From: an alpha proteobacterium AAP81b
Lineage (GTDB): Bacteria > Pseudomonadota > Alphaproteobacteria > Sphingomonadales > Sphingomonadaceae
DNA: 48,292 nucleotides
Assembly: GCA_001295935.1 (NCBI GenBank)
Contig: LJHX01000061.1
Coordinates: forward strand, 1-48,292
Direction of reading: 5' to 3'
The notes beneath the pieces were generated by a model. It had not been told where the DNA came from. It searched no databases and worked only from the letters and a program-made list of their open reading frames with translations. This document shows positions 1-48,292 of this stretch, piece after piece. The first letter of the stretch is position 1, and the number at the start of each line of letters is the position of its first letter. The translations under genes and the position numbers were made by a program.

Positions 1-2
1 GG

Positions 3-530
3 CTCGCCGCCGGCTCCGCGGCGATGTTCGCCTATGTCGGCGCCGAAGTGACGATCGGCGCGCTGCTCGCCGACTTCCTGATGCGCCGCGAAATCCTTGC
101 CGCAGCGCCGGTCGTGGCGGGGCAGCTCGTCAGCCTCTATTGGGGCGGCGCCATGGTAGGGCGCTTTGCCGGCGCGGCGCTGCTGCGCCGGCTGGCGCCG
201 ACGACCTTGCTTGCCGCGGCCGCGGTGGCCGCGATGCTGCTCGTCGTCACCGCCAGCGCCAGCACCGGCATCGCCGCCGCCGTCGCGCTCATCGCGGTCG
301 GCCTCGGCAATTCGATCATGTATCCGACGATCTATGCCCTGGCCCTGCCCGCCGATCATGGCCTCGCGCCGCTGGCATCGATGCTGCTGTGCATGGCGGT
401 CGTCGGCGGCGCCGTCGTACCGCTGCTGACCGGCATCGTCGCCGATGCGGCCGGGCTGGCGCCGGCGCTGCTGCTGCCGGCGCTGTGCTATGCCGGGATA
501 GCGCTGTTCGCGCGGGGGGCGCGCGCATGA
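3..530 (+). CDS. Sugar MFS transporter, FucP/GluP-like, C-terminal part (5' end outside window)
   Basis: The reading frame is open from the first bases of the window, so this is the C-terminal ~175 residues of a longer protein. It is almost entirely hydrophobic, with about five to six membrane segments. The stretch FAYVGAEVTIGALLADFL resembles the YVGAEV-IGS segment of the FucP/GluP family of proton-coupled fucose/glucose/galactose symporters, followed by the GNSIMYPTIYALAL segment near the C-terminus typical of the same family. The stop codon overlaps the start of the LacI-type regulator (ATGA), so the two are probably co-transcribed and the regulator may respond to the transported sugar. 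The substrate cannot be told from this fragment. Confidence 0.8.
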   Translation, partial: LAAGSAAMFAYVGAEVTIGALLADFLMRREILAAAPVVAGQLVSLYWGGAMVGRFAGAALLRRLAPTTLLAAAAVAAMLLVVTASASTGIAAAVALIAVGLGNSIMYPTIYALALPADHGLAPLASMLLCMAVVGGAVVPLLTGIVADAAGLAPALLLPALCYAGIALFARGARA

Positions 531-1552
531 GGCCGGTGACGCTCAAGGACGTCGCGCTGCGCGCCGGGGTTTCGCCCAAGACGGTGTCGCGGGTCATCAA
601 CGGCGAAGCCCATGTCCGCCCCGAAGTCCGCGACGCTGTCCAGCGCATCGTCGACGACCTCGACTATCGCCCCAACGCCTTCGCCCGCAGCCTGTCGAGC
701 TCGCGTTCCTATCTGCTCGGGCTGTTCCTCGACGACCCCGGCTCGGGCTATGCCGCCGATCTCCAGCTTGGCGCGCTGATGCGCTGCCGGGCGCGCAGCT
801 ATCACCTCGTCGTCGAGCCCCTCGATACCGCGGCGCCCGGCTGGCCCGGCGATGTCGTCGCCATCATCAAGGCGCTGCGCCTCGATGGCGCCATCCTGTC
901 GCCGCCGATCTGCGACAATGGCGTGCTGCTCGACCTGCTCGACCGCGAGGGGCTGCCCTATGTGCGGATCTCGCCGCGCGACGACCCCGGGCGGTCGGGG
1001 CTGGTCGACATGGACGATACCGCCGCGACGCGCGAGATGACCGAGCATCTCATCGGCCTCGGCCATCGCGACATCGGCTTCATCAAGGGCGACCCGGCGC
1101 ACAGTTCGTCGGCCAAGCGCCTCGACGGCTTTTGCGCCGCCATGGCCGCCGCCGGGTTGGCGGTGCGGCCCGATCGATTGGGCGAGGGCGATTTTTCCTT
1201 CCGCAGCGGGCTGCGCGTCGGCGATGCCATGCTGCGCGGCGCCAGCCTGCCGACGGCGATCTTTGCCAGCAACGACGACATGGCGCTCGGCGTCCTCGTC
1301 ACCGCGATGCGCCTCGGCATCGCCGTGCCCGAGCGGCTGGCGATCGCCGGCTTCGACGATGCGCCGACGGCGCGCGCCGCCTGGCCGCCGATCACCACCA
1401 TCCGCCAGCCCAAGGGCGAGATGGCGGCGAGCGCCGTCGATATCCTTGTCGACCCGCGCTATCGCCTGTCGCCGACCGACCCGGATTTCCGCCGCCGCCT
1501 CGGCTATGAGCTGGTCGCGCGGCTGAGCAGCGATCCGGCGAGGGCGGACTGA
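527..1552 (+). CDS. LacI-family transcriptional regulator
   Basis: 341 residues, the normal length for the family. The N-terminus carries the LacI DNA-binding helix-turn-helix (TLKDVALRAGVSPKTVSRV, about residues 4-22) followed by the hinge-helix region (YRPNAFARSLSS). The rest is a periplasmic-binding-protein-like sugar sensor with typical segments such as GLGHRDIGFIKG, AIFASNDDMALG and AIAGFDDAP. The ATG overlaps the stop of the upstream transporter, pointing to one operon and to a local repressor of a sugar-use locus lying mostly upstream of the window. The inducer is unknown, and no operator palindrome was recognised nearby. Confidence 0.9.
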   Translation: MRPVTLKDVALRAGVSPKTVSRVINGEAHVRPEVRDAVQRIVDDLDYRPNAFARSLSSSRSYLLGLFLDDPGSGYAADLQLGALMRCRARSYHLVVEPLDTAAPGWPGDVVAIIKALRLDGAILSPPICDNGVLLDLLDREGLPYVRISPRDDPGRSGLVDMDDTAATREMTEHLIGLGHRDIGFIKGDPAHSSSAKRLDGFCAAMAAAGLAVRPDRLGEGDFSFRSGLRVGDAMLRGASLPTAIFASNDDMALGVLVTAMRLGIAVPERLAIAGFDDAPTARAAWPPITTIRQPKGEMAASAVDILVDPRYRLSPTDPDFRRRLGYELVARLSSDPARAD

Positions 1553-1624
1553 ACGCGGCGCGGCGGCGCAAGACGGGGCGATCCCCTGCAACGATGGTTG
1601 ACGCCGACGGCGTCGCACCTTCAC

Positions 1625-2092
1625 ATGGCCCGCGAGGAGGCCGCCATCACCGAGAGTTCCGATCCGCCGCCGCGCACGCTGCACTTCAAGATCGCCATGG
1701 CCGCCCGCGCGCTGCGCTACAGCTTCGATGGGCGCGCCGCCGATTCGGGGATGACCTCGGCGCAGTGGCGGACGGTGGCCGTCGTCGCCGCGGCGCAGGG
1801 CAGCACCCAGCGCCATATCGCGCGGCTGCTTGGCGTCGGCGATGTTACTGCTGGGCGAATGATCGACCGGCTGTGCGAGGATGGCGTTCTCGAACGCCGC
1901 CCCGACCCCGCCGATCGCAGAGCCAATCGCATCCATCTGACCGCCAAAGCCGAGCCGCTGCTGGAGCAGTTGCACCTGCTGGCGGCCAAGGAGGAGGCGC
2001 GCGCCTTCGCCGGGCTCGACGACGATGCCAAGGCGGCGCTGCACGGCCATCTCGACATCATCCTCGGCAATCTGCGCGGCGCCCTCGACTGA
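1625..2092 (+). CDS. MarR-family winged-helix regulator
   Basis: About 155 residues. The central part reads as a MarR winged helix: LTSAQWR-like opening (MTSAQWRTVAVVAAAQG), recognition region HIARLLGVGDVTAGRMIDRLCEDGVLERR, then the wing (DPADRRANRIHLTAKAEPLLEQL), which is the classical DxRDxRxxxLTxKG-type motif in slightly altered form. A C-terminal dimerisation helix follows. The start is uncertain: ATG 1625 is used, an in-frame TTG lies at 1598, and a GAGGAGG stretch sits inside the predicted N-terminus at 1633. The ligand and targets are unknown. It stands alone between the LacI gene and purH. Confidence 0.8.
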   Translation: MAREEAAITESSDPPPRTLHFKIAMAARALRYSFDGRAADSGMTSAQWRTVAVVAAAQGSTQRHIARLLGVGDVTAGRMIDRLCEDGVLERRPDPADRRANRIHLTAKAEPLLEQLHLLAAKEEARAFAGLDDDAKAALHGHLDIILGNLRGALD

Positions 2093-2156
2093 CCCGCTTC
2101 CCCTCACCGCCGTCACCCCCTAGGACGACGGCGCCGTCCCCAGCCCCAGGTTCCCG

Positions 2157-3743
2157 ATGCCCGATCTCGTTCCCGTCCGCCGCGCGCTGCTGTCGGTTTC
2201 CGACAAGGCCGGCATTGTCGATTTCGCCGCGGCGCTGGCGGCGCGCGGCGTGGCGCTGGTCTCGACCGGCGGCACCGCGGCGGCGCTGCGCGCGGCGGGG
2301 CTGGCGGTTGAGGACGTCGCCGAACTGACCGGCTTTCCCGAAATGATGGACGGCCGCGTCAAGACGCTGCACCCGATGGTCCATGGCGGGCTTCTCGCCG
2401 ACCGCGATGTCGAGGGCCATGTCGTGGCGATGGCGGCGCATGGCATCGCGGCGATCGATCTGGCCGTCGTCAACCTCTACCCCTTTACCGCAACGGTGGC
2501 GAAAGGCGCGGCGCGCGACGAGATCATCGAGAATATCGATATCGGCGGCCCCGCCATGGTGCGCTCGGCGGCGAAGAACCATGCCCATGTCGCGATTGTC
2601 ACCGATCCCGGCGATTATGCCGATGTGCTGGCCTCGCTCGACGCGCACGACGGCGCGACGCCGCTCGCCTTGCGCAAGCGCCTCGCCGCCGCTGCCTTTG
2701 CCCATACCGCCGCCTATGACGCCGCGGTCGCCAGCTGGTTCGCCTTCGCCGACCAGGGCGAGCGCTTTCCGCCGCTGCTGCCACTGGCGCTGACCCGCGC
2801 CGAGACGCTGCGCTATGGTGAAAACCCCCATCAGCAGGCGGCGCTCTACCGCCCCCAGGTGGCGGGCGCCGGCATCGCCGCGGCGCGCCAGCTGCAGGGC
2901 AAGGAACTCAGCTACAACAATTACAATGACGCCGATGGCGCGCTCGAACTGATCGCCGAATTCCGCGATGGCCCCCCGGCCTGCGCGATCATCAAGCACG
3001 CCAATCCCTGCGGCGTCGCCACCGGCGCCAGCCTGGCCGAGGCGTACAAGGCGGCGTTCGACTGCGATCCGGTGTCGGCCTTCGGCGGCATCATCGCCGT
3101 CAACCGGCCGCTCGACGGCCCGACCGCCGAAGCGATCGCGGCGATCTTCACCGAAGTCGTCATCGCCCCCGACGCCGACGACGCGGCGCGCGCGGTGTTC
3201 GCGGGCAAGAAGAATCTGCGGCTGCTGCTGGCGGCGCTGCCCGATGCGCGTCGGCCGGGCCTGGCGCTGCGCCAGATCGGCGGCGGCATGCTCGTCCAGT
3301 CGCGCGACAACGGCGCCGTCGCGCGGACCGACTGCGATGTGGTGACGGCGCGCGGGCCCACCGAAACCGAATGGCGCGACCTGCTCTTCGCCTGGACCGT
3401 GGCGCGTCACGTCAAGTCGAACGCCATCGTCTATGCCAGGGACGGCGCCACCGCCGGCATCGGCGCCGGCCAGATGAGCCGCCTCGATTCGACGCGAATC
3501 GCGGCGCTCAAGGCCAAGGACGCCGCCGCCACCGCCGGCTGGCCCGCGCCGAAAACGCTCGGCAGCGCCGTCGCCTCGGACGCCTTCTTCCCCTTCGCCG
3601 ACGGGCTGATCGCCGCCGCCGAGGCGGGCGCCACCGCGATCATCCAGCCCGGCGGCTCGATCCGCGATGCCGAGGTGATCGCCGCCGCCGACCAACGCGG
3701 GCTCGCCATGGTGTTCACCGGGATGCGCCACTTCCGTCACTGA
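2157..3743 (+). CDS. purH: Bifunctional AICAR transformylase / IMP cyclohydrolase
   Basis: 528 residues, full length. It catalyses the last two steps of de novo IMP synthesis in the cytoplasm: formylation of AICAR by 10-formyl-THF, then ring closure. The N-terminal MGS-like cyclohydrolase domain is recognised from [22 protein letters not shown], and [14 protein letters not shown]. The C-terminal transformylase domain shows the KHANPCG motif, [21 protein letters not shown], and the final QPGGSIRD segment. Upstream lies a small palindrome-rich gap. No other pur gene is adjacent, so it is probably a monocistronic unit. Confidence 0.98.
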
Positions 3744-3747
3744 CGGG

Positions 3748-3770
3748 AACGGCGCGCCGCCAGCGCCGTT
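3748..3770 (+). terminator. Hairpin after purH (possible terminator)
   Basis: AACGGCGC, a 7-base loop, then GCGCCGTT form a perfect 8-bp stem 5 bases after the purH stop. There is no T-run after it, so it is a weak candidate for intrinsic termination or an RNA-stabilising end. Confidence 0.4.
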
Positions 3771-3798
3771 GGCTCCTCGCCACTTGAGGAGACCCGCC

Positions 3799-4317
3799 AT
3801 GGCCCGCGTCCTGATCATCGCCACCGACGGCTTCGAACAATCCGAACTCATCGCCCCACGCGACGCGCTGCGCGACGCCGGCCATGACGTGACGCTGGCG
3901 TCGCCCGCCAGCGACCCCATCCAGGGGATGGAGCATGACGAGAAGGGCGAGACCATCACCCCCGACACGACCCTCGATACGGTCGAAGCCGACGCCTATG
4001 ACATGCTGTTGCTGCCCGGCGGCGTCGCCAACCCCGACACGCTGCGGGTGAACGAAACCGCGGTTGGCATCGTTCGCGACTTCATGGCGCGCGGCGCGCC
4101 GGTCGGCGCCATCTGCCATGGCCCCTGGCTGCTCGCCGAGGCCGATGTGGTGCGCGGCCGGCGGCTGACGTCCTGGCCGTCGATCCGCACCGACCTGCGC
4201 AACGCCGGCGCCGAGGTGGTCGACGCGGAAGTCGTCACCGACGGCAATCTGATCACCAGTCGCAAGCCCGGCGATATTCCGGCGTTCAACCGCGCGCTGC
4301 TCGCAGCGCTCGGCTGA
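3799..4317 (+). CDS. DJ-1/PfpI family protein (type 1 glutamine amidotransferase-like)
   Basis: 172 residues. The start ATG is preceded by TTGAGGAGA at good spacing. It carries the PfpI fold: RVLIIATDGFEQSEL with the conserved Glu at the start, a central LLLPGG turn, and the nucleophile elbow GAICHGPWLL with the reactive cysteine followed by histidine. This matches the PfpI/YhbO type (C56 peptidase-like), known as stress proteins linked to deglycation or protease activity; which one applies here cannot be told. A strong hairpin follows the stop (4316-4341). Confidence 0.9.
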   Translation: MARVLIIATDGFEQSELIAPRDALRDAGHDVTLASPASDPIQGMEHDEKGETITPDTTLDTVEADAYDMLLLPGGVANPDTLRVNETAVGIVRDFMARGAPVGAICHGPWLLAEADVVRGRRLTSWPSIRTDLRNAGAEVVDAEVVTDGNLITSRKPGDIPAFNRALLAALG

Positions 4318-4341
4318 CCCCTCCCGCTTGCGGTAGGGGTC
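4316..4341. repeat. Solo hairpin related to the GGGAGGGG palindromic repeat; possible terminator
   Basis: GACCCCTCCCGC and GCGGTAGGGGTC form a 12-bp stem with one mismatch and a 2-base loop. It overlaps the last bases of the PfpI gene. The core CCCCTCCCGCTTGCGG is the same as the left hairpin of the larger intergenic repeats at 25540, 35149 and 41595, so this looks like a one-hairpin remnant of that family. Confidence 0.55.
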
Positions 4342-4364
4342 GCGCCGGCGTGGCGCCATGCTAT

Positions 4365-4386
4365 CCCCCGGGGCAAATCCCGGGGG
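4365..4386 (+). promoter_or_regulatory. Hairpin covering the likely ribosome binding site of the serine hydrolase
   Basis: CCCCCGGG and CCCGGGGG pair perfectly (8 bp, 6-base loop). The 3' arm is the only purine-rich stretch before ATG 4395, so folding could limit translation. Function inferred only from position. Confidence 0.35.
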
Positions 4387-4394
4387 ACCAGAGC

Positions 4395-5555
4395 ATGACC
4401 GACCTTGCCAGCCGCATCGCCGCCGACCTTGGCGCCGCCATCGCCGCCAATGACATCCCGGGGGCAGTCGCCTTTGTCGGAAATCGCGCCGGGACGCTCG
4501 CCGAGGTCGCTGTCGGCACCAAGGGCCCGGGCGGCCCGCCGCTGACCACCGACACGCTGTTCCAGATCGCCTCGATGACCAAGGCGGTGACGTCGGTGGC
4601 GGCGATGCAGCTCGTCGAACAGGGACGCCTCGCTCTCGACAGCGACATCGGCGCGCTGTTGCCGGCGCTTGCCGATCCGCAGGTGCTGACCGGCTTCGAC
4701 GAAAGCGGCGCGGCGGTGCTGCGCCCGGCGGCGGGGCCGATCACCCTGCGCCAACTGCTGACCCACACCTCGGGGCTCGGCTATGAGTTCATGAGCGCCG
4801 AGTTGACGCAATGGCGCCAGGCCAATCCGGCAGTGCCCGGCAGCCTGAAATCGATTGAGGCGCCACTGCTTGCCGACCCCGGTACCGCGTGGACCTATGG
4901 CACCAGCACCGATTGGGTCGGCCAGGCGGTCGAGGCGGTGTCGGGGATGACGCTCGGAGACTGGATGGCCGCCAACATCTTCGCGCCGCTCGGGATGACC
5001 GAGACGAGCTTCGCCTTCGACGATGCGATCAAGGCGCGCGTCGCGCCGCTGCATGCGCGCATGCCCGATGGCAATTTGGTCGCCTTCCCGCTGCATATGG
5101 GCGGCGGCGAAGCCGCCGAGTTCCACGCCGGCGGCGCCGGCCTGACGGGATCCAGTGCCGATTATCTGCGCTTCCTGCGCATGCTGCTGAACGGCGGCGA
5201 ATTGGATGGCGTGCGGGTGCTCAAGGCCGAGACGGTCGCCGAGATGACGCGCAACCAGATCGGCGACATTCCCGCCGGTATCCTCAAGACCAATCTGCCG
5301 GGCTTCTCGTCGGATTTCGATTTCTTCCCCGGCATGCGCTGCGGCTGGGGCCTCGGTTTCCTGATCAACCCCGAACCCGGCCCCGACGGCCGCGCCGCCG
5401 GGTCCCAGGCCTGGGACGGCATCGCCAATACCTATTTCTGGTTCGATCCGGCGAGCGACGTCGCCGCGGTGCTGATGATGCAGCACATGCCCTTCGGCGA
5501 ACCCCCGGCGCTGGCGGTGGTCAGCGCCTTCGAGCGGGCCGTTTACGGCCTCTGA
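4395..5555 (+). CDS. Serine hydrolase of the beta-lactamase/transpeptidase-like family (class C fold)
   Basis: 386 residues. The SxxK motif is visible as S60-M-T-K63 within LFQIASMTKAVTS; the tyrosine motif is around Y168 (WTYGTSTDWVG); and the third motif is FHAGGAGL, as in EstB-type esterases and class C beta-lactamase homologues. No N-terminal signal peptide is seen, so it is probably cytoplasmic, which argues for an esterase or related role rather than antibiotic resistance. The ATG at 4395 sits just after a GC-rich hairpin (4365-4386) whose 3' arm GGGGGA could act as ribosome binding site. It converges with the next gene on the minus strand. The substrate is unknown. Confidence 0.85.
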   Translation: MTDLASRIAADLGAAIAANDIPGAVAFVGNRAGTLAEVAVGTKGPGGPPLTTDTLFQIASMTKAVTSVAAMQLVEQGRLALDSDIGALLPALADPQVLTGFDESGAAVLRPAAGPITLRQLLTHTSGLGYEFMSAELTQWRQANPAVPGSLKSIEAPLLADPGTAWTYGTSTDWVGQAVEAVSGMTLGDWMAANIFAPLGMTETSFAFDDAIKARVAPLHARMPDGNLVAFPLHMGGGEAAEFHAGGAGLTGSSADYLRFLRMLLNGGELDGVRVLKAETVAEMTRNQIGDIPAGILKTNLPGFSSDFDFFPGMRCGWGLGFLINPEPGPDGRAAGSQAWDGIANTYFWFDPASDVAAVLMMQHMPFGEPPALAVVSAFERAVYGL

Positions 5556-5560
5556 GGCTT

Positions 5561-6310
5561 CTACGAACTGTGATGCTGTAGCCAGGCGGCGATCGCGCTG
5601 CCGAAATCGGCCTTGGTGACGGCGCTCATGTGGTTGCCGGGGATTTCGGCGAGCGCGGCGTTCGGCAGCGTCAGCGCAAGGTCGGCCGCCGAACCATTGT
5701 CCTGGTCGTCGCGGCCGCAGACGACGAGCGTCGGCGTTGCCAGCGTCTTCAGCACTTCGCGCGGGGTCGCCAGCTGGGCACGCAGCACATGGCCGACCGC
5801 GGCGGTATCGATGCCGTTCTGCTTCATGAAGGCGGCGGTGAAATATTCGGCGCTGCCGGGCGGCCAGCCGTCGGGCTGGGCGATGACCTTCAGGAAGAAT
5901 TCGGCACGCGCCGCCGAGCCGACGATGCCGCTGAGCCCCATGCCGCCGAGCACGCAGCGCCCGGGTGTCATGCCGCGGGCGAGGCAACGCACCGCGGTGC
6001 GCGCGCCGAGCGAATAGCCGCCGAGGTCGAAGTCGGTGAGGCCGAGATGGGCGACCAGCGCCTCGACATCCATCGCCAGCACATCGGACGGATAGGCGGC
6101 AGGATCGTGCGGCGCGGCACTGGCGCCATGCCCACGATGGTCCGGCGTGATGACGCGATAGCCGGCGCCGGCAATCTCGGCGGCGGCACCATAGCGGTGC
6201 CAGTTCATCTCGCCCGAGCTGAACAGCCCGTGGAGGAGGATGATCGGCCGCCCGTCGCCCAGTTCGCGATAGGCAAGGCTGGTGCCGTCGAAGCTGGCAA
6301 AATCGGTCAT
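5561..6310 (-). CDS. Alpha/beta hydrolase
   Basis: 249 residues. The fold is shown by IILLHGLFSSG (oxyanion hole region), PDHRGHGAS, the nucleophile elbow GGYSLGA (Ser), a late acidic residue in VVCGRDDQDNG, and a C-terminal histidine in IPGNHMSAV. There is no signal peptide. The substrate is not recognisable; relatives include esterases, epoxide hydrolases and haloperoxidase-like enzymes. Its ATG overlaps the stop of the GFA gene (ATGA), so it is the last gene of the minus-strand run that begins with lptB. Confidence 0.85.
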   Translation of the reverse strand: MTDFASFDGTSLAYRELGDGRPIILLHGLFSSGEMNWHRYGAAAEIAGAGYRVITPDHRGHGASAAPHDPAAYPSDVLAMDVEALVAHLGLTDFDLGGYSLGARTAVRCLARGMTPGRCVLGGMGLSGIVGSAARAEFFLKVIAQPDGWPPGSAEYFTAAFMKQNGIDTAAVGHVLRAQLATPREVLKTLATPTLVVCGRDDQDNGSAADLALTLPNAALAEIPGNHMSAVTKADFGSAIAAWLQHHSS

Positions 6311-6747
6311 TCGGGGCCACCCCTTGCGCCCGCCCAGCGCGCCTGCAGCGGCGCATGTTCGTCGCTGCGCAGCGCCGGCAGGTCATCGGGCGCCAGCCAG
6401 TGCACCAGCCGGCTTTCGATACCGAAATGGCTCGATGGCGTGATCGCGCCGGGATCGTCGAGGCTGGCGACGGTCAGGTCGATGCGGTCGCTGTCGGGAT
6501 AATGGAAGGTCAGCGGCGTGCCGCACGTGTCGCAGCGCCCGCGGCGAGCGATCGGCGACGATTGCCATTCGACCGGCGCGCCCTGCGTCCAGGCGAGATC
6601 GGCCTTGGCGACGTTGACGAAGGCGACACCGACGGCGCCGAGCGCGCGCTGGCACATCCGGCAATGGCACCAATAGGCGCGCGCGGGATCGACCTCGGCG
6701 CGATAGCGCACCGCCCCGCAAGCACAGCCGCCGGTCATCCCCGTCAT
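6307..6747 (-). CDS. GFA family zinc protein (glutathione-dependent formaldehyde-activating enzyme / CENP-V fold)
   Basis: 146 residues. The zinc-ligand cysteines follow the GFA pattern: GGCACGAVRY near the N-terminus, WCHCRMCQRALG around residues 26-37, and CDTCGTPLTF around residues 72-81. The C-terminal part (SHFGIESRLVHWLAPDDLP) matches the typical end of the family. The biochemical role is usually unproven for such homologues, so the formaldehyde name should be taken as a family label. Both ends overlap neighbouring genes by 4 bases, implying translational coupling. Confidence 0.9.
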   Translation of the reverse strand: MTGMTGGCACGAVRYRAEVDPARAYWCHCRMCQRALGAVGVAFVNVAKADLAWTQGAPVEWQSSPIARRGRCDTCGTPLTFHYPDSDRIDLTVASLDDPGAITPSSHFGIESRLVHWLAPDDLPALRSDEHAPLQARWAGARGGPE

Positions 6748-7448
6748 AACTCCCCCAGTCCGGCATAGACCGCGGCGGGCACGGTGGCGACCAGGCTCCA
6801 GCTGAACAGCTCGCACAGCGCGCGGACGAGAACGCCGGTTTCGCCGCCGAAGGCCGTCGGCAACAGCGCTGCGGGGGCGATCGCTGCGATCATCCCCACG
6901 GCCAGCGCCAGGATGCGATCGCGATTGCCCTCGGTCAGCGCCGCCGCCCGCTGGATCGCCGCCAGCGGCGACAGGCGCTCGGCGACAGCAGCGGGCACCA
7001 GCGGCATGGCGACGCTCGCCGCCCACAGCCCGCCGGCGAGCAGCAAAGTGTCGAGCGCCCAGCCGGCGGCGGTGCCATGGCGGGCGAAAAGATGGACGAT
7101 CAGCGCCACCATTACCGCCGTGCCGGCGATCAACGCCGATTGCAGCCCCGGCCGCGCCGCCAGCAGCCCTTCGCGCAGGAACTCATGCGGCAGCAGCCGG
7201 CGCCCGCGCAGCCGCGCGACGACGCCGAAGCTTACCAGCGCGACGAACAGCAGCGCCAGCACAGCGCGCAGGGTCTGGGTCAGCGTCGCCAGTTCCTCGC
7301 CGGCGAAGAAGCTGCGCGTGACGATGCCGGGGATGACAATCAGTGCGAAGCCCGCCGACGTTACCGCGGCGAAGTCGCGCGCCACCGCTTCGCCGCCACG
7401 CCGTAACGCCGCGACGATGTCGAGGCGGCGGGGGCGGGTGGCGGCCAC
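6744..7448 (-). CDS. Uncharacterised multi-spanning membrane protein
   Basis: 234 residues starting at GTG (7448), 2 bases after the stop of the DsbA-like gene. About six hydrophobic segments are visible (for example SAGFALIVIPGIV, AVLALLFVALVSFGVV, SALIAGTAVMVALIVHLF). The segment AAIQRAAALTEGNRDRILAL resembles the stretch between helices in glycerophosphodiesterase-type membrane domains, where an amphipathic RAxxLTxGNRxRI segment recurs. No catalytic motif is present. Overlap with the GFA gene suggests co-expression. Confidence 0.75.
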   Translation of the reverse strand: MAATRPRRLDIVAALRRGGEAVARDFAAVTSAGFALIVIPGIVTRSFFAGEELATLTQTLRAVLALLFVALVSFGVVARLRGRRLLPHEFLREGLLAARPGLQSALIAGTAVMVALIVHLFARHGTAAGWALDTLLLAGGLWAASVAMPLVPAAVAERLSPLAAIQRAAALTEGNRDRILALAVGMIAAIAPAALLPTAFGGETGVLVRALCELFSWSLVATVPAAVYAGLGEL

Positions 7449-7450
7449 GG

Positions 7451-8182
7451 TCAGCCCTGCTTGGCCTGGCGGGCTTCAGCGACGGCGGCCTGGAGCTTTT
7501 CGAGGCCGACGGCGCCCGACAGGATGCGGTTGCCGACGATGTAGCTCGGCGTGCCGGTCAGCCCGAGGGTGCGACCGAGTTCGAGGTTCTTGCGCACTTC
7601 AGCCTTGAGCGCTGGCGATGCGAGGTCCGTCGCGGTGCGGCCGGCATCGAGCCCGGCGCTGGCGACGGTGGCGACAACACGATCATGGGTGACGCGCCCC
7701 GGGGTTTCGAACATGGCGTTGTGGAACGCCGTGTAGCGGCCCTGGGTGGCGGCCGACAGGCTGGCAAGCGCTGCCTCGTCGCTCGCCGGCGACAGCACCG
7801 GGAAGTCGCGATAGACCACCCGCACCTTGGGGTCGGCCTGGAGCAGCGCCTTCACATCCTGATGGCCCTGGCGACAATAAGGGCAGGCATAATCGAAGAA
7901 CACCACCACCGAAACATCGCCCCGGGGGTTGCCGGCAAAGGCGCCGGCGAAAGGCGTTTCGATGGCCTTGCGGTTGCTCTCGATCAGCGACGTCGCCTCG
8001 CGCGCCTGCAAGCGGTTCATCGCCTCGGGAATGATTTCGGGGTGGCTGAGGATGTAATCGCGGACGATCGCTTCGATCGCGGCGCGGTCGCCGGGAATGG
8101 TCTGGCTGGTCTGCGCGACGACCGCGCCCCCGGCACCCGCCAGCATGGCGGCCGCCACGGCCCAGGGCAGGCGAATCGGCAT
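7451..8182 (-). CDS. DsbA/DsbG-like periplasmic thioredoxin-fold oxidoreductase
   Basis: 243 residues from ATG 8182, chosen because AGAGGA lies at suitable distance upstream; an in-frame ATG at 8215 has no ribosome site and overlaps the M48 stop. The N-terminus is a signal peptide (VAAAMLAGAGGAVVAQ). A DSBA-oxidoreductase N-terminal helical region (DYILSHPEIIPEAM) is followed by VVVFFDYACPYC with the C100-P-Y-C103 active site, and by the cis-proline loop LTGTPSYIVG. This domain order matches the BdbD/Com1-like group common in alphaproteobacteria, which forms disulfide bonds in the periplasm. It lies directly downstream of a periplasmic protease, consistent with a shared envelope-quality role. 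Confidence 0.92.
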   Translation of the reverse strand: MPIRLPWAVAAAMLAGAGGAVVAQTSQTIPGDRAAIEAIVRDYILSHPEIIPEAMNRLQAREATSLIESNRKAIETPFAGAFAGNPRGDVSVVVFFDYACPYCRQGHQDVKALLQADPKVRVVYRDFPVLSPASDEAALASLSAATQGRYTAFHNAMFETPGRVTHDRVVATVASAGLDAGRTATDLASPALKAEVRKNLELGRTLGLTGTPSYIVGNRILSGAVGLEKLQAAVAEARQAKQG

Positions 8183-8211
8183 CTCGGAAATCCTCTGGCG
8201 CGGCGGATCGA

Positions 8212-9573
8212 TCATCGGCGGCGCTTCTTCTGCTTGTCGAGGGCGTCCTGGGCAAGCAGCGCGATGTCGTCGGCGCGGATCCAGTCAGGCGAACTGCGCG
8301 GCAGCCCGGCGAGCGCCAGCCGGGCGTTGGCGGCGGCGCCCATGGCATTGCCTTCAAGGGTATAGCGTTCCGCCGACGCCAGCGCGGCGCGAGGGGCATC
8401 GCCGCCGCGATCGTAGATGACGCCGAGCTGGTACCAGGCGAAGGGATTGTCGCGGTCGCGGGCGACGGCGCGTTTCAGCAGCGGCTCGGCCTCGGCGAAG
8501 TCGGCGGGCTTCTCGGTCGAGATCAGCGCATGGCCGAGCAGGGTCATGATCAGCGGCTGGTCGGGGGCGAATTGCACGGCGCGGCGCAGCACCGGAATGG
8601 CCTCCTCGCCATGCCCCGATTCGAGCAGGATCTGGCCCTTCAGTTCGAGGAAATAGGGGTCGTCAGGGGCGGTCCGCAGCAGCGCGTCGGCCTCGGCATT
8701 GGCCTGGTCGGGGTACGCCGTGCGATGCCAGGCAAAGGCATGGGCGTAGCGCGCCGCGACCGTCGACTGGCTTTCGGGATAGATCTGGAAGACCCGCGGC
8801 GGTTCCTCGACATAGCCGATGAGCTTGCCCTTGATACGCTGGAAGCGCGCCTCAAGCGCCGGCGGGGTCGCACGATCCCAGGCGGGATCGGCCTTGTAGG
8901 TCGCTTCCAGATTCTGGACACGCGTCGACGACAGCGGGTGGGTGCGGACATATTCGTTCTGGGGAATGCCGAGGCGAAATTCATTGCCCTGCAGCAGCTG
9001 GAAGAAGCGGATCGAGCCGCGACCGCTGATGCCCGCCAATGCCAGATAGCGCGCGCCGGCCGAATCGGCGCGGCTCTCCTGCTCGCGGCTGAAGCTGAGG
9101 AACTTGCCTTGCGCGACCGACGTGCCGAGGCCGAGGATCGCCGCGCCCGCCTCGCCGGCGCCTGCCGCCACGGCGCCGACCGCGGCCAGCAACGACAGCA
9201 GCGAAATCTTCGTGGCCGGCCCGGCGCCTTCGCCGAAACGGACATTATGGCCGCCGGCGATATGGCCGAGTTCATGGGCGATGACGCCTTCGAGCATATT
9301 GGCATCGGCGGCGCTGGTGATCAGCCCCGAATGGATAAAGACATTCTGGCCACCGCCGGCAAAGGCATTGATCGACTGGTCGCCGACAAGGACGATCTGC
9401 ACCGAGCGCGGGTCGAGCCCGGCGGCGAGGATCAACGGCCGGCTGAGGTCCTTCAGGAAGGCCTCGGTTTCAGCGTCGCGCAGGATCGACTGGGCGGCGG
9501 CGGGCCCCGGCAGTGTCAGCGCCGCCAGCAGCAGGAGCGCAAGGGCGCGGTGAAGGCGAAGGGCAACACGCAT
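8212..9573 (-). CDS. Periplasmic M48 metalloprotease with TPR repeats (BepA-like)
   Basis: 453 residues. ATG 9573 gives a clean signal peptide (LALLLLAALTLPGPAAAQS). The zinc motif HELGH is at residues 100-104, followed by GHNVRFG; the third ligand is probably the Glu in SREQESRADSAGARYL. The C-terminal half carries tetratricopeptide-like repeats (ALLRTAPDDPYFLELKGQIL, AVQFAPDQPLIMTLLGHALI, AVARDRDNPFAWYQLG). This architecture matches BepA/YfgC, a periplasmic protease-chaperone that monitors assembly of LptD and other outer-membrane proteins. Its position a few genes downstream of lptB fits that, although the BepA role is inferred from architecture alone. Confidence 0.92.
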   Translation of the reverse strand: MRVALRLHRALALLLLAALTLPGPAAAQSILRDAETEAFLKDLSRPLILAAGLDPRSVQIVLVGDQSINAFAGGGQNVFIHSGLITSAADANMLEGVIAHELGHIAGGHNVRFGEGAGPATKISLLSLLAAVGAVAAGAGEAGAAILGLGTSVAQGKFLSFSREQESRADSAGARYLALAGISGRGSIRFFQLLQGNEFRLGIPQNEYVRTHPLSSTRVQNLEATYKADPAWDRATPPALEARFQRIKGKLIGYVEEPPRVFQIYPESQSTVAARYAHAFAWHRTAYPDQANAEADALLRTAPDDPYFLELKGQILLESGHGEEAIPVLRRAVQFAPDQPLIMTLLGHALISTEKPADFAEAEPLLKRAVARDRDNPFAWYQLGVIYDRGGDAPRAALASAERYTLEGNAMGAAANARLALAGLPRSSPDWIRADDIALLAQDALDKQKKRRR

Positions 9574-9618
9574 CGGGCGGTGCTTGTCTAGCACGGCTGA
9601 ACCCGGCGTGAAGTGCGG

Positions 9619-10002
9619 TCACTCGTCTTCGGGCGGCGGGATGCCGAGCGGTTTGCCGGTAAGCCGATAGGTGTCGCCGCGGGGCAGCACCAGACGCCAG
9701 CGGCGGCCGAGATCGCTGCGCGCCGATGTCGGGATCGGCGGCAGCCGGGGCTCGGCGTCGGCGCCTCGGCGCTGGGCGGCCTCGCGGTCGGCCGCCTGGC
9801 GCTCCCGCGTCAGTCGCCACGCCGCCTCGAGCTTGGCATCGGCCTGCTGCCAGGCCTCGCGCACCATCATGATGAAAAAGAAACCGAGGACGAGTCCCCC
9901 GAGCAGCGCCTGGCCGGGATGCTGGACGGCATAGCCGTAGGCCATCAGCAGCACGACCAGCGTGACAACACAGCCCGCCCCACGCAGCAAGCCGCCGATC
10001 AC
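9619..10002 (-). CDS. Small membrane protein of unknown function, coupled to rpoN
   Basis: 127 residues starting at a GTG that overlaps the rpoN stop (GTGA). It has two hydrophobic segments (CVVTLVVLLMAYGYAV and ALLGGLVLGFFFIMMV) followed by a charged helix (REAWQQADAKLEAAWRL) and a proline-rich tail ending PPPEDE. No known family was recognised. The tight overlap and unbroken strand order between rpoN and the M48 gene support that it is real. In many alphaproteobacteria the place after rpoN is occupied by hpf and ptsN, which are not here. Confidence 0.65.
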   Translation of the reverse strand: MIGGLLRGAGCVVTLVVLLMAYGYAVQHPGQALLGGLVLGFFFIMMVREAWQQADAKLEAAWRLTRERQAADREAAQRRGADAEPRLPPIPTSARSDLGRRWRLVLPRGDTYRLTGKPLGIPPPEDE

Positions 10003-11465
10003 GCCGCCAGCAGCTTCGCCCGCCGCCGCGCGACGCTCGACCCCAGCCCCAGCGCCTCGCGGTATTTCGCCACGGTGCGGCGGGCGAGGTCGAAGCCCTC
10101 GCCGCGCAGGATTTCGACGAGCTTGTCGTCGGAGAGCACATCGGCGCCCTCGGCGGCGATCAGCCGGGCGATGCGGTCCTTGACCGCCAGCGCCGACGCC
10201 GCTTCGCCGCCGTCGCCGCTGGCGACGCCGCTGGTGAAGAAATAGCGCAGCTCGAACAGCCCGCGCTCGCATTGCAGATATTTGTTCGACGTCACCCGGC
10301 TGACGGTCGATTCGTGCATTTCGATGGCGTCGGCGATGGTGCGCAAGGTCAGCGGCCGCAGCGCCGAAACGCCGTTCTCGAAAAAGCCCTGCTGGTGGCG
10401 GACGAGCTCGGTCGAGACCTTGACGATGGTGCGGGCGCGCTGGTCGAGGGCCTTCAGCAGCCAATTGGCGCTCTGGACGCAATCGCCGAGGAAGCTCGTC
10501 GTCGCCTTGCTGGCGCCCTTTTCGAGCACCGACTGATAGTCGCGATCGATGATCAGCCGCGGCAGCGTCGCCTGGTTGAGCTCGATCCGCCATTCGCCAT
10601 CGGGGCCTTGCGTCACGAAGACATCGGCGACGACCGGCGATGGCCGCTCGCCGCCATATTGCAGGCCGGGCTTGGGATTGTAGCGGCGGAGCTCGCGGAT
10701 CATGTCGACGATATCCTCGCGATCGACGCCGCACCGCCGCATGAGCATCGCGATGTCGCCGCGCGCGACTAGCTCGAGATTGTCGATCAGCGCCGCCATG
10801 GCGGGGTCGTAGCGATCGGCGTCGCGCGCCTGGATGGCGATGCATTCGGCAAGGCTGCGCGCCGCGACGCCGCACGGATCGAAGGTCTGCAGCCGCGCCA
10901 GCACGCGTTCGACATCGGCAAGCGCGGCGCCGAGGCGATCGGCGATGTCATCGAGCGGCTCGCCGAGATAGCCGGCGTCATCGAGCAGATCGATGATATG
11001 GCGGGCGATGATGAGGTCGGCCCCGGCGAAAGCGGCGCCGGCCTGTTCGTCCAGCACCTCGGCGAGCGAGCGTTCGGGCAGCGCGAAGCTGTCGAAGTCG
11101 ATCGCCTCGCCGGCCTCGCCATGACGTACCGACCAGTCGGCGGCGTCGGCGCCGGGCGCCGGGGCATCGGCACTGGCGTCGATATCGAGCGGCGATTCGC
11201 TCGCCGGCGCGCCAAGCAGTTCATCGAGGCGGCCGGTGGTGGCGTCGGGCAGCGCGGCCGGCGGTTCGCCGGGGTCGGGGTTGCCGCCGGCAATGTCGGG
11301 CTCGGCCTCGCCGCTGGTCAGCAGCGGGTTCTTGTCGAGTTCCTCGCCGATATAGGTTTCGAGTTCGATGTTGGTCAGCGTCAGCAGCTTGATCGCCAGC
11401 TGCAGCTGGGGGGTCATCACCAGCTGCTGCGACTGCCGCAGTTCGAGGCGAGGCCCGATACCCAT
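9999..11465 (-). CDS. rpoN: RNA polymerase sigma-54 factor
   Basis: 488 residues. The N-terminal activator-interacting region is clear (LRQSQQLVMTPQLQLAIKLL), followed by an acidic linker (residues about 60-110), the core-binding domain, a cross-link/HTH region (TIADAIEMHESTVSRVTSNKY), and near the end the RpoN box ARRTVAKYRE (about 461-470), which contacts the -24 element. Sigma-54 needs an AAA+ activator; one such activator (pspF, 45233) and a matching promoter (45105) occur in this window. It lies 3 bp downstream of lptB, the usual alphaproteobacterial order. Confidence 0.98.
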   Translation of the reverse strand: MGIGPRLELRQSQQLVMTPQLQLAIKLLTLTNIELETYIGEELDKNPLLTSGEAEPDIAGGNPDPGEPPAALPDATTGRLDELLGAPASESPLDIDASADAPAPGADAADWSVRHGEAGEAIDFDSFALPERSLAEVLDEQAGAAFAGADLIIARHIIDLLDDAGYLGEPLDDIADRLGAALADVERVLARLQTFDPCGVAARSLAECIAIQARDADRYDPAMAALIDNLELVARGDIAMLMRRCGVDREDIVDMIRELRRYNPKPGLQYGGERPSPVVADVFVTQGPDGEWRIELNQATLPRLIIDRDYQSVLEKGASKATTSFLGDCVQSANWLLKALDQRARTIVKVSTELVRHQQGFFENGVSALRPLTLRTIADAIEMHESTVSRVTSNKYLQCERGLFELRYFFTSGVASGDGGEAASALAVKDRIARLIAAEGADVLSDDKLVEILRGEGFDLARRTVAKYREALGLGSSVARRRAKLLAA

Positions 11466-11467
11466 GG

Positions 11468-12244
11468 CTACAGGCTGAAGTCCTCGCCGAGATAGACCCG
11501 CCGCACCGTCTCGTCGGCGACAAGCGCTTGCGGCGTGCCTTCGAACAGCACCCGGCCATCGTAGATGATGCAGGCGCGATCGACGATTTCGAGCGTCTCG
11601 CGGACATTGTGGTCGGTGATCAGCACGCCGATGTCGCGGTCGCGAAGCTGGACGACAAGCGCGCGGATATCGGCGATCGAGATGGGATCGATGCCGGCGA
11701 AGGGCTCGTCGAGCAGCATGATCGACGGGCTGGCGGCCAAGGCCCGGGCGATCTCGCAGCGCCGCCGCTCGCCGCCGGACAGCGCCATGGCGGGGGCATC
11801 GCGCAGCCGGGTGATGTGGAATTCGCCGAGCAGCTCGTCGAGCCGCGCCATCCGCCTGGCGCGATCGGGCTCGACGACCTCGAGCACGGCGAGGATGTTC
11901 TTCTCGACCGTCAGCCCGCGGAAGATCGAGGTTTCCTGCGGCAGATAGCCGAGGCCGAGCGCGGCGCGGCGGTACATCGGCAAGGCGGTGATGTCATGGC
12001 CATCGAGCAGGATCCGCCCCGAGTCGGGCATGGCGAGGCCCATGATCGAATAGAAGCACGTCGTCTTGCCGGCGCCATTGGGGCCGAGCAGCCCGACGAC
12101 CTCACCGCGGCGCACCGACAGCGAGACGTCGCGCAGGACGACGCGCTTGTCGTAACGCTTGCCGATGCCATCGACCGAAAGCCCGCGCAGTGGGACGGCC
12201 ACCGCGCCTTCATCGCTTTCGGCAAGATCGAGTTCGAGAGCCAC
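11468..12244 (-). CDS. lptB: LPS export ABC transporter ATPase
   Basis: 258 residues. GTG 12244 is chosen because AAGAGG precedes it by 5 bases; the frame continues upstream without a credible start. Walker A GPNGAGKT is at 54-61, the Q-loop at Q103 (GYLPQET), the ABC signature LSGGE at 155-159, and Walker B LLDEPFAGIDP from 177. The LptB hallmarks GLLGPNGAGKTTCFY and DHNVRETL are present. LptB powers extraction of lipopolysaccharide from the inner membrane by LptFG. The usual upstream partners lptC and lptA are missing here; upstream is a divergent permease. A ~20-residue extension precedes the normal family start. Confidence 0.96.
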   Translation of the reverse strand: MALELDLAESDEGAVAVPLRGLSVDGIGKRYDKRVVLRDVSLSVRRGEVVGLLGPNGAGKTTCFYSIMGLAMPDSGRILLDGHDITALPMYRRAALGLGYLPQETSIFRGLTVEKNILAVLEVVEPDRARRMARLDELLGEFHITRLRDAPAMALSGGERRRCEIARALAASPSIMLLDEPFAGIDPISIADIRALVVQLRDRDIGVLITDHNVRETLEIVDRACIIYDGRVLFEGTPQALVADETVRRVYLGEDFSL

Positions 12245-12378
12245 GCCTACCTCTTTTGAACACCATACGCCATGTGGCGCGGGAATTGCATGACAGAGTT
12301 GCGACATTTCGCAACCCGGACCACGACCGGCATTGGCGCACTGTCGCGCGACTGGCGCCATTCCGGCGAAACCATGGC

Positions 12379-12407
12379 TTGACAAGCGCTCGCCCAGCCG
12401 TCGCAGA
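12379..12407 (+). promoter_or_regulatory. Putative promoter of the TauE/SafE gene
   Basis: A perfect -35 TTGACA (12379-12384) is followed after 17 bases by CGCAGA (12402-12407), a poor -10. The predicted start of transcription, about 12414, is 2 bases before the ATG. Confidence 0.4.
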
Positions 12408-12415
12408 GCATATGA

Positions 12416-13156
12416 ATGACCGAGATCGCGCTGCTCCTGTTGGCCGGGATATGGGCCGGCGCGCAAAATGCGATCGCCGGCGGGGGATCGTTCATCACGC
12501 TGCCGGCGCTGATCGCGGTCGGGCTCGACCCCAAGCTCGCCAACATCACCTCGACGATCGCGCTGTTTCCCGGGCAGATCACCACCGGCATTGCCGGCCG
12601 CTCGCTCGTCGCCGGCGCCGAGCGACTGTCGTTCCGCGCGCTGGCGATCATCGCCTTTGCGGGGGGCATCGGCGGCGCCTTCCTGCTCATCGGCACGCCG
12701 GCGGCGGTCTTCGCGGCAATGGTGCCTTGGCTGGTGCTGGCGGCGACGGCGGTCTTCGCCTGGGGCGCCTTCGGCCCGAAACGCGCCGCGGCGACCGCGC
12801 CGCCGCCGGCCTGGGTGACGGTGCTGACGCAAGGGGTCATCGGGCTCTACGGCGGCTTCTTCGGCGGCGGCGCCGGCATCATGACGCTGGCGTCGCTGAC
12901 CCTCGCCCGCATGCCGGTGAAGAATGCCGCCGGCACCAAGAATGTCCTGGTGGCGCTGTCGAACCTGTCGGCGGCGGCGGTATTCGCACTGTCGGGGGCG
13001 GTGGCGTGGCGGCAGGCGCTGTTCCTCGGCATCGGCGCCATCGTCGGCGGCGCGCTCGGTGCGCGGGCGCTGAAGGTGCTGCCCGACCGCGTGCTCAAGA
13101 TCGGTGTCGTCGCTATCGGCCTGACGTTGACCGTCGGGCTGTTTTGGCGAGGTTGA
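12416..13156 (+). CDS. TauE/SafE family membrane permease
   Basis: 246 residues and about eight hydrophobic helices in two repeats. Each half carries the family's glycine-rich motif: AGAQNAIAGGGSFITLPAL in the first and LYGGFFGGGAGIMTLASL in the second, with the characteristic LPxGTKNVL-like segment as NAAGTKNVLVALSN. Family members export sulfite, sulfoacetate or other organic anions, but the substrate cannot be assigned. It is transcribed away from lptB and converges with ftsK. Confidence 0.9.
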   Translation: MTEIALLLLAGIWAGAQNAIAGGGSFITLPALIAVGLDPKLANITSTIALFPGQITTGIAGRSLVAGAERLSFRALAIIAFAGGIGGAFLLIGTPAAVFAAMVPWLVLAATAVFAWGAFGPKRAAATAPPPAWVTVLTQGVIGLYGGFFGGGAGIMTLASLTLARMPVKNAAGTKNVLVALSNLSAAAVFALSGAVAWRQALFLGIGAIVGGALGARALKVLPDRVLKIGVVAIGLTLTVGLFWRG

Positions 13157-13184
13157 CGTTAGTGTCGCGAAAAACGCCGCCGCC

Positions 13185-15575
13185 TCAGCGCCGGGCGCCT
13201 GACTCGTCGATCAGGACCTCGCGCCGCCCGACATGGTCGGGTTTTGACACAAAGCCGTCCTGCTCCATCCGCTCGATCAGCCGCGCGGCATTGTTATAGC
13301 CGACGCGCAGCTGGCGCTGGAGATAGCTCGTCGAGGCCTTTTGGGCCGCGGCGACGATCTCGATGGCGCGGGCATAGGCGTCGGCCTCGTCGTCGCCGGT
13401 CGCGCCCCCCGAGCCATCGCGGCCGCGCGGGTTGCCGGCGGGGATGCCTTCCAGCCCCCACTGGCCGTCGATGTCAGTCGGGTCCTCGGTGACGGCGTCG
13501 ACATAGCTCGGCGCGCCCTGGCGGCGCCAATGTTCGGCGACCGCCTCGACCTCGTCGTCCGAAACGAAGGGGCCATGGACGCGGGTGATCTGCTTGCCGC
13601 TTGCCATGAACAGCATGTCGCCCTTGCCGAGCAGCTGCTCGGCGCCCTGTTCGCCCAGGATAGTGCGGCTGTCGATCTTGCTCGTCACCTGGAAGCTGAT
13701 CCGCGTCGGCAGATTGGCCTTGATGACGCCGGTGATGACATCGACCGACGGCCGCTGCGTCGCCATGATCAGGTGGATGCCGGCGGCGCGCGCCTTCTGC
13801 GCCAGCCGCTGGATGAGGAATTCGACTTCCTTGCCCGCCGTCATCATCAGGTCGGCGAGTTCGTCGACGACGACGACGATCAGCGGCAGCGGCGCGAAAT
13901 CGAGGACTTCCTCCTCGATGATCGGCGCCTCGGTCTCGGGGTCCCAGCCGGTCTGGAAGCGCCGCACGAAGGGCCGTCCCGACGCCTTGGCCTCGGCGAC
14001 CTTGGTGTTGAAGCTGGCGAGGCTGCGGACGTTGATCGCCGACATCTGGCGATAGCGGTCCTCCATCTGCTCGACCGCCCATTTCAGCGCGCGGATCGCC
14101 TTGGCAGGCTCGGTGACGACCGGCGACAGCAGATGCGGAATGCCGTCATAGGTCTTCAGTTCGAGCATCTTGGGGTCGATCATGATCAGTCGGCACTGCG
14201 CCGGGGTCAGCCGGTAGAGCAAAGACAAGATCATGCAGTTGAGACCGACCGACTTGCCCGAGCCGGTGGTGCCGGCGATGAGCAGGTGGGGCATCGGCGC
14301 CAGATCGACGACGACCGCCTCGCCGGCGATGTTCTTGCCGAGCACCAGCGGCAGGGTGGCGCCGCGATCCTCGAAGATGCGGCTGCCGATGAGTTCGGAG
14401 AGGCTGACCATCTCGCGATGGGCGTTGGGGAGTTCGATGCCGATGACGTTGCGGCCGGGCACAACGGCGACGCGCGCCGACAGTGCCGACATCGACCGCG
14501 CGATGTCGTCGGCAAGGCCGATGACGCGGCTGGCCTTGATGCCGGGCGCCGGTTCGAGCTCGTACATGGTGACGACGGGGCCCGGGCGGACCTCGCCGAT
14601 GCGACCGCGGACGCCGAAGTCCTCGAGGACGCCTTCGAGCAGCCGGGCATTCTGTTCGAGGCTGGCGGCGTCGATCTTGCGCGTCGGCGCCGGTGGCGGC
14701 GGTTTCAACAGCGCCAGATCGGGCAGCACCGCGCCATCGCCGAGATCGAGTGCCGCTTGACGCTCGCGCGCGCGTTTGCCGCTGGCGGCGGGGGCGGGTT
14801 CGACGACGACCGGACGCTGTGGCGCCGTCGCCGGTTCGGGCGTGGCCGGTTCGTCATCATCCTCGGGATCGATGCGCCGGCGCGGTCGGACGCTTTCGGC
14901 GCGCGGCTGCAGGACGAGTTCGGCATCGGCATCGTCACGCGCCGCGGGCTGCAGCCGCGCCGCAACGGCGCCGCCAGCGCCGACGAGCGCGGCGAAATCG
15001 GCAAGCTCCAGCCCCGAGCCCCAGAGCGTCAGCCCCAGCCCCGCCGGCACCAGCAGCACGGCGAACAACAGCCCGACCGGCACGCCGGCGAGCGTTTCGA
15101 CCTCGCCGAGGCGCAGCGCCGCGCCATCGGCGAGAAAGCCGATGACCCCGCCGCTGCCCGCCGGCGCGCCGAGCCCGCCGAGCTGCAAGGCCCCGGCGGC
15201 CGCCGCGAGCAGCGCCACCCCGCCGAAGCTCGCCGCCAGCCCGCGCTGCCAGGGGAAGGCGCGGTTCTGGCCGAGTCGCAGTCCCGCGACCAGCAGCGGC
15301 AGCGCCAGCAGCAGCGCCGGCCAGCCGGCCGATTGCAGCGCCAGGTCGGCGACGTGGCTGCCGATGCTGCCGACGACATTGACCGGCAGGCGATCGGTGG
15401 CGGTGTTGAAGCTGGGGTCCTGCGGCGAATAGCTGGCAAGCGCCGCGACCCAGGCGAGGCCGAGCAGCGCGAAGCTCGCCGCCGCGGCGAGGCGCAGCGC
15501 CAGCGCCAGGCCGGCGCGCAGTGCCGCCAGCCCGCGCGCCCATCGCGATGGCTTCGCCGCCGCCCGTGTCGCCAT
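13185..15575 (-). CDS. ftsK: DNA translocase FtsK
   Basis: 796 residues. Four N-terminal membrane helices (about 1-200) are followed by a proline/alanine-rich linker (about 205-300) and the hexameric RecA-like motor: AGTTGSGKSVGLN (Walker A, near residue 435), LIVVVVDELADLMM (Walker B), and HLIMATQRPSVDVITG. The C-terminus is the gamma winged helix (STSYLQRQLRVGYNNAARLIERMEQDGFVSKPDH), which reads KOPS sequences. The ATG at 15575 is preceded by GGGAGGGA. FtsK couples septation with chromosome dimer resolution. The linker is short compared with E. coli FtsK, as usual in alphaproteobacteria. Confidence 0.97.
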   Translation of the reverse strand: MATRAAAKPSRWARGLAALRAGLALALRLAAAASFALLGLAWVAALASYSPQDPSFNTATDRLPVNVVGSIGSHVADLALQSAGWPALLLALPLLVAGLRLGQNRAFPWQRGLAASFGGVALLAAAAGALQLGGLGAPAGSGGVIGFLADGAALRLGEVETLAGVPVGLLFAVLLVPAGLGLTLWGSGLELADFAALVGAGGAVAARLQPAARDDADAELVLQPRAESVRPRRRIDPEDDDEPATPEPATAPQRPVVVEPAPAASGKRARERQAALDLGDGAVLPDLALLKPPPPAPTRKIDAASLEQNARLLEGVLEDFGVRGRIGEVRPGPVVTMYELEPAPGIKASRVIGLADDIARSMSALSARVAVVPGRNVIGIELPNAHREMVSLSELIGSRIFEDRGATLPLVLGKNIAGEAVVVDLAPMPHLLIAGTTGSGKSVGLNCMILSLLYRLTPAQCRLIMIDPKMLELKTYDGIPHLLSPVVTEPAKAIRALKWAVEQMEDRYRQMSAINVRSLASFNTKVAEAKASGRPFVRRFQTGWDPETEAPIIEEEVLDFAPLPLIVVVVDELADLMMTAGKEVEFLIQRLAQKARAAGIHLIMATQRPSVDVITGVIKANLPTRISFQVTSKIDSRTILGEQGAEQLLGKGDMLFMASGKQITRVHGPFVSDDEVEAVAEHWRRQGAPSYVDAVTEDPTDIDGQWGLEGIPAGNPRGRDGSGGATGDDEADAYARAIEIVAAAQKASTSYLQRQLRVGYNNAARLIERMEQDGFVSKPDHVGRREVLIDESGARR

Positions 15576-15703
15576 GCCAGTCCCTCCCGGCCGTCGCGAC
15601 GCCGCGCCGGCTGTTCACGCTTTGAGCGCGTCAGGCATGAATCAAGGCGAGTCCGCGGTCAAGCAGCGGCGTCATGGCGCGGTCGGCCAAGGCGGCGTTT
15701 GGC

Positions 15704-15732
15704 TTGGGACTGTGGCCGGCTTGCGCTAACGC
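15704..15732 (+). promoter_or_regulatory. Putative promoter of the UbiH-type gene (leaderless geometry)
   Basis: TTGGGA (15704-15709), 17-base spacer, TAACGC (15727-15732, within GCTAAC). The seventh base after the -10 is the A of the start codon at 15739, and no ribosome binding site is present. Confidence 0.45.
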
Positions 15733-15738
15733 TGGGCC

Positions 15739-16956
15739 ATGGACGCAGACATTCTGATCATCGGTGGTGGGCTGGTCGGCTCGACCCTGGCGCTGGCGCT
15801 GGCGCGGCACGAAGTGACGAGCATCGTCGTCGATGCCGCCGACCTCGATACGACGATACTGCCGGCCTTCGACGGCCGGGCGAGCGCCGTCGCCAGCGCG
15901 CCGGCGCGGATGCTGCGCGCGCTGGGGCTCGGCGAGATGCTCGACAGCCTCGGCTGCCCGATCCGGGCGATCCGCGTCACCGACGGCACCGCACCGCAGT
16001 TCCTGCACTTCGATGCAACCGGCGACGACGAACCGCTCGGCCGGATGGTCGAGAACCGCCATCTGCGCGCCGCGCTGCTGGAAGCGGTGCGTGGGGCGGG
16101 CGGCGTAACGCTAATCGATCGCGCGCAGGTCGCCGGACTCGATCGCGACGACCATCGCGCCCGGCTGCGGCTGGCCGATGGCCGCGAGTTCACCGCCCCG
16201 GTCGCGGTCGCCTGTGATGGTCGCCGCTCGAAGACGCGCGAGCAGGCGGGCATCCGGCTGGCGCGCTGGTCCTATCCGAATGCCGCGCTGGTGACGATGG
16301 TCGCCCACAGTGTGCCCCATGACAATGTCGCCTGCGAGCTCTTCTACCCGACGGGGCCGCTGGCGTTGCTGCCGATGACCGATCATGAGGACGGCCGCCC
16401 GCGCTCGGCGATCGTCTGGACGGTCGACGCCGCCCAGGCCGAGGGCGCGCGCAAGCTGGGGCCGATCGCGCTCGCTGCCGAGATCGCGGCGCGGATCGAC
16501 GGGACGCTTGGGCAGGTCGAGGTCGTCGCGCCGCAAGCGGTGTGGCCGCTCGGCTTCCACCACGCCACCGATTATGTCGCGGCGCGGCTGGTGCTCGCCG
16601 GCGACGCCGCGCACGGCATGCACCCGATCGCCGGCCAGGGCCTCAACGCCGGCTGGCGCGACGTCGCGGCGCTGACCGAAGTGCTCGTCGACGCGGCGCG
16701 CACCGGCCAGGACCTCGGCAGCCCGGCGGTACTGGCGCGCTATTCGGCGTGGCGGCGGATGGACAATTCGATGGTGCTGGCGGCGACCGACACGCTCAAT
16801 CGGCTGTTCGCCATCCCTGGCCGGCCGGCGGCGCTGGTCCGTCGCTTCGGGCTGGCAGCGGTCGAGCGCATTGCGCCGCTGAAGGCGCGCTTCATGGCCG
16901 AGGCGCGCGGCGAGACCGGTAAAATGCCAGCTTTGCTGCGCGGCGAAACCGTCTAG
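15739..16956 (+). CDS. UbiH/UbiF/COQ6-type FAD-dependent hydroxylase (ubiquinone biosynthesis)
   Basis: 405 residues. The N-terminal dinucleotide fold is ILIIGGGLVGSTLALAL; the middle motif is RSKTREQAGI after VACDG; and the second FAD motif is VLAGDAAHGMHPIAGQGLNAGWRD, diagnostic for the ubiquinone hydroxylase branch of class A flavoprotein monooxygenases. These enzymes hydroxylate the aromatic ring of ubiquinone precursors at the membrane. Which ring position is used cannot be told by sequence reading. No Shine-Dalgarno sequence precedes the ATG. The BVMO gene starts 28 bp downstream with its own ribosome site. Confidence 0.92.
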   Translation: MDADILIIGGGLVGSTLALALARHEVTSIVVDAADLDTTILPAFDGRASAVASAPARMLRALGLGEMLDSLGCPIRAIRVTDGTAPQFLHFDATGDDEPLGRMVENRHLRAALLEAVRGAGGVTLIDRAQVAGLDRDDHRARLRLADGREFTAPVAVACDGRRSKTREQAGIRLARWSYPNAALVTMVAHSVPHDNVACELFYPTGPLALLPMTDHEDGRPRSAIVWTVDAAQAEGARKLGPIALAAEIAARIDGTLGQVEVVAPQAVWPLGFHHATDYVAARLVLAGDAAHGMHPIAGQGLNAGWRDVAALTEVLVDAARTGQDLGSPAVLARYSAWRRMDNSMVLAATDTLNRLFAIPGRPAALVRRFGLAAVERIAPLKARFMAEARGETGKMPALLRGETV

Positions 16957-16984
16957 TCGTCGCCCCCGTTCGCAGGAGCGGTTC

Positions 16985-18778
<1,794 letters not shown>

Positions 18779-18875
18779 CGCAGAGCGCCGCTGCCCAGTT
18801 GGGAGCGGCCAAATCGTTGAACCACAGCTCTGCTACCGATTTATGGCCGACCCACGGGTCCGACAATCCGGAACC

Positions 18876-19427
18876 TCAGTCTTCGTCTTCGTCATCGATC
18901 TCCGCCAGCCGGTCGATTGCTTCCTCGCCGAGCACCAGGCCGCCGGGCAGGTCATCCTCGTCGATATCATCGTCGTCGATGTCGTCGTCTGAGGTCTCGT
19001 CCTCGAGGCCGTTGTCGCTCGACATGGCGCCGAGGGGGTCGTCGCCGGTGTCGGCGACCGATTCAAGGTCGAGGTCATCGACGCGGCCGCCGATATCGTC
19101 GTCGCCGGCGCCGCCGACGAGACCGTCGGTGATTTCCTCGTCGCTGATGTCGGCGTCGCCATCGTCCATCATCGGCTCGCCGGCATAGGCGCCCATGTCG
19201 ATGCGGCCGGTGGCGACCATCGACTTCATCTCGTCGACGACGTCACGGAGGTCATCGTCGCCGGCGACACCGAGACCGCCGTGCGGCTTGGTGCTGGCGA
19301 AGGCATCGTCCTGATCGCCGTCACGCAGGTGCAGCGCCTCATCGGCGACATCCTGCGCCTGGTCCTCGCCGCGCTGCTCGTTGTTGACGTGGGCGTCGCC
19401 GAAATCGTCTTTGTCGCGCGGGTCCAT
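18876..19427 (-). CDS. Hyper-acidic protein of unknown function
   Basis: 183 residues from ATG 19427, preceded by GAGGAGA. The protein is strikingly rich in Asp and Glu, particularly after residue ~100, with runs such as SDDDIDDDDIDEDD. A better-conserved-looking middle (LRDVVDEMKSMVATGRIDMGAYAGEPMMDD) and C-terminus (LPGGLVLGEEAIDRLAEIDDEDED) flank the acidic parts. There are no cysteines, no signal peptide and no membrane segment. It is likely disordered and could act as a nucleic-acid mimic, a chaperone partner or a metal/cation buffer; none of this is shown. It is the last gene after the thioredoxin/LON-N/Trm112-like genes. Confidence 0.75.
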   Translation of the reverse strand: MDPRDKDDFGDAHVNNEQRGEDQAQDVADEALHLRDGDQDDAFASTKPHGGLGVAGDDDLRDVVDEMKSMVATGRIDMGAYAGEPMMDDGDADISDEEITDGLVGGAGDDDIGGRVDDLDLESVADTGDDPLGAMSSDNGLEDETSDDDIDDDDIDEDDLPGGLVLGEEAIDRLAEIDDEDED

Positions 19428-19474
19428 GGGGCGTCTCCTCATGCAGCAAACCGTTACGGCCAGCCCGAGTTCCG

Positions 19475-19666
19475 TCAGTCCTTGGGGGTGAACTCGCGCG
19501 CCGCTTCGATCAACAGAATCGGCACGCCATCGCGCACCGGATAGGCCAACCCCGCCGCATCGGCGACCAGTTCCTGCGCCGCTTCATCATAGCGCAGCGG
19601 CGCGCGCGTCATCGGGCAGACGAGGATGGCGAGCAGCTTCGGATCGAGGCCCGCCCGCGGCGTCAT
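19475..19666 (-). CDS. Trm112-like / UPF0434 small protein
   Basis: 63 residues. The segments [17 protein letters not shown] and [18 protein letters not shown] match the UPF0434/Trm112-like family. Only one cysteine remains (VCPMT), so the four-cysteine zinc site of eukaryotic Trm112 is absent. In other organisms such proteins activate methyltransferases or sit next to lpxK and kdsB; neither is near. Its ATG overlaps the stop of the LON-N gene by 4 bases. Confidence 0.88.
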
Positions 19667-20307
19667 TGCAGGGTGCCGCTGCCCGAACCCGCGGCGAAGG
19701 TCATCAGCGCCGTCAGGGTGGCGGCGCGGAGCGGCAGGTCCTCGGCTTCGAGCAGTGCCTGCTTCTCGGCGGGGTCGAAGGGGCAGACCGCGGCGAGCGT
19801 CGTCACCAGCGCTTCGTCATCGGCCGACTTCACCGCGTCCCAATCGGCCGCCAGCCCCTGGGTGTCGAGATAGGCCTTGAGCACATCCTCAAGCCCGGCG
19901 CGCGCCGCGGCGGCGAGCGGCGCGGGCTCGCCGCGATCGTCGCGATATTCGTCATAATCGACGAGCACCTGGCGATAGGGGGTGGTGCGATCGAGCTCGG
20001 CGGCAACGCGAAAGCGCGTCACCCCGGTCAGCGCGATCAGGATGCGGCCGTCGTCGGTTTCCTTGAACTCCGAAATGCGGCCGAGGCAGCCGACGTCATA
20101 AAGCGGCGGCGGGTCGCCTTCGGCGCGGGGCTGGATCATGCCGATGACACGCGCCGCAGCGCCGGCGGCGGCCATCGCATCGCGCACCATGGCGAGATAG
20201 CGCGGCTCGAAGATGTTGAGCGGCAGCATCCCGCGCGGCAGCAGCAGCGCGCCGGTCAGCGGGAACACCGGGATCGCGGCGGGCAATGGCGCACTGGCTT
20301 TGGCCAT
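19663..20307 (-). CDS. LON N-terminal substrate-binding domain protein
   Basis: 214 residues. It contains the LON substrate-binding domain alone: [64 protein letters not shown], then a helical bundle. The ATPase and serine protease domains of Lon are absent. Such stand-alone domains are common in alphaproteobacteria and may deliver or recognise unfolded clients. It sits 10 bp downstream of the thioredoxin-like CnoX gene, an order frequently kept in this class, which suggests a proteostasis unit. Confidence 0.92.
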
Positions 20308-20317
20308 GGCTCGCCCC

Positions 20318-21226
20318 TCAGGAAAACAGGATGGTGCGCAGCCGGGCGCGGGTCTTGACGCTCCAGGCGTCGCCGATGCCGGCGGCTTCGAAAAGCTTCA
20401 GCAGCCGTGCCTGGGCGACACCTTCCCGCCATTGCCGATCGGCGGCGACGATGGCGAGCAATTGGTCGGCGGCGCCGTCGCGGTCGCCGCGCGCCAGCAG
20501 CCCGCCGGCAAGCTCGAAACGCTGGTCGAGATTGTCGGGCTCGACGGCGACGCGGCCGATCAGCGCGGCGATATCGTCGACGGGCACCGCCTCGGCGGCG
20601 ATGGCGAGCGCGGCGCGCGCCTTGACGACATCGGCGTCCTTGCTGTCGGCGGCAACGGGGACCAGCGCCGCGCGGGCGCCATCGATATTGCCGCCGGCGA
20701 GCAGCGCCAGGGCATATTTGCCGGCGATGTCGGCGCGGTCGGGGAATTGCTGTGCCAGCGCACCGAGCATTTCGGCGGCTTCGTCATGCGCGCCTTCGGC
20801 AAGCGCGACATCGGTGGCTTCGAGCAACGCGGCGATCTCCTCGGCTTCGCTCATCCCGGCCTCGGCGCCGCCGGGGACGGCGGCGAGCAGGCGATCGACA
20901 AAGGCGGTCAGCTCGCGTTCGCCGAGCGCGCCCTGGAAGCCATCGACGGGCTGGCCGGCGATGAAGGCATAGACCGTCGGGATCGACTGGATGCGGAACT
21001 GGCTGGCCAGCGTCGGATTCTTGTCGACGTCGATCTTGACCAGCTTGACGCGCGGCGCGCGCGCGGCGGTGACCTTTTCGAGCAGCGGGGTCAGCGTCTT
21101 GCACGGCCCGCACCATTCGGCCCAGAAATCGACAAGCACCAGGGCGCTGCGCGAGCCTTCGATGACATCGCGGCGGAAGGCTTCGATGCCGGCTTTTTCG
21201 CTGGCGGGGGTGGCAAGGCTGGCCAT
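20318..21226 (-). CDS. Thioredoxin-domain co-chaperone (CnoX/YbbN-like) with TPR region
   Basis: About 302 residues. The N-terminal thioredoxin domain has ALVLVDFWAEWCGPCKTLTPLLEK with the WCGPC active site and the SIPTVYAF cis-proline loop. The C-terminal ~180 residues are TPR-like helices (EMLGALAQQFPDRADIAGKYALALL and similar). This is the architecture of CnoX/YbbN, which holds unfolded proteins and passes them to GroEL or DnaK. ATG 21226 is chosen because a -10-like CATATG overlaps the alternative in-frame ATG at 21259. It leads a minus-strand operon with the LON-N gene. Confidence 0.92.
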   Translation of the reverse strand: MASLATPASEKAGIEAFRRDVIEGSRSALVLVDFWAEWCGPCKTLTPLLEKVTAARAPRVKLVKIDVDKNPTLASQFRIQSIPTVYAFIAGQPVDGFQGALGERELTAFVDRLLAAVPGGAEAGMSEAEEIAALLEATDVALAEGAHDEAAEMLGALAQQFPDRADIAGKYALALLAGGNIDGARAALVPVAADSKDADVVKARAALAIAAEAVPVDDIAALIGRVAVEPDNLDQRFELAGGLLARGDRDGAADQLLAIVAADRQWREGVAQARLLKLFEAAGIGDAWSVKTRARLRTILFS

Positions 21227-21256
21227 GGCTGATTCCGTGAGGGGCGGTGTTGCGGC

Positions 21257-21286
21257 CATATGGGGCGGGCGCGGGGACTTTGCCAA
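21257..21286 (-). promoter_or_regulatory. Putative promoter of the thioredoxin/LON-N operon
   Basis: On the minus strand TTGGCA (21286-21281), 18 bases, then CATATG (21262-21257). It predicts transcription from about 21250 and favours the start codon at 21226. Confidence 0.4.
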
Positions 21287-21359
21287 CCCCGCGCCGGGGT
21301 CGCAGCCGGCGCCGACACGCGCCTCGCTGTGCGCTTGCGCCGCCGACGGAGCTTTTTGC

Positions 21360-21389
21360 TTGCGCCGCGCCTGTGGGCGGTGCTAACGG
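21360..21389 (+). promoter_or_regulatory. Putative promoter of tRNA-Gly
   Basis: TTGCGC (21360-21365), 18-base spacer, TAACGG (21384-21389, within GCTAACG). It gives a ~22-base 5' leader before the mature tRNA. The elements match those before several protein genes in the window and serve as an internal reference for them. Confidence 0.4.
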
Positions 21390-21417
21390 CCCCGCCTCAC
21401 CACGGCGGCGTGGTCGA

Positions 21418-21492
21418 GCGGGCGTAGCTCAGGGGTAGAGCGCAACCTTGCCAAGGTTGAAGTCGAGGGTTCGAATCCCTTCGCCCGCTCCA
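21418..21492 (+). tRNA. tRNA-Gly (anticodon GCC)
   Basis: The acceptor stem pairs GCGGGCG (21418-21424) with CGCCCGC (21482-21488). The D-arm is TAGCTCAGGGGTAGAGC. The anticodon stem CAACC/GGTTG encloses the loop TTGCCAA with anticodon GCC, and the T-arm contains GGTTCGAATCC. A templated CCA ends at 21492. Confidence 0.97.
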
Positions 21493-21511
21493 GCCGCTGC
21501 GCGGCTGGAGC
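21487..21511 (+). terminator. Perfect hairpin overlapping the tRNA 3' end
   Basis: GCTCCAGCCGC, a 3-base loop, then GCGGCTGGAGC form an 11-bp perfect stem that includes the templated CCA. No T-run follows. The rest of the gap up to 21747 is non-coding and holds further short GC-rich palindromes (for example CGCGGCGAAGCCGCG at 21519-21533), with no gene seen. Confidence 0.5.
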
Positions 21512-21747
21512 GGTGGACGCGGCGAAGCCGCGGAAGCGCTTCATACTCGCGCAAGGCCGGCCGGCGGGGCCGGCGATCCTTCATCGCCGGAACCCGTCCG
21601 ACGCGCGGGCTTTGCCCGCAACCTTGCTTGCTTCCTTGACCACCCCAAGCGGACTCGGCGGCTCCGCCGCCGGCCGCGCGTCATGCACCTCGCGCGCCCT
21701 CGAACCGCCGTCTCGCCCCCCGCGCCATCATCGCTTAGGATCCCGCC

Positions 21748-22689
21748 ATGGCCGGCCACCATCATCTCAACCATTCGCACGATCATCACGCCCATGCCCT
21801 GCCGGCACGCTTCGGCCGTGCCTTCGCCATCGGCATCGGCCTCAACCTCGCCTATGTCGCGGCCGAGGCCTTCGCCGGCTGGCGAATCGGCTCGATGGCG
21901 CTGCTGGCGGACGCCGGCCACAATCTGTCCGATGTCGCGGGGCTGGTCATCGCCTGGGCGGCGCTGCACCTCGCCGGCAGGGCGGCGAGCGCGCGCTTCA
22001 CCTATGGCTGGCGGCGCAGCGGCATTTTGGCGGCGCTCGCCAACGCCGTGCTCCTGCTCTTCGCCTGTGGGGCGATTGCCGTCGAGGCGGTGCATCGCCT
22101 GATGGTGCCGGCGCCGGTGCCGGGCGGGGTGGTGATGATCGTCGCCGGGGTCGGCATTATCGTCAACGCCGCTACCGCCTGGCTGTTCGCGCGGGCCGGC
22201 AGCAACGACGTGAACATCCGCGGCGCCTGGCTGCATATGGCGGCCGATGCCGCGGTGTCGGCGGCGGTCGTGGTGTCGGGCTTCCTGATCGTCCGCACCG
22301 GCGCGCAATGGCTCGATCCGCTCGCCAGCCTGCTCGTCGTTGCGGTCATCCTGCGCGGCACCTGGGGGTTGCTCACTGAATCGCTCGCCATGGCGATGGA
22401 CGGCGTGCCGCGCGGCATCGATGCCGGCGCGGTGGCGGGGTTTCTGGGAGCGCAGACCGGTGTCGCGGCGGTGCATGATCTGCATATCTGGGCCATGGGC
22501 AGTTCCGAAACCGCGCTGACGGCGCATCTGGTGATGCCGGCAGGGCATCCCGGCGACGCGGCGCTCGCCGGGCTGGTGCACGATCTCGAACATCGCTTCG
22601 GCATCGATCATGCCACGCTGCAAGTCGATATCGGCGATTGCGCCCAAATCGATTGTGGCAAGGTCGATTGCGGCGCCGTCGCCGCCTGA
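21748..22689 (+). CDS. Cation diffusion facilitator (CzcD/ZitB-like zinc transporter)
   Basis: 313 residues. A histidine-rich cytoplasmic N-terminus (GHHHLNHSHDHHAH) is followed by six membrane helices. The two metal-binding HxxxD motifs are ADAGHNLSD (D55, H58, D62) in helix II and WLHMAAD (H163, D167) in helix V. The C-terminal cytoplasmic domain is present (AAVHDLHIWAMGSSETALTAH) and ends with three cysteines. The family expels zinc and sometimes cobalt or cadmium in exchange for protons. A CTTAGGAT sequence at -12 suggests that transcription may begin at the start codon. Confidence 0.95.
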   Translation: MAGHHHLNHSHDHHAHALPARFGRAFAIGIGLNLAYVAAEAFAGWRIGSMALLADAGHNLSDVAGLVIAWAALHLAGRAASARFTYGWRRSGILAALANAVLLLFACGAIAVEAVHRLMVPAPVPGGVVMIVAGVGIIVNAATAWLFARAGSNDVNIRGAWLHMAADAAVSAAVVVSGFLIVRTGAQWLDPLASLLVVAVILRGTWGLLTESLAMAMDGVPRGIDAGAVAGFLGAQTGVAAVHDLHIWAMGSSETALTAHLVMPAGHPGDAALAGLVHDLEHRFGIDHATLQVDIGDCAQIDCGKVDCGAVAA

Positions 22690-22702
22690 CGCGCTTGCGA
22701 GG

Positions 22703-22731
22703 CTGACAGGCGCGGCAAGCGGGGCTAGACG
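22703..22731 (+). promoter_or_regulatory. Putative promoter of mmsA (leaderless geometry)
   Basis: CTGACA (22703-22708), 17-base spacer, TAGACG (22726-22731, within GCTAGAC). The predicted +1 is the A of the ATG at 22738; no ribosome binding site is seen. Confidence 0.45.
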
Positions 22732-22737
22732 CCCGCC

Positions 22738-24237
22738 ATGCGTATCATCGATCATTATATCGGCAGCAGCGCCGTCGCCTCGGGCGCCCGCATGGGCGAT
22801 GTCTTCGATCCCAATTCGGGTCAGGTCCAGGCGCAGGTCCGCCTCGGCGGCGCGGCCGAGCTCGACCGCGCCGTGGCACTGGCCAAGGCGGCGCAGCCGG
22901 CCTGGGCGGCGACCAACCCGCAGCGCCGCGCCCGCGTCATGTTCAAGTTCAAAGAGCTCGTCGAGCGCGAGATCGACGACCTTGCCCGCATCCTGTCGTC
23001 GGAGCACGGCAAGGTGCTCGCCGATTCGCGGGGCGATATCCAGCGCGGGCTCGAGGTCATCGAATTCTGCTGCGGCGCGCCGCACCTGCTGAAGGGCGAG
23101 TTCAGCCATGGCGCCGGCCCCGGCATCGACGTCTGGGCGCACCGCCTGCCCGTCGGCATCGGCGCCGGCATCACGCCCTTCAACTTCCCGGCGATGATCC
23201 CGCTGTGGATGGCTGGTGTCGCGCTGGTGACGGGCAACGCCTTCATCCTGAAGCCGTCGGAGCGCGATCCGTCGCTGCCGGTGCGGCTGGGCGAGCTGTT
23301 CGTCGAAGCCGGGCTGCCCAAGGACATCCTCCACGTCGTCCATGGCGACAAGGAAATGGTCGACGCCATCCTCGACCACCCCGACATCGCCGCGGTCAGT
23401 TTCGTCGGCTCGTCGGATGTCGCGCATTACATCTCGTCGCGCGGCTGGGCGAACGGCAAGCGCGTCCAGGCGATGGGCGGCGCCAAGAACCATGCCGTCG
23501 TCATGCCCGATGCTGATCTCGATGCCGTGGTCCGCGATCTCGCCGGCGCGGCGTTCGGCTCGGCGGGCGAGCGTTGCATGGCGCTGCCGGTGGTGGTGCC
23601 GGTCGGCGATGCCACCGCCGAGGCGCTGCGCGCCAAGCTGCTGCCGGCGATCGCGGCGCTGCGGCTCGGCACCTCGACCGACCCTGACGCCGATTACGGC
23701 CCGGTGGTGACCGCCGCCCATCGCGCGCGCATCGAGCATTATATCCAGATGGGCGTCGACGAAGGCGCCGAGCTCGTCGTCGACGGTCGCGGCTTCAGCC
23801 TGCAGGGCCATGAGGGCGGCTTCTTCATCGGGCCGTCGCTGTTCGATCATGTGAAGCCGCACATGCAAAGCTACCAGGAAGAAATCTTCGGCCCCGTCCT
23901 GCAGATCGTCCGCGCCGCCGATTTCGAGGAGGCGCTGCGGCTGCCGTCGGAGCACCAGTACGGCAATGGCGTCGCGCTGTTCACCCGCAACGGCCATGCG
24001 GCGCGCGAGTTCGCGGCGCGCGTCAATGTCGGCATGGTCGGCATCAACGTGCCGATCCCGGTGCCGGTCGCCTATCACAGCTTCGGCGGCTGGAAGCGCT
24101 CGGCCTTCGGCGACATCGGCCAGCACGGCATGGAAGGCGTGCAATTCTGGACCAAACGCAAGACGATGACCGGGCGCTGGCCCGATGGCGGGGTGGGCGA
24201 CAGCGGCTCGGCGTTCGTCATTCCGACGATGGGGTGA
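22738..24237 (+). CDS. mmsA: CoA-acylating methylmalonate-semialdehyde dehydrogenase
   Basis: 499 residues. It oxidises methylmalonate semialdehyde to propionyl-CoA with loss of CO2 and malonate semialdehyde to acetyl-CoA, the last step of valine breakdown. Aldehyde dehydrogenase hallmarks are visible: ITPFNFPAMIPLWM, FILKPSERDP, VSFVGSSDVAHYI, and the catalytic cysteine in GSAGERCMA (about residue 280). The MmsA-specific region ILSSEHGKVLADSRGDIQRGLEVIEFCCG and the terminal PIPVPVAYHSFGGWKRS are present. With echA and mmsB downstream it forms a branched-chain amino-acid degradation cluster. Confidence 0.97.
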   Translation: MRIIDHYIGSSAVASGARMGDVFDPNSGQVQAQVRLGGAAELDRAVALAKAAQPAWAATNPQRRARVMFKFKELVEREIDDLARILSSEHGKVLADSRGDIQRGLEVIEFCCGAPHLLKGEFSHGAGPGIDVWAHRLPVGIGAGITPFNFPAMIPLWMAGVALVTGNAFILKPSERDPSLPVRLGELFVEAGLPKDILHVVHGDKEMVDAILDHPDIAAVSFVGSSDVAHYISSRGWANGKRVQAMGGAKNHAVVMPDADLDAVVRDLAGAAFGSAGERCMALPVVVPVGDATAEALRAKLLPAIAALRLGTSTDPDADYGPVVTAAHRARIEHYIQMGVDEGAELVVDGRGFSLQGHEGGFFIGPSLFDHVKPHMQSYQEEIFGPVLQIVRAADFEEALRLPSEHQYGNGVALFTRNGHAAREFAARVNVGMVGINVPIPVPVAYHSFGGWKRSAFGDIGQHGMEGVQFWTKRKTMTGRWPDGGVGDSGSAFVIPTMG

Positions 24238-24240
24238 GGC

Positions 24241-24711
24241 ATGAGAGTGCTGGCGGCCATCGCACTGATCGCCCTTTCGAGCATGGCGGGCGCGTCAGTG
24301 CCGGCCGAAGAGCGGCTGTTTCGTGGACCATCGCGCTTCTGTGGGGCACATTTCGCAATCGATCTGAAGCCGGGCGAAGAGATTGGATTTCGCCGCGGAC
24401 CGGATTTCGACCTGTTTCGGTTCAGCGGTCCAGAAAAGGGGACTGGCATCTATGAGGGCGTTGCGCCCGACACCTTTCAGAACACGCGGACTACGATCAG
24501 GCTGCCTGATGGCCGGGAGGTCGACCGGCTGCGCGATCGTGAAACAGGATTTTCGTATCTGTTTCGCTTTACCGACAAGGGCAGAGAGAGTTTTGTCCAT
24601 CTTTATGGTTCCGCCTGGTCTGGTAACGAGCAGGACAACAGCCTCTTGAACCGGATCCGTACGGGCACTGCAGCGTCCTTGAATTGCGCTGCACCGACGG
24701 CAGCCCAGTAG
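24241..24711 (+). CDS. Secreted hypothetical protein with atypical base composition
   Basis: 156 residues with a signal peptide (VLAAIALIALSSMAGASVPA). The mature part is mixed alpha/beta in appearance with two cysteines (RFCGAHF and LNCAAP), which could form a disulfide in the periplasm. No family was recognised. The start lies 3 bases after the mmsA stop. A hand count of 24301-24660 gives about 57 % GC against about 70 % in the adjacent echA gene, and the region 24541-24600 is only 45 %. This suggests recent acquisition into the valine cluster. Confidence 0.7.
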   Translation: MRVLAAIALIALSSMAGASVPAEERLFRGPSRFCGAHFAIDLKPGEEIGFRRGPDFDLFRFSGPEKGTGIYEGVAPDTFQNTRTTIRLPDGREVDRLRDRETGFSYLFRFTDKGRESFVHLYGSAWSGNEQDNSLLNRIRTGTAASLNCAAPTAAQ

Positions 24712-24759
24712 CATCTCATCAATCACGCGCCTTTGCAGGCCAAGGCCACGGGGACTGAA

Positions 24760-25533
24760 ATGACCTTCGAAACTATCTTGGTCGAACAGCACGACGCCGT
24801 GACGCTCGTGCGGCTCAACCGGCCGCAGGCGCTGAACGCTCTCAACAGCCAGGTCCTCGCCGATCTCATCGCTGCCTTCGCCGCCTATGACGCCGACCCC
24901 GCCCAGCGCTGCCTCGTCCTGACGGGCAGCGAAAAGGCCTTCGCCGCCGGCGCCGACATCAAGGAAATGTCCGAACAGTCGTTCGCCGACATGTACGCCA
25001 GCAATTTCTTCGCGGGCTATGAACGCATCACCGCCACCCGCAAGCCGTGGATCGCCGCGGTCAGCGGCTTCGCGCTCGGCGGCGGCTGCGAGCTCGCCAT
25101 GATGGCCGACCTGATCATCGCCGGCGACAATGCCAAATTCGGCCAGCCCGAGATCAAGCTTGCCGTAATCCCCGGCATGGGCGGCTCGCAGCGGCTGGTG
25201 CGCGCCATCGGCAAGGCCAAGGCGATGGAGATGTGCCTGACCGGGCGGATGATGGATGCCGCCGAAGCCGAGGGCGCGGGCCTGGTGGCGCGCGTCGTGC
25301 CCGCGGCGGACCTGGTCGCTGAAGCCTTGAAGACCGCCGCCGCCATTGCCGCGATGCCGCCGCTCGCGGCGATCGCCGCCAAGGAAGCGGTCAACGCCGC
25401 CTTCGAGATGACCCTGGCGCAGGGGGTCAATTTCGAGCGCCGGCTGTTCCACGGGCTGTTCGGCTCGGCCGACCAGAAGGAAGGCATGGCGGCGTTCGTC
25501 GCGAAGCGCCCGGGGGTGTGGACGGGCAAATAG
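24760..25533 (+). CDS. Enoyl-CoA hydratase/isomerase (crotonase)
   Basis: 257 residues from ATG 24760. Crotonase features: [20 protein letters not shown] (oxyanion loop), [22 protein letters not shown] containing the first catalytic Glu, and [20 protein letters not shown] containing the second. Both glutamates are retained, supporting hydration of 2-enoyl-CoA rather than 3-hydroxyisobutyryl-CoA hydrolysis. Between mmsA and mmsB it most likely hydrates methacrylyl-CoA in valine degradation, as in other mms clusters. The hydrolase and acyl-CoA dehydrogenase of the pathway are not in the window. Confidence 0.93.
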
Positions 25534-25539
25534 GCTCCG

Positions 25540-25645
25540 CTTCCGCTTGCGGGAGGGGTTGGGGGTGGGCATGAAGCCCGCCAAATCCGCGCGGGATCCG
25601 AGGGACTTTCCCACCCCCGGCCCCTCCCGCGAGCGGGAGGGGAGA
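25540..25645. repeat. Composite palindromic intergenic repeat, copy 1
   Basis: Left half CCGCTTGCGGGAGGGGTTGG followed by GGGTGGG; right half CCCACCCCCGG followed by CCCTCCCGCGAGCGGGAGGG. The G-rich left half and C-rich right half are also mutually complementary, around a ~40-base variable core. It lies between echA and mmsB, and its right edge supplies the purines before the mmsB ATG. Confidence 0.85.
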
Positions 25646-25649
25646 AGAA

Positions 25650-26531
25650 ATGGTCACCATCGCTTTCATCGGGGTCGGCAACATGGGCGGCGGCATGGCC
25701 GCCAATCTCGTCAAGGCCGGCCATGTCGTCCGCGCTTTCGATCTTGCCCCGGCAGCGCTCGACCGGGCGCGCGGCAATGGCTGTCACATCGTCGGCTCGG
25801 CCGCTGAGGCTGCCGACGGCGCCGACGCCATCGTCACCATGCTGCCCGCCGGCGCGCATGTCCGGGCGGCTTACGAGGGCGAATTGTTCGCCGCCGCCAG
25901 CCCGAATGCCGTCCTGATAGACTGCTCGACGATCGACGTCGCCACCGCCAAGTCCATCGGCGAGGCCGCGCACAAGCTCGCGCGGGCCATGGTCGATGCC
26001 CCCGTCTCGGGCGGCACCGCCGCCGCCGATGCCGGCACGCTCACCTTCATGGTCGGCGGCCCCGACGCCGCCTTTGCCGCGGCACGGCCGATCCTCGAGC
26101 AGATGGGCCGCGCCGTCATCCACGCCGGCGGCGCCGGAATGGGCCAGGCCGCCAAGATCTGCAACAACATGATCCTCGGCTCGACGATGATCGCCACCGC
26201 CGAAGCCTTTGTGCTCGCCGAAAAGCTCGGCCTCGACGCCCAGACCTTCTTCGACATTTCGTCGAAGGCGAGCGGCCAGAGCTGGTCGATGACGAGCTAT
26301 TGCCCCGTCCCCGGTCCGGTGCCGGCATCGCCCGCCAATCGCGACTATCAGGGCGGTTTTGCCGCAGGCCTGATGCTCAAGGATTTGAAGCTCGCCGCCC
26401 AGGCGGCGCAAGGGGCCGGCGCCAGCGTGCCAATGGGCGCCGAAGCCGCGGCGCTCTACCAGTTGTTCGTCAACAACGGCGGCGGCGCGGTCGATTTTTC
26501 AGGCATCGTCAAACTGCTGCGCGGCGCCTGA
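25650..26531 (+). CDS. mmsB: 3-hydroxyisobutyrate dehydrogenase
   Basis: 293 residues. The N-terminal Rossmann fold shows IAFIGVGNMGGGMAANLVKAGH; the substrate motif is DAPVSGGTAAADAGTLTFMVGG; the catalytic lysine lies in GMGQAAKICNNMILG; and the C-terminal helix domain has KDLKLAAQAA. This is the beta-hydroxyacid dehydrogenase family pattern, and together with mmsA it identifies the NAD-dependent oxidation of 3-hydroxyisobutyrate to methylmalonate semialdehyde. Its ribosome site (GGGAGGGGAGAAGAA) is provided by the intergenic repeat. Confidence 0.95.
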   Translation: MVTIAFIGVGNMGGGMAANLVKAGHVVRAFDLAPAALDRARGNGCHIVGSAAEAADGADAIVTMLPAGAHVRAAYEGELFAAASPNAVLIDCSTIDVATAKSIGEAAHKLARAMVDAPVSGGTAAADAGTLTFMVGGPDAAFAAARPILEQMGRAVIHAGGAGMGQAAKICNNMILGSTMIATAEAFVLAEKLGLDAQTFFDISSKASGQSWSMTSYCPVPGPVPASPANRDYQGGFAAGLMLKDLKLAAQAAQGAGASVPMGAEAAALYQLFVNNGGGAVDFSGIVKLLRGA

Positions 26532-26647
26532 GCCGCAAGACGCAGCAATCGGAGACGACAAACCGCACGAAAATGGTTTCGATCGCGACTTGACGGCGAC
26601 GGCGACCCCGAGGAGTTTCGGCGCGGATTCGGGAGAGCTTCAGAACC

Positions 26648-28582
26648 ATGTTGCGCGCCTTGTTCGTCCTTGTCGGCATGTTTGCCGCGACCGCGGCCCC
26701 CGCGACGCCGCCGATCAGCGCCTATGGGCAGTTGCCAGCGATCGACGATCCCGAACTGTCCCCCGACGGCGCCCGCTTCGCCGCGGTAATCGGCGATGAG
26801 ACCGCCCGCCAGATCCAGATCCGCGAAGTAGGCACCAATACCCTGATCGCCGCAACGCCGATCGGCAAATCGAAGTTGCGCGACCTGCTCTGGGTCGGCC
26901 CCAACCACGTTGTCGCCACCGTTTCGTCGACGGCTCAGATTCCAGACACCTGGGGGCCCAAGCAGGAATGGTTCCAGGTCCTCGATTTCAACCTTGCCAC
27001 CAAGAAGTGGCGGCCGTTGCTGAATGGCATCGAGAACACCATCAATGTTATCGCCGGCGAGGTGAGCGGCTATGTCCAGAATGGCACGCCCTATCTCCTC
27101 ACCTCGACAATTACCTTCCCTGACGGGACGGACGGAAAATTGGTGCCCTTCCGTATAAATCTCGACAGCGGTCGGCCGATCAAGATCATGGAAGGCACCC
27201 CCGAGACGATCGACTGGCTGTTCGGCGCCGACGGCCAACCGGTGGCGCGCGCCGACTATAGCCGCGGCGGCGACTGGCGCCTGTTCGTCCGCTACCAGGG
27301 CGCCTGGAAGAAAATCTGGAGCGAGGTTTCGCCGATCGACCGAAGCTATCTGCGTTCGCTCGGTCCGGCCGACGACACGATCCTCGTCGGGTCGCGGCGG
27401 TCGGGCGAATGGGCGACGCACGTCGTCAATCTCGCCGATGGCAGCTGGTCGGATGGCAAGCCCGAATTCGATGTCGATGGCGTCATCACCGATCCCGTCA
27501 CCGGCCGGCCGATTGGCACGGTCGATGGCACTGTTGAGACGACCACCTACAACTTCTTCAATCCCGCCGACCAGAAGCTGTGGAATAGCGTCCGCAAGGC
27601 CTTTCCGGGCGAATTGGTATCGCTGGCGTCGTGGAGCGACGACCGCAACCGCATCATCGTCGAGGTCGATGGCCCGACCAATGGCGCCGCCTATTTTATC
27701 GTCGATCGTGCCGCCCGCGCCGCGGCGCCGATCGCGCCGCTCTATCCGGGCGTCGCTGCTGCCGACTACAACCCCGTCCAGGTCATTCGCTATGCCGCCG
27801 CCGACGGCTTCGAGGTGCCGGCCTATCTGACCCTGCCCAAGGGGCGCGGCGACAAGAATCTGCCGCTCGTTGTTTTGCCCCACGGCGGCCCGGCGGCGCG
27901 TGACAGGCTCGGTTTCGACTGGTGTCCGCAGGCGCTGGCGAGCCGCGGCTATGCTGTGCTGCAACCCCAGTTCCGCGGCTCCAAGGGCTATGGTTCGAAG
28001 TTCGAGCGCGCCGGCGATGGCGAATGGGGCCGCAAAATGCAGACCGATGTGTCGGACGGCGTCCGCCACCTCGCCAACCTCGGCACCATTGATCCCAAGC
28101 GGGTCTGTATCGTCGGCGGTAGCTACGGCGGCTATGCGGCGCTCGCCGGGGTCACGGTCGAAAGCGGCGTTTACAGATGCGCATCGGGGGTTGCTGGCGT
28201 CTATGACCTGCCGATGATGCTGAACCAGCAGGTGACCGAGAACACCAGCACAATGCGATACTGGCGGCGCGTCATGGGCGGCGACAAGAACAACGATCCG
28301 CGGCTGATTGCGGTGTCGCCCGCACGTCTCGCCGCGAGGGCCAATGGCATCCCGATCCAGCTGATCCACGGTAAGGACGACACCGTCGTCCGCTATGAAC
28401 AGACCGAAGCAATGACGCGCGCGCTGACCGCCGCCGGCAATCCGCCCGAAGTCGTCACATTGGTCGGCGAAGACCATGGGTTGTCACGCGGCGCGACGCG
28501 CCTGCAGATGCTCACGGCGCAGATCGCCTTCCTCGAGAAGCACAATCCGCCCGGGCCGGCGCCCGCCAGCGCCGGTCGGTGA
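26648..28582 (+). CDS. S9 family peptidase (prolyl oligopeptidase-like), first of a tandem pair
   Basis: 644 residues with a signal peptide (LFVLVGMFAATAAPA), so probably periplasmic or exported. A ~370-residue N-terminal beta-propeller-like region is followed by the alpha/beta-hydrolase catalytic domain: LPLVVLPHGGPAARD, PQFRGSKGYG, the nucleophile GGSYGGYAAL, an Asp in LIHGKDDTVVRYEQ and a His in GEDHGLSRGATR. The triad is complete. It resembles the acylaminoacyl-/dipeptidyl-peptidase branch. It is clearly paralogous to the next gene. Confidence 0.93.
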   Translation: MLRALFVLVGMFAATAAPATPPISAYGQLPAIDDPELSPDGARFAAVIGDETARQIQIREVGTNTLIAATPIGKSKLRDLLWVGPNHVVATVSSTAQIPDTWGPKQEWFQVLDFNLATKKWRPLLNGIENTINVIAGEVSGYVQNGTPYLLTSTITFPDGTDGKLVPFRINLDSGRPIKIMEGTPETIDWLFGADGQPVARADYSRGGDWRLFVRYQGAWKKIWSEVSPIDRSYLRSLGPADDTILVGSRRSGEWATHVVNLADGSWSDGKPEFDVDGVITDPVTGRPIGTVDGTVETTTYNFFNPADQKLWNSVRKAFPGELVSLASWSDDRNRIIVEVDGPTNGAAYFIVDRAARAAAPIAPLYPGVAAADYNPVQVIRYAAADGFEVPAYLTLPKGRGDKNLPLVVLPHGGPAARDRLGFDWCPQALASRGYAVLQPQFRGSKGYGSKFERAGDGEWGRKMQTDVSDGVRHLANLGTIDPKRVCIVGGSYGGYAALAGVTVESGVYRCASGVAGVYDLPMMLNQQVTENTSTMRYWRRVMGGDKNNDPRLIAVSPARLAARANGIPIQLIHGKDDTVVRYEQTEAMTRALTAAGNPPEVVTLVGEDHGLSRGATRLQMLTAQIAFLEKHNPPGPAPASAGR

Positions 28583-28634
28583 GGTTGCACGCGCGTCGCC
28601 GGCGGTCGCCGGTGTCAACGTGAAGGAGGCGCCG

Positions 28635-30584
28635 ATGGCGTGGACGATTGCCCTCGCAACGCTGGCCGGCGCCGCAGCGGCACCCCCCGCACCCGCGCCG
28701 CCGCTCGCTGCCTATGGCAGGCTGCCCAGCGTCGAGACGCTGCGCCTGTCGCCCGACGGCAAGCGGCTCGCCATGATCGTCGGCGGCGAGGAGGCCCGGG
28801 AAATCCAGGTGCGCAACGTCCCCGGCATGGCCATGGCGGCGGTGATTCCGGCGCAAAAGAACAAGGTGCGCGACCTGATCTGGGCCGGGTCCGACCACCT
28901 GATCGTGATGACCTCGACGACCGCCAGCGTCGCCGAGCTGTCCGACAGCCGCCGCTATGAATGGTCCCAGCTCGCCGACATCGACCTCCGAACCGGCAAG
29001 TCGCGCCAGCTGCTCGGCCGCACCGAGGGCAGCATGAACGTCGTCGCGGGGCGGCCGCGGCCGGTACTGCGCGGCGGCAAACCGATGCTGATCGTTGAAG
29101 GCTATACCTTCCCCAACAGCCAGGCCACCTCGACGCTGTTCCGCATCGATCTCGGCAATGGCGGCGAGACCATCGTCGAAACCGGCACGACGCTGACGGT
29201 CGACTGGCTGCTCGACGAAACCGGCCGCGCCGTCGCCCGCGCCGACTATGATTCGCGCGAGCAGGAATGGCGGCTGTTCGTTCGCCCCGGCGCCAATTGG
29301 ACCCGCCGGTACGAGGAGCGCAGCGCCATCGACACGCCGGGGCTTCTCGCCATGGACAGCGACGGCGCCCGCGCGTTGATCAGCAGCCACAAGAGCGGCG
29401 AATGGGAAACCTATCGAGTCGGGCTGGGCGACGGTGTCTTTTCGGAGCCCGTCGCCGAGCTCGATGGCGAGAGCATCATCGTCGATTCCGAGACCGGCCG
29501 GATGATCGGCCAGAGCCACTACGGCCTGACCGAAGCCGAGGTGCAGTTCCGCGACCCCGCCGACCAGGCGCTCTGGCAGCGCCTGGTCCGCGCCTTCAAA
29601 GGCGAATCGGTGTCCTTCGTCTCCTGGACCCCCGACCGTCAGCGGGTCGTCGTTGCCGTCGAAGGTCCGACGAACGGCAATGCCTTCTTCCTCGTCGATC
29701 GCACCGCCAAGACCGCGACCTGGCTCACCAATGCCTATGCCGGGATCAACCCCGAGCATTGGCAGCCGGTCGAGGCGTTTCATTACAAGGCCGCCGACGG
29801 CTTCGACATTCCAGCCTATCTGACCCTGCCGCGCGGCGCTGCCGCCGCAAAGGCGCTGCCACTGATCGTCCTCGCCCATGGCGGGCCGGCGGGGCGCGAT
29901 TATCCCGGCTTCGACTGGTGGGCGCAGGCGCTGGCGGCGCGCGGCTATGCCGTGCTGCAACCCCAGTTCCGCGGCTCGACGGGCTTTGGCGAGGCGCATA
30001 TGGCCGCCGGATTCGGCCAATGGGGCCGCAAGATGCAGAGCGACGTCTCGGACGGCGTTCGCCACCTCGCCGCCGCCGGGCGGATCGACCCCAGGCGCGC
30101 CTGTATCGTCGGCGCGAGCTATGGCGGCTATGCGGCGCTCGCCGGCGTCACGGTGGAGACCGGCGTCTATCGCTGCGCCGCCGGGGTGGCGGGGGTCTAT
30201 GATCTCAAGCGCATGCTCAATACCGAGGCATCGGAAGGCGGCTGGCAATCGGCGGGCCTGCGCTATTGGCGACGCTTCATGGGGGCGACGCGCAATGACG
30301 ATCCGGCACTCGAAGCGATCGCCCCGGCGCGCCTTGCCGACCGCGCCAAGGGCGTCCCGGTACTGCTCGTCCATGGCAAGGACGACAGCGTCGTCCGCTA
30401 CGAACAGACGCAGATCATGGCCAAGGCACTGACCGCCGCCGGCAACCCGCCCGAGGTGGTTACGCTCGCCGGCGAGGACCATTGGCTGTCGCGCTCGGCG
30501 ACCCGCCAGCAGATGCTGAACGCCGTCGTCGGCTTCCTCGAAAAGCACAATCCGCCGGGCACGGCGGCGATCGTCGGCAAGTAG
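28635..30584 (+). CDS. S9 family peptidase, second of a tandem pair
   Basis: 649 residues from ATG 28635, which follows AAGGAGG. A weak signal peptide is seen (WTIALATLAGAAAAPPAP). The order mirrors the upstream gene: propeller region, then LPLIVLAHGGPAGRD, PQFRGSTGFG, nucleophile GASYGGYAAL, HGKDDSVVRYEQ and GEDHWLSRSATR. Short parts of the catalytic region are nearly identical in DNA to the first copy (around 27947 and 29938), showing a tandem duplication, while propellers have diverged more. The two probably degrade peptides of different length or sequence. Confidence 0.93.
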   Translation: MAWTIALATLAGAAAAPPAPAPPLAAYGRLPSVETLRLSPDGKRLAMIVGGEEAREIQVRNVPGMAMAAVIPAQKNKVRDLIWAGSDHLIVMTSTTASVAELSDSRRYEWSQLADIDLRTGKSRQLLGRTEGSMNVVAGRPRPVLRGGKPMLIVEGYTFPNSQATSTLFRIDLGNGGETIVETGTTLTVDWLLDETGRAVARADYDSREQEWRLFVRPGANWTRRYEERSAIDTPGLLAMDSDGARALISSHKSGEWETYRVGLGDGVFSEPVAELDGESIIVDSETGRMIGQSHYGLTEAEVQFRDPADQALWQRLVRAFKGESVSFVSWTPDRQRVVVAVEGPTNGNAFFLVDRTAKTATWLTNAYAGINPEHWQPVEAFHYKAADGFDIPAYLTLPRGAAAAKALPLIVLAHGGPAGRDYPGFDWWAQALAARGYAVLQPQFRGSTGFGEAHMAAGFGQWGRKMQSDVSDGVRHLAAAGRIDPRRACIVGASYGGYAALAGVTVETGVYRCAAGVAGVYDLKRMLNTEASEGGWQSAGLRYWRRFMGATRNDDPALEAIAPARLADRAKGVPVLLVHGKDDSVVRYEQTQIMAKALTAAGNPPEVVTLAGEDHWLSRSATRQQMLNAVVGFLEKHNPPGTAAIVGK

Positions 30585-30595
30585 CTCGGTGGGCC

Positions 30596-31498
30596 TCAGC
30601 CGGTGGCCGGTCCACCGGCCACCGATGACGCGGCTTCGATGAGCAGCCAGTCGCGAAAATGGCGGATCTTCGGCACGTTGCGCCGGCGTTCGGGGCAGAC
30701 CAGCCAGAAGCTGGCGCCAGTAGTGGCGGTAATCGCAAAGGGCGCGACCAGCGTGCCCGCGGCAAGCTCGCGTTCCCACATCCGGGGGTTGAGCAGCGCC
30801 AGGCCCTGGCCGGCGAGCGCCGCGGCGCCCTCGACGACTTGCGAGTCGAGCTGCAGGCCGCCGCGTCGCGGGCTGGCGGCGGGCAGGCCGGCGGCATCGA
30901 ACCAGAGCTGCCACCAGTCATCGTCGGGGTTCAGCCGCGGCGCGGCGATGGCGTCGGCGGGGGTCGCGATGCCGTGGCACGCCAGGAAGTCGGGGCTCGC
31001 CATTGGCGTGAAGTCGCTGTCGAACAGCCGGTCGGCGCTGAGCCCGGCGCCGACGGCGCTGGTGTAGCGGATCGCGACATCGACGGCATCGCGCGCGAAG
31101 TCGACAAAGGCGTTGCTGGCATCGAGGCGGACGGCGAGATCGGGGTGGCGCAGCTGGAAGCCGCCGAGGCGCGGCGCCAGCCATTTCGCCGCGAGCGTAT
31201 TGGCGGCGCTGATGGTCAGCACCGCGGCGGTTTCGGCACGCGCCGCGGCAAAGGCGTCGCCAAGTGCATCGAAGGCGGCGCTGACCAGCGGCGCGGCGCG
31301 GCGGCCGGCCTCGCTGAGCGTAACCCGCGCCTTGGCGCGCTGGAACAGCGGCGCGCCGAGGCGCTCCTCAAGCAGGCGGATCTGATAGCTGACCGCGGCC
31401 TGGGTCATGCCGAGTTCCTCGCCGGCGCGGGTGAAATTGCCATGGCGCGCAGCGGCTTCGAAGGCCCGGACGGCGGCAAGGGGCGGCAACTGGCGCAT
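30596..31498 (-). CDS. LysR-family transcriptional regulator (GcvA-like group)
   Basis: 300 residues from ATG 31498. The N-terminal winged helix is LAAVRAFEAAARHGNFTRAGEELGMTQAAVSYQI followed by LEERLGAPLFQR; the opening LPPLAAVRAFEAAAR is typical for the GcvA/AmpR-like branch. The effector domain (DLAVRLDASNAFVDFARDAVDVAIRY) is complete. The target is unknown; the convergent S9 peptidases and the divergent small gene are candidates. A palindromic T-N11-A box and a TATAAG element lie 10-25 bases upstream, consistent with autoregulation. Confidence 0.92.
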   Translation of the reverse strand: MRQLPPLAAVRAFEAAARHGNFTRAGEELGMTQAAVSYQIRLLEERLGAPLFQRAKARVTLSEAGRRAAPLVSAAFDALGDAFAAARAETAAVLTISAANTLAAKWLAPRLGGFQLRHPDLAVRLDASNAFVDFARDAVDVAIRYTSAVGAGLSADRLFDSDFTPMASPDFLACHGIATPADAIAAPRLNPDDDWWQLWFDAAGLPAASPRRGGLQLDSQVVEGAAALAGQGLALLNPRMWERELAAGTLVAPFAITATTGASFWLVCPERRRNVPKIRHFRDWLLIEAASSVAGGPATG

Positions 31499-31507
31499 CG
31501 GCCGACA

Positions 31508-31522
31508 ATAAGGCCAGCTTAT
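31508..31522 (-). promoter_or_regulatory. LysR-type T-N11-A box at the start of the LysR gene
   Basis: ATAAG-GCCAG-CTTAT, a perfect 5-bp dyad with the T-N11-A spacing of LysR boxes. On the minus strand it overlaps a TATAAG -10-like element (31523-31518), ten bases before the regulator's ATG. Confidence 0.5.
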
Positions 31523-31617
31523 ACCACCCGTCCATCCTTTGGTTGGCGTCGCCGGCAGGCGGCGGGGCACATTGGCGGGGTGCGGAGGCCTTCCGCGACA
31601 GCAGAGGAGGTAAGGCA

Positions 31618-31821
31618 ATGCTTCTCGACGAACTCTCGACCGAACTCTGGCGGCTGCATCGCCAGGCCTGGAACGCCGAACTCGCCCAAGCCTGCGATCG
31701 GCTGACCGGATTCCTCGCGCACCGGCGCAGCCGCCACGACCGCGCCTGGTCGGCGGCGGCGGCCATGCTGCTGTCGGGCGCCCTTCTCGGCACGGCGACC
31801 TTGCCGGCGTGGCTGGCCTGA
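31618..31821 (+). CDS. Small hypothetical protein with C-terminal membrane segment
   Basis: 67 residues. A strong ribosome site (AGAGGAGGT) precedes ATG 31618 by 6 bases. The first ~45 residues are hydrophilic and helical (ELSTELWRLHRQAWNAELAQ), and the end is hydrophobic (AAAAMLLSGALLGTATLP), suggesting a tail-anchored helix. No family was recognised. It lies between the divergent LysR gene and hisG. It is not a histidine-rich leader peptide. Confidence 0.65.
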   Translation: MLLDELSTELWRLHRQAWNAELAQACDRLTGFLAHRRSRHDRAWSAAAAMLLSGALLGTATLPAWLA

Positions 31822-31847
31822 CGCGCTGTCGCGGGGGGGCGGCCGGG

Positions 31848-31877
31848 TTGGCGTTTTCGGAAGGGACGCGCTAGGCG
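31848..31877 (+). promoter_or_regulatory. Putative promoter of hisG
   Basis: TTGGCG (31848-31853), 18 bases, TAGGCG (31872-31877, within GCTAGGC). Predicted +1 near 31884, four bases before the ATG, with no ribosome binding site. Confidence 0.4.
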
Positions 31878-31887
31878 CTGCCGCGTC

Positions 31888-32550
31888 ATGTCGCGTCCCC
31901 TCACCCTCGCGCTGCCCAAGGGCCGTATCCTCAAGGAGGCGGTGCCGCTGCTGGCGCGCCTTGGCATCGTTCCCGAACCCGATTTCAGCGACGACGACAG
32001 CCGCAAGCTGATGTTCGAGACGTCGCGGCCGGATGTGCGCATTATCCGCGTGCGCGCTTTCGACGCCGCGACCTTCGTCGCCCATGGCGCCGCCGAAATC
32101 GGCATCGCCGGCAATGATGTGCTGATGGAATTCGCCTTTTCCGAACTCTATGCCCCCGTCGATCTCGGCATCGGCCATTGCCGGCTGTCGGTCGCCCAGC
32201 CGGCGAGCCTCGATGAGGATCTGCGCCGGCTGAGCCATGTCCGCGTCGCCACCAAATATCCCGCCGTCACGCGTCGCCACTTCGCCGCCGCTGGCATCCA
32301 GGCCGAATGCATCAAGTTGAACGGCGCGATGGAGCTGGCACCGCTGACCGGCCTCGCAACGCGCATCGTCGACCTGGTTTCGACGGGCAAGACCTTGAAG
32401 GAGAACGGCCTTGTCGAGGTCGAGGTGATCGCGCGCGTCACCAGCCGGCTGATCGTCAACCGCGCCGCCTTCAAGACGCATCCGGCGGTGGTGCCTTTCC
32501 TCGAGGCGGTGCGTGCCCTTGTCGAGACCCGCGATGCCGCTGCGGCTTGA
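31888..32550 (+). CDS. hisG: ATP phosphoribosyltransferase, short form
   Basis: 220 residues, the short HisGs form that lacks the C-terminal regulatory domain and needs HisZ as partner; no hisZ lies in the window. Recognised from [73 protein letters not shown]. It carries out the first committed step of histidine synthesis, condensing ATP with PRPP. hisD starts inside its last 17 bases, so the two are translationally coupled. Confidence 0.96.
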
Positions 32551-33832
32551 CGCGCGCGACCCCGGTTTTGCCGCCGCCTTCGCCGATCTGGTGGCGGCGC
32601 GGCGCGACAGCGATGCCGATGTCTCGGCCGATGTCGCGCGGATCGTCGACGATGTCCGCGCCCGCGGCGATGTCGCCATCGCCGAACTGACGGCGCGCTT
32701 CGACTGCGTCGATCTCGCGGCAAGTGGCTGGCGGATCGACATGGCCGATGGCGCCGCCGCCTATGCCGGGCTGGCGCCGCAACTGCGCCAAGCGCTCGAC
32801 CTCGCCGCGGCGCGCATTCGCGCCTTCCATGAGCGCCAGAAGCCCAGCGGCAATGACGCGACCGATGCCGCCGGGGTGCGGACGGGCGTGCGCTGGACGC
32901 CGGTCGACGCCGCCGGCCTCTATGTGCCGGGCGGGCGCGCCGCCTATCCGTCGTCGGTGCTGATGAATGCCATCCCCGCCGTCGTCGCCGGGGTGGAGCG
33001 GCTGGTGATGGTGACGCCGACCCCCGGCGGCGAGGCCAACCCGCTGGTGCTGGCCGCGGCTTATGTCGCCGGCGTCACCGACATTTTCCGCATCGGCGGC
33101 GCCCAGGCGATCGCCGCGCTCGCCCATGGCACGGCGACAATCCCGCGCGTCGATGTCATCGTCGGCCCCGGCAACGCCTGGGTCGCCGAGGCCAAGCGCC
33201 AGCTTTACGGCGTTGTCGGGATTGACATGGTGGCGGGTCCGTCCGAGGTCGTCATCCTGTCCGACGGCAAGTCGAACCCCGACTGGATCGCCGCCGATCT
33301 CCTCGCCCAGGCCGAGCATGACCCGGTGGCGCAGTCGATCCTGATCACGACGTCGGCCGACGAGGCCGACGCCGTCGCCGCGGCGGTCGAAGGGCAATTG
33401 GCCGATCTCGCGACGGCGGCGGTGGCGCGGGCGAGCTGGCAGGATTTCGGCGCGCTGATCGTCATCGATGCCCTCGACGACGCGCTGCCGCTGCTCGACG
33501 CGCTGGCGCCCGAACATGCCGAGCTGATGATCGACGATCCCCAGGCGATTTTCGCGCGGATGCGCCACGCCGGGTCGGTGTTCCTCGGCCGCCATACGCC
33601 CGAAGCTGCCGGCGACTATCTCGCCGGACCCAACCATGTGCTGCCGACCGGTCGGCGGGCACGCTTCGCCTCGGGGCTCTCCGTCGCCGATTTCATGAAG
33701 CGGACGACCTTCCTCGATTGCGGGCCGGCCGGCCTTGCGGCGATCGGCCCCGCCGGCGCGGCGATCGCCGATGCCGAGGGGCTGGCGGCGCATGCGGCGT
33801 CAATACGCCGACGGCTTGACATCGCAATGTGA
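32534..33832 (+). CDS. hisD: Histidinol dehydrogenase
   Basis: 432 residues. ATG 32534 overlaps the hisG end by 17 bases. It performs the last two oxidations from histidinol to histidine. Motifs: [49 protein letters not shown], the zinc/catalytic region LLAQAEHDP, and [15 protein letters not shown]. The fold is complete. The promoter of the following riboflavin gene appears to lie in its last codons. Confidence 0.97.
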
Positions 33833-33844
33833 CAGGCGCACATC
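33816..33844 (+). promoter_or_regulatory. Putative promoter of ribBX
   Basis: TTGACA (33816-33821), 17-base spacer, CACATC (33839-33844). The same -10 sequence is found before sufE. It predicts transcription from about 33851 and a 22-base leader before ATG 33873. Confidence 0.45.
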
Positions 33845-33863
33845 GGAATCACATTCCGATGTG
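33839..33863. promoter_or_regulatory. Perfect 11-bp palindrome (candidate operator) before ribBX
   Basis: CACATCGGAAT, 3-base centre, ATTCCGATGTG. It covers the -10 and the expected transcription start of ribBX. A related imperfect dyad (ACATCGCAATGT, 33820-33831) precedes it. It could be a DNA operator, possibly for the helix-turn-helix at the N-terminus of the encoded protein, or an RNA hairpin in the leader. Confidence 0.55.
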
Positions 33864-33872
33864 AGAACCGCG

Positions 33873-35147
33873 ATGACCGATGTGATCGACAAGGTGCGTG
33901 CCCTGGTCGCCGAGGGCAGCGAAACCCGCTCGGGCCTCGCCCGCGCCGCCGGCCTCCACGCCAATTCGCTGCGCAGCCTCGACGAGGCCGACTGGAACCC
34001 GACCACCGAGACGATCCGCAAGCTCGACGCCTATCTGCGCGATCGCGAGACCGGCAATGGCCTGGCGCCGATCGAGGCGATCTTCGAGGAAGCCAAGAAC
34101 GGCCGCATGTTCATCCTCGTCGACGACGAGGATCGCGAGAATGAGGGCGATCTCGTCATCCCCGCCCAGATGGCGACCCCCGACGCGATCAACTTCATGG
34201 CGCGCTTCGGCCGCGGGCTGATCTGCCTGTCGCTCGCCTCGGAGCGCGTCCGCCAATTGGGCCTGCCGCTGATGGCGCAGCACAATGGCACGCGGCATTC
34301 GACGGCCTTCACCGTGTCGATCGAGGCGAAGGAAGGCGTCACCACCGGCATCAGCGCCGCCGACCGCGCCCGCACCATCGCCGTCGCCATCGATGCGGCG
34401 AAGGGCCCCGAACATATCGTCCACCCCGGCCATGTCTTCCCGCTCGTCGCGCGCGATGGTGGCGTGCTGGTGCGCGCCGGGCACACCGAGGCGGCGGTCG
34501 ATGTCGCGCGGCTGGCCGGCCTCAACCCGTCGGGAGTGATCTGCGAGATCATGAACGACGATGGCACCATGGCGCGGCTGCCCGATCTGCTGGTCTTCGC
34601 GCGCACGCATGGCCTCAAGATCGGTACGATCCGCGATCTTATCGCCTATCGCCACCGCCACGACCGGCTGGTGAAATGCGTCGCCTCGTGCGAACTCGAA
34701 AGCTTCCACGGCGGGCAATGGACGGCGAAAACCTATGCCAACACCGCCGAGTACGGCGAGCATATGGTGCTGCAAAAGGGCCGTGTCGAACCCGGCAAGC
34801 CGACGCTCGTCCGCGTCCACACCCAGTCGATGTTCAGCGACCTTTTCCACGAAGCCAATGACCGTGCCGGGCAGTTGCAGCGCGCCATGGACGTCATTGG
34901 AGAGGAAGGCGCCGGCATCATCGTCATCATTCGCGATTCGACGCCGACGGCGATTTCAGACCAGATGCGCGCCCGCGGCCAGGGCGAGGGCAATGTGCTG
35001 CGCGATTACGGCATCGGCGCGCAGATCCTCGCCGACTTGGGCGTGTCCGACATGATCCTGCTGACCAACAAGCACAGGAACATCGTCGGCATCACCGGCT
35101 ATGGCCTCAACGTCGTCGGTGAGCGGGCGATTCCGGCGATCGCCTGA
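33873..35147 (+). CDS. ribB: RibB (3,4-dihydroxy-2-butanone 4-phosphate synthase) with N-terminal HTH and degenerate RibA domain (RibBX type)
   Basis: 424 residues in three parts. Residues 1-57 read as a Cro/CI-like helix-turn-helix (TRSGLARAAGLHANSLRSL, then WNPTTETIRKLDAYL). Residues ~63-265 are RibB, with VDDEDRENEGDLVIPA, HPGHVFPL and GHTEAAVDVARLAGL intact, so ribulose-5-phosphate can be turned into the four-carbon riboflavin precursor. Residues ~266-424 align with GTP cyclohydrolase II, but the three zinc cysteines are replaced (S319, D330, A332), so this part is probably inactive. This matches the RibBX variant known in Proteobacteria; the HTH is an extra. A separate RibA is needed elsewhere. 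Confidence 0.93.
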   Translation: MTDVIDKVRALVAEGSETRSGLARAAGLHANSLRSLDEADWNPTTETIRKLDAYLRDRETGNGLAPIEAIFEEAKNGRMFILVDDEDRENEGDLVIPAQMATPDAINFMARFGRGLICLSLASERVRQLGLPLMAQHNGTRHSTAFTVSIEAKEGVTTGISAADRARTIAVAIDAAKGPEHIVHPGHVFPLVARDGGVLVRAGHTEAAVDVARLAGLNPSGVICEIMNDDGTMARLPDLLVFARTHGLKIGTIRDLIAYRHRHDRLVKCVASCELESFHGGQWTAKTYANTAEYGEHMVLQKGRVEPGKPTLVRVHTQSMFSDLFHEANDRAGQLQRAMDVIGEEGAGIIVIIRDSTPTAISDQMRARGQGEGNVLRDYGIGAQILADLGVSDMILLTNKHRNIVGITGYGLNVVGERAIPAIA

Positions 35148-35148
35148 C

Positions 35149-35289
35149 TCCCCTCCCACTTGCGGGGAGTCGCAGACGGCGCATTGCGCCAGCGGCGGGG
35201 GGTGGGCATGGCCTGCACCAGACGTCGGGCGCCCACCGCTCCGAAGACCCTTCCCACCCCCGACCCCTCCCGCAAGCGGGAGGGGAGAA
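35149..35289. repeat. Composite palindromic intergenic repeat, copy 2 (left hairpin interrupted)
   Basis: Left arm CCCCTCCCACTTGCGGGGA is followed by about 30 unrelated bases before GGGGGGTGGGCATG; right half CCCACCCCCGA then CCCCTCCCGCAAGCGGGAGG. Same family as copies at 25540 and 41595; located between ribBX and ribH. Confidence 0.8.
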
Positions 35290-35300
35290 AGTGACTCCCC

Positions 35301-35732
35301 ATGTCGAAGAAACCGCCCAACCTCCTGATCGTCGAAGCTCGCTTCTATGCCGGCATCGCCGACGCCCTGCTCGACGGCGCGCGCAGTGCGCTCGATGCCG
35401 CCGGCGCCAGCCATGACGTGCTGACCGTTCCCGGTGCGCTCGAAATCCCCGCGGCGATCGCCTTCGCCGACGCCTCGGGCGATTATGACGGCTATATCGC
35501 CTTGGGCTGCGTCATCCGCGGCGAGACCTTCCACTTCGATATCGTCGCCATGGAAAGCGCCCGCGCGCTGATGGCACTGACCCTCGACGGTCTCCCCATC
35601 GGCAACGGCATCCTCACGGTCGAGAACGAGGCGCAGGCATGGGCGCGTGCCCGCCGCACCGAGAAGGACAAGGGCGGCGAGGCGGCGAAAGCGGCGCTGC
35701 GCATGATCGAAGTGCGCGCCAAGTTCGATTGA
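35301..35732 (+). CDS. ribH: 6,7-dimethyl-8-ribityllumazine synthase
   Basis: 143 residues. It joins the RibB product with the pyrimidine intermediate to form lumazine, the penultimate riboflavin step. Motifs: [48 protein letters not shown] (with the catalytic His), [16 protein letters not shown] small hairpin (GGGGAG 35282-35287 with CTCCCC 35295-35300) directly precedes the ATG; the purines come from the repeat. It follows ribBX, so the pair forms a riboflavin unit. Confidence 0.96.
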
Positions 35733-35754
35733 GCCCCGGGCGGCGCGCAAGGCT

Positions 35755-35781
35755 TGTCAACCCGCCGCCAGCGGCTAGAGG
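35755..35781 (+). promoter_or_regulatory. Putative promoter of the HAD nucleotidase gene
   Basis: TTGTCA (35755-35760), 15 bases, TAGAGG (35776-35781, within GCTAGAG). Predicted +1 is the G of the GTG at 35788. AGAGGA could instead serve as a ribosome site if transcripts come from ribH. Confidence 0.35.
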
Positions 35782-35787
35782 ACGGTC

Positions 35788-36456
35788 GTGCGCGCCATCG
35801 ACACCTGGATCTTCGATCTCGACAACACGCTCTATCCGGCGTCGGCCCAGCTCTTTGCCCAGATCGATGTTCGCATGGGCGGCTATATCGAGCGCCTCCT
35901 CGGCTGCGACGCCGTCGAGGCGCGGCGCGTGCAGAAGGAGCTGTTCCACAGCCATGGCATGACCCTGCCGGGGCTGATGGCCAACCATAGCGTCGATCCG
36001 CATGCGTTTCTGGCGCATGTCCATGATGTCGACATCGACGTCGTCGCGCCGCATCCCGAGCTCGCCGCGCTGATCGCCGCGCTGCCGGGGCGCAAATTCG
36101 TCTTCACCAACGCCGACGCCCCCTATGCGCAGAAGGTGCTGGCGCGGCTGGGGCTGAGCGACAGTTTCGACGCTCTCCACGATATTCATGCGCTGGGCTA
36201 TGTGCCGAAACCGCAGGCGCCGGCCTATGCCAATCTCTGCGCCGCGCATGGCATCGACCCGAGCCGTGCCGTCTTCGTCGAGGACATGGCGCGCAATCTG
36301 GTGCCGGCGAAGGCCATCGGCATGATGACGGTGTGGATCGACAATGGCTCCGAACAGGGGCCGGGGGAAGCTCGCGATCACATCGACGTCATCACCCCCG
36401 ATGTCGCCAGCTGGCTGACCACAATCGTTGCCGAACTTGCCGAGGAGGCCCGATGA
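35788..36456 (+). CDS. Pyrimidine 5'-nucleotidase (HAD family, SDT1/PynA-like)
   Basis: 222 residues from GTG 35788. HAD motif I is [11 protein letters not shown] (both aspartates present), motif II FVFTNAD, the lysine in [10 protein letters not shown], and motif [11 protein letters not shown]. The DNTLYP version of motif I and the cap domain are typical for the pyrimidine nucleotidase SDT1 group, which removes phosphate from UMP/CMP or flavin-related phosphates. Some HAD enzymes dephosphorylate the riboflavin intermediate, and the place after ribH makes this a possibility, but it is not shown. dapD overlaps its stop. Confidence 0.88.
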
Positions 36457-37289
36457 TCACCCTTCCCGCGCTGATCGACGAAGCCTGGACGGCGCGCGAG
36501 ACGCTGTCGAGCGCCACCACCGGCCCGTGGCGCGACGCCGTCGAAGAGGTGCTGGCGCTGCTCGACGCCGGCGAGGCGCGCGTCGCCGAGCCCGATGGCC
36601 AGGGCGGCTGGGTCACCCACCAATGGCTGAAAAAGGCCGTGCTGCTCAGCTTCCGCCTGTCCGACAACCAGCTGATGCCCGGCGTCGCCGGCGCGCCCTT
36701 CTTCGACAAGATACCGCTGAAGTTCGAAGGCTGGGGCGACAACCGCTTCCGCGACGCGGGCTTCCGTGTCGTCCCCGGCGCCATCGTCCGCCGCGGCGCC
36801 CATATCGCGCCGGGCGCCGTCATCATGCCGAGCTTCGTCAACATCGGCGCGCGCATCGGGCGCGGCACCATGGTCGATACCTGGGCGACGGTCGGCAGCT
36901 GCGCCCAGATCGGCGACAACGTCCATATCTCGGGCGGCGCCGGCATCGGCGGCGTGCTCGAGCCGCTCCAGGCCAATCCCGTCGTCATCGGTGACGGCGC
37001 CTTCATCGGCGCGCGGTCGGAGGTTGCCGAAGGGGTGATTGTCGGCGACGGCGCGGTGCTGTCGATGGGGGTCTATCTCGGCGCCTCGACCAAGGTCGTC
37101 GATCGCGCCAGCGGCGAGGTCCATGTCGGCCACGTGCCGCCCTATGCCGTCGTGGTGCCGGGATCGCTGCCCGGCAAGCCGCTCGCCGATGGCGCGCCGG
37201 GGCCCGGCCTCTATTGCGCCGTCATCGTCAAGACCGTCGACGCCCAGACGCGCGCCAAGACCGGCATCAACGATCTCCTCCGAGACTGA
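36453..37289 (+). CDS. dapD: 2,3,4,5-tetrahydropyridine-2,6-dicarboxylate N-succinyltransferase
   Basis: 278 residues from ATG 36453, preceded by GAGGAGG. It succinylates tetrahydrodipicolinate in the lysine/diaminopimelate pathway. Residues ~110-230 are left-handed beta-helix hexapeptide repeats ([40 protein letters not shown]), with the family markers [22 protein letters not shown] and [12 protein letters not shown]. The ATG overlaps the nucleotidase stop. A perfect hairpin follows 29 bases after the stop. Confidence 0.97.
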
Positions 37290-37318
37290 CCGCAACGGCT
37301 AACTGCGGTTGACCAATC

Positions 37319-37339
37319 GGCGCGCGCAAGCCGCGCGCC
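37319..37339. terminator. Hairpin after dapD
   Basis: GGCGCGCG, 5-base loop, CGCGCGCC: perfect 8-bp stem. A second short hairpin (CGGCC/GGCCG) lies at 37363-37377. Neither is followed by a T-run; together they may end the riboflavin-dapD transcript. Confidence 0.4.
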
Positions 37340-37396
37340 ACCGCTGCCGTTCCCTCCCCTGTCGGCCCTGTTGGCCGGTTTGTGGAGTAGCGTCTC

Positions 37397-38614
37397 ATGC
37401 CCAAGGTCACCATCAACGTCAGCACCACCGCCCAGCTCAACGCCGTTCTGAAGACCGTCAAGGGCGGCGAGACCATCCTGCTGGCCCCCGGCAGCTATGG
37501 TTCGGTGTTCGTCTCGTCGATCAATCCGAACGCCACGGTGACGATCGCGTCGGCCGACCCCAACAACGACGCCAAGCTCTACAGCCTGGGCATCACCCGC
37601 TCGTCGAACTTCGCCGTCGCCGATATCGACATCCAGCGCACCCTGCAGCCCGGCGAGCGCGTCGGTACGCTGTCGGCGCTGGCGGTCAATTCGTCGAAGA
37701 ACATCAGCATCACCGGCGTCGACTTCATGGGATCGCTCGACAACAACGCTTCCAACGACGGCCTTGGCGTCGTCGTTACCGGCAGCGAGCGCGTCGCCAT
37801 CGTCGATTCGACCTTCCGCCAGTTCCGCACCGCCGCAGTCATCTCGCTCAACAAGGATGTCGCCTTCGCCGGCAACACCATTACCGAAACCCGCGAGGGG
37901 GTGAGCATCTCGGGGCTGGCGAACGGGCTGTTCGAGCGCAACCTCGTCAAGGACCTGCAGCCCAATTATGTTGCCGGCGACCACCCCGACGCCTTTCAGG
38001 TGCAGACCAGCCGCGGCGGCGGGTCAAGCGACCTGTTGTTCCGCGACAATGTCATCCTCGAGGGCAAGGCCGGCGGCGGCGTCGGCGGCTTCTTCATCGG
38101 CAATGAGCGGATGAACGAGGGCGTGCGCCACGACGACATCGTCATCGTCAACAATTTCTACCAGGGCACCTATCGCCACGCCATTTCGGTGAGCGGCGCC
38201 ACCGATGTCGTCATCGACAACAATACCGTCCTCGACAGCGCCCGCAGCGGCGTCCAGGCCGGCATCAACCTGCTGCGCGTCGACAACGCCCGCGTCACCG
38301 ACAATCTCGCGCCGATCTTTACCACCAGCCAGTCGACGCGCGTCACCGCCACCAACAATATCGACGTCTGGGACGCGCGCAGCAACGTCGGTGTCTCGGC
38401 AAACACGCTGTTCGCCGCCGGGGTAGCCGGCGGCAACGTCAGCGCGCCGGTCGATCTCGATCCGCTTGCCGGCGGCCTTGCCGGGCGCAACGGCGTCGGC
38501 TTCCGCGGCAATGGCGCGGTCGGCGATCTCGGCAGCGACGCGCATGCGGCCAGCATCGCCGCCGGCTATATGCAGATGTTCGGCCAGGACTTCATCCACA
38601 ACTATCTGCTGTAA
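37397..38614 (+). CDS. Right-handed parallel beta-helix protein without signal peptide
   Basis: 405 residues. The opening TAQLNAVLKTVKGGETILLAPGSYG is the usual first coil of pectate-lyase-like beta-helices. Repeated short strands ending in Asn follow (ITGVDFMG, VAIVDSTFRQF, VAFAGNTITET, LFRDNVIL, VIVNNFYQG, VIDNNTVLDSARSGVQ). No N-terminal signal is visible, and the C-terminal ~70 residues (from about DLDPLAGGLAGRNG) are different in character. Export by a type I system is possible but no RTX nonapeptide repeats are seen. It could be a polysaccharide lyase, epimerase or surface protein; the substrate is unknown. GGAG precedes the ATG. Confidence 0.8.
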   Translation: MPKVTINVSTTAQLNAVLKTVKGGETILLAPGSYGSVFVSSINPNATVTIASADPNNDAKLYSLGITRSSNFAVADIDIQRTLQPGERVGTLSALAVNSSKNISITGVDFMGSLDNNASNDGLGVVVTGSERVAIVDSTFRQFRTAAVISLNKDVAFAGNTITETREGVSISGLANGLFERNLVKDLQPNYVAGDHPDAFQVQTSRGGGSSDLLFRDNVILEGKAGGGVGGFFIGNERMNEGVRHDDIVIVNNFYQGTYRHAISVSGATDVVIDNNTVLDSARSGVQAGINLLRVDNARVTDNLAPIFTTSQSTRVTATNNIDVWDARSNVGVSANTLFAAGVAGGNVSAPVDLDPLAGGLAGRNGVGFRGNGAVGDLGSDAHAASIAAGYMQMFGQDFIHNYLL

Positions 38615-38622
38615 CGGCAGGG

Positions 38623-38652
38623 CTGGCGGCGGCGGGCGCCGCCGCCTAGGCT
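38623..38652 (+). promoter_or_regulatory. Putative promoter of the GDPD gene
   Basis: CTGGCG (38623-38628), 18 bases, TAGGCT (38647-38652, within CCTAGGC). Predicted +1 is one base before the GTG start at 38660; no ribosome site is visible. Confidence 0.35.
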
Positions 38653-38659
38653 TGGCGCC

Positions 38660-39709
38660 GTGCTCCTGCTGATCGCCACCCTGATGCTCCAGCCCCTGCC
38701 CCGCTCGGCGGCGCCGCCCCCGCCGCCGGCGCCGCCGATCGTCATCGCCCATCGCGGCGCCAGCGCCGACCGCCCCGAACACACGCTCGCCGCCTATGCG
38801 TTGGCGATCGACCAGGGCGCCGACTTCATCGAGCCCGACCTGGTGGCGACGCGCGACGGGCAGCTCGTCGCGCGCCACGAGAACGAGATTTCGGGGACGA
38901 CCGATGTCGCCGCGCATCCCGAATTCGCCGCGCGCAAGGCGACGAAGACGATCGACGGCGAGACGCTGACCGGCTGGTTCACCGAGGACTTCACCTTGGC
39001 CGAACTGAAGACGCTGCGCGCCCGCGAGCGGCTGCCGCAGCTGCGCCCCGCCAACACCGCCTTCGACGGCCAGGAGACGATCCCGACGCTCGCCGAGGTC
39101 ATCACGCTGGCCAAGGCGGCGAGCGCCCGCACCGGGCGGACGATCGGCATCTACCCCGAAACCAAGCACCCGAGCTATTTCCGCGCGGCAGGTCTGGCGC
39201 TCGAACCGCTGCTGATCGCGGCGCTGGCGAAGGCCGGCTGGACGCGCGCCGACAGCCCGGTGTTCATCCAGTCGTTCGAGGTCGAGAATCTCAAGGCGCT
39301 TAGATCGAAAACCCGCGTGCGCCTAATCCAGCTCATCGGCGACGGCCGCTCGGCCGATGGCGCCGATTATGCAGCGATGCTGACGCCGGCCGGGCTGAAG
39401 GCGATCGCCGGCTATGCGACGGGCATCGGCCCGGCGCTCGACCGCGTCATCCCGCGCGATGCCGCCGGCGGCCTCGCGACGCCGACCACCCTCGTGACCG
39501 ACGCGCACGGTACTGGGTTACAGGTCCACCCCTGGACCTTCCGGCCCGAAAACTATTTCCTCGCCACCGGCTTTCGCCGGGGCAGCGACCCCGCGGCGCG
39601 CGGCGACCTTGTCGGCGCCATCCGGGCCTATCTGGCGACCGGCATCGACGGGCTGTTCAGTGATCTGCCCGAGGCGGCGGTCGCGGCGCTGGCGGCGGAG
39701 AAGCAGTAG
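38660..39709 (+). CDS. glpQ: Glycerophosphodiester phosphodiesterase, periplasmic type
   Basis: 349 residues from GTG 38660. The N-terminus is a short signal-like segment (LLLIATLMLQPLP) and a proline-rich stretch, pointing to the periplasm. GDPD catalytic features are VIAHRGASADRPEHTLAAY (HRG plus E), ADFIEPDLVATRDGQLVARHE (metal-binding E and D, second His), and GIYPETKHP. The length and the long insertion after the HD region match GlpQ rather than the cytoplasmic UgpQ. It releases glycerol-3-phosphate from glycerophosphodiesters. Confidence 0.9.
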   Translation: MLLLIATLMLQPLPRSAAPPPPPAPPIVIAHRGASADRPEHTLAAYALAIDQGADFIEPDLVATRDGQLVARHENEISGTTDVAAHPEFAARKATKTIDGETLTGWFTEDFTLAELKTLRARERLPQLRPANTAFDGQETIPTLAEVITLAKAASARTGRTIGIYPETKHPSYFRAAGLALEPLLIAALAKAGWTRADSPVFIQSFEVENLKALRSKTRVRLIQLIGDGRSADGADYAAMLTPAGLKAIAGYATGIGPALDRVIPRDAAGGLATPTTLVTDAHGTGLQVHPWTFRPENYFLATGFRRGSDPAARGDLVGAIRAYLATGIDGLFSDLPEAAVAALAAEKQ

Positions 39710-39751
39710 CGCCGCGCTGCCGGCGCCGACCCACCATGAAAGGCCGTCCCG

Positions 39752-40216
39752 ATGTCTCGTCCCCTGCGTTCCCTCGCCGCCGCGCTGCTGATCGCGGTGG
39801 CGGCCCTGCCGTTGCCGGTGCGCGCCGACGCCGTCTGGCAGGGCGTCGCCGAGGGCCAGCCGTCGCTCGGCGGCCATGACCCCGTCGCCTATTTCACCGC
39901 CGGCAAGCCGCTTCCCGGCGACCCGACTCTGACCACGCAATGGCAGGGCGCAAGCTTCCGCTTCGCCACTGCCGCCAATCGCGATGCCTTCATCGCCGAT
40001 CCGGCGCGCTACGCCCCGCAATTCGGCGGCTGGTGCGCCTGGGCCGCGTCGCAGGGGCGCCTCGCCAGGCCCGATCCGACCATCTGGCGGATCGTCGATG
40101 GCAAGCTCTACCTGAACTGCAGCAAGGCGGCCGAGGAAAAATGGCTCGCCGATATACCGGGCAACATCGCCCGGGCAACCGCCTTCTGGGCGGCGCAGGC
40201 CGCCGCGCCGCGATGA
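39752..40216 (+). CDS. YHS-domain periplasmic protein
   Basis: 154 residues with a signal peptide (LAAALLIAVAALPLPVRADA). The YHS region is recognised from LGGHDPVAYFTAGKPLPGDP, WQGASFRFATAANRDAFIADPARYAPQFGGWCA. The single cysteine pair (GGWCAWA and YLNCSKAAEEKW) is conserved in this YHS-like group. The function is unknown; YHS domains are often linked with metal handling. It converges with the thioesterase genes. Confidence 0.88.
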   Translation: MSRPLRSLAAALLIAVAALPLPVRADAVWQGVAEGQPSLGGHDPVAYFTAGKPLPGDPTLTTQWQGASFRFATAANRDAFIADPARYAPQFGGWCAWAASQGRLARPDPTIWRIVDGKLYLNCSKAAEEKWLADIPGNIARATAFWAAQAAAPR

Positions 40217-40235
40217 GCGGTGCCGCCGCGGGCGA

Positions 40236-40676
40236 TCAACCCTCCGGCCAGTCGACCAGAAAATTCAGATGCGCCGAGGCGATCGGCCGGGCGCGGTCGG
40301 CCTGCCAGGCGCGGCTGACGACATTGATGACGCGGCGCCCGAGGCGGGTGACTTCGGCGGCCGCATAAGTGTCGATGGTCTGGCCGGCGCGGAGATAGTC
40401 GACCGTCACCGTTACCGGGCGCAGCCGCGGCAGCTTCTCATCCTCGGGCATCGCCCGCACCACCGCCGCCACCCCGGCGATTTCGAGCAGTCCGGCAATG
40501 GCGCCGCCGTGCAGCCGGCCAGGGGCGCCGACCAGGCGTTCGGCAAAGGGCATCAGCAGCCGCGCCTCGCCCTGGCTCTGGTCGAAGCTCAGGTCGAGCA
40601 GCCGGGCATAGGGCACCATGTCAAGCCGCCCCCGCGGCAGCTGGCGCAGCGCCGTCCCGAGGCTGAGCGTCGTCAT
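40236..40676 (-). CDS. PaaI-type hotdog thioesterase
   Basis: 146 residues. The hotdog fold is seen in ERLVGAPGRLHGGAIAGLLEIAG, with the HGG motif at the start of the central helix, and VTVDYLRAGQTIDTYAAAEV in the following strands. Probably hydrolyses an acyl-CoA or aromatic acyl-CoA. Its ATG overlaps the stop of the next thioesterase (ATGA). With that gene and sufE it forms a three-gene unit. Confidence 0.88.
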   Translation of the reverse strand: MTTLSLGTALRQLPRGRLDMVPYARLLDLSFDQSQGEARLLMPFAERLVGAPGRLHGGAIAGLLEIAGVAAVVRAMPEDEKLPRLRPVTVTVDYLRAGQTIDTYAAAEVTRLGRRVINVVSRAWQADRARPIASAHLNFLVDWPEG

Positions 40677-41149
40677 GCCGCGCCCGCCGGAACGAAGGTG
40701 GCGCCGGGGGTGAAGACGAAGGTGCCGGCGACATGGGCGATGGGCGCCGCCGGATCGCCGTCATGCGCCACGCCGCGCACAAAGGCGATCTGGCGCGTCA
40801 TCCGATAGCATTCGCCGCGGCCGATGACGGTGGCTTGGGGTCGCGGTTCGCGCAGATAGTCGACGCGCAGGTCGATGGTCGCATTGGGTTCGAGGGCGCC
40901 GCGCGCCAGCATCGACGCCATCCCGCACACCGAATCCATCAGCGAGAAGATCGCGCCCGAGGCGATGATGCCATATTCGGGGTCGGCGACCTGCGATTCC
41001 TTGAAAGGCATGACGAGTTCGACCCATTTGTCGCCGATGCCGTGAAATTCGATGCCGAGTTCCTTCATATGGGGAACATTTTCGAGGAAATTGTCGAGAA
41101 AGCGCTTCTGGCGGCGGGCGGCGCGGGCTTCGGGGGTTTCCTCGTTCAT
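40673..41149 (-). CDS. PaaI-type hotdog thioesterase, second copy
   Basis: 158 residues from ATG 41149, overlapping the sufE stop. A helical N-terminal extension (EARAARRQKRFLDNFLENV) precedes the hotdog domain: MPFKESQVADPEYGIIASGAIFSLMDSVCGMAS, where the usual HGG is replaced by ASGA, and IDLRVDYLREPRPQATVIGRG. The catalytic aspartate/serine arrangement may differ from its neighbour. The two may form a heteromer or act on different acyl-CoAs. Confidence 0.87.
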   Translation of the reverse strand: MNEETPEARAARRQKRFLDNFLENVPHMKELGIEFHGIGDKWVELVMPFKESQVADPEYGIIASGAIFSLMDSVCGMASMLARGALEPNATIDLRVDYLREPRPQATVIGRGECYRMTRQIAFVRGVAHDGDPAAPIAHVAGTFVFTPGATFVPAGAA

Positions 41150-41556
41150 GCGGCTTCCTTCGCCAGTTCGCCGATCCGCGCCACCATCGAGGCGAGCCCC
41201 TGGGTGCGGTTCGACGAGAGGTGGCGGGCGAGACCGAGGTCGTCGAGCCGGGCACGGATGGCGGCAGCATCGATTTCGGCCGGCCGGCGGCCATCGGCGA
41301 GCATCAGCACCAGCGCCACCAGCCCCTTGACGATAGCGGCGTCGCTGTCGGCGGCGAAGTGCAGCCGCTCGCCATCGAAGCGCGGGAACAGCCAGACCTG
41401 GCTGGCGCAGCCACGGACTTTGGTGGCGTCGGTCTTGAGCCCTGCGTCCATCGCCGGCAGGGCGCGGCCGAGGTCGATGATCAGGCGGTAGCGGTCGTCC
41501 CAATCGTCGAGGGCGTCGAACTCGGCCTCGACATCGGCGAAGGTGGTGATTGGCAT
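41146..41556 (-). CDS. sufE: Cysteine desulfurase sulfur acceptor SufE
   Basis: 136 residues from ATG 41556. Family features: DDRYRLIIDLGRALP, VRGCASQVWLF with the sulfur-carrying cysteine C50, and GLVALVLMLADGR, ending with the helix LARHLSSNRTQGLASMV. It takes persulfide sulfur from SufS for Fe-S cluster assembly. The remaining suf genes are not here. A TTGACC...CACATC promoter-like pair predicts a one-base leader, and there is no ribosome site. Confidence 0.95.
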   Translation of the reverse strand: MPITTFADVEAEFDALDDWDDRYRLIIDLGRALPAMDAGLKTDATKVRGCASQVWLFPRFDGERLHFAADSDAAIVKGLVALVLMLADGRRPAEIDAAAIRARLDDLGLARHLSSNRTQGLASMVARIGELAKEAA

Positions 41557-41563
41557 GCGCCGT

Positions 41564-41592
41564 GATGTGGCGGGGCCTGGGGCGGGGGTCAA
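41564..41592 (-). promoter_or_regulatory. Putative promoter of sufE and the thioesterases
   Basis: Minus strand: TTGACC (41592-41587), 17 bases, CACATC (41569-41564). Predicted +1 is 41557, one base before the sufE ATG. The -10 is identical to that proposed before ribBX. Confidence 0.45.
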
Positions 41593-41594
41593 CA

Positions 41595-41732
41595 CTTCTC
41601 CCCTCCCGCTTGCGGGAGGGGCTGGGGGTGGGAAGTCGCGTCGGGCAAGCGGTAACTGTCGCTGGCGGGAGTGCGTGCGTGCGCAGCGTTCCTTCCCACC
41701 CCCGACCCCTCCCGCGAGCGGGAGGGGAGAAG
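41595..41732. repeat. Composite palindromic intergenic repeat, copy 3
   Basis: Left half CTTCTCCCCTCCCGCTTGCG then GGAGGGGCTGGGGGTGGG; right half CCCACCCCCGACCCCTCCC then GCGAGCGGGAGGGGAGAAG. The outer ends are complementary over the full arms around a ~60-base variable core. It separates the last gene of the psp operon from sufE and may act as terminator. Confidence 0.85.
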
Positions 41733-41734
41733 GT

Positions 41735-41965
41735 TCAGAAATCCACCCCCGCGGCAATCGCTTCCAGCTTGCGGATGCGCTCCTTCAGATCGGCAAGGTC
41801 GATACGCTGGCCGATGGCGGGCAGCGTGTCGCCCTGGCGGCGGTCGAGCTCGTGAAGTCGCAGCTTGAGCCAGCCGGCCCAGGCCCAGGCAGCGAAGCCG
41901 CCGAGCATGGCGAGGCCGAGGAGACCGGCGCTGCTGAGGATGAAAAGCTGATCGGCGGCGAGCAT
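41735..41965 (-). CDS. Small membrane protein, last gene of the psp operon
   Basis: 76 residues; AAGGAGG precedes the ATG ideally. One membrane helix (LFILSSAGLLGLAMLGGFAAWAWAGW) is followed by a basic turn and a short coiled-coil helix (ADLKERIRKLEAIAAGVDF), which resembles the start of the ERIxVLERIATD signature of the four genes upstream but ends early. Probably a shortened family member. It could sense or anchor PspA, but this is inference from the operon. Confidence 0.75.
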   Translation of the reverse strand: MLAADQLFILSSAGLLGLAMLGGFAAWAWAGWLKLRLHELDRRQGDTLPAIGQRIDLADLKERIRKLEAIAAGVDF

Positions 41966-41976
41966 GGCGATCCTCC

Positions 41977-42234
41977 TTAGCGGTCCTTGAGGGCGTCGAT
42001 TTCGTCCGACAGCCGGCGCGCCGGGTCGGTGGCGAGGCGTTCGAGCACCTTGATGCGGTCGTTGAGCCGCGCGACTTCGCTGCGCAGCTGCGCGGCCTCC
42101 GCGGCGCTGGCGCCATCGTCGGCGAGCGCGGCGCGGAGGCGGCGGCCGACGCGCGGCTCGCCGTAGCGAGCGCGAAGTACCCGGCCGATCGTGGTGATCA
42201 GCACGATCAGCACAACCATTTCTGCCCAATGCAT
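41977..42234 (-). CDS. PspB-like small membrane protein, tandem paralogue 4
   Basis: 85 residues; AAAGGGA precedes the ATG. One N-terminal helix (AEMVVLIVLITTIGRVL), the basic link RARYGEP (RARHGYP in a paralogue), and a C-terminal coiled coil ending LNDRIKVLERLATDPARRLSDEIDALKDR-like signature (positions 42042-41980). The topology matches PspB: short membrane anchor plus cytoplasmic leucine-zipper helix. Confidence 0.78.
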   Translation of the reverse strand: MHWAEMVVLIVLITTIGRVLRARYGEPRVGRRLRAALADDGASAAEAAQLRSEVARLNDRIKVLERLATDPARRLSDEIDALKDR

Positions 42235-42263
42235 GGGGTGGTCCCTTTGTCTGGAAGCGGTGG

Positions 42264-42590
42264 CTAGTTGACCGATTTCGGCGCCAGGCGGTCGATCTCG
42301 GCGGCCAGGCGGGTCGGGCCATCGGTGGCGATGCGTTCGAGCACCTGGAGGCGATCCTTGATGCTACCAAGCTCGGCCTTGAGCTGGGCATTTTCCTGGG
42401 TGATCAGGCGGATGCGTTCGACCTGCTCGCTGCTCTGCATCGGCAACAGCGGCTTGCCCCAGCTCGATTCGAGCGGATAGCCGTGACGGACCTTGAGCCA
42501 GGTCGTCGCGACCCAGCCGAGCGAGGCGGTGGCGACGCCGAGGCCGAGCACCGGCGACAGCATGTCGATGATGACGGGATCGATTGCCAT
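42264..42590 (-). CDS. PspB-like small membrane protein, tandem paralogue 3
   Basis: 108 residues; GAGGA lies before the ATG. The membrane segment is LSPVLGLGVATASLGWVATTWL, followed by KVRHGYPLESSWG, almost the same as in paralogue 1 (RARHGYPIENEWG). A coiled coil (VERIRLITQENAQLKAELG) leads to the signature LQVLERIATDGPTRLAAEID. The shared middle and end show origin by tandem duplication. No enzymatic motif. Confidence 0.8.
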   Translation of the reverse strand: MAIDPVIIDMLSPVLGLGVATASLGWVATTWLKVRHGYPLESSWGKPLLPMQSSEQVERIRLITQENAQLKAELGSIKDRLQVLERIATDGPTRLAAEIDRLAPKSVN

Positions 42591-42599
42591 GTCAGGTCC

Positions 42600-42905
42600 T
42601 CAATTGCGGGCGTTGACGTCGCGCAGCGGCGGCATCGGCGCCGCCGGTGGCGTATCGCGGAGTGCTTCGATCTGCGCCGTCAGCCCCTCGTTGCGATCGG
42701 TGACGATGCGGTTGAGCACGGCGACGCGCTCTTCGAGGGTGGCGATCTTGGCGGCATATTGCGCCGCCTGCTCGGCGGTAACCTTGGCCGTCACTTCGAG
42801 GCGCTTTTCCTGCAGCTTCGCCAGGCGGTTGACGATCGAATAGACGATCCCCAGCACCGGGATCAGCATCGCCGTGATCGGGATCAGGAAGGGACTGATT
42901 TCCAT
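42600..42905 (-). CDS. PspB-like small membrane protein, tandem paralogue 2 (divergent)
   Basis: 101 residues; GAAGGA precedes the ATG. Membrane segment FLIPITAMLIPVLGIVYSIV, then a long coiled coil (LAKLQEKRLEVTAKVTAEQAA) and a drifted signature RVAVLNRIVTDRNEGLTAQI, ending in a proline-rich tail. It lacks the RHGYP link of its neighbours. The order of parts still matches the group. Confidence 0.78.
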   Translation of the reverse strand: MEISPFLIPITAMLIPVLGIVYSIVNRLAKLQEKRLEVTAKVTAEQAAQYAAKIATLEERVAVLNRIVTDRNEGLTAQIEALRDTPPAAPMPPLRDVNARN

Positions 42906-42916
42906 CGCAAGGTCCT

Positions 42917-43210
42917 TCAGCGCAGTTTGTCGATTTCGGCGGTCAGCCGGGCGGGGGTGTCGGTGGCGATGCGTTCGAGCACCGCCAGCCGCTCCTCGAG
43001 CCGGCCCATCCGGCCGCGCAGCATCTCGTTCTCGCTTTCGAGCAGGGCGTTCTGGCGCTTCAGCTCAACGGGGCCGTCCTTGCCGATGGTGCCACCCCAT
43101 TCATTCTCGATCGGGTAGCCATGGCGGGCGCGGATGGCGGTGGTGATGATCCAGGCGATGAAGCTCATCGCGATGATCGAAAGCACAAAGGCGGGTCCGC
43201 CCATATCCAT
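42917..43210 (-). CDS. PspB-like small membrane protein, tandem paralogue 1
   Basis: 97 residues; AAGGGG precedes the ATG. Membrane segment FVLSIIAMSFIAWIITTAI, link RARHGYPIENEWGG, coiled coil ELKRQNALLESENEMLRGRM, and the clearest form of the signature ERLAVLERIATDTPARLTAE followed by IDKLR. It follows the long PspC, which ends in a related RLxxEIDSLR tail. Likely part of an inner-membrane Psp sensor complex. Confidence 0.82.
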   Translation of the reverse strand: MDMGGPAFVLSIIAMSFIAWIITTAIRARHGYPIENEWGGTIGKDGPVELKRQNALLESENEMLRGRMGRLEERLAVLERIATDTPARLTAEIDKLR

Positions 43211-43242
43211 GTCGTGTCCCCTTGCAGCGCGCCGGGCGTGGC

Positions 43243-43623
43243 CTAGCGCAGGCTGTCGATCTCGTTGGCGAGGCGCTGGTTCGACGAGGTCACATAGGCC
43301 TCGATCCCGCGCAGCCGGCGATCGGCATCGCGAAAGGCGGCGTTGACGTCGCGCACCGTGCGCTGCGGTGAAACCCGCACCTTGCGCCAGAATTCGCGCT
43401 CGTCGGCGCTGTCGTTGTAAAGCATCGACGGCTTGGGATCGACGATCCAGTTGATCGCCAGATAGACGAGCGGCAGGAAGCCGACCCCCGAGACCGTGGC
43501 GAGGACGAAACCGACGCGAACCAGCGTCACATCCCAGCCGAAGTAATCAGCGATCCCGGCGCAGACGCCGAGGAACTTGCCATTGCGCTTGTCGATATAG
43601 AAGCGCGTGCGGCGAACGGACAT
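43243..43623 (-). CDS. pspC: PspC-domain protein with C-terminal coiled-coil tail
   Basis: 126 residues; GGGGAG precedes the ATG. The PspC domain is FYIDKRNGKFLGVCAGIADYFGWDVTLVRV followed by a membrane helix (VLATVSGVGFLPLVYLAINWIV). The tail (FRDADRRLRGIEAYVTSSNQ, then RLANEIDSLR) ends with the same RLxxEIDxLR as the small paralogues downstream. In enterobacteria PspC with PspB senses inner-membrane stress and recruits PspA. The shared tail suggests these proteins interact through it. Confidence 0.93.
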   Translation of the reverse strand: MSVRRTRFYIDKRNGKFLGVCAGIADYFGWDVTLVRVGFVLATVSGVGFLPLVYLAINWIVDPKPSMLYNDSADEREFWRKVRVSPQRTVRDVNAAFRDADRRLRGIEAYVTSSNQRLANEIDSLR

Positions 43624-43650
43624 TATCAGAAACTCCCCTGTTGGCGGCGG

Positions 43651-43836
43651 TCAGGCGGCGGGCGCGACCAGGCCGACGATGATGTAGAGCAGCACCGGGC
43701 TGCCGAAGCCGATGAGGGTGGCGACGACAAAGGCGATCCGAACCCAGGTCGTGTCGATATTGGCGTAGCGAGCAAGGCCGGCGCACACGCCCCAGAGCTT
43801 GGCGTTGGCTTTGTCGAGGGCAAAGGAACCGTTCAT
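43651..43836 (-). CDS. Minimal PspC-domain protein
   Basis: 61 residues: a PspC domain only (FALDKANAKLWGVCAGLARYANIDTTWVRI, then AFVVATLIGFGSPVLLYIIVGLV). It keeps the GVCAGLA and WVRI positions of the family and stops after the membrane helix. It starts 2 bases after the PspB stop. Second of two PspC copies in the operon; it could be a competitor or partner of the long form. Confidence 0.88.
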   Translation of the reverse strand: MNGSFALDKANAKLWGVCAGLARYANIDTTWVRIAFVVATLIGFGSPVLLYIIVGLVAPAA

Positions 43837-43838
43837 TT

Positions 43839-44153
43839 TCAGCGCCTGCGCTCGTCGCGCAGCTCCCTGACATTTGGCGGAAGGGCAGTGTCGCGCGGCT
43901 GCTCGACACCATGGTCGGTGATGCGGGCATCCTTCCAGCCGGGGTGATCGGCGGTGAGGATGCGTTCGATCGAGTCGATCCGCTGGTCGAGCCGGCGCGC
44001 CATGTCATGGAGCTGGTCGAGCAGCGCTTCGTCCTGCTGGCTGAGCCCGCGAGCGGACTTCCAGCGGGTGAGATAGTGGAGGACCAGCCACGGCAGGCCG
44101 ATGAACAGCGTGCAGATGGCGACGACGGGAACGGCAATCCAGGAATCTTCCAT
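43839..44153 (-). CDS. pspB: PspB-like envelope stress membrane protein
   Basis: 104 residues. Membrane segment IAVPVVAICTLFIGLPWLVLHYL, then a cytoplasmic helix (QDEALLDQLHDMARRLDQRIDSIERIL) as in PspB, and a C-terminal tail of ~35 polar residues. It lies between pspA and the PspC genes, the usual place for pspB, with gaps of 5 and 2 bases. The ERIL segment is a weak version of the ERIATD signature of the downstream paralogues. Confidence 0.88.
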   Translation of the reverse strand: MEDSWIAVPVVAICTLFIGLPWLVLHYLTRWKSARGLSQQDEALLDQLHDMARRLDQRIDSIERILTADHPGWKDARITDHGVEQPRDTALPPNVRELRDERRR

Positions 44154-44158
44154 CGCGC

Positions 44159-44833
44159 CTACTCCGCTGCCTTGCTGAGCCGTGCCTTCATGGCGGCGAG
44201 CTCGGCCGAGACCTCGTCCTCCGCCGACAGGTCGGCGAATTCATCGGCGAGGGTGCGCGGACCGGTCGAACCGATGGCCAGCGCGTCGGCGCGGCCTTCG
44301 GCAAGATCGGCACGGCGTTCGAGAACGTCGAAGCGGGCAAAGGCTTCCTCGGTGCGTGGCCCCTTGGTCATCTCGATCAGCCGCGAGCGCTGGGTGGCGC
44401 TCTCGATGCGGTTGAGCGCGACATTCTGGCGGCTGCGCGCCTCGCGAAGCTTTTGTTCGAGCTTGTGGATATCGGCTTCGTTGAGCGCCAGGCTGGCATC
44501 GAGTTCATCGATCTCGGCTTGCGTCGCGTCGGCGAAGCTCTTGGCTTTGGCCTTTTCGACAAGCGCTGCCTTGGCGAGGTCCTCGCGGCCCTTGCTCAGC
44601 GCCAGTTCGGCCTTGTCGGCCCAGCTGGTCTGCGCGGCTTCGGCGCGGATGACGGCGCGGCGGAGTTCCTTCTGGTCGGCGATGGTACGGGCCGCCGAGG
44701 CGCGAACTTCGACCAGCGTCTCCTCCATCTCCATGATGATCATGCGGATCATCTTCGCCGGATCTTCGGCGCGGTCGAGGAGGTCGTTGACGTTGGCGGC
44801 GATGATATCGCGGGTTCGCGAGAAAATACCCAT
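44159..44833 (-). CDS. pspA: Phage shock protein A
   Basis: 224 residues from ATG 44833. The N-terminus is MGIFSRTRDIIAANVNDLLD, the amphipathic membrane-binding helix of PspA/Vipp1 (ESCRT-III superfamily). It continues with EDPAKMIRMIIMEMEETLVEVRAS and long coiled coils. PspA protects damaged inner membrane by forming oligomers and, in enterobacteria, also inhibits PspF. A longer in-frame start at 44905 would destroy the amphipathic N-terminus and is not used. It is the second gene after the sigma-54 promoter. Confidence 0.97.
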   Translation of the reverse strand: MGIFSRTRDIIAANVNDLLDRAEDPAKMIRMIIMEMEETLVEVRASAARTIADQKELRRAVIRAEAAQTSWADKAELALSKGREDLAKAALVEKAKAKSFADATQAEIDELDASLALNEADIHKLEQKLREARSRQNVALNRIESATQRSRLIEMTKGPRTEEAFARFDVLERRADLAEGRADALAIGSTGPRTLADEFADLSAEDEVSAELAAMKARLSKAAE

Positions 44834-44915
44834 GAAGTGGCTCCGATCGTGCTGGAGGAGGGGGGCCGGCGGCGGGAGGGGCGAACCGCCGCCGGCCATC
44901 GTCACGGCTGAGGGA

Positions 44916-45041
44916 TCAGGCGAGCGTGACGATATGCGAAGTGGCGGGCACCATCGCCGGCGCTGTGGCGGCGAGGAGGACGGTGCTGCCGAGGACGAGA
45001 GCGGCGACGGCGCCGATGAGGTTGGTCATGAGGTTGGTCAT
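44916..45041 (-). CDS. 41-residue hydrophobic protein, first gene of the psp operon
   Basis: ATG 45041 is preceded by GGGAGA. The protein has a polar start (MTNLMTN) and a hydrophobic helix (LIGAVAALVLGSTVLLAATA) with a short tail ending SHIVTLA. It could be a small membrane peptide or a signal peptide with a very short secreted remainder. It lies ~53 bases after the expected sigma-54 start site, with no other promoter between it and pspA. No family recognised. Confidence 0.68.
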   Translation of the reverse strand: MTNLMTNLIGAVAALVLGSTVLLAATAPAMVPATSHIVTLA

Positions 45042-45104
45042 TTCGGGTCTCCCTGTTGGTCTGAGGGGCGTTGGCCTTGCGGTTGCCGCCGATGCCTGAT
45101 GTTT

Positions 45105-45120
45105 TGCATGAGGCGTGCCA
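45105..45120 (-). promoter_or_regulatory. Sigma-54 promoter of the psp operon
   Basis: Minus strand TGGCACG-CCTC-ATGCA: against TGGCACG-N4-TTGCA only one consensus base differs, and the GG and GC are correctly spaced (-24/-12). Transcription would begin near 45094, 53 bases before the first small gene. The activator pspF is divergent, as in E. coli. Confidence 0.88.
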
Positions 45121-45137
45121 AGTGCCGCCAGACCATC

Positions 45138-45150
45138 CAGGTCATTGATA
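45138..45150 (-). promoter_or_regulatory. IHF-like site between the psp promoter and pspF
   Basis: Minus strand TATCAATGACCTG matches WATCAANNNNTTR at eight of nine fixed positions and lies in the only AT-rich patch of the gap (45143-45157). IHF bending is common at sigma-54 promoters. PspF sites would then be expected at about 45150-45230, but no clear motif was identified. Confidence 0.45.
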
Positions 45151-45195
45151 ATATTGAGCACGACGTCGCCGATCCATGTTTCGCGCCTGTGCCGG

Positions 45196-45225
45196 TTGCT
45201 GAACCTTGGTGAAATGCACTAAGTT
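45196..45225 (+). promoter_or_regulatory. Putative pspF promoter (leaderless geometry)
   Basis: TTGCTG (45196-45201), 18 bases, TAAGTT (45220-45225). Predicted +1 is 45232, one base before the pspF ATG; no ribosome site is seen. It overlaps the expected upstream activator region of the psp operon, which would allow autogenous control. Confidence 0.4.
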
Positions 45226-45232
45226 TCCGCGC

Positions 45233-46261
45233 ATGGCTCCCGCTGCCCAGCTGATCGGCTCATCCTCGGCGTTTCTCGACGCCGTCGAGGCGGCGTCGGC
45301 GGCGGCGCGGCTCAGCCGGCCGGTGCTCGTCATCGGCGAGCGCGGCACCGGCAAGGAACTGATCGCCGAGCGCCTCCACCGCCTCAGCCCCCGCTGGGGC
45401 GGCCCGCTGGTCAGCCTCAACTGCGCCGCGCTGCCTGAAAATCTCGTCGATGCCGAGCTGTTCGGGCACGAAGCGGGGGCCTTCACGGGGGCGAGCCGAG
45501 CGCGCGCCGGACGCTTCGAGGATGCCGACGGGGGAACACTGTTCCTCGACGAGATCGCGACGCTTTCCGCCGCTGCCCAGGAGCGCCTGCTGCGCGTCGT
45601 CGAATATGGCGAACTGACCCGCCTCGGCTCGAACAAGCCCGTCCAGGTCGATGTCCGGCTTGTCGGCGCCACCAACGAGGACCTGCCCGGCCTCGTCGCC
45701 CGCGGGCGCTTCCGCGCCGACCTTCTCGACCGCCTGTCGTTCGAGGTCATCACCCTGCCGCCGCTTCGCGAACGCGCCGAGGATATCGGCGTGCTGGCGC
45801 TGCACTTCGGCCGGCGCATGGCCTCCGAACTCGGCTGGCCGCGCTTCGTCGGCTTCACGCCCCAAGCGCTGGCGCTGCTCGAGGCCCACCCCTGGCCGGG
45901 CAATATCCGCGAGCTCAAGAACGTCGTCGAACGCGCCGTCTATCGCTGGGGCGACGAGGCGACTCCCGTCGGCCGGATCATCATCGACCCGTTCGAATCG
46001 CCCTGGCGGCCGGGCGGCGCACCGGCCCCTGTGGCATCACTGCCCGCGAAGATCGACCCCGCGGGCGATGTCGCCGCCCCGGCGCGGCCGGCAAGCGTCG
46101 CCGATCTGCGCGCCGCGGTGCACGCCTATGAGAAGGACCTGCTGCTTGCGGCGCTCGAACGCTGCCGCCACAACCAGCGCAAGACCGCCGCCGCGCTGGC
46201 GCTGACCTATGACCAGCTGCGCCACGCCTTGAAACGGCACGACCTGCTGGAAAAGGAATAG
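45233..46261 (+). CDS. pspF: Sigma-54-dependent psp operon activator PspF
   Basis: 342 residues. It lacks a receiver domain and starts directly with the AAA+ domain, as PspF does (AQLIGSSSAFLDAVEAAS). Walker A GERGTGKE is at 35-42, the sigma-54 contact loop GAFTGA at 82-87, Walker B GTLFLDE at 101-107, and the arginine-finger region FRADLLDRLSF follows. The C-terminal Fis-like helix-turn-helix is CRHNQRKTAAALALTYDQLRHALKRH. ATG 45233 matches the family start; in-frame TTG 45206 and GTG 45209 are less likely. It is divergent from the psp operon and is predicted to be held by PspA. Confidence 0.96.
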   Translation: MAPAAQLIGSSSAFLDAVEAASAAARLSRPVLVIGERGTGKELIAERLHRLSPRWGGPLVSLNCAALPENLVDAELFGHEAGAFTGASRARAGRFEDADGGTLFLDEIATLSAAAQERLLRVVEYGELTRLGSNKPVQVDVRLVGATNEDLPGLVARGRFRADLLDRLSFEVITLPPLRERAEDIGVLALHFGRRMASELGWPRFVGFTPQALALLEAHPWPGNIRELKNVVERAVYRWGDEATPVGRIIIDPFESPWRPGGAPAPVASLPAKIDPAGDVAAPARPASVADLRAAVHAYEKDLLLAALERCRHNQRKTAAALALTYDQLRHALKRHDLLEKE

Positions 46262-46283
46262 CGCAGCGCAATTCGGACCAATC

Positions 46284-46356
46284 CCGCTCATGCCGAGCGA
46301 AGTCGAGGCACCGCCGGGGCGCAGGCGAGTGCCTCGACTTCGCTCGGCATGAGCGG
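46284..46356. repeat. Perfect 28-bp inverted repeat between pspF and ispZ
   Basis: Arm 1 (46284-46311) begins CCGCTCATGCCGAGCGAAGT and ends GGCAC; arm 2 (46329-46356) is its exact complement; the loop is 17 bases. It lies between convergent genes and could serve as a two-way terminator. Its length and perfection suggest a mobile REP-like element. Confidence 0.85.
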
Positions 46357-46378
46357 AAGGGATCTTGTTCGCCAGGCG

Positions 46379-46951
46379 TCAGTCGAAGCTGACCCCATGC
46401 CGCTTGAGCAGCGGCGCCTGGGCCAGCGCAAAGGCCATCGTCGCCAGGGTCACGCCCCAGACCTTGAAATCGACCCATTGGTCGGTGGTCAGCATCCGCC
46501 GCGCCACTTCATTGGCAACGATCAGCGCGGTGAAGAACAACGCCCAGTTGCGTTGCAGCTTGAACCAGCCGGCGTCGTCGAGCGCCGGCAGCACCTCGCC
46601 GAGGACGAGCTTGAGATAGACCCGCCCGGTCAGCAGCCCGAAGCCCAGAATGCTGGCAAACGTCGCATAGATCAGGCTCGGCTTCAATTTGATGAAGCTG
46701 TCGTCCTTCAGCCACAGCGTCAGCCCGCCGAAGACCAGCACGATCAGCCCGGTGAAGATCAGCATCGGCGGCACATGGCGCGTCTTCGCCCAGGACACGA
46801 CGATCGCCACCAGCGTCGCCACCATGAAGGCCGCCGTCGCGGCGAACACGCCGGCGAATTTGTTGGCGGCGAAGAACACCAGCAGCGGCCCGAAATCGAG
46901 CGCCAGCTTGAGCGCCGCCGGCAGGCGCTGGGGGGGGACGGTGGCGGTCAT
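46379..46951 (-). CDS. ispZ: Inner membrane septation protein A (YciB/IspZ family)
   Basis: 190 residues from ATG 46951 and about five to six hydrophobic helices. Family markers: LKLALDFGPLLVFFAANKFAG, SWAKTRHVPPMLIFTGLIVLVFGGLTLWLKDDSFIKLKPSLIY, and WFKLQRNWALFFTALIVANEVARR. Homologues affect cell division and envelope maintenance. It converges with pspF over the 28-bp inverted repeat and is divergent from ccmA. Confidence 0.95.
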   Translation of the reverse strand: MTATVPPQRLPAALKLALDFGPLLVFFAANKFAGVFAATAAFMVATLVAIVVSWAKTRHVPPMLIFTGLIVLVFGGLTLWLKDDSFIKLKPSLIYATFASILGFGLLTGRVYLKLVLGEVLPALDDAGWFKLQRNWALFFTALIVANEVARRMLTTDQWVDFKVWGVTLATMAFALAQAPLLKRHGVSFD

Positions 46952-46995
46952 CACCCCGATGTAGTGGTTTCCGGCGGCGACGCAAAGCGCCGGGC

Positions 46996-47023
46996 TTGCG
47001 CAGGCGGCGCGGCGCGGTAAGCC
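46996..47023 (+). promoter_or_regulatory. Putative promoter of ccmAB (leaderless geometry)
   Basis: TTGCGC (46996-47001), 16 bases, TAAGCC (47018-47023). Predicted +1 is one base before the GTG at 47031; no ribosome site is visible. Confidence 0.4.
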
Positions 47024-47030
47024 TGCCGGC

Positions 47031-47603
47031 GTGCCGGACCCGCTCGTCGCCACCGATCTTGCGCTCGAACGCGGCGGCCGCCGGCTGTTCGAGGGGCTCG
47101 CCTTCCGCGTCGAGGCCGGCGGCGCGCTGTGCCTCGTCGGCCCCAATGGCAGCGGCAAGTCGAGCCTGTTGCGCCTCCTCGCCGGGCTGCTCGATCCCGC
47201 CGCGGGGCGGGTCACCGGCGGCGGGGTGCGCGCCTATATGGGGCATGAGGTAGCGTTGAAGCCGACGCGGCCGCTCGGCGCCGAGCTCGGCTTCTGGGCC
47301 GGGCTCGATGACGGCGGCGCGCGGCTGGCGAGCGCGATGGCGGCGATGAACGTCGCGGGCGTCGCCGGGGTGCCGTGCCGCCACCTGTCGTCGGGGCAGC
47401 GCCGCCGCGCAAGCCTCGCCCGCGTGCTGGCGGCGGGCGCCGATTGCTGGCTGCTCGACGAGCCGGCGCAGGGGCTCGATGCCGCGTCGCTGGGCGCGCT
47501 GGCGGCGGCGATGGCGGCGCATCGCGCCGGCGGTGGCATGGTGGTGGCGGCGGTGCATGGCGACATCGGCCTCGCCGCGCCGCAGACGCTGGCGCTCGGC
47601 TGA
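47031..47603 (+). CDS. ccmA: Cytochrome c biogenesis heme exporter ATPase
   Basis: 190 residues from GTG 47031, a typical short CcmA. Walker A is LVGPNGSGKSSLLRLLAGL, the signature CRHLSSGQRRRASLARVLAAGADCW, Walker B WLLDEPAQGLD, and the CcmA-like switch region VAAVHGDIG with the His. It drives release of heme-loaded CcmE from the CcmCD complex in system I cytochrome c maturation. ccmB overlaps its stop codon. Confidence 0.95.
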   Translation: MPDPLVATDLALERGGRRLFEGLAFRVEAGGALCLVGPNGSGKSSLLRLLAGLLDPAAGRVTGGGVRAYMGHEVALKPTRPLGAELGFWAGLDDGGARLASAMAAMNVAGVAGVPCRHLSSGQRRRASLARVLAAGADCWLLDEPAQGLDAASLGALAAAMAAHRAGGGMVVAAVHGDIGLAAPQTLALG

Positions 47604-48229
47604 TGCTCTGGCGGCTGATCGCGCGCGACCTGACGCTGATCGCGCGCTCACCGGCGGTATGGACGCCGGTGGTGTTCTTCATCCTGGTCGCGGCGCTCTT
47701 CCCCTTCGCCGTCGGCCCCGATGGCAAGCTGCTCGCCCGCATCGCGCCGGGCGTGCTCTGGGTGGCGGCGCTGCTCGCGGCGCTGCTGCCCGTCGAAACG
47801 CTCGTCGCCCCCGATCGCGACGACGGCACGCTCGACCAGTTGGCGGCGCGCGGCATCGCCATGGAGGTCGTCGCGCTGGCACGGATCGTCGCGCATTGGC
47901 TGGGCTTCGCGCTGCCGCTGCTGCTGGCGCTGCCGGTTGCCGGCGTCCTCGTTGGCATCGAGGCCGCCGCCGGCTGGCGGCTGGCGCTGGCGCTGCTGAT
48001 CGGCACCCCGGCGCTGGCGGCCCTCGCCGTCGTCGCCGCGGCGCTGACCGCGAGCTTGCCCGGCGGCGGCGCGCTCGCCGGGCTGATCGTCCTGCCGCTG
48101 GCGCTGCCGGTGCTGATCTTCGGCGCCGGCGCGGCGGCGCCGGGGGCGCTCAAGCTGCTCGCGGCGGCGAGCCTGGTCATCGTCGCGCTGGCGCCCTTCG
48201 CCGCGGGGGCGGCGCTGCGGCAGGACTAA
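47603..48229 (+). CDS. ccmB: Heme exporter membrane protein CcmB
   Basis: 208 residues and six membrane helices. The ATG overlaps the ccmA stop by one base (TGATG). Family features: LIARDLTLIARSPAVWTPVVFF, FPFAVGPDGKLLARIAPGVLWVAALLAALL, and DRDDGTLDQLAARG in the cytoplasmic loop that contacts CcmA. Downstream ccm genes (ccmC and others) would be expected beyond the window; a repeat-like sequence begins right after the stop. Confidence 0.95.
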   Translation: MLWRLIARDLTLIARSPAVWTPVVFFILVAALFPFAVGPDGKLLARIAPGVLWVAALLAALLPVETLVAPDRDDGTLDQLAARGIAMEVVALARIVAHWLGFALPLLLALPVAGVLVGIEAAAGWRLALALLIGTPALAALAVVAAALTASLPGGGALAGLIVLPLALPVLIFGAGAAAPGALKLLAAASLVIVALAPFAAGAALRQD

Positions 48230-48235
48230 GGAACC

Positions 48236-48292
48236 TCCTCCCCCTGGAGGGGGGAGGCGAGAGACGCGCCTCTTGGCGCGGCCCGGGTGGGG
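48236..48292. repeat. Start of a fourth palindromic intergenic repeat (cut by window end)
   Basis: CCTCCCCCTGGAGGGGGGAGG is a hairpin resembling the left half of the composite repeats, followed by GCGCGGCCCGGGTGGGG. It differs in its loop (CTGGAG instead of CGCTTGCG), so it may belong to a related subfamily. Confidence 0.5.

Follow-up and report, generated by a model that had tools for sequence, protein, structure and literature searches.

The phage-shock (psp) operon of alphaproteobacterium AAP81b continues beyond pspC into an array of five genes for small one-helix proteins, four of which bear a C-terminal tail homologous to that of PspC. The array is present in 64 of the 66 psp loci of Sphingomonadaceae, and it co-occurs with PspA, not necessarily with PspB. 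The operon lies in the window analysed here, a stretch of 48,292 nucleotides, and comprises the following features (array members are designated slots C to G).

45233..46261, + strand: divergent gene, named pspF-like (sigma-54 activator) on sequence features
45105..45120, - strand: sigma-54-type promoter site of the operon, TGGCACGCCTCATGCA, 10/11 consensus bases
44916..45041, - strand: 41-aa hydrophobic leader gene, with similar ORFs in the genus
44159..44833, - strand: pspA, 224 aa (PF04012, 1.6e-36; TIGR02977 above cut-off)
43839..44153, - strand: pspB, 104 aa (PF06667, 1.1e-24; TIGR02976 above cut-off)
43651..43836, - strand: short, tail-less pspC, 61 aa (PF04024, 1.2e-17), present in 24/24 genus loci
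43243..43623, - strand: pspC, 126 aa, with C-terminal tail RRLRGIEAYVTSSNQRLANEIDSLR (TIGR02978, 9.7e-37, above cut-off)
42917..43210, - strand: slot C (g6), 97 aa; helix, HGYPIE link, tail module
42600..42905, - strand: slot D (g7), 101 aa; helix, long coiled coil, divergent tail module, Pro-rich end
42264..42590, - strand: slot E (g8), 108 aa; helix, HGYPLESSWGK link, tail module
41977..42234, - strand: slot F (g9), 85 aa
41735..41965, - strand: slot G (g10), 76 aa; truncated module DLKERIRKLEAIAAGVDF

As the preliminary description of this DNA had it, ten minus-strand genes (41735-45041) follow one sigma-54-type site: the 41-aa leader, pspA, pspB, short pspC, pspC and five genes for one-helix proteins of 76-108 aa. 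Both Pfam and NCBIfam bear out the proposed identity of PspA, PspB, PspC and short PspC. Neighbouring genes of the operon are 2-32 bases apart, except for the leader gene and pspA, which are separated by 82 bases; across loci, adjacent array genes lie at most 60 bases apart in 224 of 231 cases. Within the window, sigma-54-type sites with one mismatch are not above chance (2 versus 1.1 expected). It is conservation across psp loci, not the window alone, that places the site above chance: at least 10/11 consensus bases are found within 700 bases upstream of pspA in 75 of 78 psp loci, versus 1 of 390 controls (mononucleotide shuffles). The divergent gene encodes AAA+ motifs GERGTGKE and GAFTGA and a C-terminal helix-turn-helix, which we take to be features of a PspF-like activator. 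As one gene run downstream of the conserved site, array genes are predicted to belong to the PspF/sigma-54 regulon.

All five array proteins possess a single N-terminal hydrophobic stretch, in keeping with the one membrane helix proposed for each of them. Across this stretch the charge rises in 5/5 proteins, as it does in PspB, the smallest rise being 1 (slot C), and their C-termini are predicted to be cytoplasmic. In such orientation, they would share with PspB a single N-terminal helix combined with a cytoplasmic C-terminal helix. The C-terminal signature attributed earlier to four proteins is carried by slots C, E and F; slot D has a divergent form of it, LNRIVTDRNEGLTAQIEAL. Slot G contains only LKERIRKLEAIAAGVDF and is devoid of the distal tail half. 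The link said to be shared by two proteins as RHGYP[LI]E was found as HGYP[LI]E in slots C and E. AlphaFold2 monomer models of slot C and PspC are mostly helical with a long C-terminal helix: slot C forms helices 6-29 and 46-96 (pLDDT 76, pTM 0.36), and the tail helix of PspC spans residues 86-125 (pLDDT 79, other four models 58-69). Sequence search of PDB returned weak matches only for the slot F profile (best E 0.013, a potassium channel) and no matches for the PspC profile.

To estimate the relationship between these proteins, their profiles were compared by hhalign. Slots C, D, E and F match one another with probabilities of 98.7-99.9, versus no more than 38 when the slots, PspB or PspC are compared with PspA, AtpF and FtsB from the same bacteria (control rows: FtsB 26/26, AtpF 28/28). 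Similarity thus exceeds that of a generic coiled coil, which is excluded for slots C-F by these comparisons and by heptad-block shuffles. Slot G is linked to the others through D (95.6) and F (90.2) only. The idea of a tandem family of paralogues therefore holds, with four of five members clearly homologous and the fifth (76 aa) a weaker, truncated relative. Orthologous slots E and G group cleanly (54/54 and 56/56 members). Consensus tails were derived with hand-made anchors, the rows anchored being 42/42 for C, 77/80 for D, 49/54 for E, 60/62 for F, 56/56 for G, 46/65 for PspC and 64/64 for PspB.

What the array signature matches is the tail at the C-terminus of PspC (RRLxxIExYxTSxNxRLAxEIExLR) and, to a shorter extent, that of PspB. 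The PspC tail matches slots C-F with hhalign probability of 93.1-95.5 over 38-77 columns. Heptad-block shuffles reached the observed score in 0/50 cases for D, E and F and in 1/50 for C; for slot G they did so in 20/50, and no homology of G to the PspC tail is seen by this test. Values for PspB are 67-94 over 20-30 columns, with 1-3/50 heptad-block shuffles reaching the scores; taken alone, putative homology to PspB is marginal against such shuffles. By profile comparison, slot G is similar to neither PspB nor PspC (probability 1.3).

None of the five array proteins reaches curated Pfam or NCBIfam cut-offs; they have no PF06667 match at E<=1 and no PF04024 match, and neither PspD nor PspG family is among the Pfam and NCBIfam matches listed at E<=1. 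Their best TIGR02976 match belongs to slot D (0.0072, 16.6 bits versus cut-off of 51.7). Family-level scans of slots C, E and F give PspB and PspC as the commonest named NCBIfam matches of slot F: 8/27 members match TIGR02976 at E<=0.01 (best 1.1e-6) and 6/27 match PspC. The commonest named match of slot E is TIGR02978 (PspC; 14/28, best 1.3e-4), close to an unrelated coiled-coil family (12/28). Slot C members match PspC (2/45) and PspB (1/45) no better than GvpT (2/45) in NCBIfam, and 0/45 match PspB or PspC in Pfam. In genome G114, one gene of the array region scores above the Pfam cut-off for PspB (32.8 versus 25.6 bits).

The array had been read as a likely product of repeated duplication of a PspB-type sensor. 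The PspB-like topology and a PspB-related motif are indeed present, but the PspC tail is the better and longer match, so that duplication of PspB is just one possible origin among others. That the array proteins are generic coiled coils, specifically related neither to each other nor to PspB and PspC, has next to no chance of being correct: the marginal PspB match and the weakness of slot G would suit it, while the probabilities among C-F, set against PspA, AtpF and FtsB, and the clean grouping of slots E and G contradict it.

The source genome is assigned to the same genus as Sandarakinorhabdus/Polymorphobacter. In 56 of 66 family loci the array sits between pspC and sufE. Copies in related genomes number 2-7 in the 56 loci reaching sufE, counts that rest on a gene caller which may miss a member; one named genome has 8. 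This caller missed the array of locus L056 and some outgroup pspB and pspC genes, which were recovered by six-frame search; loci L024 and L026 stop at contig ends, and array genes of both genomes are located on other contigs. In two of 12 outgroup loci (L082, L087), pspC adjoins sufE and no array is present. Median pN/pS within the genus is 0.44-0.54 for the five array genes, 0.47 for pspB together with pspC and 0.61 for short pspC; constraint on the five old slots is similar to that on pspB and pspC. Such purifying selection on all five array genes argues for their translation. The major duplications are ancient and shared across the family, and the five genes are not recent copies. An oddity of one genome or a recent amplification is ruled out by the family-wide, old and conserved slots.

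An F-type gene occurs as a single unlinked copy in several outgroup genomes from neighbouring families, mostly outside the psp operon, where a link to PspA would be conjectural; the ten outgroup genomes considered are a non-random set, six having been picked for an F-type match already known. The stand-alone F-type gene is a likelier ancestor of the array than duplication of PspB, and slot F is probably the ancestral type.

Old, separately conserved slots in 2-8 copies, with membrane helices and links that vary among slots and a common tail, would also be expected if each paralogue read its own membrane lesion by helix and link and signalled to PspC/PspA by the shared tail. We consider this rather unlikely, since the genes lie behind the promoter they would control and, within a slot, the helix is by eye no more conserved than the tail.

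PspB was found in 111 of the 119 family genomes searched, with a single match in 110 of those; co-occurrence with the array was assessed on PspB-less genomes. Six of the eight PspB-less genomes are also without PspA and the array, absence of the latter being tested by the F profile only (E<=0.001). PspA and the array are kept and PspB is absent in G076, and likewise in G167 and G333, which may share one pspB loss. The top PspB-family match of G167 (E 0.008) lands on array slot F. G358 contains array genes, no PspB and a weak PspA match only; it is uninformative because its array is near a contig end. PspA and the array may co-occur because the entire operon is lost in one step. Their co-occurrence bears on the proposal that the array is a PspA-independent effector scaffold, comparable to extra effectors such as PspG and PspD, whose hetero-oligomers stiffen or patch the membrane. 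Joint encoding of one-helix coiled-coil proteins in non-identical sets agrees with this proposal, as do the single F-type genes that other families carry apart from psp, but 0/6 PspA-less genomes (of 119) have an array match by that profile, and we regard it as improbable.

Most of what is known about the phage-shock response comes from E. coli and Yersinia, each with a single PspB and a single PspC. It is through its tail that PspC of Yersinia binds PspA and frees PspF. We tentatively favour, at somewhat less than an even chance, the reading that the array proteins are copies of the PspC/PspB tail, anchored in the membrane, by which PspA is docked or regulated. Binding of the C-terminal cytoplasmic domain of PspC to PspA in the on state has been reported (PMC5596341). 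On this view, the lineage has its own set of helical tails on membrane anchors, which are produced and act together with PspA, each protein consisting of a membrane helix, a variable link and a C-terminal helix presumably homologous to the cytoplasmic tail of PspC (over a shorter part, of PspB). Within the membrane, the proteins may form assemblies with PspC and PspB, providing extra, non-identical docking or regulatory tails for PspA. As genes downstream of the PspF/sigma-54 promoter encode them, their levels would increase chiefly upon induction, and their likeliest role is therefore a downstream one: they would anchor PspA at the damaged membrane and set the amount of PspF freed. Primary sensing is less likely.

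Tail homology to interacting partners and location behind an inducible promoter are also compatible with feedback brakes, in which the tails compete for the PspC/PspB tail or PspA and end the response after induction; the title of one study states that cytoplasmic interactions of PspB and PspC silence the Yersinia response. Yet sequence cannot separate a brake from docking and retention after pspB loss does not single out a brake, which leaves this quite unlikely in our view. A bolder extension of the docking reading, which we hold to be doubtful, is that sphingomonads have made the PspA-binding tail of PspC/PspB into a combinatorial set of separate membrane receptors: PspA would be recruited by a mixed oligomer of up to 8 non-identical anchors, which would have taken over from PspB far enough for PspB to be lost, probably at least twice. 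If so, the phage-shock response of this family would be receptor-coded, not PspBC-gated. With its conserved row of tail-only relatives, retained in some PspB-less genomes, this large family has the PspA-binding tail naturally set apart from the PspC core, and deletions in laboratory sphingomonads could address recruitment of PspA to damaged membrane and release of PspF.

The preliminary description named no earlier account of the array. Our literature search, which did not extend to the web application and supplements of Ravi et al. 2024, returned no description beyond one clause of that paper (PMC11237479), which mentions "PspB duplicates" in a psp operon with AOL22920.1 as example. These are extra PspB-like genes in the pspABC operon and possibly this very array; the clause is without copy range, slots, PspC-tail relation or distribution. 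The C-terminal tail of PspC itself is comparable with the "divergent C-terminal PspB" of the same paper (PMC11237479). A further gene to compare, by number and expression, is Zymomonas mobilis "pspD" (ZMO1062), a sphingomonad gene numbered beside pspA (ZMO1063), which may be an array gene, the leader gene or neither; it is listed with pspA in a temperature-response table (PMC8237431) and up-regulated with pspABC on xylose (PMC8645129).

Array proteins resemble PspB (PF06667, TIGR02976) in the N-terminal membrane helix, in belonging to the same operon and, marginally, in a short, predicted cytoplasmic helix with RLxxRIxx[IVL]ER[IL]. They differ from it in their links, among them the HGYPLE..WG motif of slots C and E, and in the PspC-type distal tail of C-F. 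With the PspC tail (end of TIGR02978), slots C-F share the helix with [IL]ExxxTxxxxRLxxEI[DE]xLR. In contrast to PspC, the array proteins have no PspC domain (PF04024), and a single helix carries the tail by itself.

The gene run on the minus strand comprises, in this order, a 41-aa leader, pspA, pspB, a 61-aa tail-less pspC, full pspC and five small genes (g6-g10), the array, whose 3' limit is at 41735. On the other side of the sigma-54-type site lies a divergent gene, pspF-like by its sequence; the gene next after the array is sufE, likewise named from sequence. Coordinates of three features upstream of full pspC:

45105-45120, minus strand: sigma-54-type site, upstream of the whole gene run
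44916-45041, minus strand: gene of the 41-aa leader, a hydrophobic peptide, between sigma-54 site and pspA
43651-43836, minus strand: tail-less PspC, the second PspC, upstream of pspC

PspA, PspB and both PspCs are named by Pfam and NCBIfam, and none of g6-g10 reaches the curated cut-offs of these libraries. Each of the five has a single N-terminal hydrophobic stretch, across which charge rises in the same direction as in PspB (in g6 by only 1). AlphaFold2 models of g6 and PspC support the helix-link-helix layout only. Four CTCCCGC-N2-4-GCGGGAG palindromes occur in the window (41603, 41709, 25624, 35267), the first two between array and sufE; these elements look like a dispersed repeat.

By profile assignment the array members fall into five slots: g6 is slot C, g7 slot D, g8 slot E, g9 slot F and g10 slot G. 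Their C-terminal signature was compared with the tail of PspC, its C-terminal cytoplasmic helix, and with the shorter stretch in PspB.

Majority tail sequences
Slot C: LEERxaVLERIATDapxRLaaEIExLR
Slot D: LEqRVrVLERIVTDRgxdlAxQIEaLR
Slot E: KDRLAvvERIvTDxgxrLaaEIdaLr
PspC: DRRLaDiExYyTSsNxrLAdEIExLR
PspB: LDxRldTVERIvAADNP

Probabilities given by hhalign are 98.7-99.9 among slots C-F, 93.1-95.5 for the PspC tail versus C-F, 66.7-93.9 for PspB versus C-F and 21.6 for PspB versus PspC; the controls PspA, AtpF and FtsB, taken from the same bacteria, do not exceed 38. For slot G the values are 95.6 with D, 90.2 with F, 54 with E, 6.4 with C and 1.3 with PspB or PspC. After shuffling of heptad blocks, the PspC score was reached in 1/50 (C), 0/50 (D, E and F, each) and 20/50 (G) cases, so that the PspC tail is common to C-F beyond coiled-coil periodicity. 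The PspB score was reached in 2/50 (C), 3/50 (D), 1/50 (E), 1/50 (F) and 7/50 (G) cases; judged by this test, the PspB link is weaker than the PspC link. Against 18,950 NCBIfam families, slot F most frequently matches PspB (8/27) and PspC (6/27), and slot E matches PspC (14/28), followed by a differently named family (12/28). The signal of slot C is weak (PspC 2/45, PspB 1/45, GvpT 2/45), with no match to PspB or PspC in Pfam. One array-region gene in genome G114 (G114:C2:124282-124458) exceeds the Pfam cut-off of PF06667 (PspB) with 32.8 bits.

Record titles of contigs place Sandarakinorhabdus and Polymorphobacter in the window's genus, where pspA was found in all 24 genomes searched. All 24 genus loci have a tail-less PspC (60-67 aa) ahead of pspC. 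It occurs in 0/42 other family loci; L058 alone among these has an extra tail-less PspC, of different length. Leader-like ORFs (AALLIGTTFxAAATGPA...NSDIVA type) occur in 23/24 genus loci, all except L016, and a profile built from those same 23 matches six loci outside them.

The sample comprises the window's locus and 65 more psp loci of Sphingomonadaceae, each from a separate genome, 66 in total; 64 of them contain at least one array gene. In the remaining two (L024, L026) a contig end truncates the locus, and both genomes have array genes on other contigs. Among the 56 loci reaching sufE, arrays have 2 (one locus), 3 (5), 4 (15), 5 (22), 6 (9) or 7 (4) copies; in the other 10, sufE was not reached in gene calls (contig end, different neighbour or missed call). 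Gaps separating neighbouring array genes are at most 60 bases in 224/231 cases, with 65/231 overlaps. In the best 80 of at least 573 named relatives, the longest array has 8 members (L198); those isolates that bear a name belong to the sphingomonads (Sphingomonas, Sphingobium, Novosphingobium, Sphingopyxis, Blastomonas, Qipengyuania, Polymorphobacter and others). In a class-wide search of 142 genomes, three were matched by the slot-F profile: that of the window, a second from its family, and a third whose match is borderline (E 7.2e-5). In some genera a 57-63-aa membrane protein (AGIGLGSAIAVAISWSxNxSIIWAI...GFFxWFYVIYY type) closes the array between slot G and sufE (L039, L059, L061, L064, L066, L073, L074), and in L037, L038 and L040 a 40-45-aa membrane ORF with DRPxRR motif stands directly ahead of slot F.

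In an unrooted tree of 295 array members, slots E (54/54), G (56/56), D (78/80, support 0.59) and C (38/42, 0.86) form groups; the main duplications are thus older than the radiation of Sphingomonadaceae. Slot F is dispersed (largest pure group 22/63), as expected of an ancestral type, and additional copies of C, D or F seem to have arisen later. Median pN/pS among genus members is 0.44-0.54 for array genes, compared with 0.47 (pspB, pspC) and 0.61 (short pspC). That these slots represent diversified sensors is a candidate reading we hold to be unlikely.

A strong F-type gene (E <= 1.4e-13) is present in 8/10 genomes of the order outside Sphingomonadaceae, not a fair draw since six were picked for a known match (2/4 of the remainder are positive). 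In seven of these genomes it is separated from pspA by more than 400 kb or sits on a different contig; G038 has two copies, one inside the psp operon and one outside. In two of the 12 outgroup psp loci, L082 and L087, sufE comes immediately after pspC. In the simplest history, we infer, a stand-alone F-type gene settled between pspC and sufE and then multiplied in Sphingomonadaceae.

Of the 119 family genomes with a completeness of 95% or more, 111 have PspB. Six of the eight lacking it, representing five genera, also lack a match to PspA (E <= 1e-10) and to the array (F profile, E <= 0.001), a finding that loss of the whole operon in one event could explain. G076 lacks PspB, yet has PspA and array; its operon PspC is also without tail, making this locus (L076) a natural experiment in which pspB and the PspC tail are gone and slots D and F remain. 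The eighth, G358, is uninformative (array genes near contig end, weak PspA match). Two further PspB-less genomes, G167 and G333 (L219), contain PspA and array. This pattern indicates that the array goes with PspA and does not require PspB. A scaffold acting independently of PspA is, of the four functional readings, the one we find least probable.

According to a passage of PMC5596341, the cytoplasmic tail of PspC binds PspA in the on state, whereby PspF is released; a second published passage places the region concerned in the periplasm, more than one topology being discussed. Array proteins carry the end of this tail on their own membrane anchors, and their genes stand behind a PspF-type promoter, so their products would act after induction. 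Feedback brakes are a further candidate, which we regard as quite improbable. On the strength of the tail end on separate anchors, the promoter position and the published PspC-PspA binding, we favour, tentatively, additional PspA docking or regulatory tails active after induction over sensors, brakes and a PspA-independent scaffold.

In the passages concerned, Popp et al. 2022 (PMC9239133) does not mention the array, and the texts reached by literature searches contain no description of it besides Ravi et al. 2024 (PMC11237479). The passages seen of the latter speak of "PspB duplicates" and of "divergent C-terminal PspB"; the second statement agrees with the tail relation of the array found here.
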